Assembly: GCA_025463365.1 (NCBI GenBank)
Contig: JAOBWM010000155.1
Span: 1-64,000, forward strand
Length of the DNA: 64,000 nucleotides
Direction: 5' to 3'
DNA from: Acidimicrobiales bacterium
Lineage (GTDB): Bacteria; Actinomycetota; Acidimicrobiia; Acidimicrobiales; Iamiaceae
Positions 1 to 64,000 of the stretch are shown in pieces. Each line of letters starts with the position of its first letter. The stretch's first letter is position 1. The position numbers were made by a program, and so were the translations under genes. The notes under the pieces were generated by a model, which saw only the letters and a program-made list of their open reading frames with translations, was not told the DNA's origin and did not search any database.

Positions 1-375
1 ATCACGGCCATCAAGACGGCCACCCGCAAGAAGCACCAACCGCTGAACCAGTCGGTGTCGTTCTCGGCGCCCCGCCCGGGCGACGATCGCGATGATCGGG
101 ACGACGAGATCCCCGCCGCGGCCGACGCGCTCGCCGATCCGGCCGAGCAGCTGGTGGCGCTCGAGCGGCTCGCCGTCACCCACGAGGCGCTGGCCAGCAC
201 CCTCTCGCCGCTCGAGGTCGACGTGCTCACGCGCTACGTCGAGGGCCGGTCCTACGAGGTCATCGCCGAGGAGGTCGGGCGCCACGTCAAGGCGGTCGAC
301 AACGCCCTGCAGCGCGTGAAGCGCAAGCTGTCCCAGCACCTCGCCGAACAGGCCGAGCTCGACGCGTTGGTCTGA
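1..375 (+). CDS. RNA polymerase sigma factor, SigH/Spo0H-like, C-terminal part
   Basis: The reading frame is open from the first base, so the N-terminal part of the gene (regions 2 and 3) lies outside the window. The visible 124 residues begin with ITAIKTATRKKH, typical of the end of region 3 in sigma-H-type factors. They then hold a region 4 helix-turn-helix: LSPLEVDVLTRYVEGRSYE, then IAEEVGR, then the VDNALQRVKRKL block. This last block recognises the -35 element. The acidic linker (DDRDDRDDE) between the two is variable in this family. The SYEVIAEEVGRHVKAVDNAL pattern is close to Spo0H/SigH as I know it, rather than to ordinary ECF factors. What controls it cannot be seen here. Confidence 0.85.
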   Translation: MTAIKTATRKKHQPLNQSVSFSAPRPGDDRDDRDDEIPAAADALADPAEQLVALERLAVTHEALASTLSPLEVDVLTRYVEGRSYEVIAEEVGRHVKAVDNALQRVKRKLSQHLAEQAELDALV

Positions 376-559
376 CGGCTCGTCGCGCGGGCGCGGTCGT
401 TCGTCCCTCCTCCTCGGACGACCGTGAACGGCTCCGCCGTCGCAGCGCCTCGGCAGGCTGCGATGGCGGGGTCGAGGCGTGTCGGCTCACGCCACATGGA
501 GAGGCGTCGACGGAACGGGTTGGTCTGCACCGTCGCGAGCCGGGGAGACTGCACGGCCC

Positions 560-2194
560 ATGGCCACACTCCACGCCCGTGACATCTCGCTCGGCTTCGG
601 CGCGGCGCCGGTCCTGTCGTCGGTGTCGCTGACGGTCGCGCCCGGCCAGCGCATCGGCGTCGTCGGCCCCAACGGCACGGGCAAGTCCACCCTGCTGCGG
701 GTGCTCGCCGGCCAGCTGGAGCCCGAGTCGGGGTCGGTCTCGCTCGCCCCGCCGACGGCCACCGTCGGCCTGTTGCCCCAAGAGCCCGACCGCACGCCCG
801 ACGAATCGGTCGCCGGCTTCATCGCCCGGCGGACCGGCGTCGGCCCGGCCACAGCGGAGCTGGACGCAGCCACCGTCGCACTGGCGGAGGCCGCTCCCGG
901 AGCCGACGACCGCTACTCGCTCGCCTTGGATCGCTGGCTCGGTCTCGGCGGCCCCGACCTCGACGCCCGCATCGGCGTCACCCTCGACGACCTCGGCTTG
1001 CCGGGCTCCGTCGTCGACCAGCCGACCGCGACGCTCTCAGGAGGTCAAGCCGCACGCGTCTCGCTTGCCGCCACGTTGCTGGCCCGGTTCGACGTCTTCC
1101 TCCTCGACGAGCCCACCAACGACCTCGACTTCGCCGGCCTGGCCCGCCTGGAGGCATTCCTGCTCGGGCTGCATGCGGCGACGGTCGTGGTCAGCCACGA
1201 CCGCGCGTTCCTGGAACGGGTGGTCACGCACGTCCTCGACCTCGACGAGCACGACCACCGCGCGTCGCTGTTCGCCGGCGGCTGGAGCGCCTACCTCGCC
1301 GACCGGGCGACCGCAGCTCGCCACGCGTCGGAGGCCTACGACACCTACCAGAGCCAGCGGTCGGCGCTCACCACCCGCGCCCGGACCCAACGCGAGTGGT
1401 CGACCCAAGGCGTCAAGAAGGCAAAGAGCTCAGGCGAGACGGACAAGAACATCCGGTTCAAGAACACCGCCGACTCCGAGAAGGTGGCCCACAAGGCGAA
1501 GGCCACGGAGCGGGCCATGGAGCGGCTCGAGGTGGTCGACAAGCCGTGGGAGGGCTGGGAGCTCCGGTTCGAGATCGGGATGGCCGAGCGCAGCGGTGAC
1601 GTGGTCGCCACCCTCACCGGAGCCGTGGTGGATCGCGGCTCGTTCCGGCTCGGTCCCGTCGACCTGCAGATCGGGTGGGCCGATCGGGTGGCGTTCCTGG
1701 GCGAGAACGGTGCCGGCAAGACCACGTTGATCGACACCCTCCTCGGTCGGACCGACCTGACCGAGGGAGAGCGGTTCGTCGGGCCCGGCGTGGTGGTGGG
1801 CGAGCTGAGCCAGCGGCGGGACCGCTTCAGCACCGATGTCCCGTTGCTCGATGTCATCCTCGATGCGACGGGCCAGCCGTTGAACGAGGTGCGGTCGTTG
1901 CTGGCCAAGTTCGGTCTCGGCGCCGAGCACGTGCGGCGGCCGTCCGCGCTGCTGTCGCCGGGTGAGCGGACCCGCGCCAACCTCGCGCTCTTCATGGCCG
2001 AAGGTGTCAACCTCTTGGTGCTCGACGAGCCCACGAACCACCTCGACCTGGTGGCCATCGAGCAGCTCGAACAGGCCCTCGATCGCTTCGTCGGCACGGT
2101 CTTGCTCGTGTCGCACGACCGCGAGTTCCTCGACCACGTCCGCACCACCCGCCGGGTACGGGTCGCGGACGGCCGGGTCACCGAGGCGTCGTGA
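560..2194 (+). CDS. ABC-F family ATPase (EttA/Uup-like), tandem nucleotide-binding domains
   Basis: A 544-residue soluble protein with two ATP-binding cassettes and no membrane segments, the ABC-F layout. These proteins act at the ribosome E site as translation factors or in antibiotic resistance. Walker A motifs are GPNGTGKST near residue 37 and GENGAGKTT near residue 381. ABC signatures are LSGGQAARVSLA and LSPGERTRANLAL. Walker B/D-loops are LLDEPTNDLD and VLDEPTNHLD. A charged linker rich in Lys and Arg lies between the cassettes (about 270-330). I chose ATG 560 because GGGAG lies about ten bases upstream; an open frame extends back to 479 without a better ribosome site. A second ABC-F gene lies at 5844-7499. 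Confidence 0.93.
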   Translation: MATLHARDISLGFGAAPVLSSVSLTVAPGQRIGVVGPNGTGKSTLLRVLAGQLEPESGSVSLAPPTATVGLLPQEPDRTPDESVAGFIARRTGVGPATAELDAATVALAEAAPGADDRYSLALDRWLGLGGPDLDARIGVTLDDLGLPGSVVDQPTATLSGGQAARVSLAATLLARFDVFLLDEPTNDLDFAGLARLEAFLLGLHAATVVVSHDRAFLERVVTHVLDLDEHDHRASLFAGGWSAYLADRATAARHASEAYDTYQSQRSALTTRARTQREWSTQGVKKAKSSGETDKNIRFKNTADSEKVAHKAKATERAMERLEVVDKPWEGWELRFEIGMAERSGDVVATLTGAVVDRGSFRLGPVDLQIGWADRVAFLGENGAGKTTLIDTLLGRTDLTEGERFVGPGVVVGELSQRRDRFSTDVPLLDVILDATGQPLNEVRSLLAKFGLGAEHVRRPSALLSPGERTRANLALFMAEGVNLLVLDEPTNHLDLVAIEQLEQALDRFVGTVLLVSHDREFLDHVRTTRRVRVADGRVTEAS

Positions 2195-2461
2195 GCCAAC
2201 CTCACGTGCGGTCGTTGTCCGCCGAGCACCCGGAGGACCTGCCGACGAAGCGGTTGCTCGCGTAGCGGTCGAGGCTGTTGGTCCTGGAGGCTCGGTCGTG
2301 GGCTCGGATTGGAGCATCGATGGAGGCCGCCCCGCCCGCTCGGTCCCGCGTTCCTGCAACACAAGGATCCCGGATGGGTGATCCACGACGCCGACTCGCA
2401 GGCCAGCGTCGACGGACGCGAGCACGTCGACTGAATCGGTTCGCTCCCTAAGGCGCCGTTG

Positions 2462-2980
2462 CTACAGCCCGTCGGCGGGGAGGGGGACGGTGCGGCCGGC
2501 GAGCCAGTCGTCGAGGCGGAGGCGGTGGCGGCCGGCCATCTCGGTCGGCAGGTCCTCCCGGGTGAACCAGGCCCAACCGGAGACCTCGGTGGGGTCAGGT
2601 GACGGTTCGGTGGCCTCGGTGGTGGCCTCGTACACGGTCACCTGCAGCGGCTCGTCACCGCTGCTCGACTCGAGGTAGATCCCGAGCAGGCCGGTGAGCA
2701 CGACGTCGATCCCGAGCTCCTCGAGGACCTCGCGGCGGGCGGCCTGGGTGGGGTGCTCGCCTCGCTCGACGAACCCGCCGGGGACCTCCCAGTAGCCCTC
2801 GAAGGGAGGCTTGGCCCGGCGGCTCAGCAGCACGCGGTCGTCCTTCACGATGACGACGCCCGCGCACGGTGCGTTGCGGATGAGCCGCCACCGCGGCCCG
2901 TGCTCCAGGCATCCCGGCGGCTCGCCGGCGAGGACGTTGCCGTGCCCCACCGATGCACCGCACTCGTCGCAGAACCACAT
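2462..2980 (-). CDS. Nudix hydrolase with N-terminal zinc-ribbon-like segment
   Basis: A 172-residue Nudix hydrolase. The Nudix box GX5EX7REXXEEXGI spans about residues 69-91 (GFVERGE then REVLEELGI), supplying the glutamates that bind divalent metal for pyrophosphate hydrolysis. Before it, CDEC at residues 4-7 and CLEH at 24-27 look like a zinc-binding hook, as in NudC/NADH-pyrophosphatase-like proteins, though this protein is shorter. The open frame continues upstream to 3151, but the ATG at 2980 starts exactly at the CDEC segment, and the upstream residues look non-coding. The substrate cannot be told; nucleotide-sugar or ADP-ribose type compounds are typical. It points away from the tRNA array. 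Confidence 0.88.
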   Translation of the reverse strand: MWFCDECGASVGHGNVLAGEPPGCLEHGPRWRLIRNAPCAGVVIVKDDRVLLSRRAKPPFEGYWEVPGGFVERGEHPTQAARREVLEELGIDVVLTGLLGIYLESSSGDEPLQVTVYEATTEATEPSPDPTEVSGWAWFTREDLPTEMAGRHRLRLDDWLAGRTVPLPADGL

Positions 2981-3131
2981 CGGGCCGACCGTACTGCCGG
3001 ACGCGGCTCCTGTCGCGGCTGCCCCTTGGGCCTCGGGCACGGAAATCCCTTGTCCCGTCCCGAGGGGCGCAGGCAGGATGCGGGCTCCATCCACGCCGGT
3101 CTCGCCGGCGTCGCAATCGAGAGATCCCGTC

Positions 3132-3272
3132 ATGGCCACGACCACGAACATCGAGTCGACGAAGCGTCACCTGCGAGCCCTCGAGTTCGTCGCGCCGTGG
3201 GGCGGAGGCTCCTCCTCCTCGTGTTGGCGGCGCGCTGATCCCACCGGCAGCGAGATGGTCACCGCCTCCTGA
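3132..3272 (+). CDS. Possible 46-residue peptide upstream of tRNA array
   Basis: A short open frame starting MATTTNIESTKRHLRALEFV, followed by a Gly-Ser-rich stretch and one Cys. A GAGAG sequence precedes the ATG by about six bases. It is the only small frame in the 314-base gap between the Nudix gene and the tRNA array that begins with a ribosome-site-like sequence. I recognise no family, and composition alone would produce such frames often at this GC. Treat it as a candidate; the gap may otherwise hold only the promoters of the Nudix gene and the tRNAs. Confidence 0.25.
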   Translation: MATTTNIESTKRHLRALEFVAPWGGGSSSSCWRRADPTGSEMVTAS

Positions 3273-3294
3273 GCGGTCCGCCTCGCTGCCGCCT

Positions 3295-3362
3295 GCGGGT
3301 GGTCGCTGGGCGAGCGACGGTCTCCAAAACCGTCGGGCAGGGTTCGACTCCTTGCACCCGCT
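3295..3362 (+). tRNA. tRNA-like gene, anticodon CCA (Trp), with a very short D-arm
   Basis: Acceptor arms GCGGGTG and CACCCGC pair over seven perfect base pairs. The anticodon arm ACGGT/CTCCAAA/ACCGT presents CCA (Trp), and the T-arm CAGGG/TTCGACT/CCTTG has one G-U pair. The D-region is a tight hairpin (CGCT, five-base loop GGGCG, AGCG), with no room for the usual 7-11 base loop or for position 26, so the whole RNA is only 68 bases. The discriminator is T and the next bases are CCT, so CCA is not encoded, unlike the other tRNAs in the window. It may be a degenerate or specialised tRNA-Trp; the housekeeping tRNA-Trp is not in this window. Confidence 0.55.
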
Positions 3363-3393
3363 CCTCGTTCGCCGCGTCCGTCGTGGTGCCCGA

Positions 3394-3469
3394 GGCGTCG
3401 AAGCTCATGAGGACGAGCACCCGGTTGTCGACCGGGAGGCAGCGGGTTCGAGGCCCGTCGGCGCCGCCA
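3394..3469 (+). tRNA. tRNA-Asp (GTC)-like, CCA encoded
   Basis: A 76-base cloverleaf. The acceptor GGCGTCG pairs with CGGCGCC (one G-U), and the D-stem is GCTC/GAGC with loop ATGAGGAC. The anticodon arm CCCGG/TTGTCGA/CCGGG has anticodon GTC (Asp), the variable loop is AGGCA, and the T-arm is GCGGG/TTCGAGG/CCCGT. Discriminator G is followed by an encoded CCA. Position 8 is A where T is almost universal, and the arms differ from ordinary actinobacterial tRNA-Asp, so this may be an extra rather than the main Asp tRNA. It lies 31 bases after the Trp-like gene and 13 bases before tRNA-Cys. Confidence 0.8.
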
Positions 3470-3482
3470 CGACCCAACCCAA

Positions 3483-3557
3483 GCCTCCGTGGTCGAGTGG
3501 GAAGACGCCTGCCTGCAACGCAGGAGATCACCGGTTCGAATCCGGTCGGGGGCTCCA
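3483..3557 (+). tRNA. tRNA-Cys (GCA), CCA encoded
   Basis: A 75-base cloverleaf. The acceptor GCCTCCG pairs with CGGGGGC, and the D-stem has three pairs (GTC/GAC) around a nine-base loop with GGG. The anticodon arm CCTGC/CTGCAAC/GCAGG has anticodon GCA, and the T-arm is ACCGG/TTCGAAT/CCGGT. The T discriminator and CCA are encoded. It closes the three-tRNA array. On the opposite strand the array translates to the well-known spurious peptide string RIRTGDLL, which arises from tRNA genes and supports the RNA call. Confidence 0.93.
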
Positions 3558-3599
3558 GACCATCGGTCCATCTCGCCCAGCACGACGAACCCGCAACCC

Positions 3600-3850
3600 G
3601 CCGCCGTCGACCGTCCGCGGTCGACCGTTCCGCCGTCCCGCCGTCCCGCCGTCTCGCCGTCAACCGTTCCGCCGTCTCGCCGTCAACCGTCTCGCCGTCA
3701 ACCGTCTCGCCGTCAACCGTTCCGCCGTCCCGCCGTCAACCGTCCCGCCGTCAACCGTCTCGCCGTCAACCGTCTCGCCGTCAACCGTTCCGCCGACCCG
3801 CCGTCAACCGTCCGCCGTTCCGCCGTCAACCGTCCGCCGGCGCCGATCCG
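3600..3850 (+). repeat. 15-base GC-rich minisatellite between tRNA-Cys and HNH gene
   Basis: About 250 bases made of head-to-tail variants of CCGTCAACCGTCTCG, with CCGTCCCG and CCGTTCCG variants. It fills most of the 368-base gap between the tRNA array and the HNH gene. It is open in several frames only because the unit length is a multiple of three and lacks stops, so I do not read it as coding. Variation between units (T/C exchanges) suggests slippage with drift. Confidence 0.8.
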
Positions 3851-3925
3851 ACCGCCGCTGCACCACCCATCCATCCACACCGCCATCGATCCAGTCACCA
3901 CCGAGCGACGAGAGGAGCCGGCGCC

Positions 3926-4426
3926 ATGCATACCCTGCTGTTGAACGCGAGCTACGAGCCGCTGTGCGTCATCACCGTCCGGCGCGCCGTCGTGCTGGTC
4001 CTGGCCGACAAGGCCGACATCGTGGCCGAGGCCGATGGGTGGATCCGCTCGGCGCGCACCTCGTTGGCCGCCCCCTCGGTCATCCGCCTGCGCGGCTACG
4101 TGCGGGTGCCGTACCGGGCCACCCTCCCGCTGAACCGTCGGAACCTGGTGGCGCGCGACCGGGGCCGGTGCGCGTACTGCCCCGGTCGCGGCGACACCGT
4201 CGACCACGTCGTGCCCCGCTCCCGCGGCGGGCAGCACGTGTGGACCAACGTCGTGGCCGCCTGCCAGCCGTGCAACGGGCGCAAGGGGGACCGGCTCCTC
4301 GCCGAGCTCGGGTGGACCCTGCCCTTCACCCCGGTCGCCCCGCGGGGCTGGTCCTGGCTCGTCGTCGGCATCGGCACCACTGATCCGGCCTGGGCCGAGT
4401 GGCTGGCGCCCACGGCTCGGGCCTGA
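3926..4426 (+). CDS. HNH endonuclease family protein
   Basis: A 166-residue protein with an HNH/zinc-finger nuclease core: CAYC at residues 82-85, DHVVPRSRGG at 93-102 (catalytic His 94), Asn 108, and CQPCNGRK at 113-120, supplying the second zinc pair and the C-terminal residue of the motif. The N-terminal 70 residues (LLLNASYEPL then ITVRRAVVLVL) match the small chromosomal HNH proteins common in actinobacteria, whose role is unclear. ATG 3926 is chosen because GAGGAG lies about ten bases upstream; the frame runs back to 3299 through the minisatellite and tRNAs and cannot be coding there. No homing or phage context is visible. Confidence 0.9.
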   Translation: MHTLLLNASYEPLCVITVRRAVVLVLADKADIVAEADGWIRSARTSLAAPSVIRLRGYVRVPYRATLPLNRRNLVARDRGRCAYCPGRGDTVDHVVPRSRGGQHVWTNVVAACQPCNGRKGDRLLAELGWTLPFTPVAPRGWSWLVVGIGTTDPAWAEWLAPTARA

Positions 4427-4434
4427 TCGCGGCG

Positions 4435-4488
4435 GATCCCGGGCGGCACCCGTCCCCCAAGGGGACGGGTGCCGCCGCGTCCGGGATC
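4435..4488 (+). terminator. Very strong hairpin downstream of HNH gene
   Basis: A 16-base-pair perfect stem (GGCGGCACCCGTCCCC at 4442-4457 with its complement at 4461-4476) closed by a three-base CAA loop. A further GATCCCGG/CCGGGATC pairing lies outside it. It begins nine bases after the HNH stop codon. There is no T-run, as is usual for high-GC actinobacterial terminators. It separates the HNH gene from fdhD. Confidence 0.8.
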
Positions 4489-4532
4489 GGCGTTGGGCGG
4501 TGCCGCCGGAGGGCGCCGGTAGCTTGGCGGCC

Positions 4533-5342
4533 ATGGCTCGTGGGAGGACGGTCTCGCAGCTCGTGCGCAAGTACGAGGGAGGCGACAGCCGCCGAGCCCC
4601 CGACCAGCTGGTGGTCGAGGAGCCGCTCGAGATCCGCCTCGACGGCACCCGCGTCACCACGACCATGCGCACACCCGGACATGACTACGAGCTCGCCGTC
4701 GGGTTCTGCCACACCGACGGCCTGCTGGCCGGGGCACCGGTGCAGACCGTGCGGTACTGCGCCACGGGCTCGGCGGTCGATACCGCGTTCAACGTGGTCA
4801 CCGTCGAGACGGGCGGCCTGGCCCCGGTCCCGACCCCCCGGCTGACCACCACGACCTCGTCGTGCGGGTGGTGCGGCACCGACGAGATCGATGCCGTCAC
4901 CGATCGGTTGGCGCCGGTGCCCGGCCACGTCGCCATCGACGCCGCGGTGCTCGCCGAGATGCCCGATCGGGTGCGCGGCCGCCAGGAGCTGTTCGACGCC
5001 ACCGGCGGGGTCCACGCGGCTGCTGCGTTCACCGCCGACGGCGAGGTGCTGCTCGTGCGCGAGGACATCGGGCGCCACAACGCCGTCGACAAGGTGGTCG
5101 GCCGTCTGCTGCTCGACGGGTCGTTGCCGGCTGCGGGTCTGGGCCTGTTCGTGAGCGGCCGGACGAGCTTCGAGATCGTGCAGAAGGCCTGGGCCGGCGG
5201 CTTCTCGGCGATCGTGGCCGTGAGCGCGCCGTCGTCGCTCGCCGTCGACGCTGCCCGCCGTGCCGGCATCACCCTCGCCGGCTTCGCCCGACCCGGCCGC
5301 CTCAACGTCTACGTCGACCCCACCCCGACCGCCCCGACCTGA
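4533..5342 (+). CDS. fdhD: FdhD sulfurtransferase for formate dehydrogenase-type enzymes
   Basis: A 269-residue FdhD. The protein carries sulfur from the cysteine desulfurase IscS to the molybdenum cofactor before insertion into formate dehydrogenase-type apoenzymes. The family's CXXC active site is CGWC at residues 111-114 (SSCGWCGTDEID). The REDIGRHNAVDK block and the SGRTSFEIVQKA segment are also family hallmarks. ATG 4533 gives a normal N-terminus (MARGRTVSQLVRKY). The likely client is the molybdopterin oxidoreductase at 7951-10248. A gene for a second ABC-F protein and two repeat arrays lie between them. Confidence 0.95.
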   Translation: MARGRTVSQLVRKYEGGDSRRAPDQLVVEEPLEIRLDGTRVTTTMRTPGHDYELAVGFCHTDGLLAGAPVQTVRYCATGSAVDTAFNVVTVETGGLAPVPTPRLTTTTSSCGWCGTDEIDAVTDRLAPVPGHVAIDAAVLAEMPDRVRGRQELFDATGGVHAAAAFTADGEVLLVREDIGRHNAVDKVVGRLLLDGSLPAAGLGLFVSGRTSFEIVQKAWAGGFSAIVAVSAPSSLAVDAARRAGITLAGFARPGRLNVYVDPTPTAPT

Positions 5343-5374
5343 CCGACCCCCGCGACCACCGCCCCGCCCTGCCC

Positions 5375-5495
5375 GACCCACGACCCGCGACTCCCGACTC
5401 GCGACCCGCGACCCGCGACTCCCGACTCGCGACTCCCGACTCGCGACTCGCGACTCGCGACTCGCGACTCGCGACCCGCGGCCCGCGGCCCGACC
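5375..5495. repeat. Simple repeat of CGACTCGCGACTCC-type units
   Basis: About 120 bases just after fdhD built from variants of GACTCGC and GACCCGC in tandem (7-14 base periodicity). Nothing else is recognisable. It leads directly into the 60-base repeat array and forms the first part of the 501-base gap between the two convergent genes. Confidence 0.75.
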
Positions 5496-5505
5496 CCACG
5501 CTCAG

Positions 5506-5805
5506 GTGTGTGCGCAGCAAGCTGCTGGGCGCGCAGGGGCGCGCACACGTCAGTCCTCGGGGTGGGTGTGTGCGTGGCGTGGTGGTGGGCGCGTCGGGGC
5601 GCGCACACGTCGGGTCCTCGGGGTGGGGTGTGTGCGTGGCGAGCTGCTGGGCGCGCCGGGCGCGCACACGTCGGCCCGGTCGGTCAGGGTGTGTGCGTGG
5701 CGTGGTGGTGGGCGCGCCGGGGCGCGCACACGTCTGGTCCTCGGGGTGGGGTGTGTGCGTGGCGTGGTGGTGGGCGCGTCGTGGCGCGCACACGTCGGGA
5801 CCCGC
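5506..5805. repeat. Array of five ~60-base units with GTGTGTGCG/CGCGCACAC inverted arms
   Basis: Five tandem units, each starting TGTGTGCGTGGC (the first TGTGCGCAGC). Each continues with a GTGGTGGGCGCG or GCTGCTGGGCGCG core and ends GGCGCGCACACGTC, with a linker of the type GGGTCCTCGGGGTGGGG. GTGTGCG at the 5' side and CGCACAC at the 3' side can pair, so each unit can form a hairpin. The array sits between the convergent ends of fdhD and the second ABC-F gene. Units 2 and 5 and units 2 and 4 are nearly identical. No frame with coding character runs through it. Confidence 0.85.
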
Positions 5806-5843
5806 GGGCGGGCGCGGGAGGCGCCGGATCGGTTGGCGGGCCG

Positions 5844-7499
5844 TCAGGTCGACAGGGGGAGCAGCTTGGCGGGGGAGTGTGGGTACACGTCGTCGGCGGT
5901 GATGGTGTGCAGCGCCGTGTCCCGGTCGAGCGCTTCGACCACGGAGCAGTCGGCGTCGAGGATCACGAAGCGGTCGAAGGTGCGGAGGAACCAGCGGTCG
6001 TGGGTGACGGCGAGGACGGTACCGGTGAACCCGGCAAGGGCAGCTTCGAGCGCCTCGGCCGAACCGAGGTCGAGGTTGTCGGTCGGCTCGTCGAGCAGGA
6101 GGAGGTTGACGCCCGACAGCTCCAGGTGGAGCACTTGGAGTCGAGCCCGCTGGCCACCTGACAGGGTCTCGACCGGCCGCTTGGCGCCGTCGGCGAGGCC
6201 GTAGCGGCCGAGGGCCTTCATGGCCGCCTGCTCGTTGAGGTCGTGGTCGGCCCGCAGGATTGCGAGCGGCGTGCGACCGACGAACCCGGCCACCTCGTCG
6301 GTCTGGTGGAACAGCCCTGGCTGGACCCGCGCGCCCAGCAGGAACGTGCCCGCGTGGTCCACCGTCTCGTCGCCGCCGAGGAGGCGCAGCAAGTGGCTCT
6401 TGCCGGTGCCGTTCGGGCCGAGGATCGCGACCCGGTCGCCGAAGCGAACCTCGAGGTCGAAGGCATCGGTGAGCCCGGACAACTCCAGGCCCGTGATGCG
6501 CAGCGCGACCTTGCCGCTGTGGGCGCCCTCGAGTCGCATGTTCACGGTCTTGATCGTGGGTGGCGGGGGTGGGGGTCCGGCGGCGACCCAACGCTCCCAG
6601 CGGGCCTCGGCCACCTGTGCCTTCTTGGCGCTCGACTCGGCGAACGACGCTCGCTGCTTCAGCTCCTTGAACAGGTGGAACAGGCGGCGCTCCTCCGCCT
6701 TCCACCGGTCGACCGCGTCCCCGAGCGACTCGTTGCGCGCGGTTCGCGCCGCCTCGTAGGTGGCCCAACCACCGGGGTGGGTCCACGCGCCGTGGCCTTC
6801 GACGGTGATCACCGCGTCGGCCGCGGCCTCGAGGAGCTCGCGGTCGTGGCTGACGAACAGCAGGGTCTTGTTGGCCTCCCGCAGGCGACGTTCGAGCCAG
6901 CGCTTCGCCGGGATGTCGAGGAAGTTGTCGGGCTCGTCGAGCAGCAGGATCTCGGCGTCGGACCCGAGCAGCGACTCGAGCACGAGCCGCTTGCGTTCAC
7001 CGCCCGACAACTGCGACACCGCCTCGTCGCCGGCTCGGTCCAGGCCCCGCTTGATCACCGAGGTGCAGGTCGCATCCCACCGGCTCTCCTGGTCGTAGCC
7101 ACCGACCTCGGCCCATCCGATGTGAGCGACGGCCAACGCGGTGCCCGTCTCGTCGGAAGGCGCGGCGTGGTTGGCGGCCTCGGCGGCAGCGAGCGCTTCG
7201 CCGGCCAGGCGCACCGGCGTGGGGGCGAAGCGGACGAGCAGCTCCCGAACCGTGGTGCGGGCATCCTCGCCGGTGCCGATCGACTGCGGCATGAGCGCGA
7301 CGGGCCCGTCGGTGGTGGCTGCGCCCTCGGTCAGCGCAAGAGCGCCCGAGATGCAGCGCAGGAGCGTCGACTTCCCGACGCCGTTGGCGCCGACGAGCGC
7401 GGCGTGCATGCCCGTGCGGACGCGGAACGACACGTCGTCGAACAAGGGAGCCCCGTCCGGATGCGCGAACGACGCGCCCGACACCGCGATCACAGCCAT
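5844..7499 (-). CDS. ABC-F family ATPase, second copy
   Basis: A 551-residue soluble tandem-cassette ATPase with no membrane segments. Cassette 1 has Walker A GANGVGKST, signature LSGGERKRL and LLLDEPDNFLD. Cassette 2 has GPNGTGKSH, signature LSGGQRARL and LLLDEPTDNLD. In the second Walker A the final Thr/Ser is His (GKSH), a mild deviation in a residue that normally contacts Mg-ATP. Start 7499 (MAVIAVSG) is preferred over the frame's upstream limit at 7550 because it begins directly at the first beta strand. It differs clearly from the ABC-F at 560-2194, so the pair is not a recent duplication. Its 5' side faces a divergent repeat-rich region. Confidence 0.92.
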   Translation of the reverse strand: MAVIAVSGASFAHPDGAPLFDDVSFRVRTGMHAALVGANGVGKSTLLRCISGALALTEGAATTDGPVALMPQSIGTGEDARTTVRELLVRFAPTPVRLAGEALAAAEAANHAAPSDETGTALAVAHIGWAEVGGYDQESRWDATCTSVIKRGLDRAGDEAVSQLSGGERKRLVLESLLGSDAEILLLDEPDNFLDIPAKRWLERRLREANKTLLFVSHDRELLEAAADAVITVEGHGAWTHPGGWATYEAARTARNESLGDAVDRWKAEERRLFHLFKELKQRASFAESSAKKAQVAEARWERWVAAGPPPPPPTIKTVNMRLEGAHSGKVALRITGLELSGLTDAFDLEVRFGDRVAILGPNGTGKSHLLRLLGGDETVDHAGTFLLGARVQPGLFHQTDEVAGFVGRTPLAILRADHDLNEQAAMKALGRYGLADGAKRPVETLSGGQRARLQVLHLELSGVNLLLLDEPTDNLDLGSAEALEAALAGFTGTVLAVTHDRWFLRTFDRFVILDADCSVVEALDRDTALHTITADDVYPHSPAKLLPLST

Positions 7500-7550
7500 G
7501 GACCCGACATCCTGCCCTCCCGTCCCGCCCCGCCGACCACCGATTCCCAT

Positions 7551-7844
7551 CTGAGCGCTCTGGGTCGCGTCGGTGCGAGGGTGGGCGCTCAGAACCGCCC
7601 GACTGGGTGGCGGGCTGGCGGGGCGACGTTTCTGAGCGCTGTGTGTCGCGTCGGTGCGACGGTGGGCGCTCAGAAGGGGGCAGCCGGCGGCGGTCGGGCT
7701 GGGCGGCGGGGCGTTGCTTCTGAGCGCTGTGGGTCGCGTCGGTGCGACGGTGGGCGCTCAGAACCGCCCGACTGGGTGGCGGGCTGGCGGGGCGACGTTT
7801 CTGAGCGCTCTGGGTCGCGTCGGTGCGACGGTGGGCGCTCAGAA
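7551..7844. repeat. Four copies of a ~44-base two-tier palindrome (locus A)
   Basis: Copies start near 7551, 7632, 7720 and 7801. Each has outer arms CTGAGCGC and GCGCTCAG, which extend to TTCTGAGCGC/GCGCTCAGAA in the best copies. Inside these are inner arms GTCGC and GCGAC around the loop GTCGGT. Linkers alternate between a 36-base type and a 42-base type, and the 36-base linker after copy 1 recurs after copy 3. The array therefore looks like a duplicated two-copy unit. The same palindrome recurs at 31235-31626. It lies between the divergent starts of an ABC-F gene and the molybdopterin oxidoreductase, in a 451-base gap with no other gene. The next 45 bases carry GGCGCTCGGC-type simple repeats. 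Confidence 0.9.
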
Positions 7845-7950
7845 GGGGGCAGCCTCCGGCGCTCGGCGCTCGGCGCTCGGCGCTTGGCGCTCGGCGGGGC
7901 GGGTTGGGCGCGCGAGGTGGTGGGGGCGACAGGCGGGTAGAACGGGAGCG

Positions 7951-10248
<2,298 letters not shown>

Positions 10249-10292
10249 TCGTCGTCGCGTCGTCGCGTCGTCGCGTCGTCGCGTCCTCGTGC
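10249..10292. repeat. CGTCGTCGCGT short tandem repeat
   Basis: About four units of GTCGTCGCGTC directly after the oxidoreductase stop codon, in the 74-base space before the convergent M23 peptidase gene. It is a slippage-type repeat with no visible terminator hairpin. Confidence 0.7.
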
Positions 10293-10322
10293 GGCCGTGC
10301 GGCGCGGCCGGTTCGGGTGGGC

Positions 10323-11213
10323 TCAGGCAGCCGGCGCGAGTGCGGCCGCGAGCGCGCGCAGCAACAGGTCGCTCGACTCGACGAGGCGGAGCCACGGGTC
10401 GGACCGACTCGCGTCGGGTCGGCCCGCGCCCGTCCCGGAGCGGTCGCCCGGAGCGCGTCGGGACGGCGGGAGCTTCTGGGTGCCGTCGGGCGTGGCGCAA
10501 TCGGTGCCGTCGCTCACGACCGTGATGGCTCCCCACGGCAGTCCGCGCCAGGTCTCCTGCTTGGCGACCTCGGGGTAGCGGACGAGGTAGCCGGCCCGGC
10601 ACGCCATCAGCGGACCGGGATCGACCGCGGCGTCGAACAGCGTGCTGCGCTTCTCGAAGTGGAGGTGCGGTGCCGACGATGTCCCAGTCGAACCGACAAG
10701 GCCGATCACCGTGTTCTCGGTGACCCATGCCCCGCCGGCCGGGACGAGGACCTTCGAGAGGTGGCCGTAGAGCGTGGTCATGCCGTTGCCGTGGTCGACC
10801 TGGACCACGTTGCCGTAGCCGTTGCCGCCGGCCTTGCCGGAGAGGTCCACGGCCCAGCCCCGTCCGGCGGCGTAGACCGGGGTGCCTCGGGTGGCGATCA
10901 GGTCGAGGGCCCAGCGGTCGTGGTGCCCGGCGCACTCGTAGCCGAACTGTGAGCCGTGGGACTCGAACGTGCAGCCGACCTTCATCTCGCCGCCGTCGAG
11001 GTCGTGGCGCAATGGCAGCCACTGCGGCGGCCCCAGCTGGTCGGGTGAGGTCGGAACGGGCGTGGGCGGCGCGGGGGTCGCCGACCTTGCCGACGCCGCT
11101 CCGGCCGGACCGACGACGATCGAGAGGGCAGCGCAGGCGACCACGACGGCGAGCGCGGCTCGGAGCCGTCTTCCCCCTCCCTGGTCGGCCGCGCCGAGAG
11201 GCGGGACCGGCAT
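10323..11213 (-). CDS. Secreted M23-family metallopeptidase (LytM-like)
   Basis: A 296-residue protein with an N-terminal hydrophobic signal segment (about residues 16-41, ending GPAGAASA). The M23 core has GHHDRWALDL with RGTPVYAAG (first zinc ligands His and Asp), LYGHLSKV (catalytic-region His), and HLHFE (HXH pair). Such enzymes cut peptidoglycan cross-links or act as non-catalytic EnvC-like activators; here the metal residues appear present. The His-to-Asp spacing in the first motif is longer than the usual HXXXD, a variant seen in some actinobacterial members. The C-terminal 60 residues are low-complexity and charged. It is convergent with the molybdenum enzyme and divergent from the orphan operon at 11388. 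Confidence 0.9.
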   Translation of the reverse strand: MPVPPLGAADQGGGRRLRAALAVVVACAALSIVVGPAGAASARSATPAPPTPVPTSPDQLGPPQWLPLRHDLDGGEMKVGCTFESHGSQFGYECAGHHDRWALDLIATRGTPVYAAGRGWAVDLSGKAGGNGYGNVVQVDHGNGMTTLYGHLSKVLVPAGGAWVTENTVIGLVGSTGTSSAPHLHFEKRSTLFDAAVDPGPLMACRAGYLVRYPEVAKQETWRGLPWGAITVVSDGTDCATPDGTQKLPPSRRAPGDRSGTGAGRPDASRSDPWLRLVESSDLLLRALAAALAPAA

Positions 11214-11293
11214 GATCTGCCGACGTTACGAAACCATGACAAACCTGTGCAATCTGGTCACCCCGCCTTCCGGGGATTCGGTCATTTTGCGCC

Positions 11294-11322
11294 TTGACCG
11301 TCGCAGGTAAACTCGCTACGGT
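11294..11322 (+). promoter_or_regulatory. Candidate sigma-70-type promoter of the 11388-13537 operon
   Basis: TTGACC at 11294-11299 and TACGGT at 11317-11322 are separated by 17 bases, close to an actinobacterial housekeeping promoter. It sits about 65 bases before the first start codon of the operon, in a stretch clearly less GC-rich than its surroundings. Confidence 0.6.
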
Positions 11323-11387
11323 CCAATAGCGTCACCGTGTGAGGGCTTCTGGCGACGAGGACCACTCACGAGTGATGGAGAAGCCGA

Positions 11388-11780
11388 ATGCGATCGAGGA
11401 CCATTGCAGTAGCTGCGTTCGGCGTGGCGCTACTCGTCGGCGGGGCTCGAGCGAGCCTTGCGCTCGCGGACGGAGATGGGGGCCAGACAGCCGACACGAA
11501 GATCACCCAAGCCACAACGCAATCGATTCCGGAGCGACAGAACGACGACACATCCGTCGGCCAGGTACGGCTGGTTGTCGACGGCAGCGTGGCAAACGGC
11601 CCTCTGGTGGATGGCACAGTCGTCGCGCACCTTGGAACGGGCCAGAGGCCGGGCGAGTGCGGCCGGACGGAACACTCGTATGGCATCTCGGTGCACGCTC
11701 GCCCAGAGGACGAGTCCGCTCGCGTGGACTTCGTCGTCGATCACGACACCTGCGAGCTCGTTGCTCGCTTTGAGAAGTGA
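11388..11780 (+). CDS. Secreted protein of unknown function, operon head
   Basis: A 130-residue protein with a signal peptide (MRSRTIAVAAFGVALLVGG, then alanine-rich to about residue 27). The mature part is about 100 residues, with two Cys (GECGRTEH and HDTCELVA) that could form a disulfide and a beta-strand-like pattern (VRLVVDGS, VDFVVDHD). GGAG lies seven bases before ATG 11388. The stop codon overlaps the GTG of the next gene (GTGA), so the two are coupled. I recognise no family. It heads a four-gene set with visibly lower GC and more A/T-ending codons than neighbouring genes. Confidence 0.7.
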   Translation: MRSRTIAVAAFGVALLVGGARASLALADGDGGQTADTKITQATTQSIPERQNDDTSVGQVRLVVDGSVANGPLVDGTVVAHLGTGQRPGECGRTEHSYGISVHARPEDESARVDFVVDHDTCELVARFEK

Positions 11781-12415
11781 GCGGCCTGGCTCGCATGGAC
11801 GAGCAAGGCGTTTCACCTCAGCCTCCGCGTGTCGGCGCGAGGCTGCAGTCCGGCCGCCGACGGTCCAGCCTTCGACAGGCTGCGGTCCCCCTCGCCGCGA
11901 CGGTCCTCGGAGCGGGCGCGGGGATCGGCCTCGGGTTGATGCATCCCGGCCGAGCGGATGCGATCGCGAGTTGTACGTATCACTACCACGCCAAGACAAC
12001 AGCACTCTCTTGGATCTACGCGGGCGCTGTCCTCCAGACCCAAGCCGAAGCGAGAATGGACTACAAGTTCACGACCGACGGAGGCAATGGAACCTGCCAC
12101 GAGGAGATCAACGGCGTCGAGAAGATCGTCAACAAGTGCTACTGGAATTATACAATCCATGACACGCTCTGTATGTCATCGACGGGGCACTCGCCGCCAG
12201 CGGACTATAAGAATGCCGCCCCGACGTACGCGGACGTCGACAGCTACTTCCAGAGCGAGGAGGTGAGCCAACTCGTATCGGTTCACGACAACTATCATCT
12301 CAAAGGTAAGATCACGATGTACAAGAGCGGCGCTGCCGATGTTGCGTGCTGGGCGGTGGACGCTGGATCCTTGGTCGACGAAGTTCACATCAACTGCGGT
12401 CCAGGTGGTCTGTGA
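11777..12415 (+). CDS. Secreted cysteine-containing protein of unknown function
   Basis: A 212-residue protein starting at GTG 11777, overlapping the upstream stop; an in-frame ATG at 11795 is the alternative. An arginine-rich N-terminus (GRRRSSLRQ) precedes a hydrophobic stretch (AAVPLAATVLGAGAGIGLGL) and an ADA-type cleavage region near residue 62, so it looks exported. The mature part begins SCTYHYHAKT and has six further Cys-like positions (TCHEE, KCYWN, TLCMS, ACWAV, NCGPG), suggesting disulfides, with several Tyr/Trp. No family is recognised. It overlaps the next gene by GTGA. Codon use is distinctly less GC-biased than flanking genes, a hint of transfer. Confidence 0.68.
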   Translation: MSGLARMDEQGVSPQPPRVGARLQSGRRRSSLRQAAVPLAATVLGAGAGIGLGLMHPGRADAIASCTYHYHAKTTALSWIYAGAVLQTQAEARMDYKFTTDGGNGTCHEEINGVEKIVNKCYWNYTIHDTLCMSSTGHSPPADYKNAAPTYADVDSYFQSEEVSQLVSVHDNYHLKGKITMYKSGAADVACWAVDAGSLVDEVHINCGPGGL

Positions 12416-12954
12416 GGACGGCTGTGCCTCCGGTTGATCATCGAGGCCTTCTCCCGCTTTGCCCGACTGACTTGGCCCAGGTCCATGTTGCATACGGACA
12501 GTGTTCGCGTGGCTGGGACTACACGGATCCTCAGGAGGGCATGCTCTCGCTGGAGATGTTTGCCCGGATGCTCTGGCGCAGCGAGTCAGCGCAGTTCCTT
12601 CTCTGGCCTGGCGTCGGCCCTGAGTATCCAGCCGCGTTGGTACGCTTGGTCGATCTCGACTTCCGCCATCGAAGCGCCCGATTCGAGTGTTGGCACCTCG
12701 CCGCGGTAGTTGATCTGCCGCGAACCGTGTGGGCGGTAGGTGAGGTGCTCGAGCATGCATTTGCCGTCCTCGGCCTGTACCGCGTCACGTTTCTCGTCCC
12801 AGAATTCCTGATGTCGACGGTGATGCCTGAGGTTGCGGCGAAGTTCGAGGACGAAGGCATCCTTTACGATCATCTTGTCCGCTTTGGCCGTCGCTGGGAT
12901 GTCCACTGCTTCTCGTTGGTCAATGGATCTGCCGATGGTCTCCCCTCGTCTTGA
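12412..12954 (+). CDS. GNAT-fold-like protein, first of a tandem pair
   Basis: A 180-residue cytoplasmic protein. GTG 12412 overlaps the upstream stop; a longer frame from 12346 would run through the upstream gene's end. The pattern of strands and helices is what a RimJ-type GNAT acetyltransferase would give: PTDLAQVHVAY, then FLLWPGVGPEYPAALVRLVD, then the WAVGEVLEHAFAVLGLYRVT helix region, then FEDEGILYDHLVRFGRRWDV at the C-terminus. The acetyl-CoA P-loop (Q/RxxGxG/A) is not clear, so it may be inactive or diverged. The next gene has parallel segments, suggesting an old tandem duplication. Substrate unknown. Confidence 0.6.
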   Translation: MRTAVPPVDHRGLLPLCPTDLAQVHVAYGQCSRGWDYTDPQEGMLSLEMFARMLWRSESAQFLLWPGVGPEYPAALVRLVDLDFRHRSARFECWHLAAVVDLPRTVWAVGEVLEHAFAVLGLYRVTFLVPEFLMSTVMPEVAAKFEDEGILYDHLVRFGRRWDVHCFSLVNGSADGLPSS

Positions 12955-13537
12955 GTGGGTTCAGCCCGCGGATCTCGCTGACCTCTACCGCGTCGAGTCA
13001 GCTCATCCCCTCTTCGTCGACTGGCGTTTTCGGGGCACGACGATCTCTCCGTGGGCGTTTGCCGAGATGAACAGTCGGGACGTTCTGGCCAACTGGATTC
13101 TCTGGCACGGAAATGAACCCGCTGGATTGCTGTCCCTGAGTCAGCACAGCGGCAGGAGCCAGACGGCAGCACTGGGGGTGGTGACGGTCGGTTCGGGCCG
13201 CACCCGCGACATCGCCGCTGCCACCATCCTCCTGATGGAGTTCGGGTTCGAAGTCGGTCTCCAGATCATCTACGCCACCATTGCCGAGTTCAACCTGGTC
13301 TCTGCACAGGCAGCCCTCTCACGTCATTTCGACCTAGAGGTCGTGCGGCGAGGCGCCGAGCGACACCGAGGGCGGCAATGGGACAGCCGGGTCTATGCCC
13401 TCCATCACCGAGACTGGAACGGTCGACTCGCCTGGCTCGCTCGTCGCGCTCGGCTGCGGGTGAACGCGGACGAGGTGATGTCTTCGATAGAGGACGTGCG
13501 TCGGCGGAGCGCCCTTGCGGGTTGGGCTTCCTCCTGA
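12935..13537 (+). CDS. GNAT-family N-acetyltransferase-like protein, second of pair
   Basis: A 200-residue protein starting at ATG 12935 (or ATG 12923), overlapping the upstream gene's end. PADLADLYRVES and WILWHGNEPAGLLSL resemble the first two strands of GNAT enzymes. TRDIAAATILLMEFGFE is in the position of the acetyl-CoA helix, followed by LQIIYATIAEFNLVSAQAAL and a GAERHRGRQWDSRVYAL strand typical of RimJ/RimL-type members. It is a diverged paralogue of the preceding gene in order of segments. It may modify a partner encoded in the same operon, but the sequence does not show which. Confidence 0.65.
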   Translation: MVSPRLEWVQPADLADLYRVESAHPLFVDWRFRGTTISPWAFAEMNSRDVLANWILWHGNEPAGLLSLSQHSGRSQTAALGVVTVGSGRTRDIAAATILLMEFGFEVGLQIIYATIAEFNLVSAQAALSRHFDLEVVRRGAERHRGRQWDSRVYALHHRDWNGRLAWLARRARLRVNADEVMSSIEDVRRRSALAGWASS

Positions 13538-13591
13538 GCTCGCTCCGGAATCGATGGTCGGCGTTCCCATGAGAGGATGGACGCGCATTCG

Positions 13592-14158
13592 ATGAGCGGA
13601 GGCATGGTGAGCGAGATCTCGGAGCGGTATCGACGGGTTGCGGGCCAGTTCACGGCGCGGGTGGTGGCGGTGCCCGACGAGGCGTGGGAGTCGCCGGCGC
13701 CGTGTGAGGGCTGGGTGGCCCGTGACGTGGTGGGGCACCTGGTCGAGTGGTTGCCGGGGTTCTTCTGCGGGACCTGGGATCTCGCCGCGCCTTCGGGGCC
13801 GTCGGTCGACGAGGACCCGGCGGGCGCATGGGCCGCCCTCGACCGCACCCTCCAGGCCGCGCTCGACGACCCGTCCGTGGCGGGAAGCACGCGCGAGAGC
13901 CCCATGGGTCCCACCACGTTCGAGGCGGCGTTGGACATGATCTGCACCCCCGACGTCCTGGTCCACACGTGGGACCTGGCCCGCGCGACCGGGCTGGACG
14001 AGCACCTCGATCCCGACGAGGTGCACCGTTTCGTCTCCTCGATGGAGCCCATGGACGAGGTGCTCCGCCGGAGCGGGCACTACGGCCCCCGGGTCCCGGT
14101 GGCTGACGACGCGGATGAGCAGACCCGCCTCATCGCGTTCGTCGGCCGTCAGCCCTGA
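13592..14158 (+). CDS. TIGR03086/DinB-like metal-binding protein (mycothiol-dependent isomerase N-domain type)
   Basis: About 188 residues. The pattern RYRRVAGQFTARV, then PAPCEGWVARDVVGHLVEW, then a late DVLVHTWDLARATG is characteristic of the DinB-fold maleylpyruvate-isomerase-like proteins of actinobacteria (TIGR03086). The His of GHLVEW and the His/Asp of VHTWDL are the expected metal ligands. Many members use mycothiol, but this one is not assigned a substrate. The start is uncertain: ATG 13577, ATG 13592, ATG 13604 and GTG 13607 are in frame, and GGAGG at 13598-13602 would best serve GTG 13607. It stands alone between the orphan operon and the ECF transporter. Confidence 0.85.
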   Translation: MSGGMVSEISERYRRVAGQFTARVVAVPDEAWESPAPCEGWVARDVVGHLVEWLPGFFCGTWDLAAPSGPSVDEDPAGAWAALDRTLQAALDDPSVAGSTRESPMGPTTFEAALDMICTPDVLVHTWDLARATGLDEHLDPDEVHRFVSSMEPMDEVLRRSGHYGPRVPVADDADEQTRLIAFVGRQP

Positions 14159-14218
14159 CAGCCGAGGATCGGCCGACGAGGATCCGACGCGACCCGACGC
14201 GACCGTCGCCGGAGGACG

Positions 14219-15085
14219 TCAGGCCGGGATCGGCTCGATGAAGGCCACCGGCTCGAGGCGGTCGGCGTACCGGCGCATGGTCCGCATCAAGGGTCGGCCG
14301 ACGGCGAGGATGATCAGCGCGTTGGCCAGCGCGCCGGCGGCGTCCCAGCCGAACGACGTGGCCACGTAGAACGACCAGTAGTGGTGGAGGGTCTCGCCCG
14401 GCGACATTCCGGGCGACCAGGTGAGGGCGGCTTCGGTGTGGTCGGCGGCCCGCTGGAACGGCCAGAACCACAGGTTGAGGATCGCGCCGTAGACGAAGCC
14501 CCAGACCCATCCGTAGACGGCCAGCACGCCGACCTCGGCCCACGGGGGCATGCGGCGCGTGCCGCGACCGACGAACCCGGCCCCGGCGCCCATCCACGAC
14601 AACGCGAGCATCTGGAACGGCAGCCACGGTCCGACACCGCTCGACAGCACCGCCGACACGACGAAGGACGACAGTCCGAGCAGGAGCCCGAAGCGGGGTC
14701 CGAACGCGGCGCCGGCCAGCACGATCAGGAAGAAGATCCCGCTCCCGCCGCCGGGCAGGTCGAGCAGCTTCATCAGCCCCGCAAGGGCGGAGAGCATGCC
14801 GAGCACGGCGACGGTGGCACCGGTCATCGTGTTGCGCCGCGTCTCGAGGGTGACGGCAGCGACGGCGAGGGCGCCCACCACCGCGGCGAGCAGCGGTGCG
14901 TCGCCAGCGTGCGACTGGCCTTGGAGCGCGGTGCTCGGCAGCCAGAACGGGTAGAGGAACGCGGCCGCGCCGACCACCACGACCAGCACGTAGACGAGCG
15001 TGGCGCGCGCCCGGCCGATGAGCGAGGTCGCCCCGCGCTGGGCGCCGAGCGTGCCGTCGAGCGGATCGGCCGCGACCGCTGTCAC
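14219..15085 (-). CDS. ECF transporter S component (substrate-binding membrane subunit), probable cobalamin
   Basis: A 288-residue integral membrane protein with about six or seven hydrophobic segments (for example LVYVLVVVVGAAAFLYPFW, GIFFLIVLAGAAFG and AEVGVLAVYGWVWGFVYGA). S components bind the vitamin and dock on the shared T-A-A' module. GTG 15085 overlaps the stop of the ATPase gene by GTGA, so it is the last gene of a coupled T-A-S operon. Vitamin specificity cannot be read from these segments. The cobalamin assignment rests on the divergent B12-riboswitch locus next door and would fail if the S component is for another vitamin. Confidence 0.85.
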   Translation of the reverse strand: MTAVAADPLDGTLGAQRGATSLIGRARATLVYVLVVVVGAAAFLYPFWLPSTALQGQSHAGDAPLLAAVVGALAVAAVTLETRRNTMTGATVAVLGMLSALAGLMKLLDLPGGGSGIFFLIVLAGAAFGPRFGLLLGLSSFVVSAVLSSGVGPWLPFQMLALSWMGAGAGFVGRGTRRMPPWAEVGVLAVYGWVWGFVYGAILNLWFWPFQRAADHTEAALTWSPGMSPGETLHHYWSFYVATSFGWDAAGALANALIILAVGRPLMRTMRRYADRLEPVAFIEPIPA

Positions 15086-16731
15086 GGCCGAGCTCCGCGG
15101 ACCGATGCGGCCGCGAGGGCGGCGCGCACCTCGTCGACGGTCAGGTACGGCGGGAGGACGCGCAGGACCTGCGGTGCGAACAACGAGTCGGCCAGCACCT
15201 CCCGTGCAGGACCTGACGCGACCACCTCGCCGTCGCCGAGCACGACCACGCGGGTGGCGGCCCGGGCCGCGAGCTCGACATCGTGGGTGGCCAAGACGAC
15301 CGCGCCCCCCGTGGCGCGGTGTTCCGCGAGCACGTGCTCGAGTGCCGCCCGGGAGGCGGCGTCGATGCCGCGAGTCGGCTCGTCGAGGACCAGCACCGGC
15401 GCCCCGCCGACGGCCACCGCGGCGATGGCGACGCGCTGACGCTGGCCGACGGACAGGCTCCGCGGGTGTCGGTCGGCCAACGCCTCGAGGTCGAGCGCGG
15501 CGAGCCACCGGTCGACGGCCTCGGGGTCCTGGCGACCGAGGAGCCGGAGCGTCGAGGAGACTTCGGCCCGCACGGTGTCGGCGAACAGCAGCGAGTCGGG
15601 CTCCTGGGGCACGCACGCGACAGGGACCCTCGCCTCGACGGTGCCCTTGCCGGGCGCCTGCAGGCCCGCCAGCGTTCGCAGCAACGTGGTCTTGCCGGCG
15701 CCGTTGCGACCGAGCACCGCGATCACCTCGCCGGCGTGGACCTCGAGGTCGACCGCACGCAGCACCGAGCGGGAGCCCCGTAGGACCGTCACCGTACGAA
15801 GCGCGGCGAGCAGGTCGCCCGGGGTCGGAACTGCCGCTGGTGCCGCCGCGGTCGCGACTGCCCCGACCGCGGCGACCACTGCCGGGGTGCCGCTGCCGTC
15901 GGTCGCCGCGAGGTCGATCGGCTGCCGCCGGGCCGCGGCGCGCGCGTCGCGCACCGTGAGCGGCGCGGGTGACCACCCGAGGAGGTGGCCGAGGTGGGTG
16001 ACGGGTGGGGCGCCGGCCAGCCCGGCCAGCACCGCCGCTGGCAGTCCGTCGTCGACCACCTGCCCGCCGTCCACCACGAGGGCACGGTCGGCGAGCGGCC
16101 CGGCCCGTTCGAGACGGTGCTCGGCCACGAGGATCGTCGTGCCGAGATCGTCGTTGAGACGACGGAGCGCGGCGAGCACGTCGTCCGCGCCTTGCGGGTC
16201 GAGCATCGACGTCGGCTCGTCGAGGACGAGGATCTGAGGGCCCGAGGCGAGCGCTCCGGCGATGGCGCAGCGCTGACGCTCGCCACCCGACAGCGTGGCC
16301 GGAGAACGGTCGCGCAGGTGGGCGACCGCCAGGGCATCGAGGACCTCCTCGACGCGGCGGCGCATGGTGGTGGCGTCGGCGCCCAGGTTCTCGAGCACGA
16401 AGGCGATGTCGTGCTCGACGTTGTCCACGACGAACTGCGCTTCGGGTGTCTGGTGCACGAACCCGACGACGTCGGCGAGGTCGCGGGGGCGGTTCGTGGT
16501 GATGGACCGCCCCCCGGACACCACGTCGCCGCCGAAGCGCCCGCCCGAGCTGTGCGGCACCAGGCCGTTCACGGTGCGCAGGAGCGTGGACTTGCCCGAT
16601 CCCGAGCCGCCGACGACCAGGACGAGCTCGCCCGCGGAGACGTGCAGGTCGGTCGGCGCCAGCGCCGTGGGGCCATCGGGATAGGCGAACGTCGCGGCGC
16701 GCCAGTCGATCGTGCCCTCGTTCGCGGTCAC
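15082..16731 (-). CDS. ECF transporter ATPase with two fused cassettes (A-A')
   Basis: A 549-residue fusion of two ABC ATPases, energising the ECF transporter. Cassette 1 has Walker A GGSGSGKST, the ECF Q-loop region FVHQTPEAQFV, signature LSGGERQR and VLDEPTSMLD. Cassette 2 has GRNGAGKTT, CVPQEPDSLLF, signature LSVGQRQRV and VLDEPTRGID. A 100-residue alanine-rich linker joins them. GTG 16731 overlaps the EcfT stop codon. Cassette fusion is common in actinobacterial ECF systems. The downstream S component overlaps its stop. Confidence 0.92.
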   Translation of the reverse strand: MTANEGTIDWRAATFAYPDGPTALAPTDLHVSAGELVLVVGGSGSGKSTLLRTVNGLVPHSSGGRFGGDVVSGGRSITTNRPRDLADVVGFVHQTPEAQFVVDNVEHDIAFVLENLGADATTMRRRVEEVLDALAVAHLRDRSPATLSGGERQRCAIAGALASGPQILVLDEPTSMLDPQGADDVLAALRRLNDDLGTTILVAEHRLERAGPLADRALVVDGGQVVDDGLPAAVLAGLAGAPPVTHLGHLLGWSPAPLTVRDARAAARRQPIDLAATDGSGTPAVVAAVGAVATAAAPAAVPTPGDLLAALRTVTVLRGSRSVLRAVDLEVHAGEVIAVLGRNGAGKTTLLRTLAGLQAPGKGTVEARVPVACVPQEPDSLLFADTVRAEVSSTLRLLGRQDPEAVDRWLAALDLEALADRHPRSLSVGQRQRVAIAAVAVGGAPVLVLDEPTRGIDAASRAALEHVLAEHRATGGAVVLATHDVELAARAATRVVVLGDGEVVASGPAREVLADSLFAPQVLRVLPPYLTVDEVRAALAAASVRGARP

Positions 16732-17837
16732 GAGCCGACTCCCATGGCGAGGGCGACGGCCGGATCGGTGCCCGCGTCCTCGACCCGGTGCGGTGACACG
16801 AGCAGGGGGACGGCGAGCGTGGCGATGCTGAGCGCGGCGAGCAGCGAGAAGTCGGGGAAGCGGATCGGGCTCGCCGACCAGGCCATCGTGTGATCGCCGA
16901 GGGCGCCCGCGACCACGAGCCCCGCCGGCCCGAGGAGCGATGCGAGCCCGATCGTGACGTCCAACCGAGTCGCGTGGCGGGGCCGGTAGCGGCCGGCCGG
17001 TGTGCTGCGCGAGGCCAGCACGATCGCCGCCACCAGGCCACCGGTCCCTGCGGTCGCGGCTGCGATCGCCCAGGTCGACGACTCGCCGATCAGCGCGAGG
17101 AACGAACCGCCGAGGGCCAGCATCGAGCCGAGGCCGAGCCATCCGGCCACGCGGTCAGCCCGACCCGGCGCCGTACGAGCGAAGCCCCGCGCATCCATCG
17201 ATTCGGCGAGGGCCATCGCCCGCTCGAGCCCGGACTCGACGATCGGGACCGTGAGGCGCACGAGACGGCCGCGGCGGACCACCCGGCCCCCGGTGCGAGC
17301 CCGGTCGGCCTCGCGTGCGGCGGCGACGGCCACCATCGTCGAGGGCACGAAGGCCAGCGCCACGGTGACGATCAGGCCTGGTTCGTGGAAGGCGCGAGGA
17401 GCCGCTTGGAGCACTTCGTGGTGCGCGGCCACCGCGTTGAACGCGCCGAACGCGGCGAGGATTCCGACGACCGCGAACGCCTGCGCGGCCGACTGGAACA
17501 CGACCTGTCCCTCCACCGATCCGCCGACCTGGAACCCTCCGAGGATCCGGGGCAGGACCACCGATGGCGTCGTGAACCAGACGTCGTCCTTCGGCCCCCC
17601 GTGGGTCGTGATCGTGGTCAGCACCACCCGGAGCACGGCGAACACGACACCGAGCGTGACCAGCACGGGGAAGGCCTTGGCGAGTGTCCCGTCGAGGCGG
17701 TGGGCGTCCACCACGAACACGCAGATCACCACGACGAGGGCCACGTAGACGGGGCTCGGGGCCAGCTGGACGGAGGCCGCGGCAGCGGTGGCCCACAGGA
17801 GCCAGGTGACCGCGTGGAGGGGGCTCGTGGTGCGCAT
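16728..17837 (-). CDS. ECF transporter T component (EcfT/CbiQ family)
   Basis: A 369-residue membrane protein. The coupling-helix signatures of the T family are visible: ESGLERAMALAESMDARGF contains the AMDARGF/ESMDARGF-type Ala-Arg-Gly motif that contacts the ATPases. Hydrophobic segments flank it on both sides, with the typical N-terminal pair (VYVALVVVICVFVV and so on). The C-terminal 120 residues carry four more predicted membrane segments, longer than a minimal EcfT. ATG 17837 is the first gene of the coupled T-A-S operon; its start lies only about 100 bases from the divergent riboswitch. No riboswitch is visible on its own strand. Confidence 0.88.
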   Translation of the reverse strand: MRTTSPLHAVTWLLWATAAAASVQLAPSPVYVALVVVICVFVVDAHRLDGTLAKAFPVLVTLGVVFAVLRVVLTTITTHGGPKDDVWFTTPSVVLPRILGGFQVGGSVEGQVVFQSAAQAFAVVGILAAFGAFNAVAAHHEVLQAAPRAFHEPGLIVTVALAFVPSTMVAVAAAREADRARTGGRVVRRGRLVRLTVPIVESGLERAMALAESMDARGFARTAPGRADRVAGWLGLGSMLALGGSFLALIGESSTWAIAAATAGTGGLVAAIVLASRSTPAGRYRPRHATRLDVTIGLASLLGPAGLVVAGALGDHTMAWSASPIRFPDFSLLAALSIATLAVPLLVSPHRVEDAGTDPAVALAMGVGS

Positions 17838-17860
17838 GAGCGGAGGTTGCGGCCGTCCGG

Positions 17861-17890
17861 TTGGACCGGAGCAGCGGCGCCTCGTACCGT
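17861..17890 (+). promoter_or_regulatory. Candidate promoter for the riboswitch-led transcript
   Basis: TTGGAC at 17861-17866 and TACCGT at 17885-17890 are spaced 18 bases, about 50 bases before the riboswitch body. Downstream, GTCGACAA (17909-17916) and TTGTCGAC (17925-17932) form a perfect 8-base inverted repeat with an 8-base loop. It could be an operator or an outer stem of the leader RNA. Confidence 0.4.
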
Positions 17891-17935
17891 ACGCAGCTGG
17901 TAGAGGTCGTCGACAACCCGGACGTTGTCGACGGT

Positions 17936-18033
17936 TGCGCACTCCGGTGCGTCGCAGGGGAAGTCGGTGCAAGTCCGACGCTGACCCGCAGCTGTAACCG
18001 ATCTTCGGATCGGGAGCCAGGTGACCTGCCTCC
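17936..18033 (+). promoter_or_regulatory. Cobalamin (B12) riboswitch
   Basis: The core is readable in order: GCAGGGGAAGTCGGTGCAAG, the paired TCCGACGCTGACCCGCAG, CTGTAACCG, the small hairpin GATCTTCGGATC, and the B12 box AGCCAGGTGACCTGCC at 18015-18030. The box matches the family consensus AGYCMGGNGACCKGCC. It is on the plus strand, about 95 bases before the start of the intrinsic-factor-like gene. When AdoCbl or another cobalamin is bound, such elements repress expression. A strong two-part hairpin follows (GGCCCGG 18052-18058 with CCGGGCC 18088-18094, and inner GTCCCGC/GCGGGAC), which may be part of the expression platform. Confidence 0.93.
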
Positions 18034-18114
18034 TCCCCGGGACACCCTCGTGGCCCGGCCATCTTCGTCCCGCTTGGCGGGACACGACCGGGCCCTCGAG
18101 GTGAGGGGCCCAAT

Positions 18115-18121
18115 GGAGGCA
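18115..18121 (+). promoter_or_regulatory. Shine-Dalgarno complementary to the riboswitch 3' end
   Basis: GGAGGCA at 18115-18121, five bases before ATG 18126, is perfectly complementary over seven bases to TGCCTCC at 18027-18033, which is the last part of the riboswitch B12-box strand. This suggests that one riboswitch state can mask the ribosome site. The pairing is seen in the sequence; its regulatory role is inference. Confidence 0.55.
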
Positions 18122-18125
18122 GATC

Positions 18126-19817
18126 ATGGCTATGCGCCGTTCGCTCGTTGCAGGAATCGGGCTCGCACTCCTCGCGCCCCTCGCCGCACCCGGGATCGGG
18201 TCGGCCGCGCCGGCCGCCGATCCCGCGGTCACCAAGGCCACGTCGTGGCTGTTGACGCAGCAGCAGCCCGATGGCGGCTTCGAGGTCAGCGGGTTCCCGG
18301 GGTTCGAGACCTCCGACGCCGTCCTCGCCCTGGCCGCCGGTGGACAGTCCGGGCCCACGTGGGACAAGGCCTCGGCCCTCTCCGGCATCCAGGCCATCCA
18401 GAGCGTGGACACCTCCGGCAAGGACCCGCTCGACGCCCTCGACGACCTCGTCGACTCCGGCGACACCACCACCGTGGCCGCGGCGGCCCGCGGCGCCAAG
18501 GTCCTCGCCCTCGTCGCCGACCCGCTCGGCATCGACGGCGCCGACTTCGACCCGTCGGCCGACAGCGGCGAGGCGGTCGACCTCTTCTCCCGCATCGAGT
18601 CGCACGTCCAGCTCGACGGCACGGTCGCCTTCGGCGCCCAGTTCAACGGCGTGCTCTACACGGCGATCGGGTTCGCAGCGGTGGCCCACCCCCAGCCTTC
18701 CGGGATCACCGGCCAGATCAAGGCCGCCCAGCGTTCGGACGGAAGCTGGAACTTCGCCGGCGACCAGGACCCCGGCACCGATGGCGACGTCGACACCACC
18801 GCGGTGGCGCTCGTCGCCCTGAAGTCGCTCGGGCTCGACACCACCGATCCGGTCGTGCTCAAGGGCGTGCAGTACCTCGCCTCCCAGCAGTCGGACTCCG
18901 GCGCCTGGTCGGCCTTCGGGTCCGACGATCCGAACTCGACCGCCAGTGCCGCCCTCGCCCTGGCCGACCTGCACATCGACCTGTCGCGGAAGAACTGGCG
19001 GGCCGACTTCGGCTCCCCGTTCCCCGCGAACACGCCCTACGTCGGCCCGTACGCGTGGCTCAAGGGTCAGCAGGCCACCGATGGCCGCGTCGCCAGCCCC
19101 AACGACAGCTTCGGCCTGAACACCTTCGCCACGAGCCAGTCCACCCAGGCGCTGGCTCGCCAGTGGTACCTCGCCGGCGACCGCCGATACCTGGTGATCG
19201 GCCTGTCGGTGGTCCTCGCATCACCCGCTGGCGCGCCCAGCGCGGCGGCCGCCACCGTCGCCTCTGACGGCCTCGGCGCCAACCCTTCGATCCGAACCGC
19301 TCGCACGACGGCTGCCTCCGACACCGTCTACGGGCAACTGGGTCGCGAGGCAGCGGTGGCCGACCTCTTCCAGCGGGCGTTCGGCCGGGCGATCGACCCG
19401 AGCGGCCGGGCGTACTGGTCGAAGAAGCTGATCACGCTCACCCGGCCGCAGATCCTCTCGCGGCTCACCGGCTCCTCGGAGTACTTCCGCAAGCACGGTG
19501 GCACCACCTCCTCGTTCGTCGATGCCGTGTACCAGTCGGTGCTCGGACGTACCGCCGATCCGTCCGGCCGCGCCTACTGGATCCGCAAGATCGACGGAGG
19601 CGACTCGATCCTCCACGTCGCCCAGAGCCTCGTGAAGAGCAGCGAGTTCAAGCGCCACGAGGTCGACGCCGCCTTCCAGCAGGTGCTCCGCCGGGCCCCG
19701 TCCACCCAGGAGCGCACCGACGGTCTCGTCACGGCCGCGGCCCGCATCGAAGCTCTGATGGTCCGCCTGGCCTCGTCCCGCGAGTTCTACGACCACCCGG
19801 CCGGGCTGCCGGGCTGA
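18126..19817 (+). CDS. Secreted intrinsic-factor-like alpha/alpha-barrel protein with DUF4214-type repeats, probable cobalamin binder
   Basis: A 563-residue exported protein. The signal peptide is residues 1-29 (RRSLVAGIGLALLAPLAAP, ending GSAAPA). Residues about 35-350 are squalene-cyclase/prenyltransferase-type repeats with the QxxDGG/W rhythm: ATSWLLTQQQPDGGFE, IKAAQRSDGSWNFAGDQD, VQYLASQQSDSGAWSAFG. This is the fold of human intrinsic factor and transcobalamin. Residues about 395-560 hold DUF4214-like helical repeats (FQRAFGRAIDPSGRAYW and YQSVLGRTADPSGRAYW, then a weaker third), often found on surface proteins. It follows a cobalamin riboswitch and has GGAGG before the ATG. The next gene, eleven bases downstream, is a membrane-anchored partner. 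A role as extracellular B12 catcher is inference; no cobalt ligand can be named. Confidence 0.82.
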   Translation: MAMRRSLVAGIGLALLAPLAAPGIGSAAPAADPAVTKATSWLLTQQQPDGGFEVSGFPGFETSDAVLALAAGGQSGPTWDKASALSGIQAIQSVDTSGKDPLDALDDLVDSGDTTTVAAAARGAKVLALVADPLGIDGADFDPSADSGEAVDLFSRIESHVQLDGTVAFGAQFNGVLYTAIGFAAVAHPQPSGITGQIKAAQRSDGSWNFAGDQDPGTDGDVDTTAVALVALKSLGLDTTDPVVLKGVQYLASQQSDSGAWSAFGSDDPNSTASAALALADLHIDLSRKNWRADFGSPFPANTPYVGPYAWLKGQQATDGRVASPNDSFGLNTFATSQSTQALARQWYLAGDRRYLVIGLSVVLASPAGAPSAAAATVASDGLGANPSIRTARTTAASDTVYGQLGREAAVADLFQRAFGRAIDPSGRAYWSKKLITLTRPQILSRLTGSSEYFRKHGGTTSSFVDAVYQSVLGRTADPSGRAYWIRKIDGGDSILHVAQSLVKSSEFKRHEVDAAFQQVLRRAPSTQERTDGLVTAAARIEALMVRLASSREFYDHPAGLPG

Positions 19818-19827
19818 GGCCGCACCG

Positions 19828-20865
19828 ATGATCCTGCGCCGCCACCGCGCCGGGTTCGCCGTCACCGTCGCTCTCGCGACGGTGCTGGCGCTCGGCCCGG
19901 TCGCGACCACGTCCCTGTCGGCGGCCCCGCTCGGTGAGGCTCCCGCGGCGGATGCCTCGGGCGCCCACGGGTGTCGGGCCGTCGGTGGTGGCGCGGCCTC
20001 CAGCCCCGGCCCGCACCGGGCCACCGTGGTCGTCGACACCGGCTCGGGCGCGGTCTGGTCGGCCTGCATCTCCTTCAGCGGGTCGATCTCGGGCATCGAT
20101 GCCATCGAGGCGGCGAAGGCGCAGATCCCGGGGCTCGCGCCGGTGTACGACGTGTACACCGGCGAGGGCCGAGCGGTGTGCAAGCTGCGCGGCGTCGGCA
20201 ACGACCCGCCCGATTGCCTCGGCAAGACGGCGGCCTACTGGGGCTACTTCCACAACGGCACCTACTGGGCACGCTGCGCGTGCACGACCACCGTGTCCGA
20301 CGGCGACGTCGAGGGCTGGCACTGGGGCACCTCGCGCAGCGGCCCGCGCCCGGCCACCGCCGGCTACGAGGCGGTGGCCGCGCCACCTCCGGCGACGACG
20401 ACCACCCGACCCCCGACCAGCGGCGGCACCACCCCACCCGGATCGACCGATCCAGGACCGAGCGACGGGCTCGCCGGGCAGGCCAACCCGAGCGCCGGCA
20501 CCACGCCGACCGGCTCGGACGACCCGCCCGGCAGCGGGGACCGCAGCGGCGACGCCACGACCACCTCGCGGCCCGGCGCCACGACCACCACCACGGCCAA
20601 GGGCTCGACCACCACCACCGTGGCCCGCAGTTCGTCCACGGCCAAGCGTCGTGGCAAGAAGGGCGTGGACGCCGGCGGCGACCTCGGCTCGAAGGAGCGC
20701 GAGCAGGCCGGCCGATCCGTCCCCACCTCGGTCGCCTCCACGTCGGACAAGGGTTCGAGCTCCGGCACCAGGTCCGCCATCGGCTTCGCCGCGGCCCTCG
20801 CGATCGCGGCTGCCATCGGAGTCTTCTTGCGCCGCCGCCGGTCCGCGACCTCCCCCGGGGCCTGA
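19828..20865 (+). CDS. Membrane-anchored secreted protein, transcobalamin-C/SCO2322-like
   Basis: A 345-residue protein with a signal peptide (residues 1-34), a compact extracellular domain of about 130 residues, a long Thr/Pro/Ser-rich stalk (about 190-300), and a C-terminal membrane helix (AIGFAAALAIAAAIGVFL) followed by RRRRS. It is thus anchored with the domain outside. The domain has VVVDTGSG, then SGIDAIEAAKAQ, then AYWGYFHNGTYWA, with four or more Cys. This resembles the DUF4430/transcobalamin-like C-terminal domain and the SCO2322-type proteins I recall from Streptomyces. It lies eleven bases after the intrinsic-factor-like gene, in one riboswitch-led operon. Two separate chains could act as the two halves of a transcobalamin-like clamp. 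Confidence 0.75.
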   Translation: MILRRHRAGFAVTVALATVLALGPVATTSLSAAPLGEAPAADASGAHGCRAVGGGAASSPGPHRATVVVDTGSGAVWSACISFSGSISGIDAIEAAKAQIPGLAPVYDVYTGEGRAVCKLRGVGNDPPDCLGKTAAYWGYFHNGTYWARCACTTTVSDGDVEGWHWGTSRSGPRPATAGYEAVAAPPPATTTTRPPTSGGTTPPGSTDPGPSDGLAGQANPSAGTTPTGSDDPPGSGDRSGDATTTSRPGATTTTTAKGSTTTTVARSSSTAKRRGKKGVDAGGDLGSKEREQAGRSVPTSVASTSDKGSSSGTRSAIGFAAALAIAAAIGVFLRRRRSATSPGA

Positions 20866-20973
20866 CCTCCACATCGGAGACGTCGAGCACCAACCCAACC
20901 ATCCCGGCCCCTGACGGCCTGGGTCGCTGGGGCGCTCGCGGGTGATGCAGCCCTGGTCGGCAAGGATGGGCCG

Positions 20974-21852
20974 ATGCTGGTGCACCTCGTCGACGGGACC
21001 TACGAGCTGTTCCGGTACCACTTCGCGCTGCCATCGCACCTGACGGCGGAGGGGCAGGAGGTGTCGGCCACGCGGGGCGTCGTCGGCTCGATGCTCCAGC
21101 TCCTCGAGGAGGGCGCCACCCACATCGGCGTGGCCACCGACCACGTCATCCCCTCGTTCCGCAACGAGCTCTATGCGCCGTACAAGGACGGCTCCGGCGT
21201 CGAGCCCGAGCTGACGTCGCAGTTCCCGCTCGTGGAGGAGCTGCTCGAGGCGCTCGGCTTCCGCGTCTTCGCCATGATCGAGTTCGAGGCCGACGACGCG
21301 ATGGGCGCGGCTGCCCGGATCGCGGCGGCCGACGAGCGCGTGACCGAGGTGCGGATCTGCACGCCCGACAAGGACCTCGGCCAATGCGTGGGCGGCAAGA
21401 TCGTGCAGTTCGACCGGCGCAAGGGACTGCGGATCGACGTCGAGGGCGTGCGGGAGAAGTTCGGCGTCCTGCCCGAGTCGATCCCCGACTACCTCGGTCT
21501 CGTGGGCGACTCCGCCGACGGGTTCCCCGGCCTGCCTGGCTGGGGCGCCAAGTCGGCCGGCGCCGTGCTGGCCCGCTACGGCCACCTCGAGGACATCCCC
21601 AAGGACTCCCACGACTGGGACGTCGACGTACGGGGCGCCTCGAAGCTCGCCCTCACGCTCCACCACCAGTTCGAGGACGCGCTGCTGTTCCGGATCATCG
21701 CCACCATCCAGTACGACGCGCCGACGATGGCGTCAGTCGACGAACTGCTGTGGACCGGCCCGCAACCGAACGCCATCGAGGTGGCGACCCGGTTCGACGC
21801 CGTGGCCCTGGTCGAGCGCGCCGTGCGCCTCGCTCAAGCACTGAAGCACTGA
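20974..21852 (+). CDS. 5'-3' exonuclease / FEN-like PIN nuclease
   Basis: A 292-residue stand-alone flap-endonuclease homologue like the 5' nuclease domain of DNA polymerase I. LVDGTYELFR carries the first acidic residue, and EFEADDAMGAAARIAA and TPDKDLGQCV hold the metal-binding aspartates. LVGDSADGFPGLPGWGAKSA is the helix-hairpin-helix DNA-binding motif. The order and spacing match the family, and the length is right. It removes RNA primers or flaps. The start is at ATG 20974 with no strong ribosome site. It lies downstream of the B12 operon but has its own gap of about 110 bases. Confidence 0.92.
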   Translation: MLVHLVDGTYELFRYHFALPSHLTAEGQEVSATRGVVGSMLQLLEEGATHIGVATDHVIPSFRNELYAPYKDGSGVEPELTSQFPLVEELLEALGFRVFAMIEFEADDAMGAAARIAAADERVTEVRICTPDKDLGQCVGGKIVQFDRRKGLRIDVEGVREKFGVLPESIPDYLGLVGDSADGFPGLPGWGAKSAGAVLARYGHLEDIPKDSHDWDVDVRGASKLALTLHHQFEDALLFRIIATIQYDAPTMASVDELLWTGPQPNAIEVATRFDAVALVERAVRLAQALKH

Positions 21853-21894
21853 AGCACTGAACGGCCGACGGCTGAACGGCCGACGGCCGGGAGC

Positions 21895-22959
21895 TCAGGT
21901 CTCGGGTTCAGGGTCCTCGTGGCGGGCTCGGCTCGGCGCGACCCGAGGGGGCTCGTTGGGCTGCTTGGGGTACACCGGCGGCCACGGCGCGTCCATGAGG
22001 CCGTCGTCGAGATCCCGCTGGTACCAGGCGAGGAGCGGCTCGATCGACTGGGGGTGGTCGTTCATGTCGGCCCACGGGTCGCCCTCGGCGGCGAGCTTGG
22101 CTGGCACGTTGGCAAGGGTCACGACGTCGGGGTCCACCGTCGCGACCTCGTCCCACGGGATGGGGCATGACACCTGGCCGCCCACGCGCGGGCGCACGCA
22201 CCACGTGCCGAACACCGTCTTGTGGGGCGCGTTCTGGTTGAAGTCGATGAACAGTCGCTCGCCGCGCTCCTCCTTCCACCACGCTGCGGTCAGCAGCTCC
22301 GGGCGGCGCCGCTCGAGCTCGCGGGCCAGCGCCACGGCGGCCTGGCGGACGGCGTAGGAGTCGTTGGTGCCGGCCACGCGCACGTAGACGTGGAGGCCCC
22401 GGTTGCCGGTGGTCTTCACGTACGAGGTGATGCCGAGCTCGGTGAACAGGTCGCGTACCTCGCCGGCCCCCTCGCGCACCATGTCGAAGGTGACGCCGGG
22501 CCCGGGGTCGAGGTCGATGCGCAACTCGTCGGTGACCTCGGGCGTCGCGGCCTTGTACGGCCACGGGTGGAAGCCGAGGCAACCGAGGTTCACGGCCCAG
22601 ACGAGGTGGGCAAGGTCCGCCACCACCAGCGCGTTGCTCGTGGTGCCGTTGGGGGTGGAGACCTCGGTGGTCTCCACCCAATCGGGGGTACCGGCCGGGA
22701 CCCGCTTCTGGAAGAACGACTTGCCGTGGGCACCGTCGGGGAAGCGCTGCATCATGGTGGGCCGGCCAGCCAGCGCCGCCAGGATCGGTCCCTCGACGGC
22801 CTGGTAGTAGCGGACGAGGTCGAGCTTGGTCTCGCCCCGGGTCTTGAAGAACACCTTGTCGGGACTGGAGATCGACACGTCCCGCCCGCCGACCTCCACC
22901 ACCACCTTCTCCGATGCCACCGCCGAACGGTAACCATCCCACGGCATGAACGGATGCAC
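21895..22959 (-). CDS. LigD-type polymerase/primase (NHEJ), stand-alone
   Basis: A 354-residue archaeo-eukaryotic primase-type polymerase of the LigD PolDom family, which fills gaps and adds ribonucleotides in bacterial end joining. Motifs in order: PDKVFF near the N-terminus, IDLDPGPGVTF (metal-binding Asp-X-Asp), SYVKTTGNRGLHVYV (nucleotide-binding Ser/His) and LFIDFNQNAPHKT (third Asp). The ligase half is not fused; a separate LigD-type ligase is at 47847-48830. Start 22959 is the longest option; ATG 22947 (MPWDGYR) is equally possible. It is divergent from an anti-sigma-like gene with under 40 bases between. No Ku gene is in the window. Confidence 0.9.
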   Translation of the reverse strand: MHPFMPWDGYRSAVASEKVVVEVGGRDVSISSPDKVFFKTRGETKLDLVRYYQAVEGPILAALAGRPTMMQRFPDGAHGKSFFQKRVPAGTPDWVETTEVSTPNGTTSNALVVADLAHLVWAVNLGCLGFHPWPYKAATPEVTDELRIDLDPGPGVTFDMVREGAGEVRDLFTELGITSYVKTTGNRGLHVYVRVAGTNDSYAVRQAAVALARELERRRPELLTAAWWKEERGERLFIDFNQNAPHKTVFGTWCVRPRVGGQVSCPIPWDEVATVDPDVVTLANVPAKLAAEGDPWADMNDHPQSIEPLLAWYQRDLDDGLMDAPWPPVYPKQPNEPPRVAPSRARHEDPEPET

Positions 22960-22997
22960 GGGGGGTACGTGCTGCCGGTGGATTGCAGGACGGACGA

Positions 22998-23396
22998 GTG
23001 ACGAGCGGATCCGTGGTGGCGGGACGCTCGATCACCCTGACTCGAGATCTCGGGTCGGTGCTCGCGGCGCGGGAGTGGTTGAACCAGGAGATCGAGCCTT
23101 GGACGTTGCTCTCGCCCGCCACCCAGGCGGACGTCCTGGTGATGGCCAGCGAGCTGGTGAGCAACACGATCATGCACACGCGGTCGGTCCCCCACCTCAT
23201 GATGAGCCGGAGGGGCGACATCGTGCGCATCGCAGTCTGCGACGACGGGCCCGGGACCCCGGAGGTGCAGCCGGTCGACCCGCACCGGGTCGGGGGCAAC
23301 GGCCTACGGGTGGTCGCGACGTGGGCCCATCGGTGGGGCGTCGACCCCGAACCGGGCGGCGGCAAGACCGTGTGGTTCACCGTCCGAACCGCGTGA
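22998..23396 (+). CDS. RsbW/anti-sigma-like ATP-binding protein
   Basis: A 132-residue GHKL-type ATPase fold without a kinase partner domain. The N-box is ELVSNTIMHT, the G1 box is DDGPGTP and the G2 box is GGNGLRVV. These small proteins are serine kinases or anti-sigma factors that bind a sigma factor or an anti-anti-sigma factor. GTG 22998 with AGGA about ten bases upstream is preferred over TTG 22983. No STAS-domain partner or target sigma gene is adjacent. Confidence 0.87.
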   Translation: MTSGSVVAGRSITLTRDLGSVLAAREWLNQEIEPWTLLSPATQADVLVMASELVSNTIMHTRSVPHLMMSRRGDIVRIAVCDDGPGTPEVQPVDPHRVGGNGLRVVATWAHRWGVDPEPGGGKTVWFTVRTA

Positions 23397-23437
23397 GCGG
23401 AGGTCGGGCTGGCCTCGCGTCTCGTACCGTGCACGCC

Positions 23438-24160
23438 ATGTCCGAGGATCCGACGGATCGCCTTCCCGACCGGGCCGCCGCATCCCGCACCCGTACGGCC
23501 ACCGACGTGTGGGATCGCCCGGTCGGTGCCTATGACCTCCACTGGATGGCCGAGGCACTGGCGATGGCCGAGCATGGCCTGTCCGCCGGCGAGCTGCCGA
23601 TCGGTGCCGTCGTGGTCGCCGGCGGGAAGGTCGCGGGGCGAGCGTTCACCCAGGAGCGGACGCAAGGCCGGTTGCTCGTCCACGCCGAGCTGCTGGCCCT
23701 CGACCAGGCCGACCGCACCCATGCCGTGACCCGCGTCGGGACGGTGCTCTACACGACGCTCGAGCCGTGCCTCATGTGCCTCGGTGCCGCCGCCGCGGCG
23801 ATGGTCGATCGCGTGGTCTTCGCCTTGTCGTCCCCGGGTGACGGCGCAGGTGACCTGGCGCGCCTGTGGGACGACCGCCGGCGCGCCGACGACATCGCCC
23901 ACGTCCGCCTTCCGCCGGTGACCGGCGGCGTCGGCGCCGACGCCTCGCGCGACCTCTTCCGCCGGTTCCGCGACGCACGCCCGGCCTCCGGCGACCCGCT
24001 GGCCGCGTGGGCCGAGAGCCTCTTGGCCGATCCACCGCACACGGTGGCCGACGGCGTGGCCGCGTTCGAGGACGCGCCCGACCCTGAGCCTGAGCCCGAG
24101 TCCGAGTCCGAGTCCGAGCCCGCGCCCGCGCCCGCGCCCGCGCCCGAGCCCGAGCGGTGA
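23438..24160 (+). CDS. Nucleoside/tRNA-adenosine deaminase-like zinc enzyme with Pro-Glu-rich tail
   Basis: A 240-residue member of the CDA/TadA deaminase superfamily. Zinc and catalytic residues are HAELLAL (His 82, Glu 84) and PCLMC (Cys 111, Cys 114). GELPIGAVVVAGGKV is the expected first strand pair. The family core is about 150 residues. Here the C-terminus is extended by a segment that includes a run of about 30 residues of Glu/Pro, Ser/Glu and Ala/Pro pairs encoded by a GAG-CCC/TCC slippage repeat. ATG 23438 is chosen because the deaminase fold starts soon after. The stop overlaps the next gene's GTG. Whether it edits tRNA or deaminates free bases is open. Confidence 0.88.
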   Translation: MSEDPTDRLPDRAAASRTRTATDVWDRPVGAYDLHWMAEALAMAEHGLSAGELPIGAVVVAGGKVAGRAFTQERTQGRLLVHAELLALDQADRTHAVTRVGTVLYTTLEPCLMCLGAAAAAMVDRVVFALSSPGDGAGDLARLWDDRRRADDIAHVRLPPVTGGVGADASRDLFRRFRDARPASGDPLAAWAESLLADPPHTVADGVAAFEDAPDPEPEPESESESEPAPAPAPAPEPER

Positions 24161-24537
24161 CCATCGAACGGCTCGTGGGCGTCTACGACGCCGACGGCAC
24201 GGTTCGCGGCGAGCTCGCCTACTTCGTCGGCGCCCGCCTGGGTCGCGCGCATTGTTCGCTGTGCGACGTCACCCACGGCGTGCTCCGCGAGCGGCCTTCG
24301 TGGCGGGCGCGCCGTCGTGAGCTGCCGGTCCCGTTCGACACGTACCACCGCGACGACCAACCACCCGAGGTCCGTGCCGAGACGGGCGGCCGTGCGCCGG
24401 TGGTCGTGGCCGTCACCGCCGCGGGGGTCGTGCCACTCCTCGACCCGGCGGCGATCGATGCCTGTGACGGCGACGGGGAGCGCCTGGTCCGCGCCATCGA
24501 ATCCGCGCTCGCGGCCGCCGGCCTCTCCTGGTCCTGA
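24157..24537 (+). CDS. Conserved-looking 126-residue protein of unknown function with CXXC
   Basis: Starts at GTG 24157, overlapping the deaminase stop (GTGA), so the two are translationally coupled. The N-terminus LVGVYDADGTVRGELAYFVG followed by HCSLCDVTHG (Cys-X-X-Cys) looks like a small conserved domain. The C-terminal half reads like an alpha/beta fragment (VVVAVTAAGVVPLLDP). There is no signal peptide. I have the impression of similar short proteins in other actinobacteria, but I cannot name a family. CXXC with the preceding His could bind metal or be redox-active. Confidence 0.7.
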   Translation: MTIERLVGVYDADGTVRGELAYFVGARLGRAHCSLCDVTHGVLRERPSWRARRRELPVPFDTYHRDDQPPEVRAETGGRAPVVVAVTAAGVVPLLDPAAIDACDGDGERLVRAIESALAAAGLSWS

Positions 24538-24540
24538 CGG

Positions 24541-25404
24541 TCAGGCGGGAGCGGTCCAGGCGGCGCTGCGGTCCCACAGCTCGGCGGCGAGCTCGGGCGT
24601 GGCGAGCGGGTTGACCTCGCGTCGTCGGCAGTCCTGGTCGTAGTAGCTGCCGCTCTCGGCTTCGATGTCGGGCGCGGTGGCGGCGTACACGCTCGACCGG
24701 CTGCCTTCCTCGTTGGTCTTCATGCGGGCGACGCGCTTGTACACGGCCGCCACGGGAGCCGGGATGCGACGCCAGACGTCGCTGGCCACCTGGCCGGGAT
24801 GCACCGCGAAGGCGCTCAGCACCGCGGGGTCGTACCGGCTGGCGAGCTCTTGGGTGAACAGCACGTTGCACAGCTTCGAGACGGCGTACTCGCGCAGCCC
24901 GACGTAGCTGCGGGTCGGGTGCTGCACGTCGTCGAGATCGAGCGCCTTCGCGTCGAAGTGGCTCACGCTCGACAGGTTCACGACGCGGACCGGTGCCGAC
25001 GCCACGAGCCGGTCGAGCAGCAGCGTCGTGAAGAGGAAGTGGCCCAGGTGGTTGACACCGAAGGCGAGCTCGAACCCGTCGGCGGTGATGCCGCGCTGGC
25101 CGGCGATGCCCGCGTTGTTCACGAGGAGGTGGACCGGCTCCTCGGACTCCAGGAGGGTGGCGGCCGCGGCCCGGACGGACGCGAGGTCGGCCAGGTCGAG
25201 AGGCAGGAACGACAGCCGGTGGTTCCCGGTGACCCCGGCGATGTGGGTGATCACCGGTGTCGCCTTGGCCTCCGAGCGGCAGGCGAGCACGACGGTGGCG
25301 CCGCGGCGCGCCAGCTCGGTGGCGGTGGCGCGGCCGATCCCTGTGTTGGCCCCGGTGACCACGGCGACCCGGCCGTTCAGCTGAGCGTCGGGCCTGGGGG
25401 TCAC
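24541..25404 (-). CDS. Short-chain dehydrogenase/reductase (retinol-dehydrogenase-like)
   Basis: A 287-residue SDR. The cofactor motif is GANTGIGRA, with an Arg (LACRSE) after the second strand, favouring NADP. NNAGIAG is present, as are catalytic Ser (NLSSVSHF) and YAVSK (Tyr-XXX-Lys). It resembles the WWOX/RDH-like branch. GTG 25404 overlaps the stop of the upstream DprE1-like gene by GTGA, so they form a coupled redox pair. In mycobacteria the oxidase DprE1 is followed by the SDR DprE2, but this SDR does not look like DprE2, so the analogy is positional only. Confidence 0.88.
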   Translation of the reverse strand: MTPRPDAQLNGRVAVVTGANTGIGRATATELARRGATVVLACRSEAKATPVITHIAGVTGNHRLSFLPLDLADLASVRAAAATLLESEEPVHLLVNNAGIAGQRGITADGFELAFGVNHLGHFLFTTLLLDRLVASAPVRVVNLSSVSHFDAKALDLDDVQHPTRSYVGLREYAVSKLCNVLFTQELASRYDPAVLSAFAVHPGQVASDVWRRIPAPVAAVYKRVARMKTNEEGSRSSVYAATAPDIEAESGSYYDQDCRRREVNPLATPELAAELWDRSAAWTAPA

Positions 25405-26765
25405 GCGTCCACCAGGCCGAGGCGCCGCGAGAGGTCGCTCTGCATGGTGCGACCCGGATCGGCGCGGTCCCGCACCTCCTGCCATTCGGCGAGGCGGGGG
25501 TACATGGCCCGGAAGGTCTCCGGCCGCAGTCGGCTGTCCTTGGCCAGGTAGATCCGCCCGCCTGCTTCGGCGACCTGCTCGTCGAGCCGGTCGAGGAGGT
25601 CGGCCAGCTCGCGTGCGTGGGCCGGGACGGCGAGGTCGACGTTGAGCGTCCAGCCGGCGGCCGGGAACGACAGGTGGCCGGCGTTCCCCTCTCCGAACCG
25701 CTTGAGCACGGTGAGGAAGGACGAGTAGCGGCTGCCGGCGAACGTCTCGATGATCGAACGGAGGACCTCCTCCTGTCCGAAGGGGAGGTACGGCTGCCAC
25801 TGGAGGAGGCCGCGGGTGCCGTAGAGGCGGTTCCAGTCGGCGACGCCGTCGAGCGGGTGCCAGAACTTGGGGATCGACTGGAGCTCGCCACGCCGGATCC
25901 GCGGGGCCTTGCGGTACCAGAACTCGTTGAACGTACGGATCGTCACCGGGTTCAGCAGGCCCGAGGGGATCGGCCGTGGCACCCGGCCGAGCGACACCGG
26001 GTCGAACGCCAGGGCGCGGTGACGGCGCCGCGCCGGCAACCGATCGAGCGGGGCGAAGCTGCCCCGCGTGAGCACCGAGCGACCGAGGTTCCGGCCCGTC
26101 GCGAGCAGGTCGAGCCAGGCCACCGAGTACGGGTACTCGTGGTCCCGGGCCTCCATGCGGGCCATGACGTCGCCGAGGTCGGTGCAACGCTCGGTGTCGA
26201 CCTGGACCAGCGCCGTCTCGATGGGGGACAGCTGGACGTCGGCGCTCACGATGACCCCCGTCAGGCCCATGCCGCCCACCGTGGCCCAGAACAGCTCGGC
26301 GTCGTCCTCGCGGTTGAGCGTGACCACCTCGCCCTTGGCCGGGTGCAGGAGGTCGATCGAGCGGACGTGGTTGCCGAACGAGCCGGCGGAGTGGTGGTTC
26401 TTGCCGTGCACGTCCGCGGCGATGGCGCCCCCGATGGTGACCAGGCGCGTGCCGGGGGAGACGGGCGAGAACCAGCCCTGCGGGACGCCCCACCGCAGCA
26501 GGGCATCGAGGCTGAGGCCGGCATCGAGGCGGGCCACCCCCTGCACCGGGTCGATCCACTGGCAGCGGTCCATCGAGGTGGTCTGCACGACGAGGCCACC
26601 GGCGTTCTGGGCCGCGTCGCCGTAGCTGCGACCCAGGCCGCGAGCCACCAGACCCCGCTCGCCGAACGCGGCGGCGGCCTCGGGGAGCTCCGACGCGGAG
26701 GTCGGCCGCACGACGTCAGCCGGCGTCGGTGCCGTACGACCCCAGCCGGTCAAGAACTCCTTCAT
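25401..26765 (-). CDS. FAD-linked oxidase, DprE1-like
   Basis: A 454-residue VAO/PCMH-type flavoenzyme. LVARGLGRSYGDAAQ and GGAIAADVHGKNHHSAGSFG are the FAD-binding segments nearly as in DprE1, followed by GGMGLTGVI and a C-terminal substrate domain with WTLNVDLAVP. DprE1 oxidises decaprenylphosphoryl-ribose in arabinan synthesis. Here the length and order match DprE1 (about 460 residues). The polyprenyl-sugar role is therefore plausible, not proven, and no arabinosyltransferase is nearby. ATG 26765 begins at the first conserved residues; the frame extends to 26867 without support. Confidence 0.86.
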   Translation of the reverse strand: MKEFLTGWGRTAPTPADVVRPTSASELPEAAAAFGERGLVARGLGRSYGDAAQNAGGLVVQTTSMDRCQWIDPVQGVARLDAGLSLDALLRWGVPQGWFSPVSPGTRLVTIGGAIAADVHGKNHHSAGSFGNHVRSIDLLHPAKGEVVTLNREDDAELFWATVGGMGLTGVIVSADVQLSPIETALVQVDTERCTDLGDVMARMEARDHEYPYSVAWLDLLATGRNLGRSVLTRGSFAPLDRLPARRRHRALAFDPVSLGRVPRPIPSGLLNPVTIRTFNEFWYRKAPRIRRGELQSIPKFWHPLDGVADWNRLYGTRGLLQWQPYLPFGQEEVLRSIIETFAGSRYSSFLTVLKRFGEGNAGHLSFPAAGWTLNVDLAVPAHARELADLLDRLDEQVAEAGGRIYLAKDSRLRPETFRAMYPRLAEWQEVRDRADPGRTMQSDLSRRLGLVDA

Positions 26766-26899
26766 GCTCGTGGCCACTCCGAGGTCCCTGCAGTTCGGTC
26801 CGGTCGCACCGGAGAGGATCACGCTCCGGCCATCAAAGGGTACGCCGCGCCCGGTCCCCGACCCCACACGCCTGCGTGCACCCGAGCCCGGGACCCGCC

Positions 26900-26952
26900 A
26901 CGAACTTGTTGTGCGAACCGTCCTCCTCGGTCGCTTCGCACGACAAGTTCGT
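26900..26952 (-). terminator. Hairpin downstream of the cupredoxin gene
   Basis: ACGAACTTGTTGTGCGAA at 26900-26917 pairs with TTCGCACGACAAGTTCGT at 26935-26952 over 18 bases with one G-U, around a 17-base loop. It lies 20 bases after the stop of the minus-strand cupredoxin gene and upstream of the next minus-strand gene. It fits a terminator, although the AT-rich arms are unusual here. An operator role for the downstream gene is the alternative. Confidence 0.6.
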
Positions 26953-26971
26953 CGCGGAGGGAGGTTCGACG

Positions 26972-27349
26972 CTACGAGACCTTGATGGTGCCCGTCATGT
27001 AGGTGTGGATCGAGCAGTGGTACTTGTAGGTGCCCGCCTTGGTGACCTTGACCTTCTTCGATGACCCCTTGGCCAGATCGCCCGTGTCGAACGAGGCGGG
27101 GCCGCCGGTCGAGGTGGAGGTGTGGGTGGTGGTGTCGTCATTCGTGAAGGTGATGCTGTCGCCGAGCTTGGCGGTGATCGCGTCCGGGTTGAAGGCGAAA
27201 CCCTTGATCGAGACGGATGTGGTGGCGACGGCGCCGGAGGATCCGGAGCTCTTCTTGCTCGAGTTGCCGGATCCGCCGCTGCTGCTGCAGGCAGCCAACA
27301 TGAGCGTCAGCACGACGGTGGTGGCGGCAATGCGAAGGGGTGCGCGCAT
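26972..27349 (-). CDS. Lipoprotein cupredoxin (plastocyanin/azurin-like)
   Basis: A 125-residue lipoprotein: the signal ends in LAAC, with lipidated Cys 21, then a Ser/Gly-rich linker to residue 40. The blue-copper fold follows. The type 1 copper ligands are visible as His 76 (TTTHTS), Cys 112, His 115 and Met 118 in HCSIHTYMTG. It would sit outside the membrane as a small electron carrier. ATG 27349 has GAGAGGA about nine bases upstream. It is transcribed alone; no oxidase or copper oxidoreductase is next to it. Confidence 0.92.
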   Translation of the reverse strand: MRAPLRIAATTVVLTLMLAACSSSGGSGNSSKKSSGSSGAVATTSVSIKGFAFNPDAITAKLGDSITFTNDDTTTHTSTSTGGPASFDTGDLAKGSSKKVKVTKAGTYKYHCSIHTYMTGTIKVS

Positions 27350-27425
27350 GGGGTGTCCTCTCGGGTGGGGTGGACGGCCGGGCCGTAGTCCGGTCTGCCC
27401 ATGTGCGAGCAGAAGGGCCCGGCGA

Positions 27426-27650
27426 TCAGCTTGCCGTGGCTGCCACCTCCGTGCCGGCAAAAGCATCGGGAGCCGGGTAGCGACCGGGGGCGAACGGCGA
27501 CACGGCGACCTGTTGCCCATCGACGATCTGGCTGACGACGCCACGCGGATGGGGGCCTCGGCGGCGATGTCGAGCATCTCCGCGAGGAGGTGGCCGACGC
27601 GGTCTGCTCCAGTGGCATCGCCAGCTTGGCCGCACGCCGGATCTGGATGG
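27426..27650 (-). pseudogene. Possible frameshifted C-terminal remnant of a metabolic gene
   Basis: In the 373-base gap between the cupredoxin gene and ilvC, two adjacent minus-strand frames read on from each other. One gives ADRVGHLLAEMLDIAAEAPIR; after a one-base shift near 27540 the next gives VVSQIVDGQQVAVSPFAPGR and ends EVAATAS with a stop. The pieces resemble the C-terminal end of an NmrA/SDR-like protein. There is no intact start. This is weak evidence and could be chance in high-GC sequence. The gap otherwise contains only the cupredoxin leader and the ilvC upstream region. Confidence 0.3.
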
Positions 27651-27716
27651 GGCCGCCCCGGAAGGGCGCCGCTAGCGTTCTCCCCGCAATTCGCACCCGT
27701 ACCTCGGAAGGGCTGA

Positions 27717-29201
<1,485 letters not shown>

Positions 29202-29371
29202 GGTCCCGGGGTCGCCTGACCGGCCCCGGCCCCGGCTCCGGTCCCCGCTGACCTGGTGTTCCTCCGCCAGTCACGGTTCCGTCGCGGCCTGTTCACGATT
29301 GGGTCATGGTCGCGCGCCCACGATTCGGTCCAGGTTCCGGAGGGACTGGCTCCGGAAGCGGGAGGACGATC

Positions 29372-30535
29372 ATGGCGAGCATCGAGGAGACGAGGACAGC
29401 GGCGACGGCGGCGCCCGTGCCCGTGCCCGTGCCCGCGCTCGACGCGAGACCGGCCCGGAAGGGGTCGGACCGGCGTGAACCCACCGCCGCGGTCGCCCGT
29501 GAGTTGGCCTTCTGGACCCGGTACGCCCGGACCGCCCACCTGCTGAACCTGATGATCGTGCTGGTCGACATGGCCTACATGTTCGCGACCTGGCGGACGG
29601 GATCGCACCGACTGCTGTTGCTCGGCCTCAACCTGTTCGGGTTGGCCGGGCTCGTCGCGGCGTTCGTGATGGTCCCGGAGCGCAAGCTGGCGGCGTCGCC
29701 ACATCGGGACGTGGTCTTCGCCACCTGGTGCGTGTTCGGCTCGTCGCTGATCGTCCTCGGGATGTGGGCCGACGGCGGGGTCAGCAGCCCCCTTGCCTGG
29801 CTGCTCCCCCTCAGCGTGATGTTCACCGCGGTCGTCCACCGGCCGTCGCTCGTGGCGCTGTCGGGCGGGCTGGCCGTCGGTGGCTTCTCGGGCCTGGCGG
29901 CCGTGGACGGCGCCCTGGCCACCCACACCTCCGCATCGCTTCTGCAGGTCGCCTACCTGGGCACCTTGACGTTCGCGGCGGTCAGCGGAGCACGTCACCG
30001 GTGGGCGCTGCACGACGACCAGATCTCGCTCCACCGCAACTTGAGCCGCCTGGCCGATGTCGACGGGCTCACCGGGCTGCTCAACCACCGTGCCTTCCAC
30101 GTACGCCTGAAGGCCGAGATCGCCACGTTCGCCCGCCTCGAGCTCGCTGTCACGCTGCTGCTCGTCGACCTCGACCACTTCAAGGGCATCAACGATCGCT
30201 TCGGCCACGGCGTCGGCGACGAGGTGCTGCGGAACGTGGGCGCAGCCATCCGGACCTCGATCCGCGACACCGACATCGCCGGCCGCGTCGGTGGCGAGGA
30301 GTTCGCCGTGTTCCTGGGTCCCACCCCGGCGAGCGAGGCCCATGAGGTCGCCGAGCGCATCCGCGTCGCCATCGCCGCCATCGTCGATCCGGAGCCGGTG
30401 ACGGCGAGCATCGGGCTGAGCGTGTCGGACCCGCACCAGGTCGACTCGGCGACGCTCGTCGACCAGGCGGACAAGGCGCTCTACGCGGCCAAGCGACAGG
30501 GCCGCAACCGCACCTGCTGGCTGCGGGTGGCCTAG
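29372..30535 (+). CDS. Membrane-bound diguanylate cyclase (GGDEF)
   Basis: A 387-residue protein. An N-terminal region with low-complexity Val-Pro repeats is followed by about six membrane segments (residues 50-210; for example LLLLGLNLFGLAGLVAAFVM), then a GGDEF domain. The active site is GGEEF at about 307-311, and the RXXD product-inhibition site is RDTD five residues before it, so both catalysis and c-di-GMP feedback look intact. GGAGG lies seven bases before ATG 29372, which I prefer to ATG 29306. The membrane part looks like a sensor, but no known ligand domain is seen. It is monocistronic, with no phosphodiesterase nearby. Confidence 0.93.
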   Translation: MASIEETRTAATAAPVPVPVPALDARPARKGSDRREPTAAVARELAFWTRYARTAHLLNLMIVLVDMAYMFATWRTGSHRLLLLGLNLFGLAGLVAAFVMVPERKLAASPHRDVVFATWCVFGSSLIVLGMWADGGVSSPLAWLLPLSVMFTAVVHRPSLVALSGGLAVGGFSGLAAVDGALATHTSASLLQVAYLGTLTFAAVSGARHRWALHDDQISLHRNLSRLADVDGLTGLLNHRAFHVRLKAEIATFARLELAVTLLLVDLDHFKGINDRFGHGVGDEVLRNVGAAIRTSIRDTDIAGRVGGEEFAVFLGPTPASEAHEVAERIRVAIAAIVDPEPVTASIGLSVSDPHQVDSATLVDQADKALYAAKRQGRNRTCWLRVA

Positions 30536-30625
30536 CGCCGGCTCGGCTTCAGGCGCATTCGCCGACGAGACGGCCGATACTGGCGGGATCCTCGGGCCTC
30601 CCCGGCCCTCGCGAACGGAGCCCCC

Positions 30626-31057
30626 ATGCCACTCACCAAGATCGAGCCCATCTACACCGCGGTCGCGCTGGCCACGGGCGACGGCCGCAACGGCCACGCG
30701 ACGAGCGAGGACGGGATCCTCGACCTCGACCTCCGGGTCCCGAAGGAGATGGGCGGCGCCGGCGGAGCCACCAACCCGGAGCAGCTGTTCGCGGCCGGGT
30801 ACGCGGCGTGCTTCCACTCGGCGCTGAAGCTGGTGGCCGGTCAGCAGAAGCTCGACGCGAACGGCACCGAGGTGTCGGCCAGCGTGTCGATCGGCTCGAA
30901 CGGCAGTGGCGGGTTCGGACTCGCCGTCGAGCTCGATGTCCACGTGCCGAACGTCGACAAGGACGCCGCCGAAGCCCTGGTCGCCCGCGCCCACGAGGTG
31001 TGCCCCTACTCCAACGCCACCCGCGGCAACATCGAAGTCGCCCTCTCCGTCGTCTGA
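30626..31057 (+). CDS. ohr: Organic hydroperoxide resistance protein (Ohr/OsmC family)
   Basis: A 143-residue Ohr. The reactive Cys 62 (AACFHSAL) and resolving Cys 126 (EVCPYSNATRGN) are both present, as are the Arg-containing first-strand region and NPEQLFAAGYAACF. Ohr reduces organic peroxides with lipoyl or other dithiols in the cytoplasm. Length and motif spacing are normal. It is transcribed alone; no OhrR-type MarR regulator is adjacent. Confidence 0.94.
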   Translation: MPLTKIEPIYTAVALATGDGRNGHATSEDGILDLDLRVPKEMGGAGGATNPEQLFAAGYAACFHSALKLVAGQQKLDANGTEVSASVSIGSNGSGGFGLAVELDVHVPNVDKDAAEALVARAHEVCPYSNATRGNIEVALSVV

Positions 31058-31059
31058 CC

Positions 31060-31228
31060 CCCTCCGCCGGACCACGGCCCCGCCCGACCGCCCCCGCCGG
31101 ACCCCGCCGACCGCCCACCACCTGCCGGACCCCCCCACCACCCGCCGGACCCCGCCGACCCCCACCACCCGCCCCGCCGGCCCCCGCCGGACCCCGCCGA
31201 CCCCCACCACCCGCCCCGCCGACCTGCC
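31060..31228. repeat. C-rich low-complexity tract (CCCCGCCGAC, CCCCCACCACCCG units)
   Basis: After ohr the sequence is a strongly strand-asymmetric C-rich tract of CCGCCGGACCCCGCC and CCCCCACCACCCGCC units for about 170 bases. It leads straight into the palindrome array. Nothing coding is seen. Together with the array it makes a 599-base gap between convergent genes. Confidence 0.75.
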
Positions 31229-31234
31229 GTCGGT

Positions 31235-31626
31235 TCTGAGCGCCCGGTGTCGCGTGGGTGCGACGCGGAGCGCTCAGATCGGGTGGGTCGCTCGGGCTGG
31301 TTGGTTTTGAGCGCCCGGTGTCGCGTGGGTGCGACGCGGTGCGCTCAGATCGGGTGGGTCGCTCGGGCTGTCGGTTTGAGCGCTGGGTGTCGCGTGGGTG
31401 CGACGCGGAGCGCTCAGAACCGGTGGGGCTCGGGCTGTTGGTTTTGAACGCCCCCTGTCGCGTCGGTGCGACGCGGAGCGCTCAGAACCGGTGGGGCTCG
31501 GGTTGGTTGGTTTTGAGCGCTGGGTGTCGCGTGGGTGCGACGCGGAGCGCTCAGATCGGGTGGGTCGCTCGGGCTGGTTGGTTTTGAGCGCCTGGTGTCG
31601 CGTCGGTGCGACGCGGAGCGCTCAGA
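31235..31626. repeat. Six copies of the ~45-base two-tier palindrome (locus B)
   Basis: Copies begin near 31235, 31307, 31375, 31442, 31511 and 31582. Each has outer arms TTGAGCGC (or CTGAGCGC) and GCGCTCAGA, with inner arms GTCGC and GCGAC around GTGGGT or GTCGGT. Linkers of 22-28 bases are of two types (GGGTGGGTCGCTCGGGCTGG and CGGTGGGGCTCGGGCTG). The arms and the inner hairpin match locus A at 7551-7844, 24 kb away, while the linkers differ, so the palindrome is the conserved element. One copy has TTGAACGC, breaking the outer arm. It lies between the convergent ohr and aminotransferase genes. Confidence 0.9.
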
Positions 31627-31656
31627 ACCGGGTGGGAGGAGCTGGCTGGGGCGCGG

Positions 31657-33102
31657 TCAGGGGAGGGCGGCGGCGAGGCGGCGGGCTGCTTCGTCGAGGG
31701 CGTCCGGGTGGTTGGTCGCGTACGACAACCGCAGCCCCGTGCGGTGCTCGCCTGGGGTGACGGCGAACGCCGAGCCCGGCACGAAGGCCACGCCCTGACC
31801 GAGGGCGCGACCGAGCATCGCGGTCGTGTCGACCGGCGTCCCGGAGCGGTCGGGTCCGACGGTGGCCCAGAGGAACATGCCGCCGTCGGGGGACGAGAAC
31901 CGGATGCGGTCACCGAGGTGGCGGCGCAGGGCATCGGCCAGCGCCTCGGCCTGGCATCGGTAGGTGGCCCGCACCCGATCGAGGTGCCCGGCGAGGAAGC
32001 CCGGCTCGGCGAGCACTCGCAGTGCGATCTGCTGGTCGAGGGACCCGGTGTGGAGGTCGGCGCCCTGCTTGAGGGTGGTGCACGCCCGCCGGACCGGTGG
32101 TGGCGCGATGGCCCAGCCGACCCGGAGGCCCGGGCACAGGATCTTCGAGGTCGAGCCGAGCGTGATGGCCCGGTCGGTCATGGTTCGCAGGCCGGGCTGG
32201 GCTGAGCCAACCCACCGCAGGTCGCCGTAGGGGTCGTCGTCGATCAGCCAGAAGTCGTAGCGCTCGGCGAGCTCGGCAAGGGCGAGGCGTCGCTCGAGCG
32301 GGAGCGTCGTGCCCGTCGGGTTGTTGAAGTTCGCGACGACGTACACCAGGGCGGGCCGCAGGCCACCAGCCAACCGCCGGGCCAGCACGTCGACGCAGAG
32401 ACCTTCATCGTCCGACGGGATCCCCACCAGCTCGGCGCCCGCGGCGCGCAGCGCCTGGAGGGCACCGGGATACGCGGGGTCGGCGAGGGCCACCGCTTGG
32501 CCGGGCTCGACGAGCGACCGTGCGAGCAGGTCGAGCGCCTGCTGGGCGCCGCTCGTGATGATCACCTGGTCGACGTCAACATCGACATCGACATCGGGGT
32601 CGGGGTCGGCGAGGGCCACCGCTTGGCCGGGCTCGACGAGCGACCGTGCGAGCAGGTCGAGCGCCTGCTGGGCGCCGCTCGTGATGATCACCTGGTCGAC
32701 GTCGACATCGACATCGACATCGGCATCCACATCGACATGGGCATCCACATCGACATCGACATGAGCGACGACATCGACATCGGCATCGGCACCGGGACCA
32801 GCATCGGGACCGGCATCGGCATGGGCACCGACATCGGTGCGATGGCGCGCCGCCACCCACTCGCGCAGCGGTCGGTGGCCCTCGGTCGGCCCGTACTGGA
32901 GCGCAGCGGGTCCGGACTCGGCCAGCGCGGCGGCGGTGGCCCTCGCGATGGCTGCGATCGGGAAGCACTCGGGGTTCGGCAGCCCGCCTGCCAGGGAGAT
33001 CAGCTCGGGCCGTTCGGTGAGCTCGAGCAGGTCGCGGATCGCCGACGACCCGGCCCGGCGGACCGCAGCCGACGGCTGCCAGGGGGTGAGGGACTTGACC
33101 AT
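31657..33102 (-). CDS. PLP-dependent aminotransferase (fold type I, aminoadipate-transaminase-like) with internal duplication
   Basis: A 481-residue class I/II aminotransferase; relatives have about 400 residues. Normal blocks are LISLAGGLPNPECFP, LQYGPTEGHRPLREW, NFNNPTGTTL, the PLP-binding Asp in DDDPYGDLRW, and Lys in TLGSTSKILCPG. Two insertions stand out. Residues about 92-130 are an Asp-Val/Ala-His-rich tract coded by GATGTC-type repeats. Residues about 126-209 are two tandem copies of a 42-residue segment containing QVIITSGAQQALDLLARSL and EPGQAVALADP, the phosphate-binding region. All is in frame. Whether the product folds is doubtful. It is divergent from a MocR regulator with only 27 bases between starts. 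Confidence 0.88.
   Translation of the reverse strand: MVKSLTPWQPSAAVRRAGSSAIRDLLELTERPELISLAGGLPNPECFPIAAIARATAAALAESGPAALQYGPTEGHRPLREWVAARHRTDVGAHADAGPDAGPGADADVDVVAHVDVDVDAHVDVDADVDVDVDVDQVIITSGAQQALDLLARSLVEPGQAVALADPDPDVDVDVDVDQVIITSGAQQALDLLARSLVEPGQAVALADPAYPGALQALRAAGAELVGIPSDDEGLCVDVLARRLAGGLRPALVYVVANFNNPTGTTLPLERRLALAELAERYDFWLIDDDPYGDLRWVGSAQPGLRTMTDRAITLGSTSKILCPGLRVGWAIAPPPVRRACTTLKQGADLHTGSLDQQIALRVLAEPGFLAGHLDRVRATYRCQAEALADALRRHLGDRIRFSSPDGGMFLWATVGPDRSGTPVDTTAMLGRALGQGVAFVPGSAFAVTPGEHRTGLRLSYATNHPDALDEAARRLAAALP
32476..32727. repeat. In-frame 126-base tandem duplication inside the aminotransferase gene
   Basis: Positions 32476-32601 and 32602-32727 are nearly identical (about three differences in 126 bases, all near the repeat-rich end). 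The duplicated stretch ends in the hexanucleotide tract GACATC repeated to about 32780. Near identity indicates a recent event, and the GACATC/GGGGTC sequences at its edges suggest slippage or unequal recombination. It duplicates 42 codons without a frameshift. Confidence 0.92.
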
Positions 33103-33129
33103 GGCCCCGGACTCTGACAGAAGTGGATC

Positions 33130-34617
33130 ATGGATGACAGGGCCACTTCGGCCAGAGTGGCCCGAACCGAGGGCGTGGCCCGACTGGTGGCAGACCTCGG
33201 GTCGTGGTCGGCCGGCCCGGGCTCCCTCTACCGCCAGCTCGCTCGTGCCATCGCAGCCGCGGTCGAGCGGGGTGATCTCGAGCGAGGGCGCCGCCTGCCA
33301 TCGGAACGGGCGCTGGCGGTCGCGGTGGCCGTGAGCCGGGGCGTGGTCGTGGCGGCCTACGACCAGCTGGTGGCCGACGAGGTGGTCGACCGCCGGCAGG
33401 GGAGCGGCACGTTCGTGGCTGGTTCGCCCGATGTCGGGCTGCCGCCGAGGCGCGAGGGCTCGGCCCTCGTCGCCCGCTACGTGGGCCCGGCCGCGCCGGT
33501 GCCGCAGCCGGTCGCTCATCGCCTCATCGACCTGTCGATCTCGGTGCTCCGCGACCCCACCGGCCTCCCGGACGCGAGCGTGGGCGCGACCGAGCTGGTC
33601 GACCTGGCCGAGGGCGCGGGAGGCACGGCGTGGGGGCTTCCCGGCCTGCGTCGCCTCGTCGCCCGGCAGCTCACCGAGCGCGGCCTTCCGACCGAACCCG
33701 AGCAGGTACTGCTGACCACGGGCGCCCAGCAGGCGATCGCCCTCGCGGCGGCCTGTTGGGTCCGGCCCGGCGACGCCGTGGTGATCGACGACCCGACCTA
33801 TCCCGGTGCCCCGGCCGCGTTCGGTGCCGCCGGCGCCGTCCTGCGTCCCGTGCCGGTGGATCGCGACGGCGTGGTGATGGCCGCGCTGCGCGCCGCACTG
33901 GCGGCGCACCCGACGCTCGCCTACCTCCAGTCGGGGCCGCACAGCCCGACCGGCACCCTGCTCTCGGCCTACCGGCGTCGCGAGGTCGCGAAGCTCGTGG
34001 TCGAGCACCGCGTCCCGCTCGTGGAGGATCTCGCCCTCGACGGATTGCGCTGGGGCGCGCCATCGGATCGCCGGCGAGGCGAGCTCCCGCTGGTGGCGTC
34101 CCACGCTCCCGATCACGCCGTGGTCGTGGTCGGTTCGTTCAGCAAGCTGTTCTGGGCCGGGTTGCGCGTGGGGTTCGCCCGCGCGCCGGACGCGGTGGTC
34201 GGCCGCCTGGCCCGCGTGAAGGCGACGCACGACCTCGGGTCGTCACTCGTGGCGCAGGCGTTGGCGCTGCGTCTCCTCGAGCGGAGCGACCACGCCGAGT
34301 TCGTGGCCGACCGCAACGCGACGCTGGCCCGCCGAGCGTCGCTGCTCGTCGACCTGCTGGCCGAGCACCTGCCGACCTGGCACGTCAGCAGGCCGACCGG
34401 CGGGTTGTCGCTATGGGTCGCCCTCCCGGCGCCCACGGCGCACGCCTTCGCTGCGGCCGCCCTCCAGCGAGGCGTCGCGGTGGCCACCGCGGAGGGGCTC
34501 TCGGCCGCCCCTGGCGCACACGCCGGCCGGCTGAGGCTCACCTTCGCCGTCCCCGACGCGGACCTGCGTGAGGCCGTGCACCGCCTCGCCGCCGCCTGGG
34601 CCGACGTCGACCGATAG
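33130..34617 (+). CDS. MocR/PdxR-type regulator: GntR helix-turn-helix fused to aminotransferase
   Basis: Up to 495 residues. The N-terminal GntR winged helix (SLYRQLARAIAAAVERGDLE, RRLPSERALAVAVAVSRG, GSGTFVAG) is joined to a fold type I aminotransferase-like domain. LTTGAQQAIALAAAC, GPHSPTGTLLSAYRRREV, EDLALDGLRWG and the PLP-Lys block GSFSKLFWAGLRVGF are all present, so PLP binding is likely. MocR proteins sense PLP or an amino-acid derivative. The divergent aminotransferase is the presumed target. ATG 33130 is given, but GTG 33157 or 33175 would leave space for an operator and leader and may be the true start. Confidence 0.9.
   Translation: MDDRATSARVARTEGVARLVADLGSWSAGPGSLYRQLARAIAAAVERGDLERGRRLPSERALAVAVAVSRGVVVAAYDQLVADEVVDRRQGSGTFVAGSPDVGLPPRREGSALVARYVGPAAPVPQPVAHRLIDLSISVLRDPTGLPDASVGATELVDLAEGAGGTAWGLPGLRRLVARQLTERGLPTEPEQVLLTTGAQQAIALAAACWVRPGDAVVIDDPTYPGAPAAFGAAGAVLRPVPVDRDGVVMAALRAALAAHPTLAYLQSGPHSPTGTLLSAYRRREVAKLVVEHRVPLVEDLALDGLRWGAPSDRRRGELPLVASHAPDHAVVVVGSFSKLFWAGLRVGFARAPDAVVGRLARVKATHDLGSSLVAQALALRLLERSDHAEFVADRNATLARRASLLVDLLAEHLPTWHVSRPTGGLSLWVALPAPTAHAFAAAALQRGVAVATAEGLSAAPGAHAGRLRLTFAVPDADLREAVHRLAAAWADVDR
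33140..33163 (+). promoter_or_regulatory. Inverted repeat overlapping the MocR start, candidate operator
   Basis: GGGCCACT at 33140-33147 and AGTGGCCC at 33156-33163 form a perfect 8-base inverted repeat with an 8-base spacer. A further AAGTGG half-site lies at 33121. It lies between the divergent aminotransferase and MocR starts, or inside the MocR frame if the 33130 ATG is used. If translation starts at GTG 33157 or GTG 33175 instead, the repeat falls at the start of the gene. MocR regulators commonly bind such sites in shared intergenic regions. Confidence 0.5.
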
Positions 34618-34629
34618 CTCAAAACCGGT

Positions 34630-34775
34630 AGGACGCCCGACGCCCGACGCCCGACGCCCGACGCCCGACGCCCGACGGTCCCGACGCTCCCGACGCTCCC
34701 GACGCTCCCGACGCCCGACGTCCCCGACGCCCGGCGCCCGACGGTCCCGACGGTCCCGACGCCCCCGACGCCCCG
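34630..34775. repeat. GACGCCC / GACGCTCCC simple repeats between convergent genes
   Basis: The 160-base space between the MocR gene and the convergent desaturase-like gene consists almost wholly of GACGCCC, GACGGTCCC and GACGCTCCC units. No terminator hairpin or coding frame is seen. It is one of several slippage-type tracts placed at convergent gene ends in this window. Confidence 0.8.
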
Positions 34776-34777
34776 AC

Positions 34778-35968
34778 TCAGGCGATGCCGGCGACCAGGG
34801 CGGGCTCGTGGCGTTCGGCGTGGCGGTCGTAGCTCCAGCCGGGGCCGCGGAACATGAAGCTGAGCCGCTCCTTCCACGAGTCGCTGTTGGCGACGTCGCG
34901 GAGGATGTCGACCTGCTCGTGGGTGGCGATGGTGAGCGGGTTGTAGGTGTCGATGTTCTTCGTCAGCCCGTAGCGGACCGGCTCGTCCTCGCGCTCGAAG
35001 GTGCCGAACAGGCGATCCCAGATGATGAGGATGCTGCCGTGGTTGCGGTCGAGGTACTGGCGGTTGCTCCCGTGGTGGACCCGGTGGTGCGACGCGGTGT
35101 TGAACACCTCTTCGATCGGTCCCAGCTTCGGGATCGTCTCGGTGTGGATCCAGTACTGGTAGAGCAGGTTGACGCCGCGGGCGGTCTCGATGAGCTCGGG
35201 CCGGAACCCCAGTAGGGCGAGCGCGCCGATGGGCACGAACATGCCGAGCACATCGGCCACCGGCTGCCGCAGCGCCGTCGACAGGTTGTAGTGCTCGCTC
35301 GAGTGGTGCACGACGTGGATGGCCCACATCCATCGGCTCTCGTGCATCAGGCGGTGGTTCCAGTAGTAGATGAAGTCCCACGCCGCGATGGCACCGACGG
35401 TGGCGAGCGCGCCCCCGCCGAGGTCCCGCGCCACGCCGTTCTTCCAGAGCCGCTTGGCGGCCGTGCGCGAGGCCCAGGTGGTGGCGCCGGCCAGCACGCC
35501 GGTGGAGACGGCGGTGACCGCGGCGGAACCGCGGGTCTTGCGGGCGAGATCGGCGAGCTTGCGGCGACGGGCCCGACCGGGCGACGCCTCGACCGCGGTG
35601 GTCTCGATGGGCTCGGGCACGACCCCCGCCTCGGGGAGGCCCTCGGCGTTGCGGGCGAGCAGGTCGGCGATGGTGGTGGCGGCTGCCGCACCGACCGCCA
35701 CGCCGACGAGGACCTTGCCGTACTTGCCCTTGCCCGGCGTGATCGGCTGCACGAGCTTCTGGAAGACCAGCGGGGCAACGAGGCTGAGCGAGCCCATCGT
35801 GAGGCTGGCGATCGTGTCGCGGCGTTCGTAGTCGCCGGCGATTGGGGCACGCAGGGTCGACTGCTTCTTCAGGTGCAGGTACTCCGCGCCCATGGACGAG
35901 AAGTAGGCCGGGATGGCGACGACGGTGAGGTCCACGGACCTTCCCCCTTGCGATCGGTCGGCTGCCAT
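34778..35968 (-). CDS. Sterol desaturase / fatty acid hydroxylase superfamily membrane protein
   Basis: A 396-residue membrane oxygenase with the di-iron histidine clusters of the superfamily: HRLMH, HVVHHSSEH and HHRVHHGSN, in the standard order and spacing (residues about 215-330). Hydrophobic segments precede and separate them. The N-terminal 150 residues, including a Lys/Arg-rich stretch (GRARRRKLADLARKTRG), are longer than the minimal family. Substrate (sterol, carotenoid or fatty acid) is not fixed. ATG 35968 is the first Met consistent with the coding pattern. It is divergent from the ECF sigma gene with about 96 bases between. Confidence 0.9.
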   Translation of the reverse strand: MAADRSQGGRSVDLTVVAIPAYFSSMGAEYLHLKKQSTLRAPIAGDYERRDTIASLTMGSLSLVAPLVFQKLVQPITPGKGKYGKVLVGVAVGAAAATTIADLLARNAEGLPEAGVVPEPIETTAVEASPGRARRRKLADLARKTRGSAAVTAVSTGVLAGATTWASRTAAKRLWKNGVARDLGGGALATVGAIAAWDFIYYWNHRLMHESRWMWAIHVVHHSSEHYNLSTALRQPVADVLGMFVPIGALALLGFRPELIETARGVNLLYQYWIHTETIPKLGPIEEVFNTASHHRVHHGSNRQYLDRNHGSILIIWDRLFGTFEREDEPVRYGLTKNIDTYNPLTIATHEQVDILRDVANSDSWKERLSFMFRGPGWSYDRHAERHEPALVAGIA

Positions 35969-36064
35969 TGTGGCCCCTCCCCGCGGGGGGAGCACAGCCG
36001 GGACGGACCGATGTCCGGTTCGGGGACTACACCTTCGGGCCCGCCCGTGCGTTGTTGTCTCCGT

Positions 36065-36664
36065 ATGGTGGCCGTGCGCGAGGAACCGGGGGTGCGGGTG
36101 GCGGTGGGGGAGCAGGCCGTGGTGGCGGCGGATGGCGAAGCCCACGCGCCCACTGCGCTCGTGGGGCCCGACGAGTTCTGCCGGCGCATGCACCCGAAGC
36201 TGGTCGGCGCCCTCCGGCTCTACCTCGGCGAGCGCGAGGTGGCCGAGGAGCTGGCCCAGGACGCGCTCGTCCGCGTGATCGAGCGCTGGCCCCGGGTGTC
36301 GGCGATGGAGCAGCCCGAGGCCTGGACCTATCGGGTGGCGTTCAACCTGGCCCGTTCGGGCCTGCGCCGACGCCTCGCCGAGCGGCGCGCCCACGACCGC
36401 AACGGCCGACCAAGCGAGGAGAGCCGCTCGCACGAGGTAGCCGACGACGTCGCCGTGCGCGACGCCGTGGCTGCGCTCCCGCCTCGCCAGCGGGAGGCGA
36501 TCCTCCTCCGCTACTTCGGCGACCTCCCCCTCGCGGCGGTGGCCGACGCCATGGGCTGTCGGACCGGGACGGTCAAGGCCCACCTGCACCAGGCGGTGGC
36601 CGCGCTGCGAGGCAGCGGCCTCGCCGACGACGACGATCTGGACCTCCAGGAGGATCCGCGATGA
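36065..36664 (+). CDS. ECF RNA polymerase sigma factor, SigE family-like
   Basis: A 199-residue ECF sigma factor. The region 2 segment FCRRMHPKLVGALRLYLGER continues as EVAEELAQDALVRVIERWPR and WTYRVAFNLARSGLRR. Region 4 has ALPPRQREAILLRYFGDLPL, then ADAMGCRTGTVKAHLHQAVAALR. This is the pattern of the actinobacterial SigE-like group. The ATG at 36065 begins MVAVREEP. Its stop overlaps the next gene's ATG (ATGA), so it is coupled to the membrane protein that follows, which is the likely anti-sigma factor. Confidence 0.92.
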   Translation: MVAVREEPGVRVAVGEQAVVAADGEAHAPTALVGPDEFCRRMHPKLVGALRLYLGEREVAEELAQDALVRVIERWPRVSAMEQPEAWTYRVAFNLARSGLRRRLAERRAHDRNGRPSEESRSHEVADDVAVRDAVAALPPRQREAILLRYFGDLPLAAVADAMGCRTGTVKAHLHQAVAALRGSGLADDDDLDLQEDPR

Positions 36665-37545
36665 GCAAGCTCCGCAACCACCTCACGAAGGCCGCCGGGC
36701 CCACGGCTGACGGCCTCGACCTCGACGACCTCAAGGGTCGGGCCCGCACCCGGCAGGTGCGCCGTCGTGTCGCGGTCGGCTCGATGGCCGCGCTGCTGCT
36801 CCTCGGTGCCGGCGGCGTGGCTTGGTCCGCCTCCCGTCCCGCGGACGGATCGCGCCAGCAGCTCACCGCGGGCGAGGGCGAGGGCACCACCACGACGGTC
36901 GACGAGACCACGGTTCCCGACACGACCGGCGTACCCACGACTCCGAGCGCTCCTCCGATCTCCACGACGGTCCCACCGGGCACCGCAGGCCCCACCACGA
37001 CCACTGCGGTCGAACCCACCACCGTCCCGCCGAGCACGACCACCACGACCGACCTCGGCGCACCGATGGACAACTTCTGGGAGATCAACGGCAACTACAC
37101 GGGCAACGAGCAGTACCGCATCGGCGGCCGCTGCGCCCAGACGACCCACGAGCTCACGGCGACCTTCACGCCCTACGGCCAGGACTTCCACGGCAACTGG
37201 GTCGGAGGCGCTTGGTCCTACCGCGCCTCCTACTGCGGAACGACCTCTGGGGACACGTGGCACGGCGAGGGCACGGGCGTCCTCACGGGTCCGGACGGGT
37301 CCACCATCACCCTGAAGGTCAGTCACGACGCTCCGGTCGGCACCACCGGCGTCCCGTATACGACCATCGTCACCGGCGGGACCGGCGGCTTCGCCACAGC
37401 GACCGGCAGCTGCCGGTTCTCGATCACCATCACGAACTCGTCGTTCGGCTCGCAGGACGAGGCCGGCGACATCGACTGCTTCCTGCTCCCCGAGTCCGAA
37501 CTCGGCGCCACCACCACAACGCGGCCGTCTGCCCAGTTCGGTTGA
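36661..37545 (+). CDS. Single-pass membrane protein coupled to the sigma gene, candidate anti-sigma factor with extracellular beta-domain
   Basis: A 294-residue protein. A short cytoplasmic N-terminus (1-37, with LDLDDLKGRARTRQVRRR) leads to one membrane helix (VAVGSMAALLLLGAGGVAW). A Thr/Pro-rich stalk of about 75 residues follows. The extracellular domain of about 150 residues carries GNYTGNEQYRIGGRC, YCGTTSGDTWHG, TGSCRFSIT and DIDCFLL, with four Cys. The cytoplasmic part is too short for a zinc-binding anti-sigma domain, so the anti-sigma role rests on the ATGA coupling and layout. The outside domain may sense a ligand or stress. No family recognised. Confidence 0.75.
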   Translation: MSKLRNHLTKAAGPTADGLDLDDLKGRARTRQVRRRVAVGSMAALLLLGAGGVAWSASRPADGSRQQLTAGEGEGTTTTVDETTVPDTTGVPTTPSAPPISTTVPPGTAGPTTTTAVEPTTVPPSTTTTTDLGAPMDNFWEINGNYTGNEQYRIGGRCAQTTHELTATFTPYGQDFHGNWVGGAWSYRASYCGTTSGDTWHGEGTGVLTGPDGSTITLKVSHDAPVGTTGVPYTTIVTGGTGGFATATGSCRFSITITNSSFGSQDEAGDIDCFLLPESELGATTTTRPSAQFG

Positions 37546-37621
37546 CGGGCGATCGGCGGCGCGACGACCTGGCGAGGGAGGTGGTCAGCCGCCCTCGGAC
37601 GCCCATCCGGCCCGGTCTCTG

Positions 37622-37648
37622 AAATGAAATTGACAATCACTCTCATTT
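37622..37648 (+). promoter_or_regulatory. Zur-like operator with overlapping -35 element
   Basis: AAATGA at 37622-37627 and TCATTT at 37643-37648 form a perfect 6-base inverted repeat in a strongly AT-rich island (GAAATGAAATTGACAATCAC continuing TCTCATTTTG). This resembles Fur/Zur boxes. TTGACA at 37630-37635 lies inside it, so a bound regulator would block polymerase. It ends 17 bases before znuA. The match to Zur specifically is inferred from the genes that follow. Confidence 0.75.
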
Positions 37649-37664
37649 TGGCGAAGGTGGGCGC

Positions 37665-38612
37665 ATGCCCACCCGCTTCCACCCCCGTTCGCCCGTGGTG
37701 CTCGTTGCGAGCCTGAGCCTGAGCCTGAGCCTCCTGCCGCTGGCATCGTGTGGAGGCTCGGCCCCGGCCGCCGCCGACGGGAAGCTGCAGGTCGAGGCGT
37801 CCTTCTATCCCTTGCAGTGGATGGCCCAGCGGGTGGGCGGGAGCCACGTCGACGTGTCGAGCCTCACCAAGCCGGGCGCCGAACCGCACGACCTCGAGCT
37901 CAGCCCGAAGGACGTGGCCGCCGTCCAGACGGCCGATGTGGTCGTCTACCTGTCGGGCTTCCAGCCCTCGGTCGATGAGGCGGTGAAGGGCGCGACCGAT
38001 CCCACCGTGTTCGACGCCAAGTCGGCCGCGCACCTCGACCTCACGTTCACGCCGATCGAGGGGGGCAAGGCCCAGCACGCCGAAGCGGGCGCCGTCGATC
38101 CGCACTTCTGGCAGGACCCGACCCGCCTCGCCGCGGTCGCCTCGGCCTTCGCCCGCACGATGGAGGAGAAGGACCCGGCTCACGCCGCCGCCTACCGGTC
38201 GAACCTCAAGGCGCTGAAGGCCGACCTGGCCAGCCTCGACGGCGAGTTCGAGGCGGCCTTGAGCCAGTGTGCGAACAAGGAGCTCATCACCAGCCACAAC
38301 GCCTTCGGCTACCTCGCCCGTCGCTACGGGATGGAGCAGGTGGGGATCACCGGGCTCACCCCCGAGGACGAGCCCTCACCCAAGGATCTGGCCCAGGTGA
38401 CGGACTTCGTCGAGGCGCATCACGTCCGTACCATCTACTTCGAGACCCTGGTGAGCCCGAGCATCGCCAAGACCGTGGCGTCCGAGGCCAAGGTCCGCAC
38501 CGACGTGCTCGATCCCATCGAGGGCCTCAACGATCGCTCGCAAGGCTCCGACTACCTCGAGGTCATGCGGTCGAACCTCGCCAACCTGAAGAAGGATCAG
38601 CCCTGTCCGTGA
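37665..38612 (+). CDS. znuA: Zinc ABC transporter substrate-binding lipoprotein (ZnuA-like)
   Basis: A 315-residue cluster A-I binding protein. The signal ends at LASC with lipidated Cys 29. Metal ligands in their usual order: His 75 (AEPHDLELSP), His 147 (DPHFWQDP), His 211 (TSHNAFGYLA) and an acidic residue Glu 260 (YFETLVSP), where Asp is more common. The His-rich loop of ZnuA is short (KAQHAEAG). It binds Zn (or Mn) outside the membrane and delivers it to ZnuB. The stop overlaps the GTG of znuC. It lies behind an AT-rich Zur-like site. Confidence 0.92.
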   Translation: MPTRFHPRSPVVLVASLSLSLSLLPLASCGGSAPAAADGKLQVEASFYPLQWMAQRVGGSHVDVSSLTKPGAEPHDLELSPKDVAAVQTADVVVYLSGFQPSVDEAVKGATDPTVFDAKSAAHLDLTFTPIEGGKAQHAEAGAVDPHFWQDPTRLAAVASAFARTMEEKDPAHAAAYRSNLKALKADLASLDGEFEAALSQCANKELITSHNAFGYLARRYGMEQVGITGLTPEDEPSPKDLAQVTDFVEAHHVRTIYFETLVSPSIAKTVASEAKVRTDVLDPIEGLNDRSQGSDYLEVMRSNLANLKKDQPCP

Positions 38613-39391
38613 CCCCGCTCGACCCGGCGGTGCTCGAGTTCCGCAACGCCGACATCGGCTACGACGGGCGCGCCGTCGTGCGGGGGCTCGATCTCTCGGT
38701 CGGTGCCGGTGAGGTCGTGGGCATCCTCGGCGCCAACGGGTCGGGGAAGTCCACCACCATCCGTGGCCTGCTCGGGCTGGCCGCGCTGCTCGGCGGCGAG
38801 ATCCGGCTCTTCGGCGAGGACCGACGCGCGTTCGACGACTGGCGCCGCGTCGGGTACGTCCCGCAGCGCCAGACGGTCGCGAGCGGCATCCCGTCGACGG
38901 TCTCCGAGGTGGTGACGTCGGGCCGCCTCAGCCAGGTCGCGCCGTGGCGCCGGCTCCGTGCCGACGACCGCGCTGCGGTGGCGGCGGCCATCGAGGCGGT
39001 CGATCTGGGCGACCATGCCCGCACGCCCATGACCGACCTCTCGGGCGGACAGCAGCGTCGGGTGCTCATCGCCCGAGCGCTGGCCACCGATCCTGACCTC
39101 TTGGTGCTCGATGAGCCCACCGCCGGCGTGGACCGCGAGAACCAGGAGGCGCTCGCGGTGGCGCTCGGCGCCCTCGCGGCACGGGGCACCACCATCGTCT
39201 TGATCACCCACGAGCTCGGGCCGGTGGAGCCGCTCATCACCCGGGCCGTGGTGTTCCGCGGCGGCGAGGTCGTGCACGACGGCCCCGCGCTCGACCACGA
39301 GTTCCACCACGAGCACGACGACGAGTGGCACCACGCCCACGGCGGACCTCCCGAGCAACGGCCCGGCCTCGGCCTCGGGCTGTCGGGCTGA
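38609..39391 (+). CDS. znuC: Zinc ABC transporter ATPase (ZnuC-like) with His-rich tail
   Basis: A 260-residue ABC ATPase. Walker A is GANGSGKST, the signature is LSGGQQRRVLIARAL and Walker B is LLVLDEPTAGVD, followed by the H-loop ITHELG. The C-terminus adds a His/Asp/Glu-rich segment (LDHEFHHEHDDEWHHAHGG) that could bind zinc and tune activity; similar His-rich tails occur on some ZnuC/CzcD-type proteins. GTG 38609 overlaps the znuA stop. ZnuB follows after a 12-base gap. Confidence 0.93.
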   Translation: MTPLDPAVLEFRNADIGYDGRAVVRGLDLSVGAGEVVGILGANGSGKSTTIRGLLGLAALLGGEIRLFGEDRRAFDDWRRVGYVPQRQTVASGIPSTVSEVVTSGRLSQVAPWRRLRADDRAAVAAAIEAVDLGDHARTPMTDLSGGQQRRVLIARALATDPDLLVLDEPTAGVDRENQEALAVALGALAARGTTIVLITHELGPVEPLITRAVVFRGGEVVHDGPALDHEFHHEHDDEWHHAHGGPPEQRPGLGLGLSG

Positions 39392-39403
39392 GGAGGACGG
39401 CCG

Positions 39404-40234
39404 ATGGAGATCCTCCACTACGAGTTCATGCAGCGGGCCCTGATCGCGGCGCTGCTCATCGGGTTGACCGCCCCATCGGTCGGCGTCTACCTCGTGCAAC
39501 GCCGCCTCTCGTTGATCGGCGACGGGCTCGGCCACGTGGCCCTGGCCGGCGTGGCCGCCGGCGTCCTCACCTCCACCGAACCGGTGTGGACCGCGCTCGT
39601 CGCGGCCGTCGCCGGAGCCGTGGCCATCGAGCTCATCCGGGCCCGCGGTCGCACGAGTGGCGACGTGGCCCTCGCGGTGCTCTTCTACGGCGGCATCGCC
39701 GGCGGCGTCGTGCTGATCTCCCAGGCGCCCGGAGGCACGCCGGCCAACCTCAACTCGTACCTGTTCGGCGCCATCACCACCACGAGCCAGGGCGACCTCG
39801 TCGTGTTCGCCGCCCTCTCCCTCGCGGTGCTGGCCGTCACCCACGGCCTCGGCCGCTACCTGTTCGCAGTGAGCAACGACGAGGAGTACGCGACGGCGTC
39901 GGGTCTCCCGGTGCTCACCCTGAACCTGCTGCTGGCGATCGTGACCGCGGTGACCGTGGTCGTCTCGATGCGGGTGGTCGGCCTGTTGCTCATCAGCGCC
40001 CTGATGATCCTCCCGATCGCCGCCGCCCAACTCCTCGCCGGCAGCTTCCGGGGAACGGTCCTGGTGGGCACGGCCATCGGCGTGGTGTCCTCGGTCGCCG
40101 GCGTCGGCACGAGCTACTACACCGACACCCCGTCGGGTGGCACGATCGTCCTCTTCGCCATCGCCATCTTCGTCCTGGTCGCGATCGGCGCTGCGCTCCG
40201 GGAACGCCTCGGTGGACGCCCCTCCCTCGGCTGA
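39404..40234 (+). CDS. znuB: Zinc ABC transporter permease (ZnuB-like)
   Basis: A 276-residue ABC-3 family permease with about eight membrane segments. QRALIAALLIGLTAPSVGVYLVQRRLSLIGDGLGHVALAG is the family-typical start region; VVVSMRVVGLLLISALMILP lies near the C-terminus. ATG 39404 has GAGGA about eight bases upstream. It is the last gene of the operon; the next gene starts 86 bases later behind a different upstream region. Confidence 0.93.
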   Translation: MEILHYEFMQRALIAALLIGLTAPSVGVYLVQRRLSLIGDGLGHVALAGVAAGVLTSTEPVWTALVAAVAGAVAIELIRARGRTSGDVALAVLFYGGIAGGVVLISQAPGGTPANLNSYLFGAITTTSQGDLVVFAALSLAVLAVTHGLGRYLFAVSNDEEYATASGLPVLTLNLLLAIVTAVTVVVSMRVVGLLLISALMILPIAAAQLLAGSFRGTVLVGTAIGVVSSVAGVGTSYYTDTPSGGTIVLFAIAIFVLVAIGAALRERLGGRPSLG

Positions 40235-40320
40235 TCCGTGGCAGACTCTGTGCAGTACGAGTGCAAATAGTTTCCCACCGGCCATCGCCGCACCCTCCCT
40301 CGAACGGAGCCCCGCCCCTC

Positions 40321-41865
40321 ATGATCTCCGAACACCTCGACGTCCTCGTGGTCGGCGCCGGGCTCTCCGGCATCGGCGCGGGCTACCGGTTGCAGGCCGA
40401 GTGCCCGGGCAAGACCTACGCCATCCTCGAGGGGCGCTCGGACCTCGGCGGCACGTGGGACCTCTTCCGGTACCCCGGGATCCGCTCCGACTCCGACATG
40501 TTCACGCTCGGCTACCCCTTCCGCCCGTGGAAGGACGCCAAGTCGATCGCCGACGGTGACTCGATCCTGCGCTACATCCGCGAGACCGCCGAGGACTTCG
40601 GCATCGACCGCCACATCCGCTTCGGGCACAAGGTCGAGCGGGCCTCCTGGTCGTCGGAGGACGCCACGTGGACCGTGACCGCCACGGTCGCCGGGCAGGC
40701 CGAGCCGGTCACCTACACGTGCAGCTTCCTCTACATGTGCAGCGGCTACTACTCCTACGACGGCGGCTACCAGCCGGACTTCCCGGGCCTCGATCGGTAC
40801 CAGGGCCAGGTGATCCACCCGCAGCAGTGGCCCGAGGACCTCGACTACGCGGGCAAGCGCGTGGTGGTCATCGGAAGCGGCGCGACCGCGGTCACGCTCG
40901 TGCCGTCGATGGCGCCCGACGTCGAGCACATCACGATGCTCCAGCGCTCGCCGAGCTACATCACCGCCTTGCCGGGCAAGGATCCGGTGGCCGACTTCGT
41001 GCGCAAGTGGCTGCCCGAGCGGCTGGCCCACCGCATCGTGCGCTGGAAGAACGTGCTCGTCACCACCGCCTTCTTCCAGATCTGCCGGCGCCGGCCGGAG
41101 CTGGCCAAGAAGGGCCTGCGGGCGATGGTCACCCGGCTGCTGCCCGAGGGCTACGACGTCGATTCGCACTTCACGCCCACCTACGACCCGTGGGACCAGC
41201 GGCTGTGCCTCGTGCCCGACGGGGACCTGTTCAAGGCCATCCACTCGGGCAAGGCCGAGATCGTCACCGACCACATCGAGTCGTTCACCGAGACCGGGAT
41301 CGCCTTGCGGTCCGGCGTCGAGCTCGAGGCCGACCTCGTCGTGTCGGCCACCGGCCTCGTGCTGGTGTCGTGCGGTGGCATCGAGGTCGAGGTCGACGGG
41401 ACCGAGGTCGTCACCGGAGACTGCGTGGCCTACAAGGGCCACATGCTCAGCGGCGTGCCGAACTTCGCCCTGTGCATCGGGTACACGAACGCGTCGTGGA
41501 CGCTCCGCGCCGACCTCACCACCCAGGCGGTGTGCCGCCTGATCAACCACCTCGATCGCACGGGCAACGCGATGGCCGTGCCCACCCTGTCCGCCGACGT
41601 CGAGCGCAGGCCGATCCTCGACTTCAGCTCCGGCTACATCCAGCGCGGCGTGGCGATCATGCCGAAGCAGGGAACCAAGGCGCCGTGGACCGTCCGCCAG
41701 AACTACATCCTCGACCTGTTGAGCACCAAGGTCGGCGACCAGATGAAGGATCTCGCCTTCTCCCGCCGGACCAAGCGGCCGCTCCCGGCGCCGCCCACGA
41801 CCGACGAACCAGCCCCCACCCTCGATGCAGAGGCACTCGACGGAGCGGTCGCTGCTAGGCCATAG
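40321..41865 (+). CDS. Flavin-containing Baeyer-Villiger-type monooxygenase (EthA-like)
   Basis: A 514-residue class B flavoprotein. FAD site GAGLSGIGAGYRLQ (12-17 core) and NADPH site GSGATAVTLVP (about 186) are present, with the BVMO fingerprint YQGQVIHPQQW (160-170) between them. It resembles the EthA group that converts ketones to esters. ATG 40321 is reached after a gap that contains TGCAGTACGAGTGCA, a possible TetR-type operator, and AAATAG near a -10 position. It is followed four bases later by a thiolase-like gene, so it probably leads the catabolic operon 40321-45115. Confidence 0.9.
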   Translation: MISEHLDVLVVGAGLSGIGAGYRLQAECPGKTYAILEGRSDLGGTWDLFRYPGIRSDSDMFTLGYPFRPWKDAKSIADGDSILRYIRETAEDFGIDRHIRFGHKVERASWSSEDATWTVTATVAGQAEPVTYTCSFLYMCSGYYSYDGGYQPDFPGLDRYQGQVIHPQQWPEDLDYAGKRVVVIGSGATAVTLVPSMAPDVEHITMLQRSPSYITALPGKDPVADFVRKWLPERLAHRIVRWKNVLVTTAFFQICRRRPELAKKGLRAMVTRLLPEGYDVDSHFTPTYDPWDQRLCLVPDGDLFKAIHSGKAEIVTDHIESFTETGIALRSGVELEADLVVSATGLVLVSCGGIEVEVDGTEVVTGDCVAYKGHMLSGVPNFALCIGYTNASWTLRADLTTQAVCRLINHLDRTGNAMAVPTLSADVERRPILDFSSGYIQRGVAIMPKQGTKAPWTVRQNYILDLLSTKVGDQMKDLAFSRRTKRPLPAPPTTDEPAPTLDAEALDGAVAARP

Positions 41866-41868
41866 CCC

Positions 41869-43044
41869 GTGAGTCGCGATCGAACCCTCCGGGGTGCTGC
41901 TGCGGTGGTGGGTGTGGCCGACGCGGTGTCGCCCACGGGGCAGCTCGACCTCCGGGGTCGGGCGTTGGAAGCGCAGATGGTCCGCGAGGCGCTCGACGAT
42001 GCCGGCCTCACGCTGGCCGACATCGACGGGGTCTGCCACCACACGTCGTCGATGGCCTTCGCCGAGTACCTCGGCATCGAGGCCCGCTTCACCGACTCGA
42101 CGATGACGGGCGGTTCGGTGTTCGAGGTGTACCTGGAGCACGCGGCCTCGGCCATCGCCGCGGGCGTGGCCGAGTGCATCCTCGTGGTCTTCGCCCAGAC
42201 GCCGCGGGCCGATCGCGCCGCGGGCGACGCACCGGCGGGGGGCCGACCAGGGCCACCGGGGCCCAACCCCATGTTCGAGTGGGAGGCGCCCTACGGCTTG
42301 CAGATGCCCAAGGGCGGGTACGCGCTGGCCGCGAACCGGCACATGCACACCTTCGGCACCACCTCCGAGCAACTCGCCCAGATCGCGGTGAGCACCCGCC
42401 AGTGGGCGGAGCTGAACCCGCGGGCCAAGGTCCAGACGCCGCTCACGATCGAGGAGGTGCTGGCCTCGGAGATGACGGCCTCGCCGTTGCACAAGCTCGA
42501 CTGCTGCCTCGTCACCGATGGCGGCGGGGCCTTCATCGTGACCTCGGCCGAGCGGGCCCGCACCTTGCGGAAGCCCCCCGTCTACGTGTTGGGGGCGGCC
42601 ACCGGCAACACCCACCTGATGATCAGCCAGATGCCGGACCTCGCCACCACCGGCGGCGCGATCAGCGGGCCGCGGGCGTTCGAGATGGCCGGCATCACGC
42701 CGGCCGACGTCGACGTGTTCATGGGCTACGACAGCTTCACGATCACGCTGCTGCTCCACCTCGAAGACCTCGGCTTCTGTGCCAAGGGCGAAGGCGGCCC
42801 GTTCGTGGAGGACGGCAAGCTCGGGCCCGGCGGCTCCCTCCCCACCAACACCAACGGTGGCGGCCTCAGCTACACCCACCCGGGGATGTACGGCATGTTC
42901 CTGGTGGTCGAGGCGGTGCGGCAGCTCCGCGGCGAGGGCGGCCCCCGCCAGGTCGACGGCGCCGAGATCGCCGTCGCCCACGGCTCGGGCATGGTCCTGT
43001 CGTGCATGTCGACCGCCGTCCTCGGGACGGAGGCAACGCTGTGA
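41869..43044 (+). CDS. Thiolase-fold lipid-transfer/acetyl-CoA acetyltransferase-like protein
   Basis: A 391-residue thiolase of the SCP-x/DUF35-linked branch. The N-terminal ALEAQMVREALDDAGLTLAD, then IDGVCHH, and the C-terminal NTNGGGLSYTHPGMYGMFLV, then AVAHGSGM, match this group, where His of GGxxxxHP takes the thiolase role. The classical active-site Cys region is replaced by SSMAFAEYLG and STMTGGSVFEVY, so activity may be retro-aldol or carrier-type rather than plain thiolysis. GTG 41869 follows the monooxygenase by four bases. GTGA overlap with the DUF35 gene matches the usual thiolase-DUF35 complex. Confidence 0.88.
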   Translation: MSRDRTLRGAAAVVGVADAVSPTGQLDLRGRALEAQMVREALDDAGLTLADIDGVCHHTSSMAFAEYLGIEARFTDSTMTGGSVFEVYLEHAASAIAAGVAECILVVFAQTPRADRAAGDAPAGGRPGPPGPNPMFEWEAPYGLQMPKGGYALAANRHMHTFGTTSEQLAQIAVSTRQWAELNPRAKVQTPLTIEEVLASEMTASPLHKLDCCLVTDGGGAFIVTSAERARTLRKPPVYVLGAATGNTHLMISQMPDLATTGGAISGPRAFEMAGITPADVDVFMGYDSFTITLLLHLEDLGFCAKGEGGPFVEDGKLGPGGSLPTNTNGGGLSYTHPGMYGMFLVVEAVRQLRGEGGPRQVDGAEIAVAHGSGMVLSCMSTAVLGTEATL

Positions 43045-43484
43045 GCGCCACCGCCGACTCCCCGGGGCCCGCCGACGCACCGGCTCCCACCCGCATCGAG
43101 CCGCCGGTCACCGACGTCAGTCGCCCGTTCTGGGACGCGACACGTGAGCAGCGTTTCCTCGTGCAGTGGTGCATCGATTGCGAGCAGCCGATCTTCTACC
43201 CCCGCGAGGTGTGCCCGAGCTGCCTCGGGACCGACCTCGAGTGGCGCCCATCGGCCGGCACGGGGACCGTCTACGCGGTGAGCGTCCAGCACCGTCCGGC
43301 GTTCCCCACGATGGCCGACCGGGTCCCCTACGCCGTGGCGCTGATCGACCTCGACGACGGGATCCGCCTGATGTCGAACGTGGTCGAGTGCGACCCCGAG
43401 ACCGTGGCACCGGGCCTGGCCGTCACGGTCCGCTGGGAGTTGCTCTCCGACGGCCGCCACCTCCCGCAGTTCCGGCCAGGCTGA
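43041..43484 (+). CDS. DUF35 OB-fold protein with zinc ribbon (thiolase partner)
   Basis: A 147-residue protein. The rubredoxin-like zinc ribbon has Cys 44, 47, 58 and 61 (CIDCEQPIFY followed by VCPSC). An OB fold follows (GTGTVYAVSVQHRPAF and then YAVALIDLDDG). Such proteins bind SCP-x-type thiolases or aldolases and channel CoA esters. It overlaps the thiolase stop (GTGA), consistent with a stoichiometric complex. Confidence 0.93.
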   Translation: MSATADSPGPADAPAPTRIEPPVTDVSRPFWDATREQRFLVQWCIDCEQPIFYPREVCPSCLGTDLEWRPSAGTGTVYAVSVQHRPAFPTMADRVPYAVALIDLDDGIRLMSNVVECDPETVAPGLAVTVRWELLSDGRHLPQFRPG

Positions 43485-43498
43485 GGATCGAAAGCTCG

Positions 43499-45115
43499 AT
43501 GGAACCCCACCACGCCACGATCTGGGAAGCGATCGCCGACGCGATCCCGAACGAGGTCGCCGTCGTGCAGGGCGATGTACGCCGCACCTGGGCCGACTTC
43601 GAGGACCGGTCGGCGCGGCTGGCACGAGCGTTCACCGATGCCGGGCTCCAGCCGGGCTCGAAGGTGGCGGAGTTCCTCTACAACTCGCCCGAGTACCTCG
43701 AAGCGACCTTCGCGGCACTGAAGATCCGGGCCATCCCCGTGAACGTGAACTACCGGTACGTCGACGAAGAGCTGCGCTACCTGCTCGAGAACGCCGACGC
43801 CGAGGCGCTCGTGTACCACTCGAGCCTCCGCGAGCGGGTGGCCGCGGTGCGCGATCGCCTGCCCGCGTTGAAGCTCGTGATCGAGGTCGACGACGGGGGC
43901 GCGCACCTCGACGGGACCGAGCGCTACGAGGAGGTCCTGGCCCGATCCGACCCGGCGCCGCGCATCGAGCGCAGCCCCGACGACGTCTCGATGGCCTACA
44001 CCGGCGGCACCACCGGCCGGCCCAAGGGCGTGACCGCCCACATCGGCGAGGCGGTCGAGGTGATGCTCGCCACCGCGCCGCCGCTGTTGCGCGAGCAGGC
44101 GGTCGAGACCCCCGAGGAAGCGGTGGCGCTGGCCGTTCGACGGGCGGGCGAGGGCAGCCAGTTCGTGACCATCCCCGCGCCGCCCCTCATGCACCAGACC
44201 GCGATGGCGATCGGCGTGCTGCCGACGCTGCTGTTCGGCGGGCGAGTCGTCCTGCTGAACGGGCGCACGCTCGACTGCCAGGAGCTGTGGGACGTCGCCG
44301 AGCGCGAGCGCGCCGACGCGGTGATCGTGGTCGGGGACGCCTTCGCCCGCCCGATGCTCAAGGCCCTCGACGAGCGCCCGGGCCGCGTCCTCGATCGCGT
44401 CACCGTGGTCGCGTCGTCGGGCGCCATGTTCTCCAGCGAGGTGAAGGCCGGGCTCCACGACCACCTCGACAACGTGGTGATCATCGATCTCATCGCCGCC
44501 ACCGAGGGCGGCATGGGCATGTCGCTGTCGTTCAAGGGCACGCCCGCCGAGACGGCCCGATTCATGCCGAGTCCGGGGGTCATCGTGGTCACCGAGGACG
44601 CCCGGCGGGTCGAGCCCGGCTCGGGTGAGATCGGCCTGGTGGCGCTCCCGACAAGCGCCGGTCACGGTTACTTCAAGGACGAAGCCAAGACCGCCGCGAC
44701 GTTCCGCGAGATCGACGGCTCCCGCTACGCCATCCCCGGGGACTTCGCCACCGTCGGCGCCGACGGTTCCCTCATGCTGCTCGGCCGCGGGTCGCAGTGC
44801 ATCAACACGGCGGGAGAGAAGGTCTTCCCCGAGGAGGTCGAGGAGGCCATCAAGACCCACCCGGCCGTCGACGACTGCCTCGTGTTCGGCATCCCCGACG
44901 AGCGGTTCGGCCAACGGGTTGCCGCGGTGGTCGGGTTCTCGGCCGACGCCGACCCCGTGCCCCACGACGAGCTGATCGCCGCCCTCCGCACCCAGCTCGC
45001 GTCCTACAAGCACCCGCGGGAGATCGTCACCGTCGAGACGGTTCCGCGCACCGCCGTCGGGAAGCCCGACTATCCCGAGGCCAAGCGCCTCTTCGAGGTG
45101 GCCGTCAGGCAGTAG
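43499..45115 (+). CDS. Acyl-CoA synthetase (AMP-forming, FadD-like)
   Basis: A 538-residue ANL-superfamily ligase. AMP-binding P-loop YTGGTTGRPKG is present, then LMHQTAMAIG, IAATEGGMGM, YAIPGDFATV (with the conserved Asp) and the C-terminal hinge LLGRGSQCINTAGEKVFPEE; the catalytic Lys is in TAVGKPDY. It activates a carboxylic acid to a CoA thioester. ATG 43499 is 14 bases after the DUF35 stop. It completes the oxygenase-thiolase-DUF35-ligase set. The gene ends overlapping tail-to-tail with the amidase gene by 11 bases. Confidence 0.93.
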   Translation: MEPHHATIWEAIADAIPNEVAVVQGDVRRTWADFEDRSARLARAFTDAGLQPGSKVAEFLYNSPEYLEATFAALKIRAIPVNVNYRYVDEELRYLLENADAEALVYHSSLRERVAAVRDRLPALKLVIEVDDGGAHLDGTERYEEVLARSDPAPRIERSPDDVSMAYTGGTTGRPKGVTAHIGEAVEVMLATAPPLLREQAVETPEEAVALAVRRAGEGSQFVTIPAPPLMHQTAMAIGVLPTLLFGGRVVLLNGRTLDCQELWDVAERERADAVIVVGDAFARPMLKALDERPGRVLDRVTVVASSGAMFSSEVKAGLHDHLDNVVIIDLIAATEGGMGMSLSFKGTPAETARFMPSPGVIVVTEDARRVEPGSGEIGLVALPTSAGHGYFKDEAKTAATFREIDGSRYAIPGDFATVGADGSLMLLGRGSQCINTAGEKVFPEEVEEAIKTHPAVDDCLVFGIPDERFGQRVAAVVGFSADADPVPHDELIAALRTQLASYKHPREIVTVETVPRTAVGKPDYPEAKRLFEVAVRQ

Positions 45116-46640
45116 CCGCGGCCCGGGCGGCGACGGGGGTGGCGACCATCGGCCAGGGGCGCTCGCGCTCGACGGCGAGGGCGACGTCGAACAGCAGGGC
45201 GTCTTCGTGGTGCGGGGCGAGGACCTGCATGCCGATCGGGAGGCCCTTGACCGGCTCCACGGGGATCGAGACCGCGGGGTTGCCGTACACGTTCGAGATG
45301 ATCGTGAGGGCGCCCATGGTGACCATGTCGGGGAAGCGCTTGGCGGCGAAGTCGATCAGCGCGTTGGGCAGCTTCGGCGCGAACGCCGTGGCCACCCGAG
45401 CCGTGAACAACGCGCCGCGAGCCGCGTACTTGGTGACCGGGCTGGTGCGCACGAGGTCGAGGAGGTCCGTCTCGCTGTTGCTCGTGACGGCATCGGCGGC
45501 GAAGGCCGGGCCCGGGTTGGTGGCGGCGATCACGAAGTCGACCTGGTCGAAGGCGGCCGCCATGGCCTCGTTGGCCTGGACCCGCAGCTCCTCGGCGACC
45601 GCCGCGGTGTTGAGGTTGTACATGGCCTGGGCGAGGAACACGCCGAGGGCGACCTCGTCGGTGAGCTCGTCGGCGCAGCGCGGCCAGCGGTCCCCGAGGA
45701 CGGCGACGAGCGTGGCGAGGTTGCCCATCATCCACTGGGCTGCGAGGTTCGGCAGCTCGATGGACAGGTCGACGATCCGCATGCCGGTATCGGCGGCGAG
45801 GGCCTCGGCACCGGCCCGCACCGACTCCTCGACGCCTGGTTCGAGCGTGACGCCACCGAGGTTCGGGACGATGGCGATGGTCCGACCCTTGAGCTCCTGC
45901 GTTCCGAGGCCGCGCTCCCAGGTGCCGTCGGACGGCAGGGTGGAGGGGTCGTACCGGTCGACGCCGGCGGTCACGTCGAAGTAGCGAGCGGCGTCGCGCA
46001 CCGAGCGCGACAGGTTGCCGTTCACGACCGTGTTGGGCCGCATGAAGGCATGGGGAGCGCGGCTGATGCGGCCGAACGTGCCCTTGAAGCCGAGGAGGCC
46101 GGTGTAACCGGCGGGGATCCGGATGGAGCCGCCACCGTCGCCCCCCGTGGCCAGGCTGAGGAGGCCGCCGGCCACCGCGGCCGAGGAACCGGCCGACGAG
46201 CCGCCGACCGTGCGCCCGTGCTGCCAGGGGTTGTGGGTGATGCCGTTCAGCTTGGTGACGCTGACGTTGAGGCCACCGAACTCCGACGACGTGGTGAGGC
46301 CGACCGGGACCGCGCCGCCTTCCGCCAGGAGCCGGGCGATGTGGTGCGACGTGTGATCCGCGATCTGGTCCTTGAACACGAGTGAGCCGCCCGTGTCGGG
46401 CCAGCCCTCGACGCACTCGAGCTCCTTGATGGCCGTCGGCACCCCACCGAAGGGCAGCGACAGATCGGCCTGCTTGGCCGCGGCGCGCGCCCGCTCGGGG
46501 TCGACGTGGGAGAAGGCGTTGAGGTCCGATGCCTCGATCGCGGCGAGGGTGGCGTCGAGCTCCTCCACCGGCGACCGGTCACCGGCGCGGAACGCGTCGA
46601 CCAGTGAGCACGCGTCGTCTTGCCATGGGGTGTCAGCCAT
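45105..46640 (-). CDS. Amidase signature enzyme
   Basis: A 511-residue amidase with the Ser-Ser-Lys triad: Lys in PTAIKELECVEGWPDTGGS, and the Ser pair in GRTVGGSSAGSSAAVAGGLL, followed by ATGGDGGGSIRIPA. It hydrolyses an amide or ester; the substrate is unknown. ATG 46640 (MADTPWQ) is used rather than the frame start at 46685. It faces the acyl-CoA synthetase, with their 3' ends overlapping, so it could serve the same pathway by supplying a free acid. Confidence 0.92.
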   Translation of the reverse strand: MADTPWQDDACSLVDAFRAGDRSPVEELDATLAAIEASDLNAFSHVDPERARAAAKQADLSLPFGGVPTAIKELECVEGWPDTGGSLVFKDQIADHTSHHIARLLAEGGAVPVGLTTSSEFGGLNVSVTKLNGITHNPWQHGRTVGGSSAGSSAAVAGGLLSLATGGDGGGSIRIPAGYTGLLGFKGTFGRISRAPHAFMRPNTVVNGNLSRSVRDAARYFDVTAGVDRYDPSTLPSDGTWERGLGTQELKGRTIAIVPNLGGVTLEPGVEESVRAGAEALAADTGMRIVDLSIELPNLAAQWMMGNLATLVAVLGDRWPRCADELTDEVALGVFLAQAMYNLNTAAVAEELRVQANEAMAAAFDQVDFVIAATNPGPAFAADAVTSNSETDLLDLVRTSPVTKYAARGALFTARVATAFAPKLPNALIDFAAKRFPDMVTMGALTIISNVYGNPAVSIPVEPVKGLPIGMQVLAPHHEDALLFDVALAVERERPWPMVATPVAARAAATA

Positions 46641-46721
46641 GACCCATCTTCCCCCGAACCACTGACCTCCCGCGAAATCGACCACCGGTCGAATTCGCGG
46701 CGCGTCTCCTGCGCTTGCAGA

Positions 46722-47756
<1,035 letters not shown>

Positions 47757-47846
47757 GGAGATCCTCTGCGAGCACGGGTTGGACGGAAGCCGCGAACCGC
47801 GGCCCGGAGAGGTGCAACGCCCGGTCCGCGCCGATCCTTCCGTCGG

Positions 47847-48830
47847 TCAGCCGGCCGAGCCGTCAGGCTCGCGGATGACCCGGTCCGGGTCCTTGTCGCT
47901 GCGCAGCCCGAGGTAGGAGGGATGGCGGAGGCGCCCGTCGGGGGTCCACTCGCCGAACTCGACCTCGGCCACCAGCTCGGGCCGGACCCACGACAGCTGG
48001 CGGCCCCCGATGACCGTCGGCCGCTCCTCGAACGGGCATTCGTCCACCTCCAACTCGGCGAACCGGGCCCGCAGGCGATCGAGGTCGGCATCGGTGAAGC
48101 CGGTGCCCACGCCGCCGGCGAACAGGAGCGGGTTGCCGGGACGTCCCGGATCGTGCACGCCGACGAGCAGCGACCCGATCGTGTCCGCCCGACGACCCTC
48201 ACCGGACGCCCATCCGCCGATGACGACCTCCTGGCGGCGCCGCACCTTGCACTTCCGCCAGGCCGGCGACCGCCGGCCGGGTTGGTACGTGCTCTCGACC
48301 CGCTTGGCCATCAACCCCTCCAGCCCGTTCGCGGCCGCCGCTGCGAACAGGGCGGCGCCATCGTCCACGACGTGGCCGGGCACGAGGAGGTGGGCGGCCG
48401 GCTCCACGAGGTCGAGCAGCAGGCGGCGGCGATCGGCGTAGGGCACGGTGAAGAGGTCGTTCCCGTCGAGGCGCAGCAGGTCGAAGGCCACGAAGGTGAC
48501 CGGGACCTCCCGCCGCACGTGCGCGACGCGCTCGGCGTGCGAGAGGTGCATCCGGTTCTGGAGCCGGGAGAAGCTCGAGCGGCCGGCCTCGTCGAGCGCC
48601 ACCACCTCGCCGTCGAGCACCGCCCGCCGTCCGCCGACGGCGCCGACCAGCTCGGCGAGCTCGGGGAACCGTTCCTCGGCCGGCGCGCCCCGCGCGCTCC
48701 ATGCCGCCACCTCGCCGCCGTCGACCGCGGCAACGATGCGCATGCCGTCCCACTTCACCTCGAACGCCCACCCCCGGTCGGTGGGGAGGGGCGCGGTGAC
48801 GGCCTTCATGGGTTCGATGAAGGCGTCCAC
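47847..48830 (-). CDS. ATP-dependent DNA ligase, LigD ligase-domain type, stand-alone
   Basis: A 327-residue ligase with the adenylation Lys 26 in FEVKWDGMR, the second motif LDGEVVALDE, EGLMAKRVESTY, the OB-fold WRKCKVRRRQEVVIGGW and a C-terminal LSWVRPELVAEVEFGEWT. These are the LigD ligase-domain motifs; polymerase and phosphoesterase domains are absent. The polymerase domain protein is at 21895-22959, so LigD is split over two loci here. GTG 48830 is used because it falls at the first conserved residues (VDAFIEPMKA). It is divergent from encFtn with 140 bases between. Confidence 0.92.
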   Translation of the reverse strand: MDAFIEPMKAVTAPLPTDRGWAFEVKWDGMRIVAAVDGGEVAAWSARGAPAEERFPELAELVGAVGGRRAVLDGEVVALDEAGRSSFSRLQNRMHLSHAERVAHVRREVPVTFVAFDLLRLDGNDLFTVPYADRRRLLLDLVEPAAHLLVPGHVVDDGAALFAAAAANGLEGLMAKRVESTYQPGRRSPAWRKCKVRRRQEVVIGGWASGEGRRADTIGSLLVGVHDPGRPGNPLLFAGGVGTGFTDADLDRLRARFAELEVDECPFEERPTVIGGRQLSWVRPELVAEVEFGEWTPDGRLRHPSYLGLRSDKDPDRVIREPDGSAG

Positions 48831-48970
48831 GGGTCGACTTCCTACCCGAGTCGGTCCCACGCCGTCCGCGAGCCGGGTCTGGATGTCACCTGGTCGGGGC
48901 AGACCTACGCTTCACCTGTACGTGCGGTCGACCGCGGTGCGTCGGCCGACCTTCACCTCCGAGGAGCGCG

Positions 48971-49384
48971 ATGGCCAGCGAGGGATTCCATGAAGCCATC
49001 GATCGGCTCCGTCCCGAGACGCTCGACCACCACCGGGCGATCAGTTCGGTCATGGAGGAGCTCGAGGCGATCGACTGGTACGACCAGCGCGTCGACGCCA
49101 CCGACGATGCCGAGCTGGCCGCGGTGCTGGCTCACAACCGCGACGAGGAGAAGGAGCACGCGGCGATGACGCTCGAATGGCTCCGCCGCCGCGACGCCAT
49201 GCTCGACAAGCACCTCCGCACCTACCTCTTCACCGAGGGCTCGATCCTGGCCATCGAGGCCGCCGTCGAGCCGGCTGCCGACGATCCATCCCCCGCCGAC
49301 GATCCCTCCCCCGCTGGTCCGTCCCCGACCGGCGACGGCAGCCTCGGCCTCGGCAGCCTTCGCGACGCCGACCCCTCGTTCTGA
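48971..49384 (+). CDS. Encapsulated ferritin (EncFtn) with encapsulin-targeting peptide
   Basis: A 137-residue EncFtn: a short two-helix ferritin that assembles as an annular decamer and oxidises iron inside an encapsulin shell. The ferroxidase residues align with the Rhodospirillum protein with a shift of two: Glu 30 (EELEAIDWY), Tyr 37, Glu 60 and His 63 (NRDEEKEHAAM). A Pro/Asp/Gly-rich linker (about 100-122) leads to the targeting peptide GSLGLGSLRD (123-132) near the C-terminus, with a few extra residues (ADPSF). GAGGAG precedes ATG 48971. The encapsulin gene follows after 28 bases. Confidence 0.95.
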   Translation: MASEGFHEAIDRLRPETLDHHRAISSVMEELEAIDWYDQRVDATDDAELAAVLAHNRDEEKEHAAMTLEWLRRRDAMLDKHLRTYLFTEGSILAIEAAVEPAADDPSPADDPSPAGPSPTGDGSLGLGSLRDADPSF

Positions 49385-49412
49385 TCTCGCCCGACCCTCA
49401 GGAGCTGAACCC

Positions 49413-50219
49413 GTGAACCACCTCTTCCGAGAGCTCGCCCCCGTTTCCGAGGCCGCCTGGTCCGAGATCGATGCCGAGGCCACTCGCACCCTCAAGCACT
49501 TCCTCGCGGCCCGCAAGCTCGTCGACTTCGATGGCCCGCACGGATACGCCAAGTCGTCGATCAGCCTCGGCCGGCTGGAGCCGCTCCCGGCCGGTCCCGG
49601 CGACGAGGTCGTGGCGGCCCGCCGCAAGGTCCTCCCGCTCGTCGAGCTTCGCCGCACCTTCACGCTCGATCGGGCCGAGCTCGACTCGATCGACCGGGGT
49701 GCCTGCGACGCCGACCTCGATCCGGTGGTCGACGCGTGCCGCGCCTTCGCCGTGGCCGAGGACTCCCTCGTCTTCGACGGCTTCGCCGCCGGCGACATGG
49801 TCGGCATCGGCGGGGCGTCGCCCCACGCGCCGATCGCGCTCACCGAGGACTTCAGCCGGTACCCGAACCACGTCGCAGGCGCGGTCGCCACGCTCAAGGC
49901 AGCCGGCATCGACGGCCCCTACGCCATCGCCCTCGGCCCGCGCTGCTATGCGGGCGTGATCGAGACCACCGAGAAGGGTGGCTACCCGCTGCTCCAGCAC
50001 CTCGGACTCATCCTCGGCGGGCCGGTCGTGTGGGCGCCCGCGGTCGACGGTGCCATCGTCGTCAGCCAGCGCGGCGGGGACTTCGAGCTCACCGTCGGCC
50101 AGGACGCATCGATCGGCTACCGGAGCCACGACGCGACCACCGTCACCCTGGAGCTCCAGGAGAGCATCGCCTTCGTGGCCCCGAACCCCGAGGCCGGCAT
50201 CGCGCTTCGCTACCCCTGA
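49413..50219 (+). CDS. Encapsulin shell protein, family 1 (HK97 fold)
   Basis: A 268-residue encapsulin. MNHLFRELAPVSEAAWSEID is the N-terminal helix that receives the cargo peptide. Further family segments are ARKLVDFDGPHGY, RRTFTLDRAELDSIDRGACD, EDSLVFDGFA, YAIALGPRCYAGVIETTEKGGYPLLQHL and the C-terminal ESIAFVAPNPEAGIALRYP. It forms a nanocompartment of probably 60 subunits. GTG 49413 is preceded by CAGGAGC. With EncFtn upstream this is an iron-storage compartment. Confidence 0.96.
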   Translation: MNHLFRELAPVSEAAWSEIDAEATRTLKHFLAARKLVDFDGPHGYAKSSISLGRLEPLPAGPGDEVVAARRKVLPLVELRRTFTLDRAELDSIDRGACDADLDPVVDACRAFAVAEDSLVFDGFAAGDMVGIGGASPHAPIALTEDFSRYPNHVAGAVATLKAAGIDGPYAIALGPRCYAGVIETTEKGGYPLLQHLGLILGGPVVWAPAVDGAIVVSQRGGDFELTVGQDASIGYRSHDATTVTLELQESIAFVAPNPEAGIALRYP

Positions 50220-50341
50220 GGGGTGACGGACGACACCTGACAGGGTGACGGACGACCGTCTGTCGGATCACCGTCAGAGAGACGAACCGGGGTAGTCATG
50301 TTGTGGCCCCGATCTGCCGATGGATGGAGGAGGAGGCCGTC

Positions 50342-50482
50342 ATGATGCTGAGCGCCAACCCGATCACGTCAGCGGTTCGTTCGATGGCGACGTCCCTCTT
50401 CGCCCTGGCCGAGCAGTTCGACGAGGCCGAAGAGGTCTGGGATCCGTTCCTGGACGACGACGACCTGGCCGCCCCTGTCTGA
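50342..50482 (+). CDS. 46-residue acidic protein of unknown function after encapsulin
   Basis: Starts ATGATG at 50342 with a very strong ribosome site (GGAGGAGGAGG at 50325-50335). The peptide begins MMLSANPITSAVRSMATSLF and ends with an acidic stretch (DPFLDDDDLAAP). Such a strong Shine-Dalgarno and a compact amphipathic-plus-acidic layout argue for a real gene, though I know no family. It lies between encapsulin and the bicupin gene. The 120 bases before it contain GTGACGGAC repeats in direct and inverted form that may be an operator or a terminator for encapsulin. Confidence 0.5.
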   Translation: MMLSANPITSAVRSMATSLFALAEQFDEAEEVWDPFLDDDDLAAPV

Positions 50483-50501
50483 CCGGCGCGAGACTGGTGT
50501 C

Positions 50502-51464
50502 GTGAGCGACACCGAGGTTCGTGAGCCCGGTCAGCCGCATCGGGCGCCCGATCCCGATGACCCGCTGACCAGGTCGGCTCGGATCCACGAATACAGCCGC
50601 GCCGCCAACCCTGTGGGGGCGGGCATCACGCCGGCGATCCCCTTGCGGCAGTTCCCGGCTTCCCTGCACGAGGGCCTCACGGAGACGACCATCGTCCCGC
50701 TCGACGTCTCGGACGAGCTCGACGTCGCCGGCCCGGCCACCAGCCCAGCGCTGTGTGCCTCGTTCGTGCGGATCGTGGCGGGCGGGTGGCTCGACACCGC
50801 ACCGGTCGCCACCTCGGAGTTCATCTACGTCCTGACCGGGTCCGGTTCCACGGAGGGCGACGGCCTCCACCTGGCCTGGGGTCGCGGCGACGTCTTCGTC
50901 CTCCCTGCCGGATTGGCCGCTCGCCACCGCGCCGCCCAGGACACCACCTTCTACCGGGTCACCGACGAGCCGCTCCTGCGCCACCTCGGTGTCGTCCCGA
51001 CCGACCGTCGGTTCCCGCCGACCCACTTCCCCGCCGAGTGGCTCGCCGCCGAGCTGGCCCTCGTCGAGGCCGCACCTCACGCCGAGGACCGCAATCGCAT
51101 CAGCGTGTTGCTCGCCACCGCCGAACAGACCCGGACGCTCACCATCACCCACGTGCTGTGGGCCATGTACGGCGTCGTCCCGCCCGGGGCCGTGCAGAAG
51201 CCCCATCGCCACCAGTCCGTCGCCCTCGACCTCATCGTCGACGCGCCACCCGGCTGCTTCACGCTCGTCGGCCGCACGCTCGACGCCGCCGGTGAGATCG
51301 TCGATCCGGTCCGGGTCGACTGGGAGTCCGGCGGCGCCTTCATCACCCCGCCCGGTCTCTGGCACGCCCACCACAACACCTCCTCCGCGCCGGCGTACCT
51401 GCTCCCCGTCCAAGACGCCGGCCTCCACACGCACCTGCGCACCCTCGACATCCGCTTCGCCTGA
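50502..51464 (+). CDS. Bicupin protein (gentisate-dioxygenase-like fold)
   Basis: A 320-residue protein with two cupin modules. The first has EFIYVLTGSGSTEGDGLHLAWGRGDVFVLPAG, a cupin without a full His set. The second has QKPHRHQSVALDLIVDAPPG, then GGAFITPPGLWHAHHN, with His residues in metal-ligand positions. Order and length resemble gentisate 1,2-dioxygenase-like bicupins, but I cannot assign a substrate. GTG 50502 starts 19 bases after the small acidic gene. Confidence 0.85.
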   Translation: MSDTEVREPGQPHRAPDPDDPLTRSARIHEYSRAANPVGAGITPAIPLRQFPASLHEGLTETTIVPLDVSDELDVAGPATSPALCASFVRIVAGGWLDTAPVATSEFIYVLTGSGSTEGDGLHLAWGRGDVFVLPAGLAARHRAAQDTTFYRVTDEPLLRHLGVVPTDRRFPPTHFPAEWLAAELALVEAAPHAEDRNRISVLLATAEQTRTLTITHVLWAMYGVVPPGAVQKPHRHQSVALDLIVDAPPGCFTLVGRTLDAAGEIVDPVRVDWESGGAFITPPGLWHAHHNTSSAPAYLLPVQDAGLHTHLRTLDIRFA

Positions 51465-51600
51465 CTCGCGGGTGGGTTTGCGAGGGCAAGTCGCACGGGT
51501 CGTGCAGATAGCGTGCGAAGTCGGCCCGGCGCAGTGGTGGGCCGGTTCGCAGGACCGCCTCCCGATCGGTCCGCGCCGACCCGTCGAACGAGATGTCTGA

Positions 51601-53337
51601 ATGCTGATCCGCCTGCTCCGAACCTTCCTCGGCCGCTATCGCCGCGACCTGGCGCTCGTCGTGGGCCTCCAAGCCCTCCAGTCGCTGTCGACGCTCTACC
51701 TCCCCAGCCTCAACGCCAGCATCATCGACAAGGGGATCGCGGCGAAGGACACCAACTACATCTGGCACACCGGCGGCGTGATGCTGGGTGTCACGCTCTT
51801 CCAGGTGCTCGCGGCCACGGGCGCGGTGTACTTCGGATCCCGGGCGGCCATGGGCTTCGGGCGTGACGTGCGCAGCGGGCTGTTCCACCAGGTGTCAGGC
51901 TTCTCGGCCCAAGAGGTCAGCACCTTCGGCGCCCCATCGCTGATCACCCGCATCACCAACGACGTCACCCAGGTCCAGATGTTCGTCCTCATGACGTGCA
52001 CCCTCCTGGTGGCGGCGCCGATCACCTGCGTGGGCGGCATCGTGATGGCACTGCGCGAAGACGTCGGCCTGTCGTGGATCCTCACGGTGAGCATCCCGCT
52101 GCTCATCACAGGCGTCGGCCTGGTGGTGTGGCGGATGGTCCCGCAGTTCCGCGTGATGCAGATCCGCATCGACGGCCTGAACCAGGTGCTGCGCGAGCAG
52201 ATCACCGGCATCCGGGTCGTGCGGGCGTTCGTGCGCGAGCCCGCCGAGCGCGAGCGCTTCGCAAAGGTCAACGCCGACGTCACCGAGACCGCCCTACGAG
52301 CGGGCCGCCTCCAGGCCTTCATGTTCCCGATCGTGATGCTCGTGCTCAACGGGTCGAGCGTCGCCGTGCTGTGGTTCGGTGCGTCTCGCATCGACAGCGG
52401 GCACATGCAGGTCGGTGCCCTCATCGCCTTCCTCAGCTACCTCACCCAGATCCTGCTGGCCGTGATGATGGCCACGTTCATGGCCGTGCTCGCACCGCGC
52501 GCCGCGGTCTGCGCCGAGCGGATCAACGAGGTGCTCGACACGCCGTCCTCGGTCCGCAGCCCGGATGCTCCGGTCACCCAGATCGCGGCCAGCGGTTCGC
52601 TCGAGCTCCGCGACGTCGGGTTCCACTACCCGGGCGCCGACCAGCCGATCCTGACCGGGATCGACCTCTTGGCGGTGGCAGGCGAGACCACCGCGATCAT
52701 CGGGAGCACCGGCTCGGGCAAGACCACGCTGCTCAACCTGGTGCCCCGGCTGTTCGACGCCACCTCGGGCACGGTCCTGGTCGACGGCGTCGACGTGCGC
52801 GCGCTCGAGCCCGAGACCCTCTGGAAGCGCATCGGCCTCGTGCCTCAGAAGCCGTACCTGTTCTCGGGCACGGTCGGTTCGAACCTCCGCTTCGCCAACC
52901 CCGATGCCACCGACGACGAGCTGTGGGCGGCCCTCGAGATCGCGCAGGCCGCGGACTTCGTGCGACGGATGCCCGGCGGCCTCGACGCCCGCGTCAGCCA
53001 GGGCGGCTCGAGCGTGTCGGGCGGGCAGCGCCAGCGGCTGGCCATCGCCCGCGCCTTGGTCCGCCGGCCGGAGATCTACCTCTTCGACGATTCGTTCTCC
53101 GCGCTCGACCTGGCCACCGACGCCCGATTGCGTGCCGCCCTCGCGCCACACACCGCGTCGGCCACCGTCGTGATCGTGGCCCAACGGGTGTCCACGATCA
53201 TGGACGCCGATCGGATCATGGTCCTCGAGGACGGCCATGTGGTCGGGGTCGGCACGCACGCCGAGCTGCTCGAGACCTGCCCGACCTACCAGGAGATCGT
53301 CGGCTCGCAGCTGAGCGCCGAGGAGGCGGTCCGATGA
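51601..53337 (+). CDS. ABC exporter subunit 1 (heterodimer, degenerate site)
   Basis: A 578-residue half-transporter: six membrane segments (about 1-310), then a nucleotide-binding domain. Walker A is GSTGSGKTT, Q-loop LVPQKPYLFSGTV, signature VSGGQRQRLAIARAL, Walker B IYLFDDSFSALD. The residue after Walker B is Asp (FDD) instead of the catalytic Glu. This is the degenerate ATP site typical of the TM287-like subunit of heterodimeric type IV exporters. The partner follows with an ATGA overlap. ATG 51601 is preceded by a weak ribosome site (AGATGTCTGA), and some 130 bases before it show no other feature. Confidence 0.93.
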   Translation: MLIRLLRTFLGRYRRDLALVVGLQALQSLSTLYLPSLNASIIDKGIAAKDTNYIWHTGGVMLGVTLFQVLAATGAVYFGSRAAMGFGRDVRSGLFHQVSGFSAQEVSTFGAPSLITRITNDVTQVQMFVLMTCTLLVAAPITCVGGIVMALREDVGLSWILTVSIPLLITGVGLVVWRMVPQFRVMQIRIDGLNQVLREQITGIRVVRAFVREPAERERFAKVNADVTETALRAGRLQAFMFPIVMLVLNGSSVAVLWFGASRIDSGHMQVGALIAFLSYLTQILLAVMMATFMAVLAPRAAVCAERINEVLDTPSSVRSPDAPVTQIAASGSLELRDVGFHYPGADQPILTGIDLLAVAGETTAIIGSTGSGKTTLLNLVPRLFDATSGTVLVDGVDVRALEPETLWKRIGLVPQKPYLFSGTVGSNLRFANPDATDDELWAALEIAQAADFVRRMPGGLDARVSQGGSSVSGGQRQRLAIARALVRRPEIYLFDDSFSALDLATDARLRAALAPHTASATVVIVAQRVSTIMDADRIMVLEDGHVVGVGTHAELLETCPTYQEIVGSQLSAEEAVR

Positions 53338-55361
53338 CCGACGACATCGAACCCGTCGACGGCCCCCAACCGGGTGGCATCCCGGGTCCCCTCGACCTGC
53401 CCGAGCCTGTCGGGGCGACCGGGCCATCCGGTCCGGTCCCGACCGCGCACGCCCATCCACCATCCGTCGACGAGATCGACGAGATCGACGACTTCGACGA
53501 CACGCCCCAGCACAAGCCCGAACCACCGTCGCGGTCGTTCGCCGGCGGCCGCTTCGGTGGTGCCGGGATGCCGGCCGAGAAGGTCGAGGACCTCAAGGGC
53601 TCCACCCGCCGCCTGCTCGCCACCATGAAGCCCGAGCGGATCGGTGCCGTCGGCGTGCTCATCGCCGCCATCGTGAGCGTCGTGCTGTCGGTCATCGGGC
53701 CACGGATCCTCGGCCACGGAACCGATGTGATCGTCAACGGGATCACCGGCAAGACCGACGGCATCCAGTTCGACCAGCTGCGCAACGTGCTGTTGTTCGT
53801 GGTCGGCCTCTACATCGTCTCGGCCGCGTTCTCGTACCTGCAGTCGTACCTGCTCGCGGGCGTGGTCCAGCGGACGATGTACCGGATGCGGTCCGACGTC
53901 GAGGACAAGCTCAACCGCCTCTCGCTCGCTTACGTCGACAGCCAACCCCGCGGCGACCTGCTGAGCCGGGTCACCAACGACATCGACAACATCGCCCAGA
54001 GCCTCCAGCAGACGCTGAGCCAACTGCTCACCTCGACCCTCACCATCATCGGCGTCGTGGTGATGATGTTCGTGATCTCGCCGATCCTGGCGCTGATCGC
54101 GGTCATCACCATCCCGGCATCGCTGCTCCTCGTGAAGTGGGTGACGGCTCGGTCGAAGAAGCGGTTCGTGGCCCAGTGGGCCCACACCGGCGCGCTCAAC
54201 GCGCAGGTCGAGGAGGCCTTCACCGGCCACTCGCTCGTGAAGGTGTTCGGCCAGCAGGGCGCGATCGAGGAGCGGTTCCGCGACAAGAACGAAGAGCTCT
54301 TCGACGCCAGCTTCGGGGCGCAGTTCCTGGCCGGCACGATCCAGCCGGCGATGATGTTCCTCGGCAACCTGAACTTCGTGGCCATCGCCGTGATCGGCGG
54401 ATTGCGGGTGTCGTCGGGGGCCATGTCGCTCGGCGACGTGCAGGCCTTCATCCAGTACTCCCGCCAGTTCACCCAGCCGCTCACCCAGCTGGCCTCGATG
54501 CTCAACGTGTTCCAGTCGGGCATCGCCTCGGCCGAGCGCGTCTTCCAGCTCCTCGACGTCGACGAGCAGGCGCCCGATCCGGCCGAGCCCCAGACCGACG
54601 AACGGCCCGAGGGAAGGGTGGTCTTCGACCACGTCTCGTTCTCCTACGACCCCGCCAACCCGCTCATCCAGGACCTCTCGCTGGTGGCCGAACCGGGCCA
54701 GACGATCGCCATCGTCGGTCCCACCGGCGCCGGCAAGACCACCCTCGTGAACCTGATCATGCGGTTCTACGAGCTCGACTCCGGATCGATCACCCTCGAC
54801 GGCCGCGACATCTCCCAGATGCGCCGCAGCGAGCTCCGGTCCAACGTCGGCATGGTCCTGCAGGACACGTGGCTGTTCGGCGGGACCATCCGCGAGAACA
54901 TCGCCTACGGCAACCTCGACGCCACCGAGGAGCAGATCATGGCGGCGGCGCGCGCGACCTACGTCGACCGCTTCGTGCACTCGCTGCCCGACGGGTACGA
55001 CACGGTGATCGACGACGAGGGCGGCACGGTCAGCGCGGGCGAGAAGCAGCTCCTCACCATCGCCCGCGCCTTCCTCGCCGAACCCACGATCCTGATCCTC
55101 GACGAGGCCACCAGCTCCGTCGACACCCGTACCGAGGTGCTCATCCAGCACGCCATGGCGGCGCTGCGGTCGCACCGCACGAGCTTCGTGATCGCCCATC
55201 GGCTCTCGACGATCCGCGACGCCGACCTCATCTTGGTCATGGAGTCCGGGCGCATCGTCGAACAGGGCAACCACGAGGAGCTCCTGGCTCAAGACGGTGC
55301 CTACCGCCACCTCTACGACGCCCAGTTCGCCGGCCCCGCCGCCGACGAGGTCGCGGTCTAG
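53334..55361 (+). CDS. ABC exporter subunit 2 (heterodimer partner)
   Basis: A 675-residue half-transporter. The first about 90 residues are a charged, low-complexity cytoplasmic extension (including EIDEIDDFDD), followed by six membrane segments and an NBD: GPTGAGKTT, MVLQDTWLFGGTI, signature VSAGEKQLLTIARAF, Walker B ILILDEATSSVD with the catalytic Glu. The signature is SAGEK rather than SGGQ, the usual feature of this subunit type. It has the intact Walker B that the first subunit lacks, so together they give one canonical site and one degenerate site. Cargo unknown; lipids or drugs are typical. Confidence 0.93.
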   Translation: MTDDIEPVDGPQPGGIPGPLDLPEPVGATGPSGPVPTAHAHPPSVDEIDEIDDFDDTPQHKPEPPSRSFAGGRFGGAGMPAEKVEDLKGSTRRLLATMKPERIGAVGVLIAAIVSVVLSVIGPRILGHGTDVIVNGITGKTDGIQFDQLRNVLLFVVGLYIVSAAFSYLQSYLLAGVVQRTMYRMRSDVEDKLNRLSLAYVDSQPRGDLLSRVTNDIDNIAQSLQQTLSQLLTSTLTIIGVVVMMFVISPILALIAVITIPASLLLVKWVTARSKKRFVAQWAHTGALNAQVEEAFTGHSLVKVFGQQGAIEERFRDKNEELFDASFGAQFLAGTIQPAMMFLGNLNFVAIAVIGGLRVSSGAMSLGDVQAFIQYSRQFTQPLTQLASMLNVFQSGIASAERVFQLLDVDEQAPDPAEPQTDERPEGRVVFDHVSFSYDPANPLIQDLSLVAEPGQTIAIVGPTGAGKTTLVNLIMRFYELDSGSITLDGRDISQMRRSELRSNVGMVLQDTWLFGGTIRENIAYGNLDATEEQIMAAARATYVDRFVHSLPDGYDTVIDDEGGTVSAGEKQLLTIARAFLAEPTILILDEATSSVDTRTEVLIQHAMAALRSHRTSFVIAHRLSTIRDADLILVMESGRIVEQGNHEELLAQDGAYRHLYDAQFAGPAADEVAV

Positions 55362-55522
55362 CCCTGAGCGAGCCCGGTCGACGCTCTGACGAGCTGATCT
55401 CGATCCGAGCGGTCGGCGTCACGAACGCGGGCGAACGGTGTCATGCCCAGGAAGGAGTTGCCGGGTCCGGGGGCGAACATGCACCCGCGGGCCCTGCGAC
55501 GCGATGGGAGGTGCACGGCCCG

Positions 55523-55699
55523 ATGATCCCGATGATCGGAATCGCTGTCCTGGCGGTCCTCGTGGTGGCCGTGATCGGCGGCACCTACCTGGCCGATCGA
55601 GCCGAGCGATCGCGGGAGCGGGCGGCCGGTTCCGTCGAGCGCATCGTCCGCCACCTCGAAGACCGACCCGTCGCTCGTGCCCGCGATCGCGACCGCTAG
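55523..55699 (+). CDS. 58-residue single-pass membrane protein
   Basis: Begins MIPMIGIAVLAVLVVAVIGG, a single hydrophobic helix, followed by a basic cytoplasmic tail (RAERSRERAAG and then RARDRDR). GGGAGG lies about eleven bases before ATG 55523. The start overlaps no other gene. It ends four bases into the convergent MFS gene. Function unknown; it may be a small partner or regulatory peptide. Confidence 0.55.
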   Translation: MIPMIGIAVLAVLVVAVIGGTYLADRAERSRERAAGSVERIVRHLEDRPVARARDRDR

Positions 55700-56961
55700 A
55701 GCTCTCGGCCAGGGCGTTCGTGGCGGACGAAGCCGGGGAGCCGTGCCGCGGTGATCAGTGCCCCGGCGATGCAGGCGAGGCCTCCGGACACCACGGAGAA
55801 CTGGGGCGACGCGATGCTGGCCACCGAGCCGGCCTCGAGGTCACCGAGGCGCGGGCCACCCTGGACGACGGCCATCTGGACCGAGGTCAGGCGGCTCCGG
55901 AACTCCTCGGGCACCGTCGTCTGCAGGATCGTGCTGCGTAGGACGGCGGACAGGACGTCGGCCCACCCCGCGACGGCGAGCAGGACCAGCGCGATCCAGA
56001 ACACATGCACCAGCCCGAACACGGTGATCGCCGCCCCCCAGACGAGCACGGCGATGACGACGGCGCGGCCTTGGCGTCGGACGTGGGCGACCCACCCCGA
56101 TCCCACCGAGCCGAGGAACGCACCGACCCCAGGCGCGGCGTACAGGTAGCCGAGCCCTCGCACGCCGACGTGGAGCGGGCCGAGAGCCAGGGCCGGGAAG
56201 ATCGCCCGGGGCATCCCGAACACCATCGCGTTGAGGTCGATGGCGAAGATGCCCTTGAGCGGAGCGTTGCCGCGCAGGGTGCGCAGTCCCTCGGCCACCG
56301 ACGCCAGGCCCGGGCGCGTGGTGCCCGGCACCGGCGGGATCGGGGAGAGCCGCCACAGCAGGGCGGCGCTCACGAGGAACGTGCAGGCGTCGACCGCGTA
56401 GACCCAGTCGATGCCGACGTTGGCGATGAGCAACCCGGCAGCGGCGGGCCCGACGATGACGCCCGCTTGCATGATGATCTGGTTCAGGGCCGCGGCGGCC
56501 GACAGGTGGGCCGGTCCGACGAGCGTGGCCGCGGATGCCGCCTCCGACGAGTCCGAGAACCCGATCAAGCCGCCCGATGCCGCACTCACGACGTAGATGA
56601 TCCAGGTCGTCGGATGGGCGGATGCCGCGTTGAGGGCCAAGGTCGCGCTGGTGGTCGACAGCACGAGCGCGCTGATCCAGAGGATCTTGCGACGGTCGAC
56701 GGCGTCGCCCACCGACCCGCCGATGAGCGACCCGACGATCAACGGGATCAGCGTGGCCACGCTCACCGCACCCACCTGGAACGACGAGCCCGTCTGGCGG
56801 AAAACCTGGTACGCCACCGCGACGACCGTGAGCTGGCTGCCGACGGTGGAGATGAGTCCCGCGGTCACCAGGCGCCGGTAGTCCGGCAGCTCGCGCAACG
56901 GCGTGACGTCCACCAACACCTTCCGCCTCCGGCGCCCAGGCAGGAGGTCGTCAGCCGGCAT
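55696..56961 (-). CDS. Major facilitator superfamily transporter (drug/metabolite exporter type)
   Basis: A 421-residue membrane protein with about twelve hydrophobic segments. The first loop carries GGSVGDAVDRRKIL, the MFS loop 2-3 motif GX3(D/E)(R/K)XGR(R/K) in variant form. It resembles the MFS_3/enterobactin-exporter-like group. ATG 56961 (MPADDLLPGRRRRK) is used. A Lys/Arg-rich N-terminus precedes the first helix. It is convergent with the small membrane protein gene and lies downstream of the tRNA-Lys on the same strand. Substrate unknown. Confidence 0.9.
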   Translation of the reverse strand: MPADDLLPGRRRRKVLVDVTPLRELPDYRRLVTAGLISTVGSQLTVVAVAYQVFRQTGSSFQVGAVSVATLIPLIVGSLIGGSVGDAVDRRKILWISALVLSTTSATLALNAASAHPTTWIIYVVSAASGGLIGFSDSSEAASAATLVGPAHLSAAAALNQIIMQAGVIVGPAAAGLLIANVGIDWVYAVDACTFLVSAALLWRLSPIPPVPGTTRPGLASVAEGLRTLRGNAPLKGIFAIDLNAMVFGMPRAIFPALALGPLHVGVRGLGYLYAAPGVGAFLGSVGSGWVAHVRRQGRAVVIAVLVWGAAITVFGLVHVFWIALVLLAVAGWADVLSAVLRSTILQTTVPEEFRSRLTSVQMAVVQGGPRLGDLEAGSVASIASPQFSVVSGGLACIAGALITAARLPGFVRHERPGREL

Positions 56962-57043
56962 CGGCCCACCGTAGAAGCGAGTGGCGGGAACCACACGGGC
57001 CGTGCTGCAGGGCCCGTGGGCGGATCGCCAGTCCTCCCGAGGT

Positions 57044-57119
57044 TGGTGGGCCACCAGGGACTCGAACCCTGAACCAACGGGTTAAAAGCCCGGAGCTCTG
57101 CCAATTGAGCTAGTGGCCC
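57044..57119 (-). tRNA. tRNA-Lys (TTT), CCA encoded
   Basis: A standard 76-base cloverleaf read on the minus strand. The acceptor GGGCCAC pairs with GTGGCCC, the D-arm is AGCTC...GAGCT with GG in the loop, and the anticodon arm CCGGG/CTTTTAA/CCCGT has anticodon TTT. The T-arm is CAGGG/TTCGAGT/CCCTG. The A discriminator and CCA are encoded. It has none of the oddities of the array at 3295-3557. Confidence 0.97.
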
Positions 57120-57149
57120 GGGGCCGGAAGAGAACGCAGAAGGAAACCT

Positions 57150-57935
57150 CCGTGTTCGAGTCGCCGGCGACGGTCGGACGATCGTAGGCCCTGACAGTTC
57201 GGCGCCCTACGGCCGATCTGACAGTCGGTAGACACCCGAGGTGTCCAGATCCTGCGCTGGGGCGTCAAGAGCATCTTGCCGGTGTCGTCCATCGTCCCGA
57301 TGCCGATCGCGCCAGCTCGAGCGAACAGGTCGATCGTGCGATCGGTGCCGTCCGCCGCCGTGATCGTCCGTTGTTCAACGAAGGTCGTCTTCTCGACGCG
57401 TGCGACCGGCGCCGTAGTCGGCGTCGTCGATGACCTCGACGATGACCACCAGCCCGTTGGTGGCGTACCCGATCGGGGCGGCGGGCCGGAACGTGTCCTG
57501 GCTGGCCGTCTGCGCGCGGGACGCGTTGGACAGCTTCACGATGGAGCCACCGAAGTAGTTCGGCGCTGCCTGCTGGACCTTGGAGTCCACCGACACGTCG
57601 ACGGTGTTGACGTCGCCGTAGACCGAGATGATGTGTGGCGCGTCGATCTCGGGGTGCGGGTCGGGGATCGCCACGTGCCAGGTCACGGTGCCGTCGGGCT
57701 TCACGGCGACGACCTCGTCGTCGGTGGTCACGATGATGTTCCCGTTCGACGAGAAGACGGGATCGCCCAGCTTCGTCACGGTGCCGTAGCCGGTGAGGTC
57801 CGTGTCGAACTTGGCCACCACACCTCCGCCGACGTTCGCGGCGCGTCACCCGTCGGCGAAGGTCAGTGCGCCGCCCGCAGCGCCGCCGCCAGGCGAGCCC
57901 AGGAGGGAGCGGCCGCTCCAGTCGGACTACATGCA
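57150..57935 (-). pseudogene. Decayed PQQ/beta-propeller-like gene with stops and frameshift
   Basis: On the minus strand three pieces read as one protein. First, SDWSGRSLLGSPGGGAAGG and ALTFADG end at an in-frame stop near 57845. Second, RAANVGGGVVAKFDTDLTGY, then GDPVFSSNGNIIVTTDDEVVAVKPDGTVTWHVAI, resembles a PQQ-binding-like beta-propeller blade set, and continues to VVIVEVIDDADYGAG. Third, after a one-base shift near 57410, VARVEKTTFVEQRTITAADG, then TDRTIDLFARAG and MDDTGKMLLTP. The gene lacks its start (a stop codon lies before SDWSG) and has a stop and a frameshift, so it is broken. A sequencing error cannot explain all defects. A surface or dehydrogenase-type parent is likely. The area between tRNA-Lys and the large surface gene holds nothing else. 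Confidence 0.6.
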
Positions 57936-58014
57936 TTGTCAGATGGCCTCACCGAAACTACGCTGCTGCCTTGTCGGACACTCGGTCGGGCAGCTGGGGA
58001 TGGGGAGCAGCGTG

Positions 58015-61000
58015 ATGTCACGTCGAGGTGTCGGGCGCCGTAGCGCTCATCGGATGGTCCATGGCGCGCTCGCGCTGAGCCTCTTGCTGGGCGGGACGAT
58101 CGTGGCGCTCGCCACCGACGTCCAGCCCGCTGGAGCGGCCGTCAGCGGCACGTACACGACCTCGTTTTCCGGCGTGTCCTGCCCAACCAGCGCCATCGCG
58201 TCGACCAACACGTCCACCTGGGGATCGGTCACGGTGCCCGCGGGGGTGACCGCAGCCACGTTCTCGGTCATCGGCGGCGGCGGTGGCGGTGGCGACACCA
58301 CGAACAGCGCCGGCGGGTCCGGCGGATCGGGCGGCACGGTCACCGGCACCGTCACCTCGCTGGTGACCGCCGGCCAGGTCCTGTGGGCCAAGCTCGGCTG
58401 CGGCGGCACCGACTCCGCGACCACCGTCCAGGCCGACGGCTACACCAAGGGCGGGGCGGCAGCGGGCCTCGAGGGCGGCGGCGGCGGCGGTTCCAGCGCG
58501 CTCTGCAAGGGGACGACCACGGCCGCCTGCGGCGGCGGCACCATGTTGGCCATCGCCCCCGGCGGCGGCGGTGGCGGCACCGGCGATGCCAACAAGAACA
58601 GCCAGGCCGGTGGAGCCGGCGGCAACGGCGGCAACACCACGGCCCGCACGAGCAACAGCGGCGCCGGCAAGAGCGGAGCCAACGGCAGCAACGGTGCTGG
58701 CGGCAACGCGGGGTCCGGCACTGCAGGTCTGGGCGGCGACAGCGCCAACGCGAGCACGCCCGGAACGGGTGGCGCGGGCAGCGACTACAGCAACGCAAAC
58801 ACCATCGCACGGCCCCGGGCAGGCGCAGGTGCAGGGGTGGTCCCGGCCGCGACGCCCGTGGTCGCGCCCGCGGCCAACGTCGGCGCCGGTGGCGCCGGTG
58901 GCGTCGGCGGCGCGACCGCCCAGAACCCGCGGATGCTCGGCGGTGGCGGTGGCGGCGGGCTCAACGGTGGCGGTGGCGGCGGTGGCGGCGAGTGCATCGG
59001 CACCTCCACCTGCGTCGGCACCGGGACCATCGGTGGCGTCGACACGTCGGCGGCCGGTGGTGGTGGCGGGTCCTCGTGGGCGCTCTCCACGGTGACCAGC
59101 CCCGCCTTCGCATCGACGGGCACGGCGGCGTGCGGCGCGGTCGGCCTCGGTGCCACCAGCGCCGGGTTCGGCGGGACCGGCAACGGCCGAGGCTGCAACG
59201 GCTGGGCCACCGTGACCTTCACCGTCACGTCGTCCACGGGCATCTCCTTCGCCTCGCCGCCGACGGCGTCCGGCACGGCCGCCGGCGTAGCGTTCGCGAG
59301 CCAGCCGGTGGTGCGCACGCTCGACGGCAGCGGCAACGTCGTCGCCGGTGCCATCACCCTCACGTACTCCGGCACGGACTCGGGTGGCGGCACGGTGACG
59401 AATGCCACCCTCCCGTGCGCCACGAACCCGGTGACCGCGGATGCCTCGGGTTTTGCGGTCTTCTCGGGGTGCAGCGTGTCAGCGCCAGGTAGTTACACCA
59501 TCACGGCCAAGAACGGGACGTCGCTCGCCTCGGTCGCCACCGGCACGACGACGGTCAGTGCGAACAACTCCTGGTCCAGCACGGCGAGTGCCGGCAGCAA
59601 CTGCGCGAGTCGCTCAACCGCCACCGCAGGCTCGTTCAGCCTGCCGGCGACGACATCGGCCGGATCGGTCACCGTCCGTGCCGGCGGCGGCGCCGGGGGC
59701 GCGGGCGGCAACGACGTCAACAGCTACGGCGGTGACGGCGGGTACGGCGGATCCACCACGTTGTCCAACTTCACCGTGGGCTCCAACAAGACGCTCGCCT
59801 ACCTCCTCGGCTGCGCCGGCACCGGCGGTGCCTTCACCAACAGCGCCTCGTTGACCGCGGCCGGCGGCACCGGTGGTGCCGGCTGGGGCGCCGGCTCGGC
59901 CGGTGGCTCGGCCCTCACGCCGCTCGCGGCCACGATGAAGACAGGTGGTGGCGGCGGTGGCGGCGGAACCGTCGCCTGCCTGGTGGCGAGCGGCAGCTCG
60001 TGTGCCGCGTCGGCCACCCCGACCCCGCTGGCCGTGGCCGGCGGTGGCGCCGGCGGTGGCGGTGGCGGCCAAGGCTTCAAGGGCGCCGGAACCGGCGGAA
60101 GCGGCAACGGCGGCAGCGCGCCGTCGGCCAACGAGGCCTGGTACGGCACCGGGACCACCGGCACGGGCATGGGTGGCAGCGGTGGCGTCGGCGGCCTCAA
60201 CGGCGTCGGCGGCACCTACACGTCGACCCCCAACACGACCGGGTGCGTCCCGACCGCCGTCGCCCAGGGCTGCGGCTCCTTCGCCGGCGCCGGAGGCGGC
60301 GCCGGTGGCACCGGTTCCGCCGGTACCAACGGCACCCAACAGAACGGCTGGGGCGGCGCCGCGGCTGCGGGCGACAACACACCCGGGAACGGTGGGGCCA
60401 GCTTCGGCGGCGCCGGCACCGCCGGCTCCGCGGGCAGCGCCACCACCGGTGGCGCGGCGGGCGTCGGCGGCAACTCGAACAAGGTCCCCGGCAACAACGA
60501 CGACACGACCAGCTACATCGAAGGCGGCGGCGGCGCCGGCGGCGGCTACTACGGCGGCGGCGGCGGTGGGGCCGACAACGGCCACTACGGCAACTCGAGC
60601 GCCGCGGGCGGTGGCGGTGGCTCCGGTTGGGCGAACGCCAACCTCGGTGGCACGTCGTCGTTCTCCACCGCTGGCGGCACCCCCGGCATCGGCGGCAGCC
60701 AGAAGGCGACGGGCGGAGACGCGTTCTCGAGCAACACCGGCAGCGACGGGTCGATCGTGGCCACCTATTCCGGCAACGGGATCAACGTCGTTCCCGTGGG
60801 GCAGACCTCCCAGAACGGCACCACGGCGACCTACGACCTGAAGACGGTCGCCACCGCGGCCGACTCCGCCACGACCTACACGGCGGCGTCGCTGGTCTGG
60901 TCCGCGGCGAGCCTCCCGACCGGCTTCTCGGTGTCGTCGGCCGGCGTCATCACCGCCGGGCCCACCGCCACGGCGGGCTCCAACAGCCTCACGATCTGGG

Positions 61001-63837
61001 TCCGGACCAGTGCCGGCACGCCGCCGATCAACGGGGTCTCCCAATACTGGAGCTCGGTGACGGTGCCCTGGACCGTCACCGCTCCTCCCTCTACCAAGCT
61101 GGCCTTCGGTACCCAGCCGGGTGGTGGTGGTTCTGGTGCCGTGTGGGGCACGCAACCCGTGGTGCAGATCCAAGATGTCAACAGCGCGGTGGTTCCCAGT
61201 GACACCTCCACGGTCACCATCGCCATCAAGTCAGGTTCGCCTTCGGGCACGTTGACCTGCACAGGCGGTCTGTCGAAGGCGGCGGTTGCTGGTGTGGCGA
61301 CGTTCGCGGGTTGCAAGATCGATGGCGTCACGGGCACGACCTATCAGTTGACCGCGACGGACACCACCCCGACCAACCTCACTGCCGCGAACTCGAACCA
61401 GTTCCCGATCGCTGTGGGTGACGCCACCAAGCTGGCGTTCGGGACCCAGCCCGGTGGTGGCCCTTCGGGGTCGGTGTGGGCAACGCAACCCACGGTCCAG
61501 GTCTTGGATTCGGGCGGCAACCTGGTGTCGACGGACACGTCGAACGTGACGTTGGCCAAGAACACGGGTCCCACGGGCACGTTGGCGTGCACGACCAACC
61601 CGCAGGCCGCTGCGAGCGGCGTTGCAACGTTCGCCGGTTGCAAGATCACCGGCACCACGGGGTCGTACACGTTGATCGCCAGTGATGGCGCGCTGACGTC
61701 GATCGTGTCGAACTCGGTGGCTATCTCGGCCGCGTTGCCGGTGGCGAATGCCCAGACGGTGGATGCTCGTCGTGGGTTCACGAAGAACATCCAGCTCACG
61801 GGGTCTGATCCGAACAGCCTGCCGATCACCTATTCGGTGGTCACGCCGGCGTCGAAGGGCACGGTCTCGTGCAGCTCGGGCGGCGCCTGCACCTACAACG
61901 TGACGGCCGGCCAGACCGGTGATGATTCGTTCACGTTCAAGGTGAACAACGGGACCAGTGATTCGGTGCCGGCGACGGTGACGATCCACATCACCAACGA
62001 TGCGCCCACCGCTGACGCCAAGGCGGTGGTCACTCCGCTGGACACGGCGGTGCTCATCACGCTGACGGGCTCGGACCTCAACGGCGACACGATCGTGTTC
62101 AACCCGCCGATCGGCACGGTGCCTGATGGGACGGTGTCGGGCTCGGGCTCGTCGATCCAGTTCACGCCCGACACCGGGTTCCAGGGGATCGCCACGTTCA
62201 CCTACACGGTGACCGACATCGAATCGCAGGCGAGCGCTCCGGCGACCGTCACCGTCTACGTCGGTGTGGTCCGCTGGGTCGGCACTGTCACCTCGGCGGT
62301 GGGTGGGGCGCCGTTGGCGGGCATCGAGGCCCGTCTGGTCGACAACACGGTGCCCACGGCCGCGGACCCGGCGACGATCGCCACTGCGGTGACCAACGCA
62401 TCGGGTCAGTACGACTTCGGTCCGCAGTTGACCCGAGGTGCTGTGGACTTCGGCAATTACGTGATCCGCTTCGTGGACCCGGCCAACAACTACATCCCGG
62501 AGTGGAACGTCGACGCGGCCACTCGGGCCTTGGCCACCAACGTGGCGGCGGATGGCTCGGCGGTGACCGTGTCGGTCAACGCGGCGCTGGTGGCCGCCTC
62601 CAGGGTGCAGGGCACCGTGACTTCGATCGGCGCCGGCCATCCCGCCGTCACGGGGTTGCAGGTCCGGCTGTACAAGATCGGTGTCGCCGGTTCCAAGGCG
62701 ACCACCACCGACGCCAACGGCGCCTACAAGTTCGAGCTGTTGACCGCAGGCAACTACCAGCTGTGGTTCCGTGATGTGAGCTCGGGGACCTGGACGTCGG
62801 AGTGGTACGACGAAGCCACCGACCAGGCCAACGCCACCACCATCACGGTGACCACCGGTCAACAGGTGACCATCAACGAGATGCTGGCACCGGTGATCCC
62901 CGTGCCGCCTCCGGTCACCGCCACGGTGCAGGGCACCGTGACCGCGACGGTGGGTGGCTCGCCCGTCGCTGGGGTGCAGGTCCGCCTGTTCAACGAGCCC
63001 TACACCGACTCGGCGGCCACCACCACCGACGCCAACGGCAACTACTCGTTCCCCGGCGAGGAATCCGGTAACTACAAGATCTGGTTCCGGGTCGTCGACG
63101 GCCAGCAGCTCCTGTCGGAGTACTACAACAACAAGGCCGACGTCGGCACGGCTGATGCGATCGCGGTTGACGGCACGACAGTCACGGCCAACGCCGCGCT
63201 GGACCCGGTCCCGCCGCCGCCCACCAAGGGCACCGTGTCGGGCACGGTGTACGCCGCCAATGGCACCACGCCCATCGCCGGCATCCAGGTCCGGCTCTAC
63301 GCCGACCCGTACACGTCGTCGGCGGCCACCACCACCGACGGCAACGGCCACTACAGCTTCGCGAACCGGTCGCTCACCAACTACAAGCTCTGGTTCCGTT
63401 CCCTGAACAGCACCTACGCGTCCGAGTACAACGAGAACAAGGCCGACCTGGCGTCGGGTGACGCGGTGACCCTCACCGGGGCGTCACTGGTGGTGGACGC
63501 CTCGTTGCAGCCCATGCCGCCGCCGCCGCCTCCCAACGCGTCGACCATCACCGGCACCATCACCACAGCCGACGGCATCACGCCGCTCGCGGGCATCCAG
63601 GTCCGCCTGTACCTCAACGGTGTGGCCAGCGGCTCGACCGCGGTGCTCACCGACGCCAACGGCGTTTACACCTTCACCAGCAAGGCCCCCGGTGACTACC
63701 AGCTGTACTTCCGGGACGTCACCAACACCTACGTCTCCGAGTGGTACGACGACCAGGTCAACCAGGCCGGCGCCCTGCCGGTCACGGCCAGCAACTACAC
63801 CGTCGTCACGATCGATGCGAGGTTGGGCCACCGGTAG
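58015..63837 (+). CDS. Large glycine-rich surface protein with five C-terminal SdrB/carboxypeptidase-regulatory-like domains
   Basis: A 1,940-residue exported protein. Signal peptide is 1-42 (ALALSLLLGGTIVALAT, ending AGAA). Two glycine-rich regions, about 82-400 and 550-912, are built of GGxGG, GGGG and AGG repeats with periodic Asn/Ser. Between and after them lie Ig-like domains (405-517, 922-1025) and two tandem TKLAFGTQPGGG repeats (1028-1239). Then two cadherin-like domains (1242-1417) and five repeats of about 100 residues (1418-1940) occur, each with IxGIQVRLY-type, TTxDANGxYxF, and SEWYD/SEYYN motifs. It has no LPXTG or membrane anchor and ends RLGHR. ATG 58015 has GGGGAG upstream; the frame extends to 57793 without support. 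An adhesin or matrix role is inference. Confidence 0.85.
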   Translation: MSRRGVGRRSAHRMVHGALALSLLLGGTIVALATDVQPAGAAVSGTYTTSFSGVSCPTSAIASTNTSTWGSVTVPAGVTAATFSVIGGGGGGGDTTNSAGGSGGSGGTVTGTVTSLVTAGQVLWAKLGCGGTDSATTVQADGYTKGGAAAGLEGGGGGGSSALCKGTTTAACGGGTMLAIAPGGGGGGTGDANKNSQAGGAGGNGGNTTARTSNSGAGKSGANGSNGAGGNAGSGTAGLGGDSANASTPGTGGAGSDYSNANTIARPRAGAGAGVVPAATPVVAPAANVGAGGAGGVGGATAQNPRMLGGGGGGGLNGGGGGGGGECIGTSTCVGTGTIGGVDTSAAGGGGGSSWALSTVTSPAFASTGTAACGAVGLGATSAGFGGTGNGRGCNGWATVTFTVTSSTGISFASPPTASGTAAGVAFASQPVVRTLDGSGNVVAGAITLTYSGTDSGGGTVTNATLPCATNPVTADASGFAVFSGCSVSAPGSYTITAKNGTSLASVATGTTTVSANNSWSSTASAGSNCASRSTATAGSFSLPATTSAGSVTVRAGGGAGGAGGNDVNSYGGDGGYGGSTTLSNFTVGSNKTLAYLLGCAGTGGAFTNSASLTAAGGTGGAGWGAGSAGGSALTPLAATMKTGGGGGGGGTVACLVASGSSCAASATPTPLAVAGGGAGGGGGGQGFKGAGTGGSGNGGSAPSANEAWYGTGTTGTGMGGSGGVGGLNGVGGTYTSTPNTTGCVPTAVAQGCGSFAGAGGGAGGTGSAGTNGTQQNGWGGAAAAGDNTPGNGGASFGGAGTAGSAGSATTGGAAGVGGNSNKVPGNNDDTTSYIEGGGGAGGGYYGGGGGGADNGHYGNSSAAGGGGGSGWANANLGGTSSFSTAGGTPGIGGSQKATGGDAFSSNTGSDGSIVATYSGNGINVVPVGQTSQNGTTATYDLKTVATAADSATTYTAASLVWSAASLPTGFSVSSAGVITAGPTATAGSNSLTIWVRTSAGTPPINGVSQYWSSVTVPWTVTAPPSTKLAFGTQPGGGGSGAVWGTQPVVQIQDVNSAVVPSDTSTVTIAIKSGSPSGTLTCTGGLSKAAVAGVATFAGCKIDGVTGTTYQLTATDTTPTNLTAANSNQFPIAVGDATKLAFGTQPGGGPSGSVWATQPTVQVLDSGGNLVSTDTSNVTLAKNTGPTGTLACTTNPQAAASGVATFAGCKITGTTGSYTLIASDGALTSIVSNSVAISAALPVANAQTVDARRGFTKNIQLTGSDPNSLPITYSVVTPASKGTVSCSSGGACTYNVTAGQTGDDSFTFKVNNGTSDSVPATVTIHITNDAPTADAKAVVTPLDTAVLITLTGSDLNGDTIVFNPPIGTVPDGTVSGSGSSIQFTPDTGFQGIATFTYTVTDIESQASAPATVTVYVGVVRWVGTVTSAVGGAPLAGIEARLVDNTVPTAADPATIATAVTNASGQYDFGPQLTRGAVDFGNYVIRFVDPANNYIPEWNVDAATRALATNVAADGSAVTVSVNAALVAASRVQGTVTSIGAGHPAVTGLQVRLYKIGVAGSKATTTDANGAYKFELLTAGNYQLWFRDVSSGTWTSEWYDEATDQANATTITVTTGQQVTINEMLAPVIPVPPPVTATVQGTVTATVGGSPVAGVQVRLFNEPYTDSAATTTDANGNYSFPGEESGNYKIWFRVVDGQQLLSEYYNNKADVGTADAIAVDGTTVTANAALDPVPPPPTKGTVSGTVYAANGTTPIAGIQVRLYADPYTSSAATTTDGNGHYSFANRSLTNYKLWFRSLNSTYASEYNENKADLASGDAVTLTGASLVVDASLQPMPPPPPPNASTITGTITTADGITPLAGIQVRLYLNGVASGSTAVLTDANGVYTFTSKAPGDYQLYFRDVTNTYVSEWYDDQVNQAGALPVTASNYTVVTIDARLGHR

Positions 63838-64000
63838 CGCACTCGGCGGAGGCCGGGCAGTCCATCAAGGCGGTCCGGGCAGCGAACATTCGCCTGGTCA
63901 CCGACGACGATCCCGCCCAGTTCGATGCCATCTACGCCACCCGCTCCCGCCGTTCCGCAGCCCGGCCCTGACGTCCGTCGCGTGGACCTCTGATCTCGTG
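63838..64000. other. Downstream tail of window, no clear gene
   Basis: After the large surface gene, the last 163 bases include a plus-frame stretch (SIKAVRAANIRLVTDDDPAQ and then DAIYATRSRR) that ends in a stop at 63969-63971. It has no start of its own and could be a remnant. No tRNA, terminator hairpin or promoter is evident. Confidence 0.4.

Follow-up and report, generated by a model that had tools for sequence, protein, structure and literature searches.

A hexanucleotide repeat tract and an in-frame 126-bp tandem duplication in a LysN/KAT-II-type aminotransferase gene of an Acidimicrobiales bacterium

Introduction

How does a gene for a metabolic enzyme come to encode its cofactor-phosphate-binding unit twice, and what does this mean for the enzyme? 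The question is raised by a gene in a stretch of 64,000 nucleotides from an uncultured Acidimicrobiales bacterium of the family Iamiaceae, referred to here as the window. An earlier note, made from the sequence of this stretch, had described an aminotransferase enlarged from about 400 to 481 amino acids by a recent tandem duplication and a hexanucleotide expansion; it had taken the intact reading frame as a sign of selection or of a very recent event and had proposed that the gene might be a contingency locus.

The aminotransferase and its neighbour

The gene, the codon of its conserved lysine and a divergently oriented neighbour are located in the window as follows:

31657-33102, minus strand: aminotransferase gene (ORF), LysN/KAT-II type, 481 amino acids
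32143-32145, minus strand: codon of Lys320 (SKILCPG), an invariant column of the family alignment
33130-34617, plus strand: MocR-type regulator gene (GntR and aminotransferase domains)

The product of the ORF is a fold-type-I aminotransferase of the LysN/kynurenine-aminotransferase-II (KAT-II) type, which agrees with the earlier annotation as an aminotransferase. The 481-amino-acid protein contains the Pfam domain Aminotran_1_2 (PF00155), its closest solved structures by sequence are a Pyrococcus KAT-II homologue, MsAT and LysN (phmmer; 1x0m, E=2.4e-74), and the best PDB match of its predicted model is LysN (Foldseek; 2zyj, TMt 0.91). With the LysN/KAT-II family (2zyj, 2egy, 1x0m, 3aov, 1wst), it shares the fold, the conserved residues, the N-terminal motif SSxIRxLL and the position of Lys320, which we take to be the conserved Schiff-base lysine. 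The catalytic and cofactor-binding residues Asn261, Asp289, Tyr292, Lys320, Arg327 and Arg458 all fall into invariant columns. A homologue of the MocR-type gene adjoins the aminotransferase orthologue in three genus mates (G005, G008 and G010), and the MocR-type protein is likely to be the regulator of the enzyme gene.

Layout of the duplication and the hexamer tract

The gene carries a tandem duplication and, next to it, a degenerate repeat tract:

32601-32726, minus strand: duplication copy nearer the N-terminus, TSGAQQ at 32665-32682, predicted to be disordered and extruded
32475-32600, minus strand: duplication copy nearer the C-terminus, TSGAQQ at 32539-32556, predicted to lie in the native fold
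32695-32835, minus strand: degenerate tract of GATGTC/GATGCC hexamers coding Asp-Val/Asp-Ala (codons 90-136)

The two copies abut and are identical at 123 of 126 positions; the differences, at 32578 and 32598-32599, all lie inside the hexamer part, and the longest identical run comprises 103 consecutive bases. TRF reports a period of 126 bp with 2.0 copies, 99% matches and a score of 491 at 32475-32723. For the hexamers it gives an array at 32696-32837 with periods of 6, 12 and 18. Neither array is a chance match. The divergence of the copies is below roughly 3%, unless gene conversion has homogenised them. Thus, the in-frame 126-base duplication with near-identical copies described earlier is real, and the absence of any difference over 103 bp bears out that it is recent.

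The tract consists of 47 codons, chiefly GAT in alternation with GTC or GCC, and its end nearest the duplication is perfect, while the end nearest the N-terminus is decayed. Further hexamers occupy codons 168-178, in the interval that separates the two TSGAQQ motifs. The earlier estimate of about 40 codons recognised the tract correctly and was slightly low as to its length. The placement of both changes in the active-site region holds in part: the PLP-phosphate-binding motif TSGAQQ is found in the duplicated unit only, whereas the tract lies in a surface loop ahead of the first strand of the large domain.

Comparison with relatives and probable origin of the tract

In an alignment with 50 relatives, the loop between residues 84 and 180 of the window protein comprises 96 residues, compared to 9-19 residues in the relatives. 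The tract and the duplicate were searched for in these 50 proteins and in the genus orthologues, and neither was present; the relatives thus lack both insertions, a comparison for which the earlier note had called. In the orthologues of the genus mates G005, G008 and G010 (60-62% identity, the nearest 62%), the two flanks are adjacent. The idea that the tract is common to the genus was therefore rejected. In the loop of G010, a few extra Asp and Gly residues are found at the same place, coded mostly by GAC and GGC. The genus orthologues have 392-403 amino acids, which supports the proposed enlargement from about 400 to 481.

The codon usage of the tract differs from that of its host gene. Asp is encoded by 14 GAT and 2 GAC codons in the tract and by 3 GAT and 19 GAC codons in the rest of the gene (Fisher p=7e-6), and GC3 is 0.51 in the tract compared to 0.91 elsewhere in the gene. 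The inverted Asp codon usage and the low GC3 argue that the repeat expanded as DNA and was not shaped by codon selection. The tract thus combines the traits of a slippage-born coding repeat: short tandem units, absence from orthologues, codons unlike those of the host and further occurrences of the repeat class in the genome.

It is probable that an ordinary LysN/KAT-II-type gene acquired its long loop by GATGYC slippage, followed by the 126-bp duplication, and that both reflect a species-level tendency which the enzyme tolerates in a nearly neutral manner. In the first step, the hexanucleotide would have grown by slipped-strand mispairing in the permissive loop that joins helix 77-95 to the large domain's first strand. 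The adjacent 126 bp, including the strand-helix unit that binds the PLP phosphate, would then have been duplicated by renewed slippage or by unequal exchange between the tract and a GCCGAC site immediately 3' to the phosphate-binding unit. We infer this mechanism and the order of its steps. The underlying cause would be the tendency of the species to expand such repeats, and the insert of the enzyme is most simply regarded as tolerated.

Predicted fold and state of the enzyme

The AlphaFold2 model of the protein has a mean pLDDT of 85 and a pTM of 0.82, and only residues 1-3 and 103-171 score below 50. It places the second, C-terminal copy in the fold and leaves the tract and the first copy disordered; since the alignment behind the model covers the C-terminal copy only and no relative covers the first copy, the choice of copy by the model is not an independent test. 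According to the model, the C-terminal copy would most likely take up the native position in the folded product, while the N-terminal copy and the tract would form a disordered surface loop. If the N-terminal copy were the one in the fold, the AYPG segment would be immediately preceded by 42 additional residues, an arrangement that seems harder to tolerate. Compared to the LysN/KAT-II family, the protein differs in its enlarged loop, in an extra phosphate-binding strand-helix and in the motif GAQQ instead of GSQQ.

The duplicated cofactor-binding unit and the insert might also have inactivated the enzyme, with the ORF still open only because the event is recent, and the protein may have lost part or all of its activity. 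The 103 identical base pairs leave little time for decay, the tract offers no single-substitution stops, and both copies carry Ala where relatives have Ser in the phosphate-binding motif (Ala186). However, in the register of the C-terminal copy none of the 48 invariant columns of the family alignment is altered, and 63 of the 64 strongly conserved columns are kept, S186A being the sole exception. GAQQ is also found in the neighbouring MocR protein, and the exchange of Ser for Ala need therefore not be fatal to the 481-amino-acid enzyme. In addition, since part of the tract is older and decayed, the frame must have been kept well before the duplication. The conserved residues elsewhere in the protein testify to past constraint and say nothing of constraint after the duplication. 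A pseudogene in the making is therefore an unlikely explanation.

Reading frame and repeat instability

The repeat unit has 6 bp and the duplication 126 bp, i.e., 21 x 6, so that gain or loss of such units always leaves the frame intact. Codon arithmetic further shows that from GAT, GTC, GCC and GGT no stop codon can be reached by one substitution. An intact frame is therefore expected for some time even without selection, and frame retention was rejected as evidence of selection, contrary to the earlier reading.

Perfect hexamers and a nearly exact 126-bp tandem duplicate are unstable by nature, and the enzyme might be switched or tuned within the population by changes of repeat number or by reversible deletion and re-duplication of the 126-bp copy. 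Precedents exist in two systems. Spontaneous tandem duplications inside ORFs were described for pneumococcal capsule genes (Waite et al. 2001, 2003, cited in PMC4022640); they resemble the present one in being direct tandem duplications within an ORF. As cited there, they lead to loss of expression and phase variation, whereas the aminotransferase gene keeps its frame, and switching is not among its observed features. In mutL, conversion between alleles of a 6-bp repeat was attributed to slipped-strand mispairing (PMC2955026). Here too a hexanucleotide repeat lies inside an enzyme gene; however, mutL has three copies with observed functional and defective states, and the aminotransferase carries a long, mostly decayed tract, seen in one genome. 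Against a contingency function stand the frame-neutral units, which allow no on/off switch by frame, the metabolic rather than surface-structural role of the gene, the imperfect state of most of the tract and the presence of the same repeat class in unrelated genes. A contingency locus is thus improbable, and a contingency mechanism special to this gene, as proposed earlier, does not fit hexamer steps that cannot toggle the frame and similar inserts in other genes.

Assembly of the locus

The source genome is a draft of 219 contigs. A comparison of 57 contig ends revealed three pairs with an overlap of exactly 127 bp, including the pair that links C183, the contig of the window, with C10; this indicates a de Bruijn assembly at k=127. 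This exceeds the longest shared run of 103 bp, so that the assembly graph separates the two copies; as multi-k assemblers carry contigs forward, the argument is strong evidence rather than proof. Repeated 104-mers were searched for around the gene, and none occurs twice. An assembler-made second copy or tract length, for which the draft state and the known role of tandem repeats in assembly errors (PMC6868369) could be cited, is very improbable given this k-mer signature, the bases that distinguish the copies and the fact that such errors mostly collapse repeats (PMC6868369) rather than invent a copy; the duplication is probably genuine.

The same repeat elsewhere in the genome

In this genome, the motif (GRTGYC)x3 is matched 30 times and its reversed control 3 times; each of eleven genus mates has 0-9 matches to the motif. 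As matches overlap within arrays, the 30 correspond to about 15 separate places. At least two other genes carry a comparable insert, Asp-rich and in frame:

C161, 9750-11462 (L188, G000:C161): membrane-protein-like ORF with an Asp-Ala repeat insert at 10767-10853
C134, start of the contig (L187, G000:C134): acyl-CoA-synthetase-like ORF with an Asp/Ala/Pro-rich in-frame insert at about 828-1154

At a place that measures 6-15 bp in G005 and G010, the C161 ORF encodes about 50 additional residues; they contain GADADADADADREADADREADVDADVDAG and include a short internal duplication, ADREAD. The C134 ORF has about 110 extra residues, and most genus mates have a few bases between the corresponding flanks; its insert is hexameric in part only and may have another origin. 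Both inserts are missing from every genus orthologue found, and the Asp codons are GAT-biased in both. Short duplications adjoin hexamer tracts at C83 and C161 too. The parallel inserts argue for a process that is not peculiar to the aminotransferase.

Tandem arrays are denser in this genome (37 per Mb) than in three genus mates (10 per Mb; p=0.04), a difference that rests on small numbers (9 versus 4) and on contigs taken by number, with a smaller gap than for contigs found through their repeats. G020, from another genus of the same family, has 41.7 arrays per Mb and is as high as this genome. The small array counts, the value of G020 and the partly hexameric C134 insert are the points that speak against a species-level tendency as the cause.

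Loss of a mismatch-repair gene was considered as a cause and rejected: NucS is present in this genome, and MutS is missing from every one of the 12 genus genomes searched, which gives no account of a species-specific excess. A literature search for hexanucleotide repeats in bacterial genomes and for tandem repeats in Ilumatobacter returned nothing.

Palindrome arrays and other elements of the window

Apart from the hexamers, palindromes of the form TGAGCGC-N-GTCGCRTNGGTGCGACG-N-GCGCTCA occur in tandem arrays with a period of about 70-90 bp at 31229-31636 and 7550-7875 of the window. This palindrome has 59 matches in the genome and none in 11 genus mates; one unit folds as a double-stem hairpin (z=-5.95), a comparison with Rfam gave no match, and one of the arrays stops 20 bp from the aminotransferase stop codon. 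A second family (GTGTGTGCG...GGTGGTGGGCGCG...GCGCACAC) forms an array at window 5505-5798 and has 31 matches compared to none in the 11 genus mates. A possible third family (TTCTTGTGTG...CGTCG...GCACACAAGAA) forms tandem arrays outside the window, at L195 17741-17858 and L188 13335-13668. Further elements of the window are:

3295-3554: three clustered tRNA genes
5374-5487: CGACTCG array, 14 units
17914-18047, plus strand: cobalamin riboswitch aptamer
24076-24155: GCCCGA array, 13 units
34632-34777: GACGCCC array, 17 units, beginning just past the MocR gene
57047-57119: one further tRNA gene

Implications

The aminotransferase adds to the known cases in which repeats have altered a coding sequence; duplications inside ORFs, 6-bp repeats and slippage-born regions are already established. 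Prokaryotic low-complexity regions can arise by slippage, and a survey of them stresses conserved regions (PMC6821194); the tract shares their biased composition but is absent from all relatives found. For in-frame repeats of this kind, controls of codon usage and across the genome are needed before a contingency locus or selection is called.

More interesting than the single gene is the apparent species-wide repeat habit, which is also seen in two palindrome families. The locus offers a clean and recent case of an enzyme gene that combines two copies of a cofactor-phosphate-binding strand-helix unit with a large loop born of repeats. The sibling inserts, at least two in the genome and none in the relatives, make slippage-driven loop growth in bacterial enzymes testable, namely which of the inserts are tolerated or persist and at what rate they change. 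Only tentatively can it be suggested that GATGYC growth is ongoing throughout the genome of this species, in loops that belong to conserved enzymes, and captures duplications of adjoining sequence, and that a working enzyme here carries a second, redundant cofactor-binding unit. If so, the species would represent a natural experiment in the origin of new protein loops and duplicated structural units.
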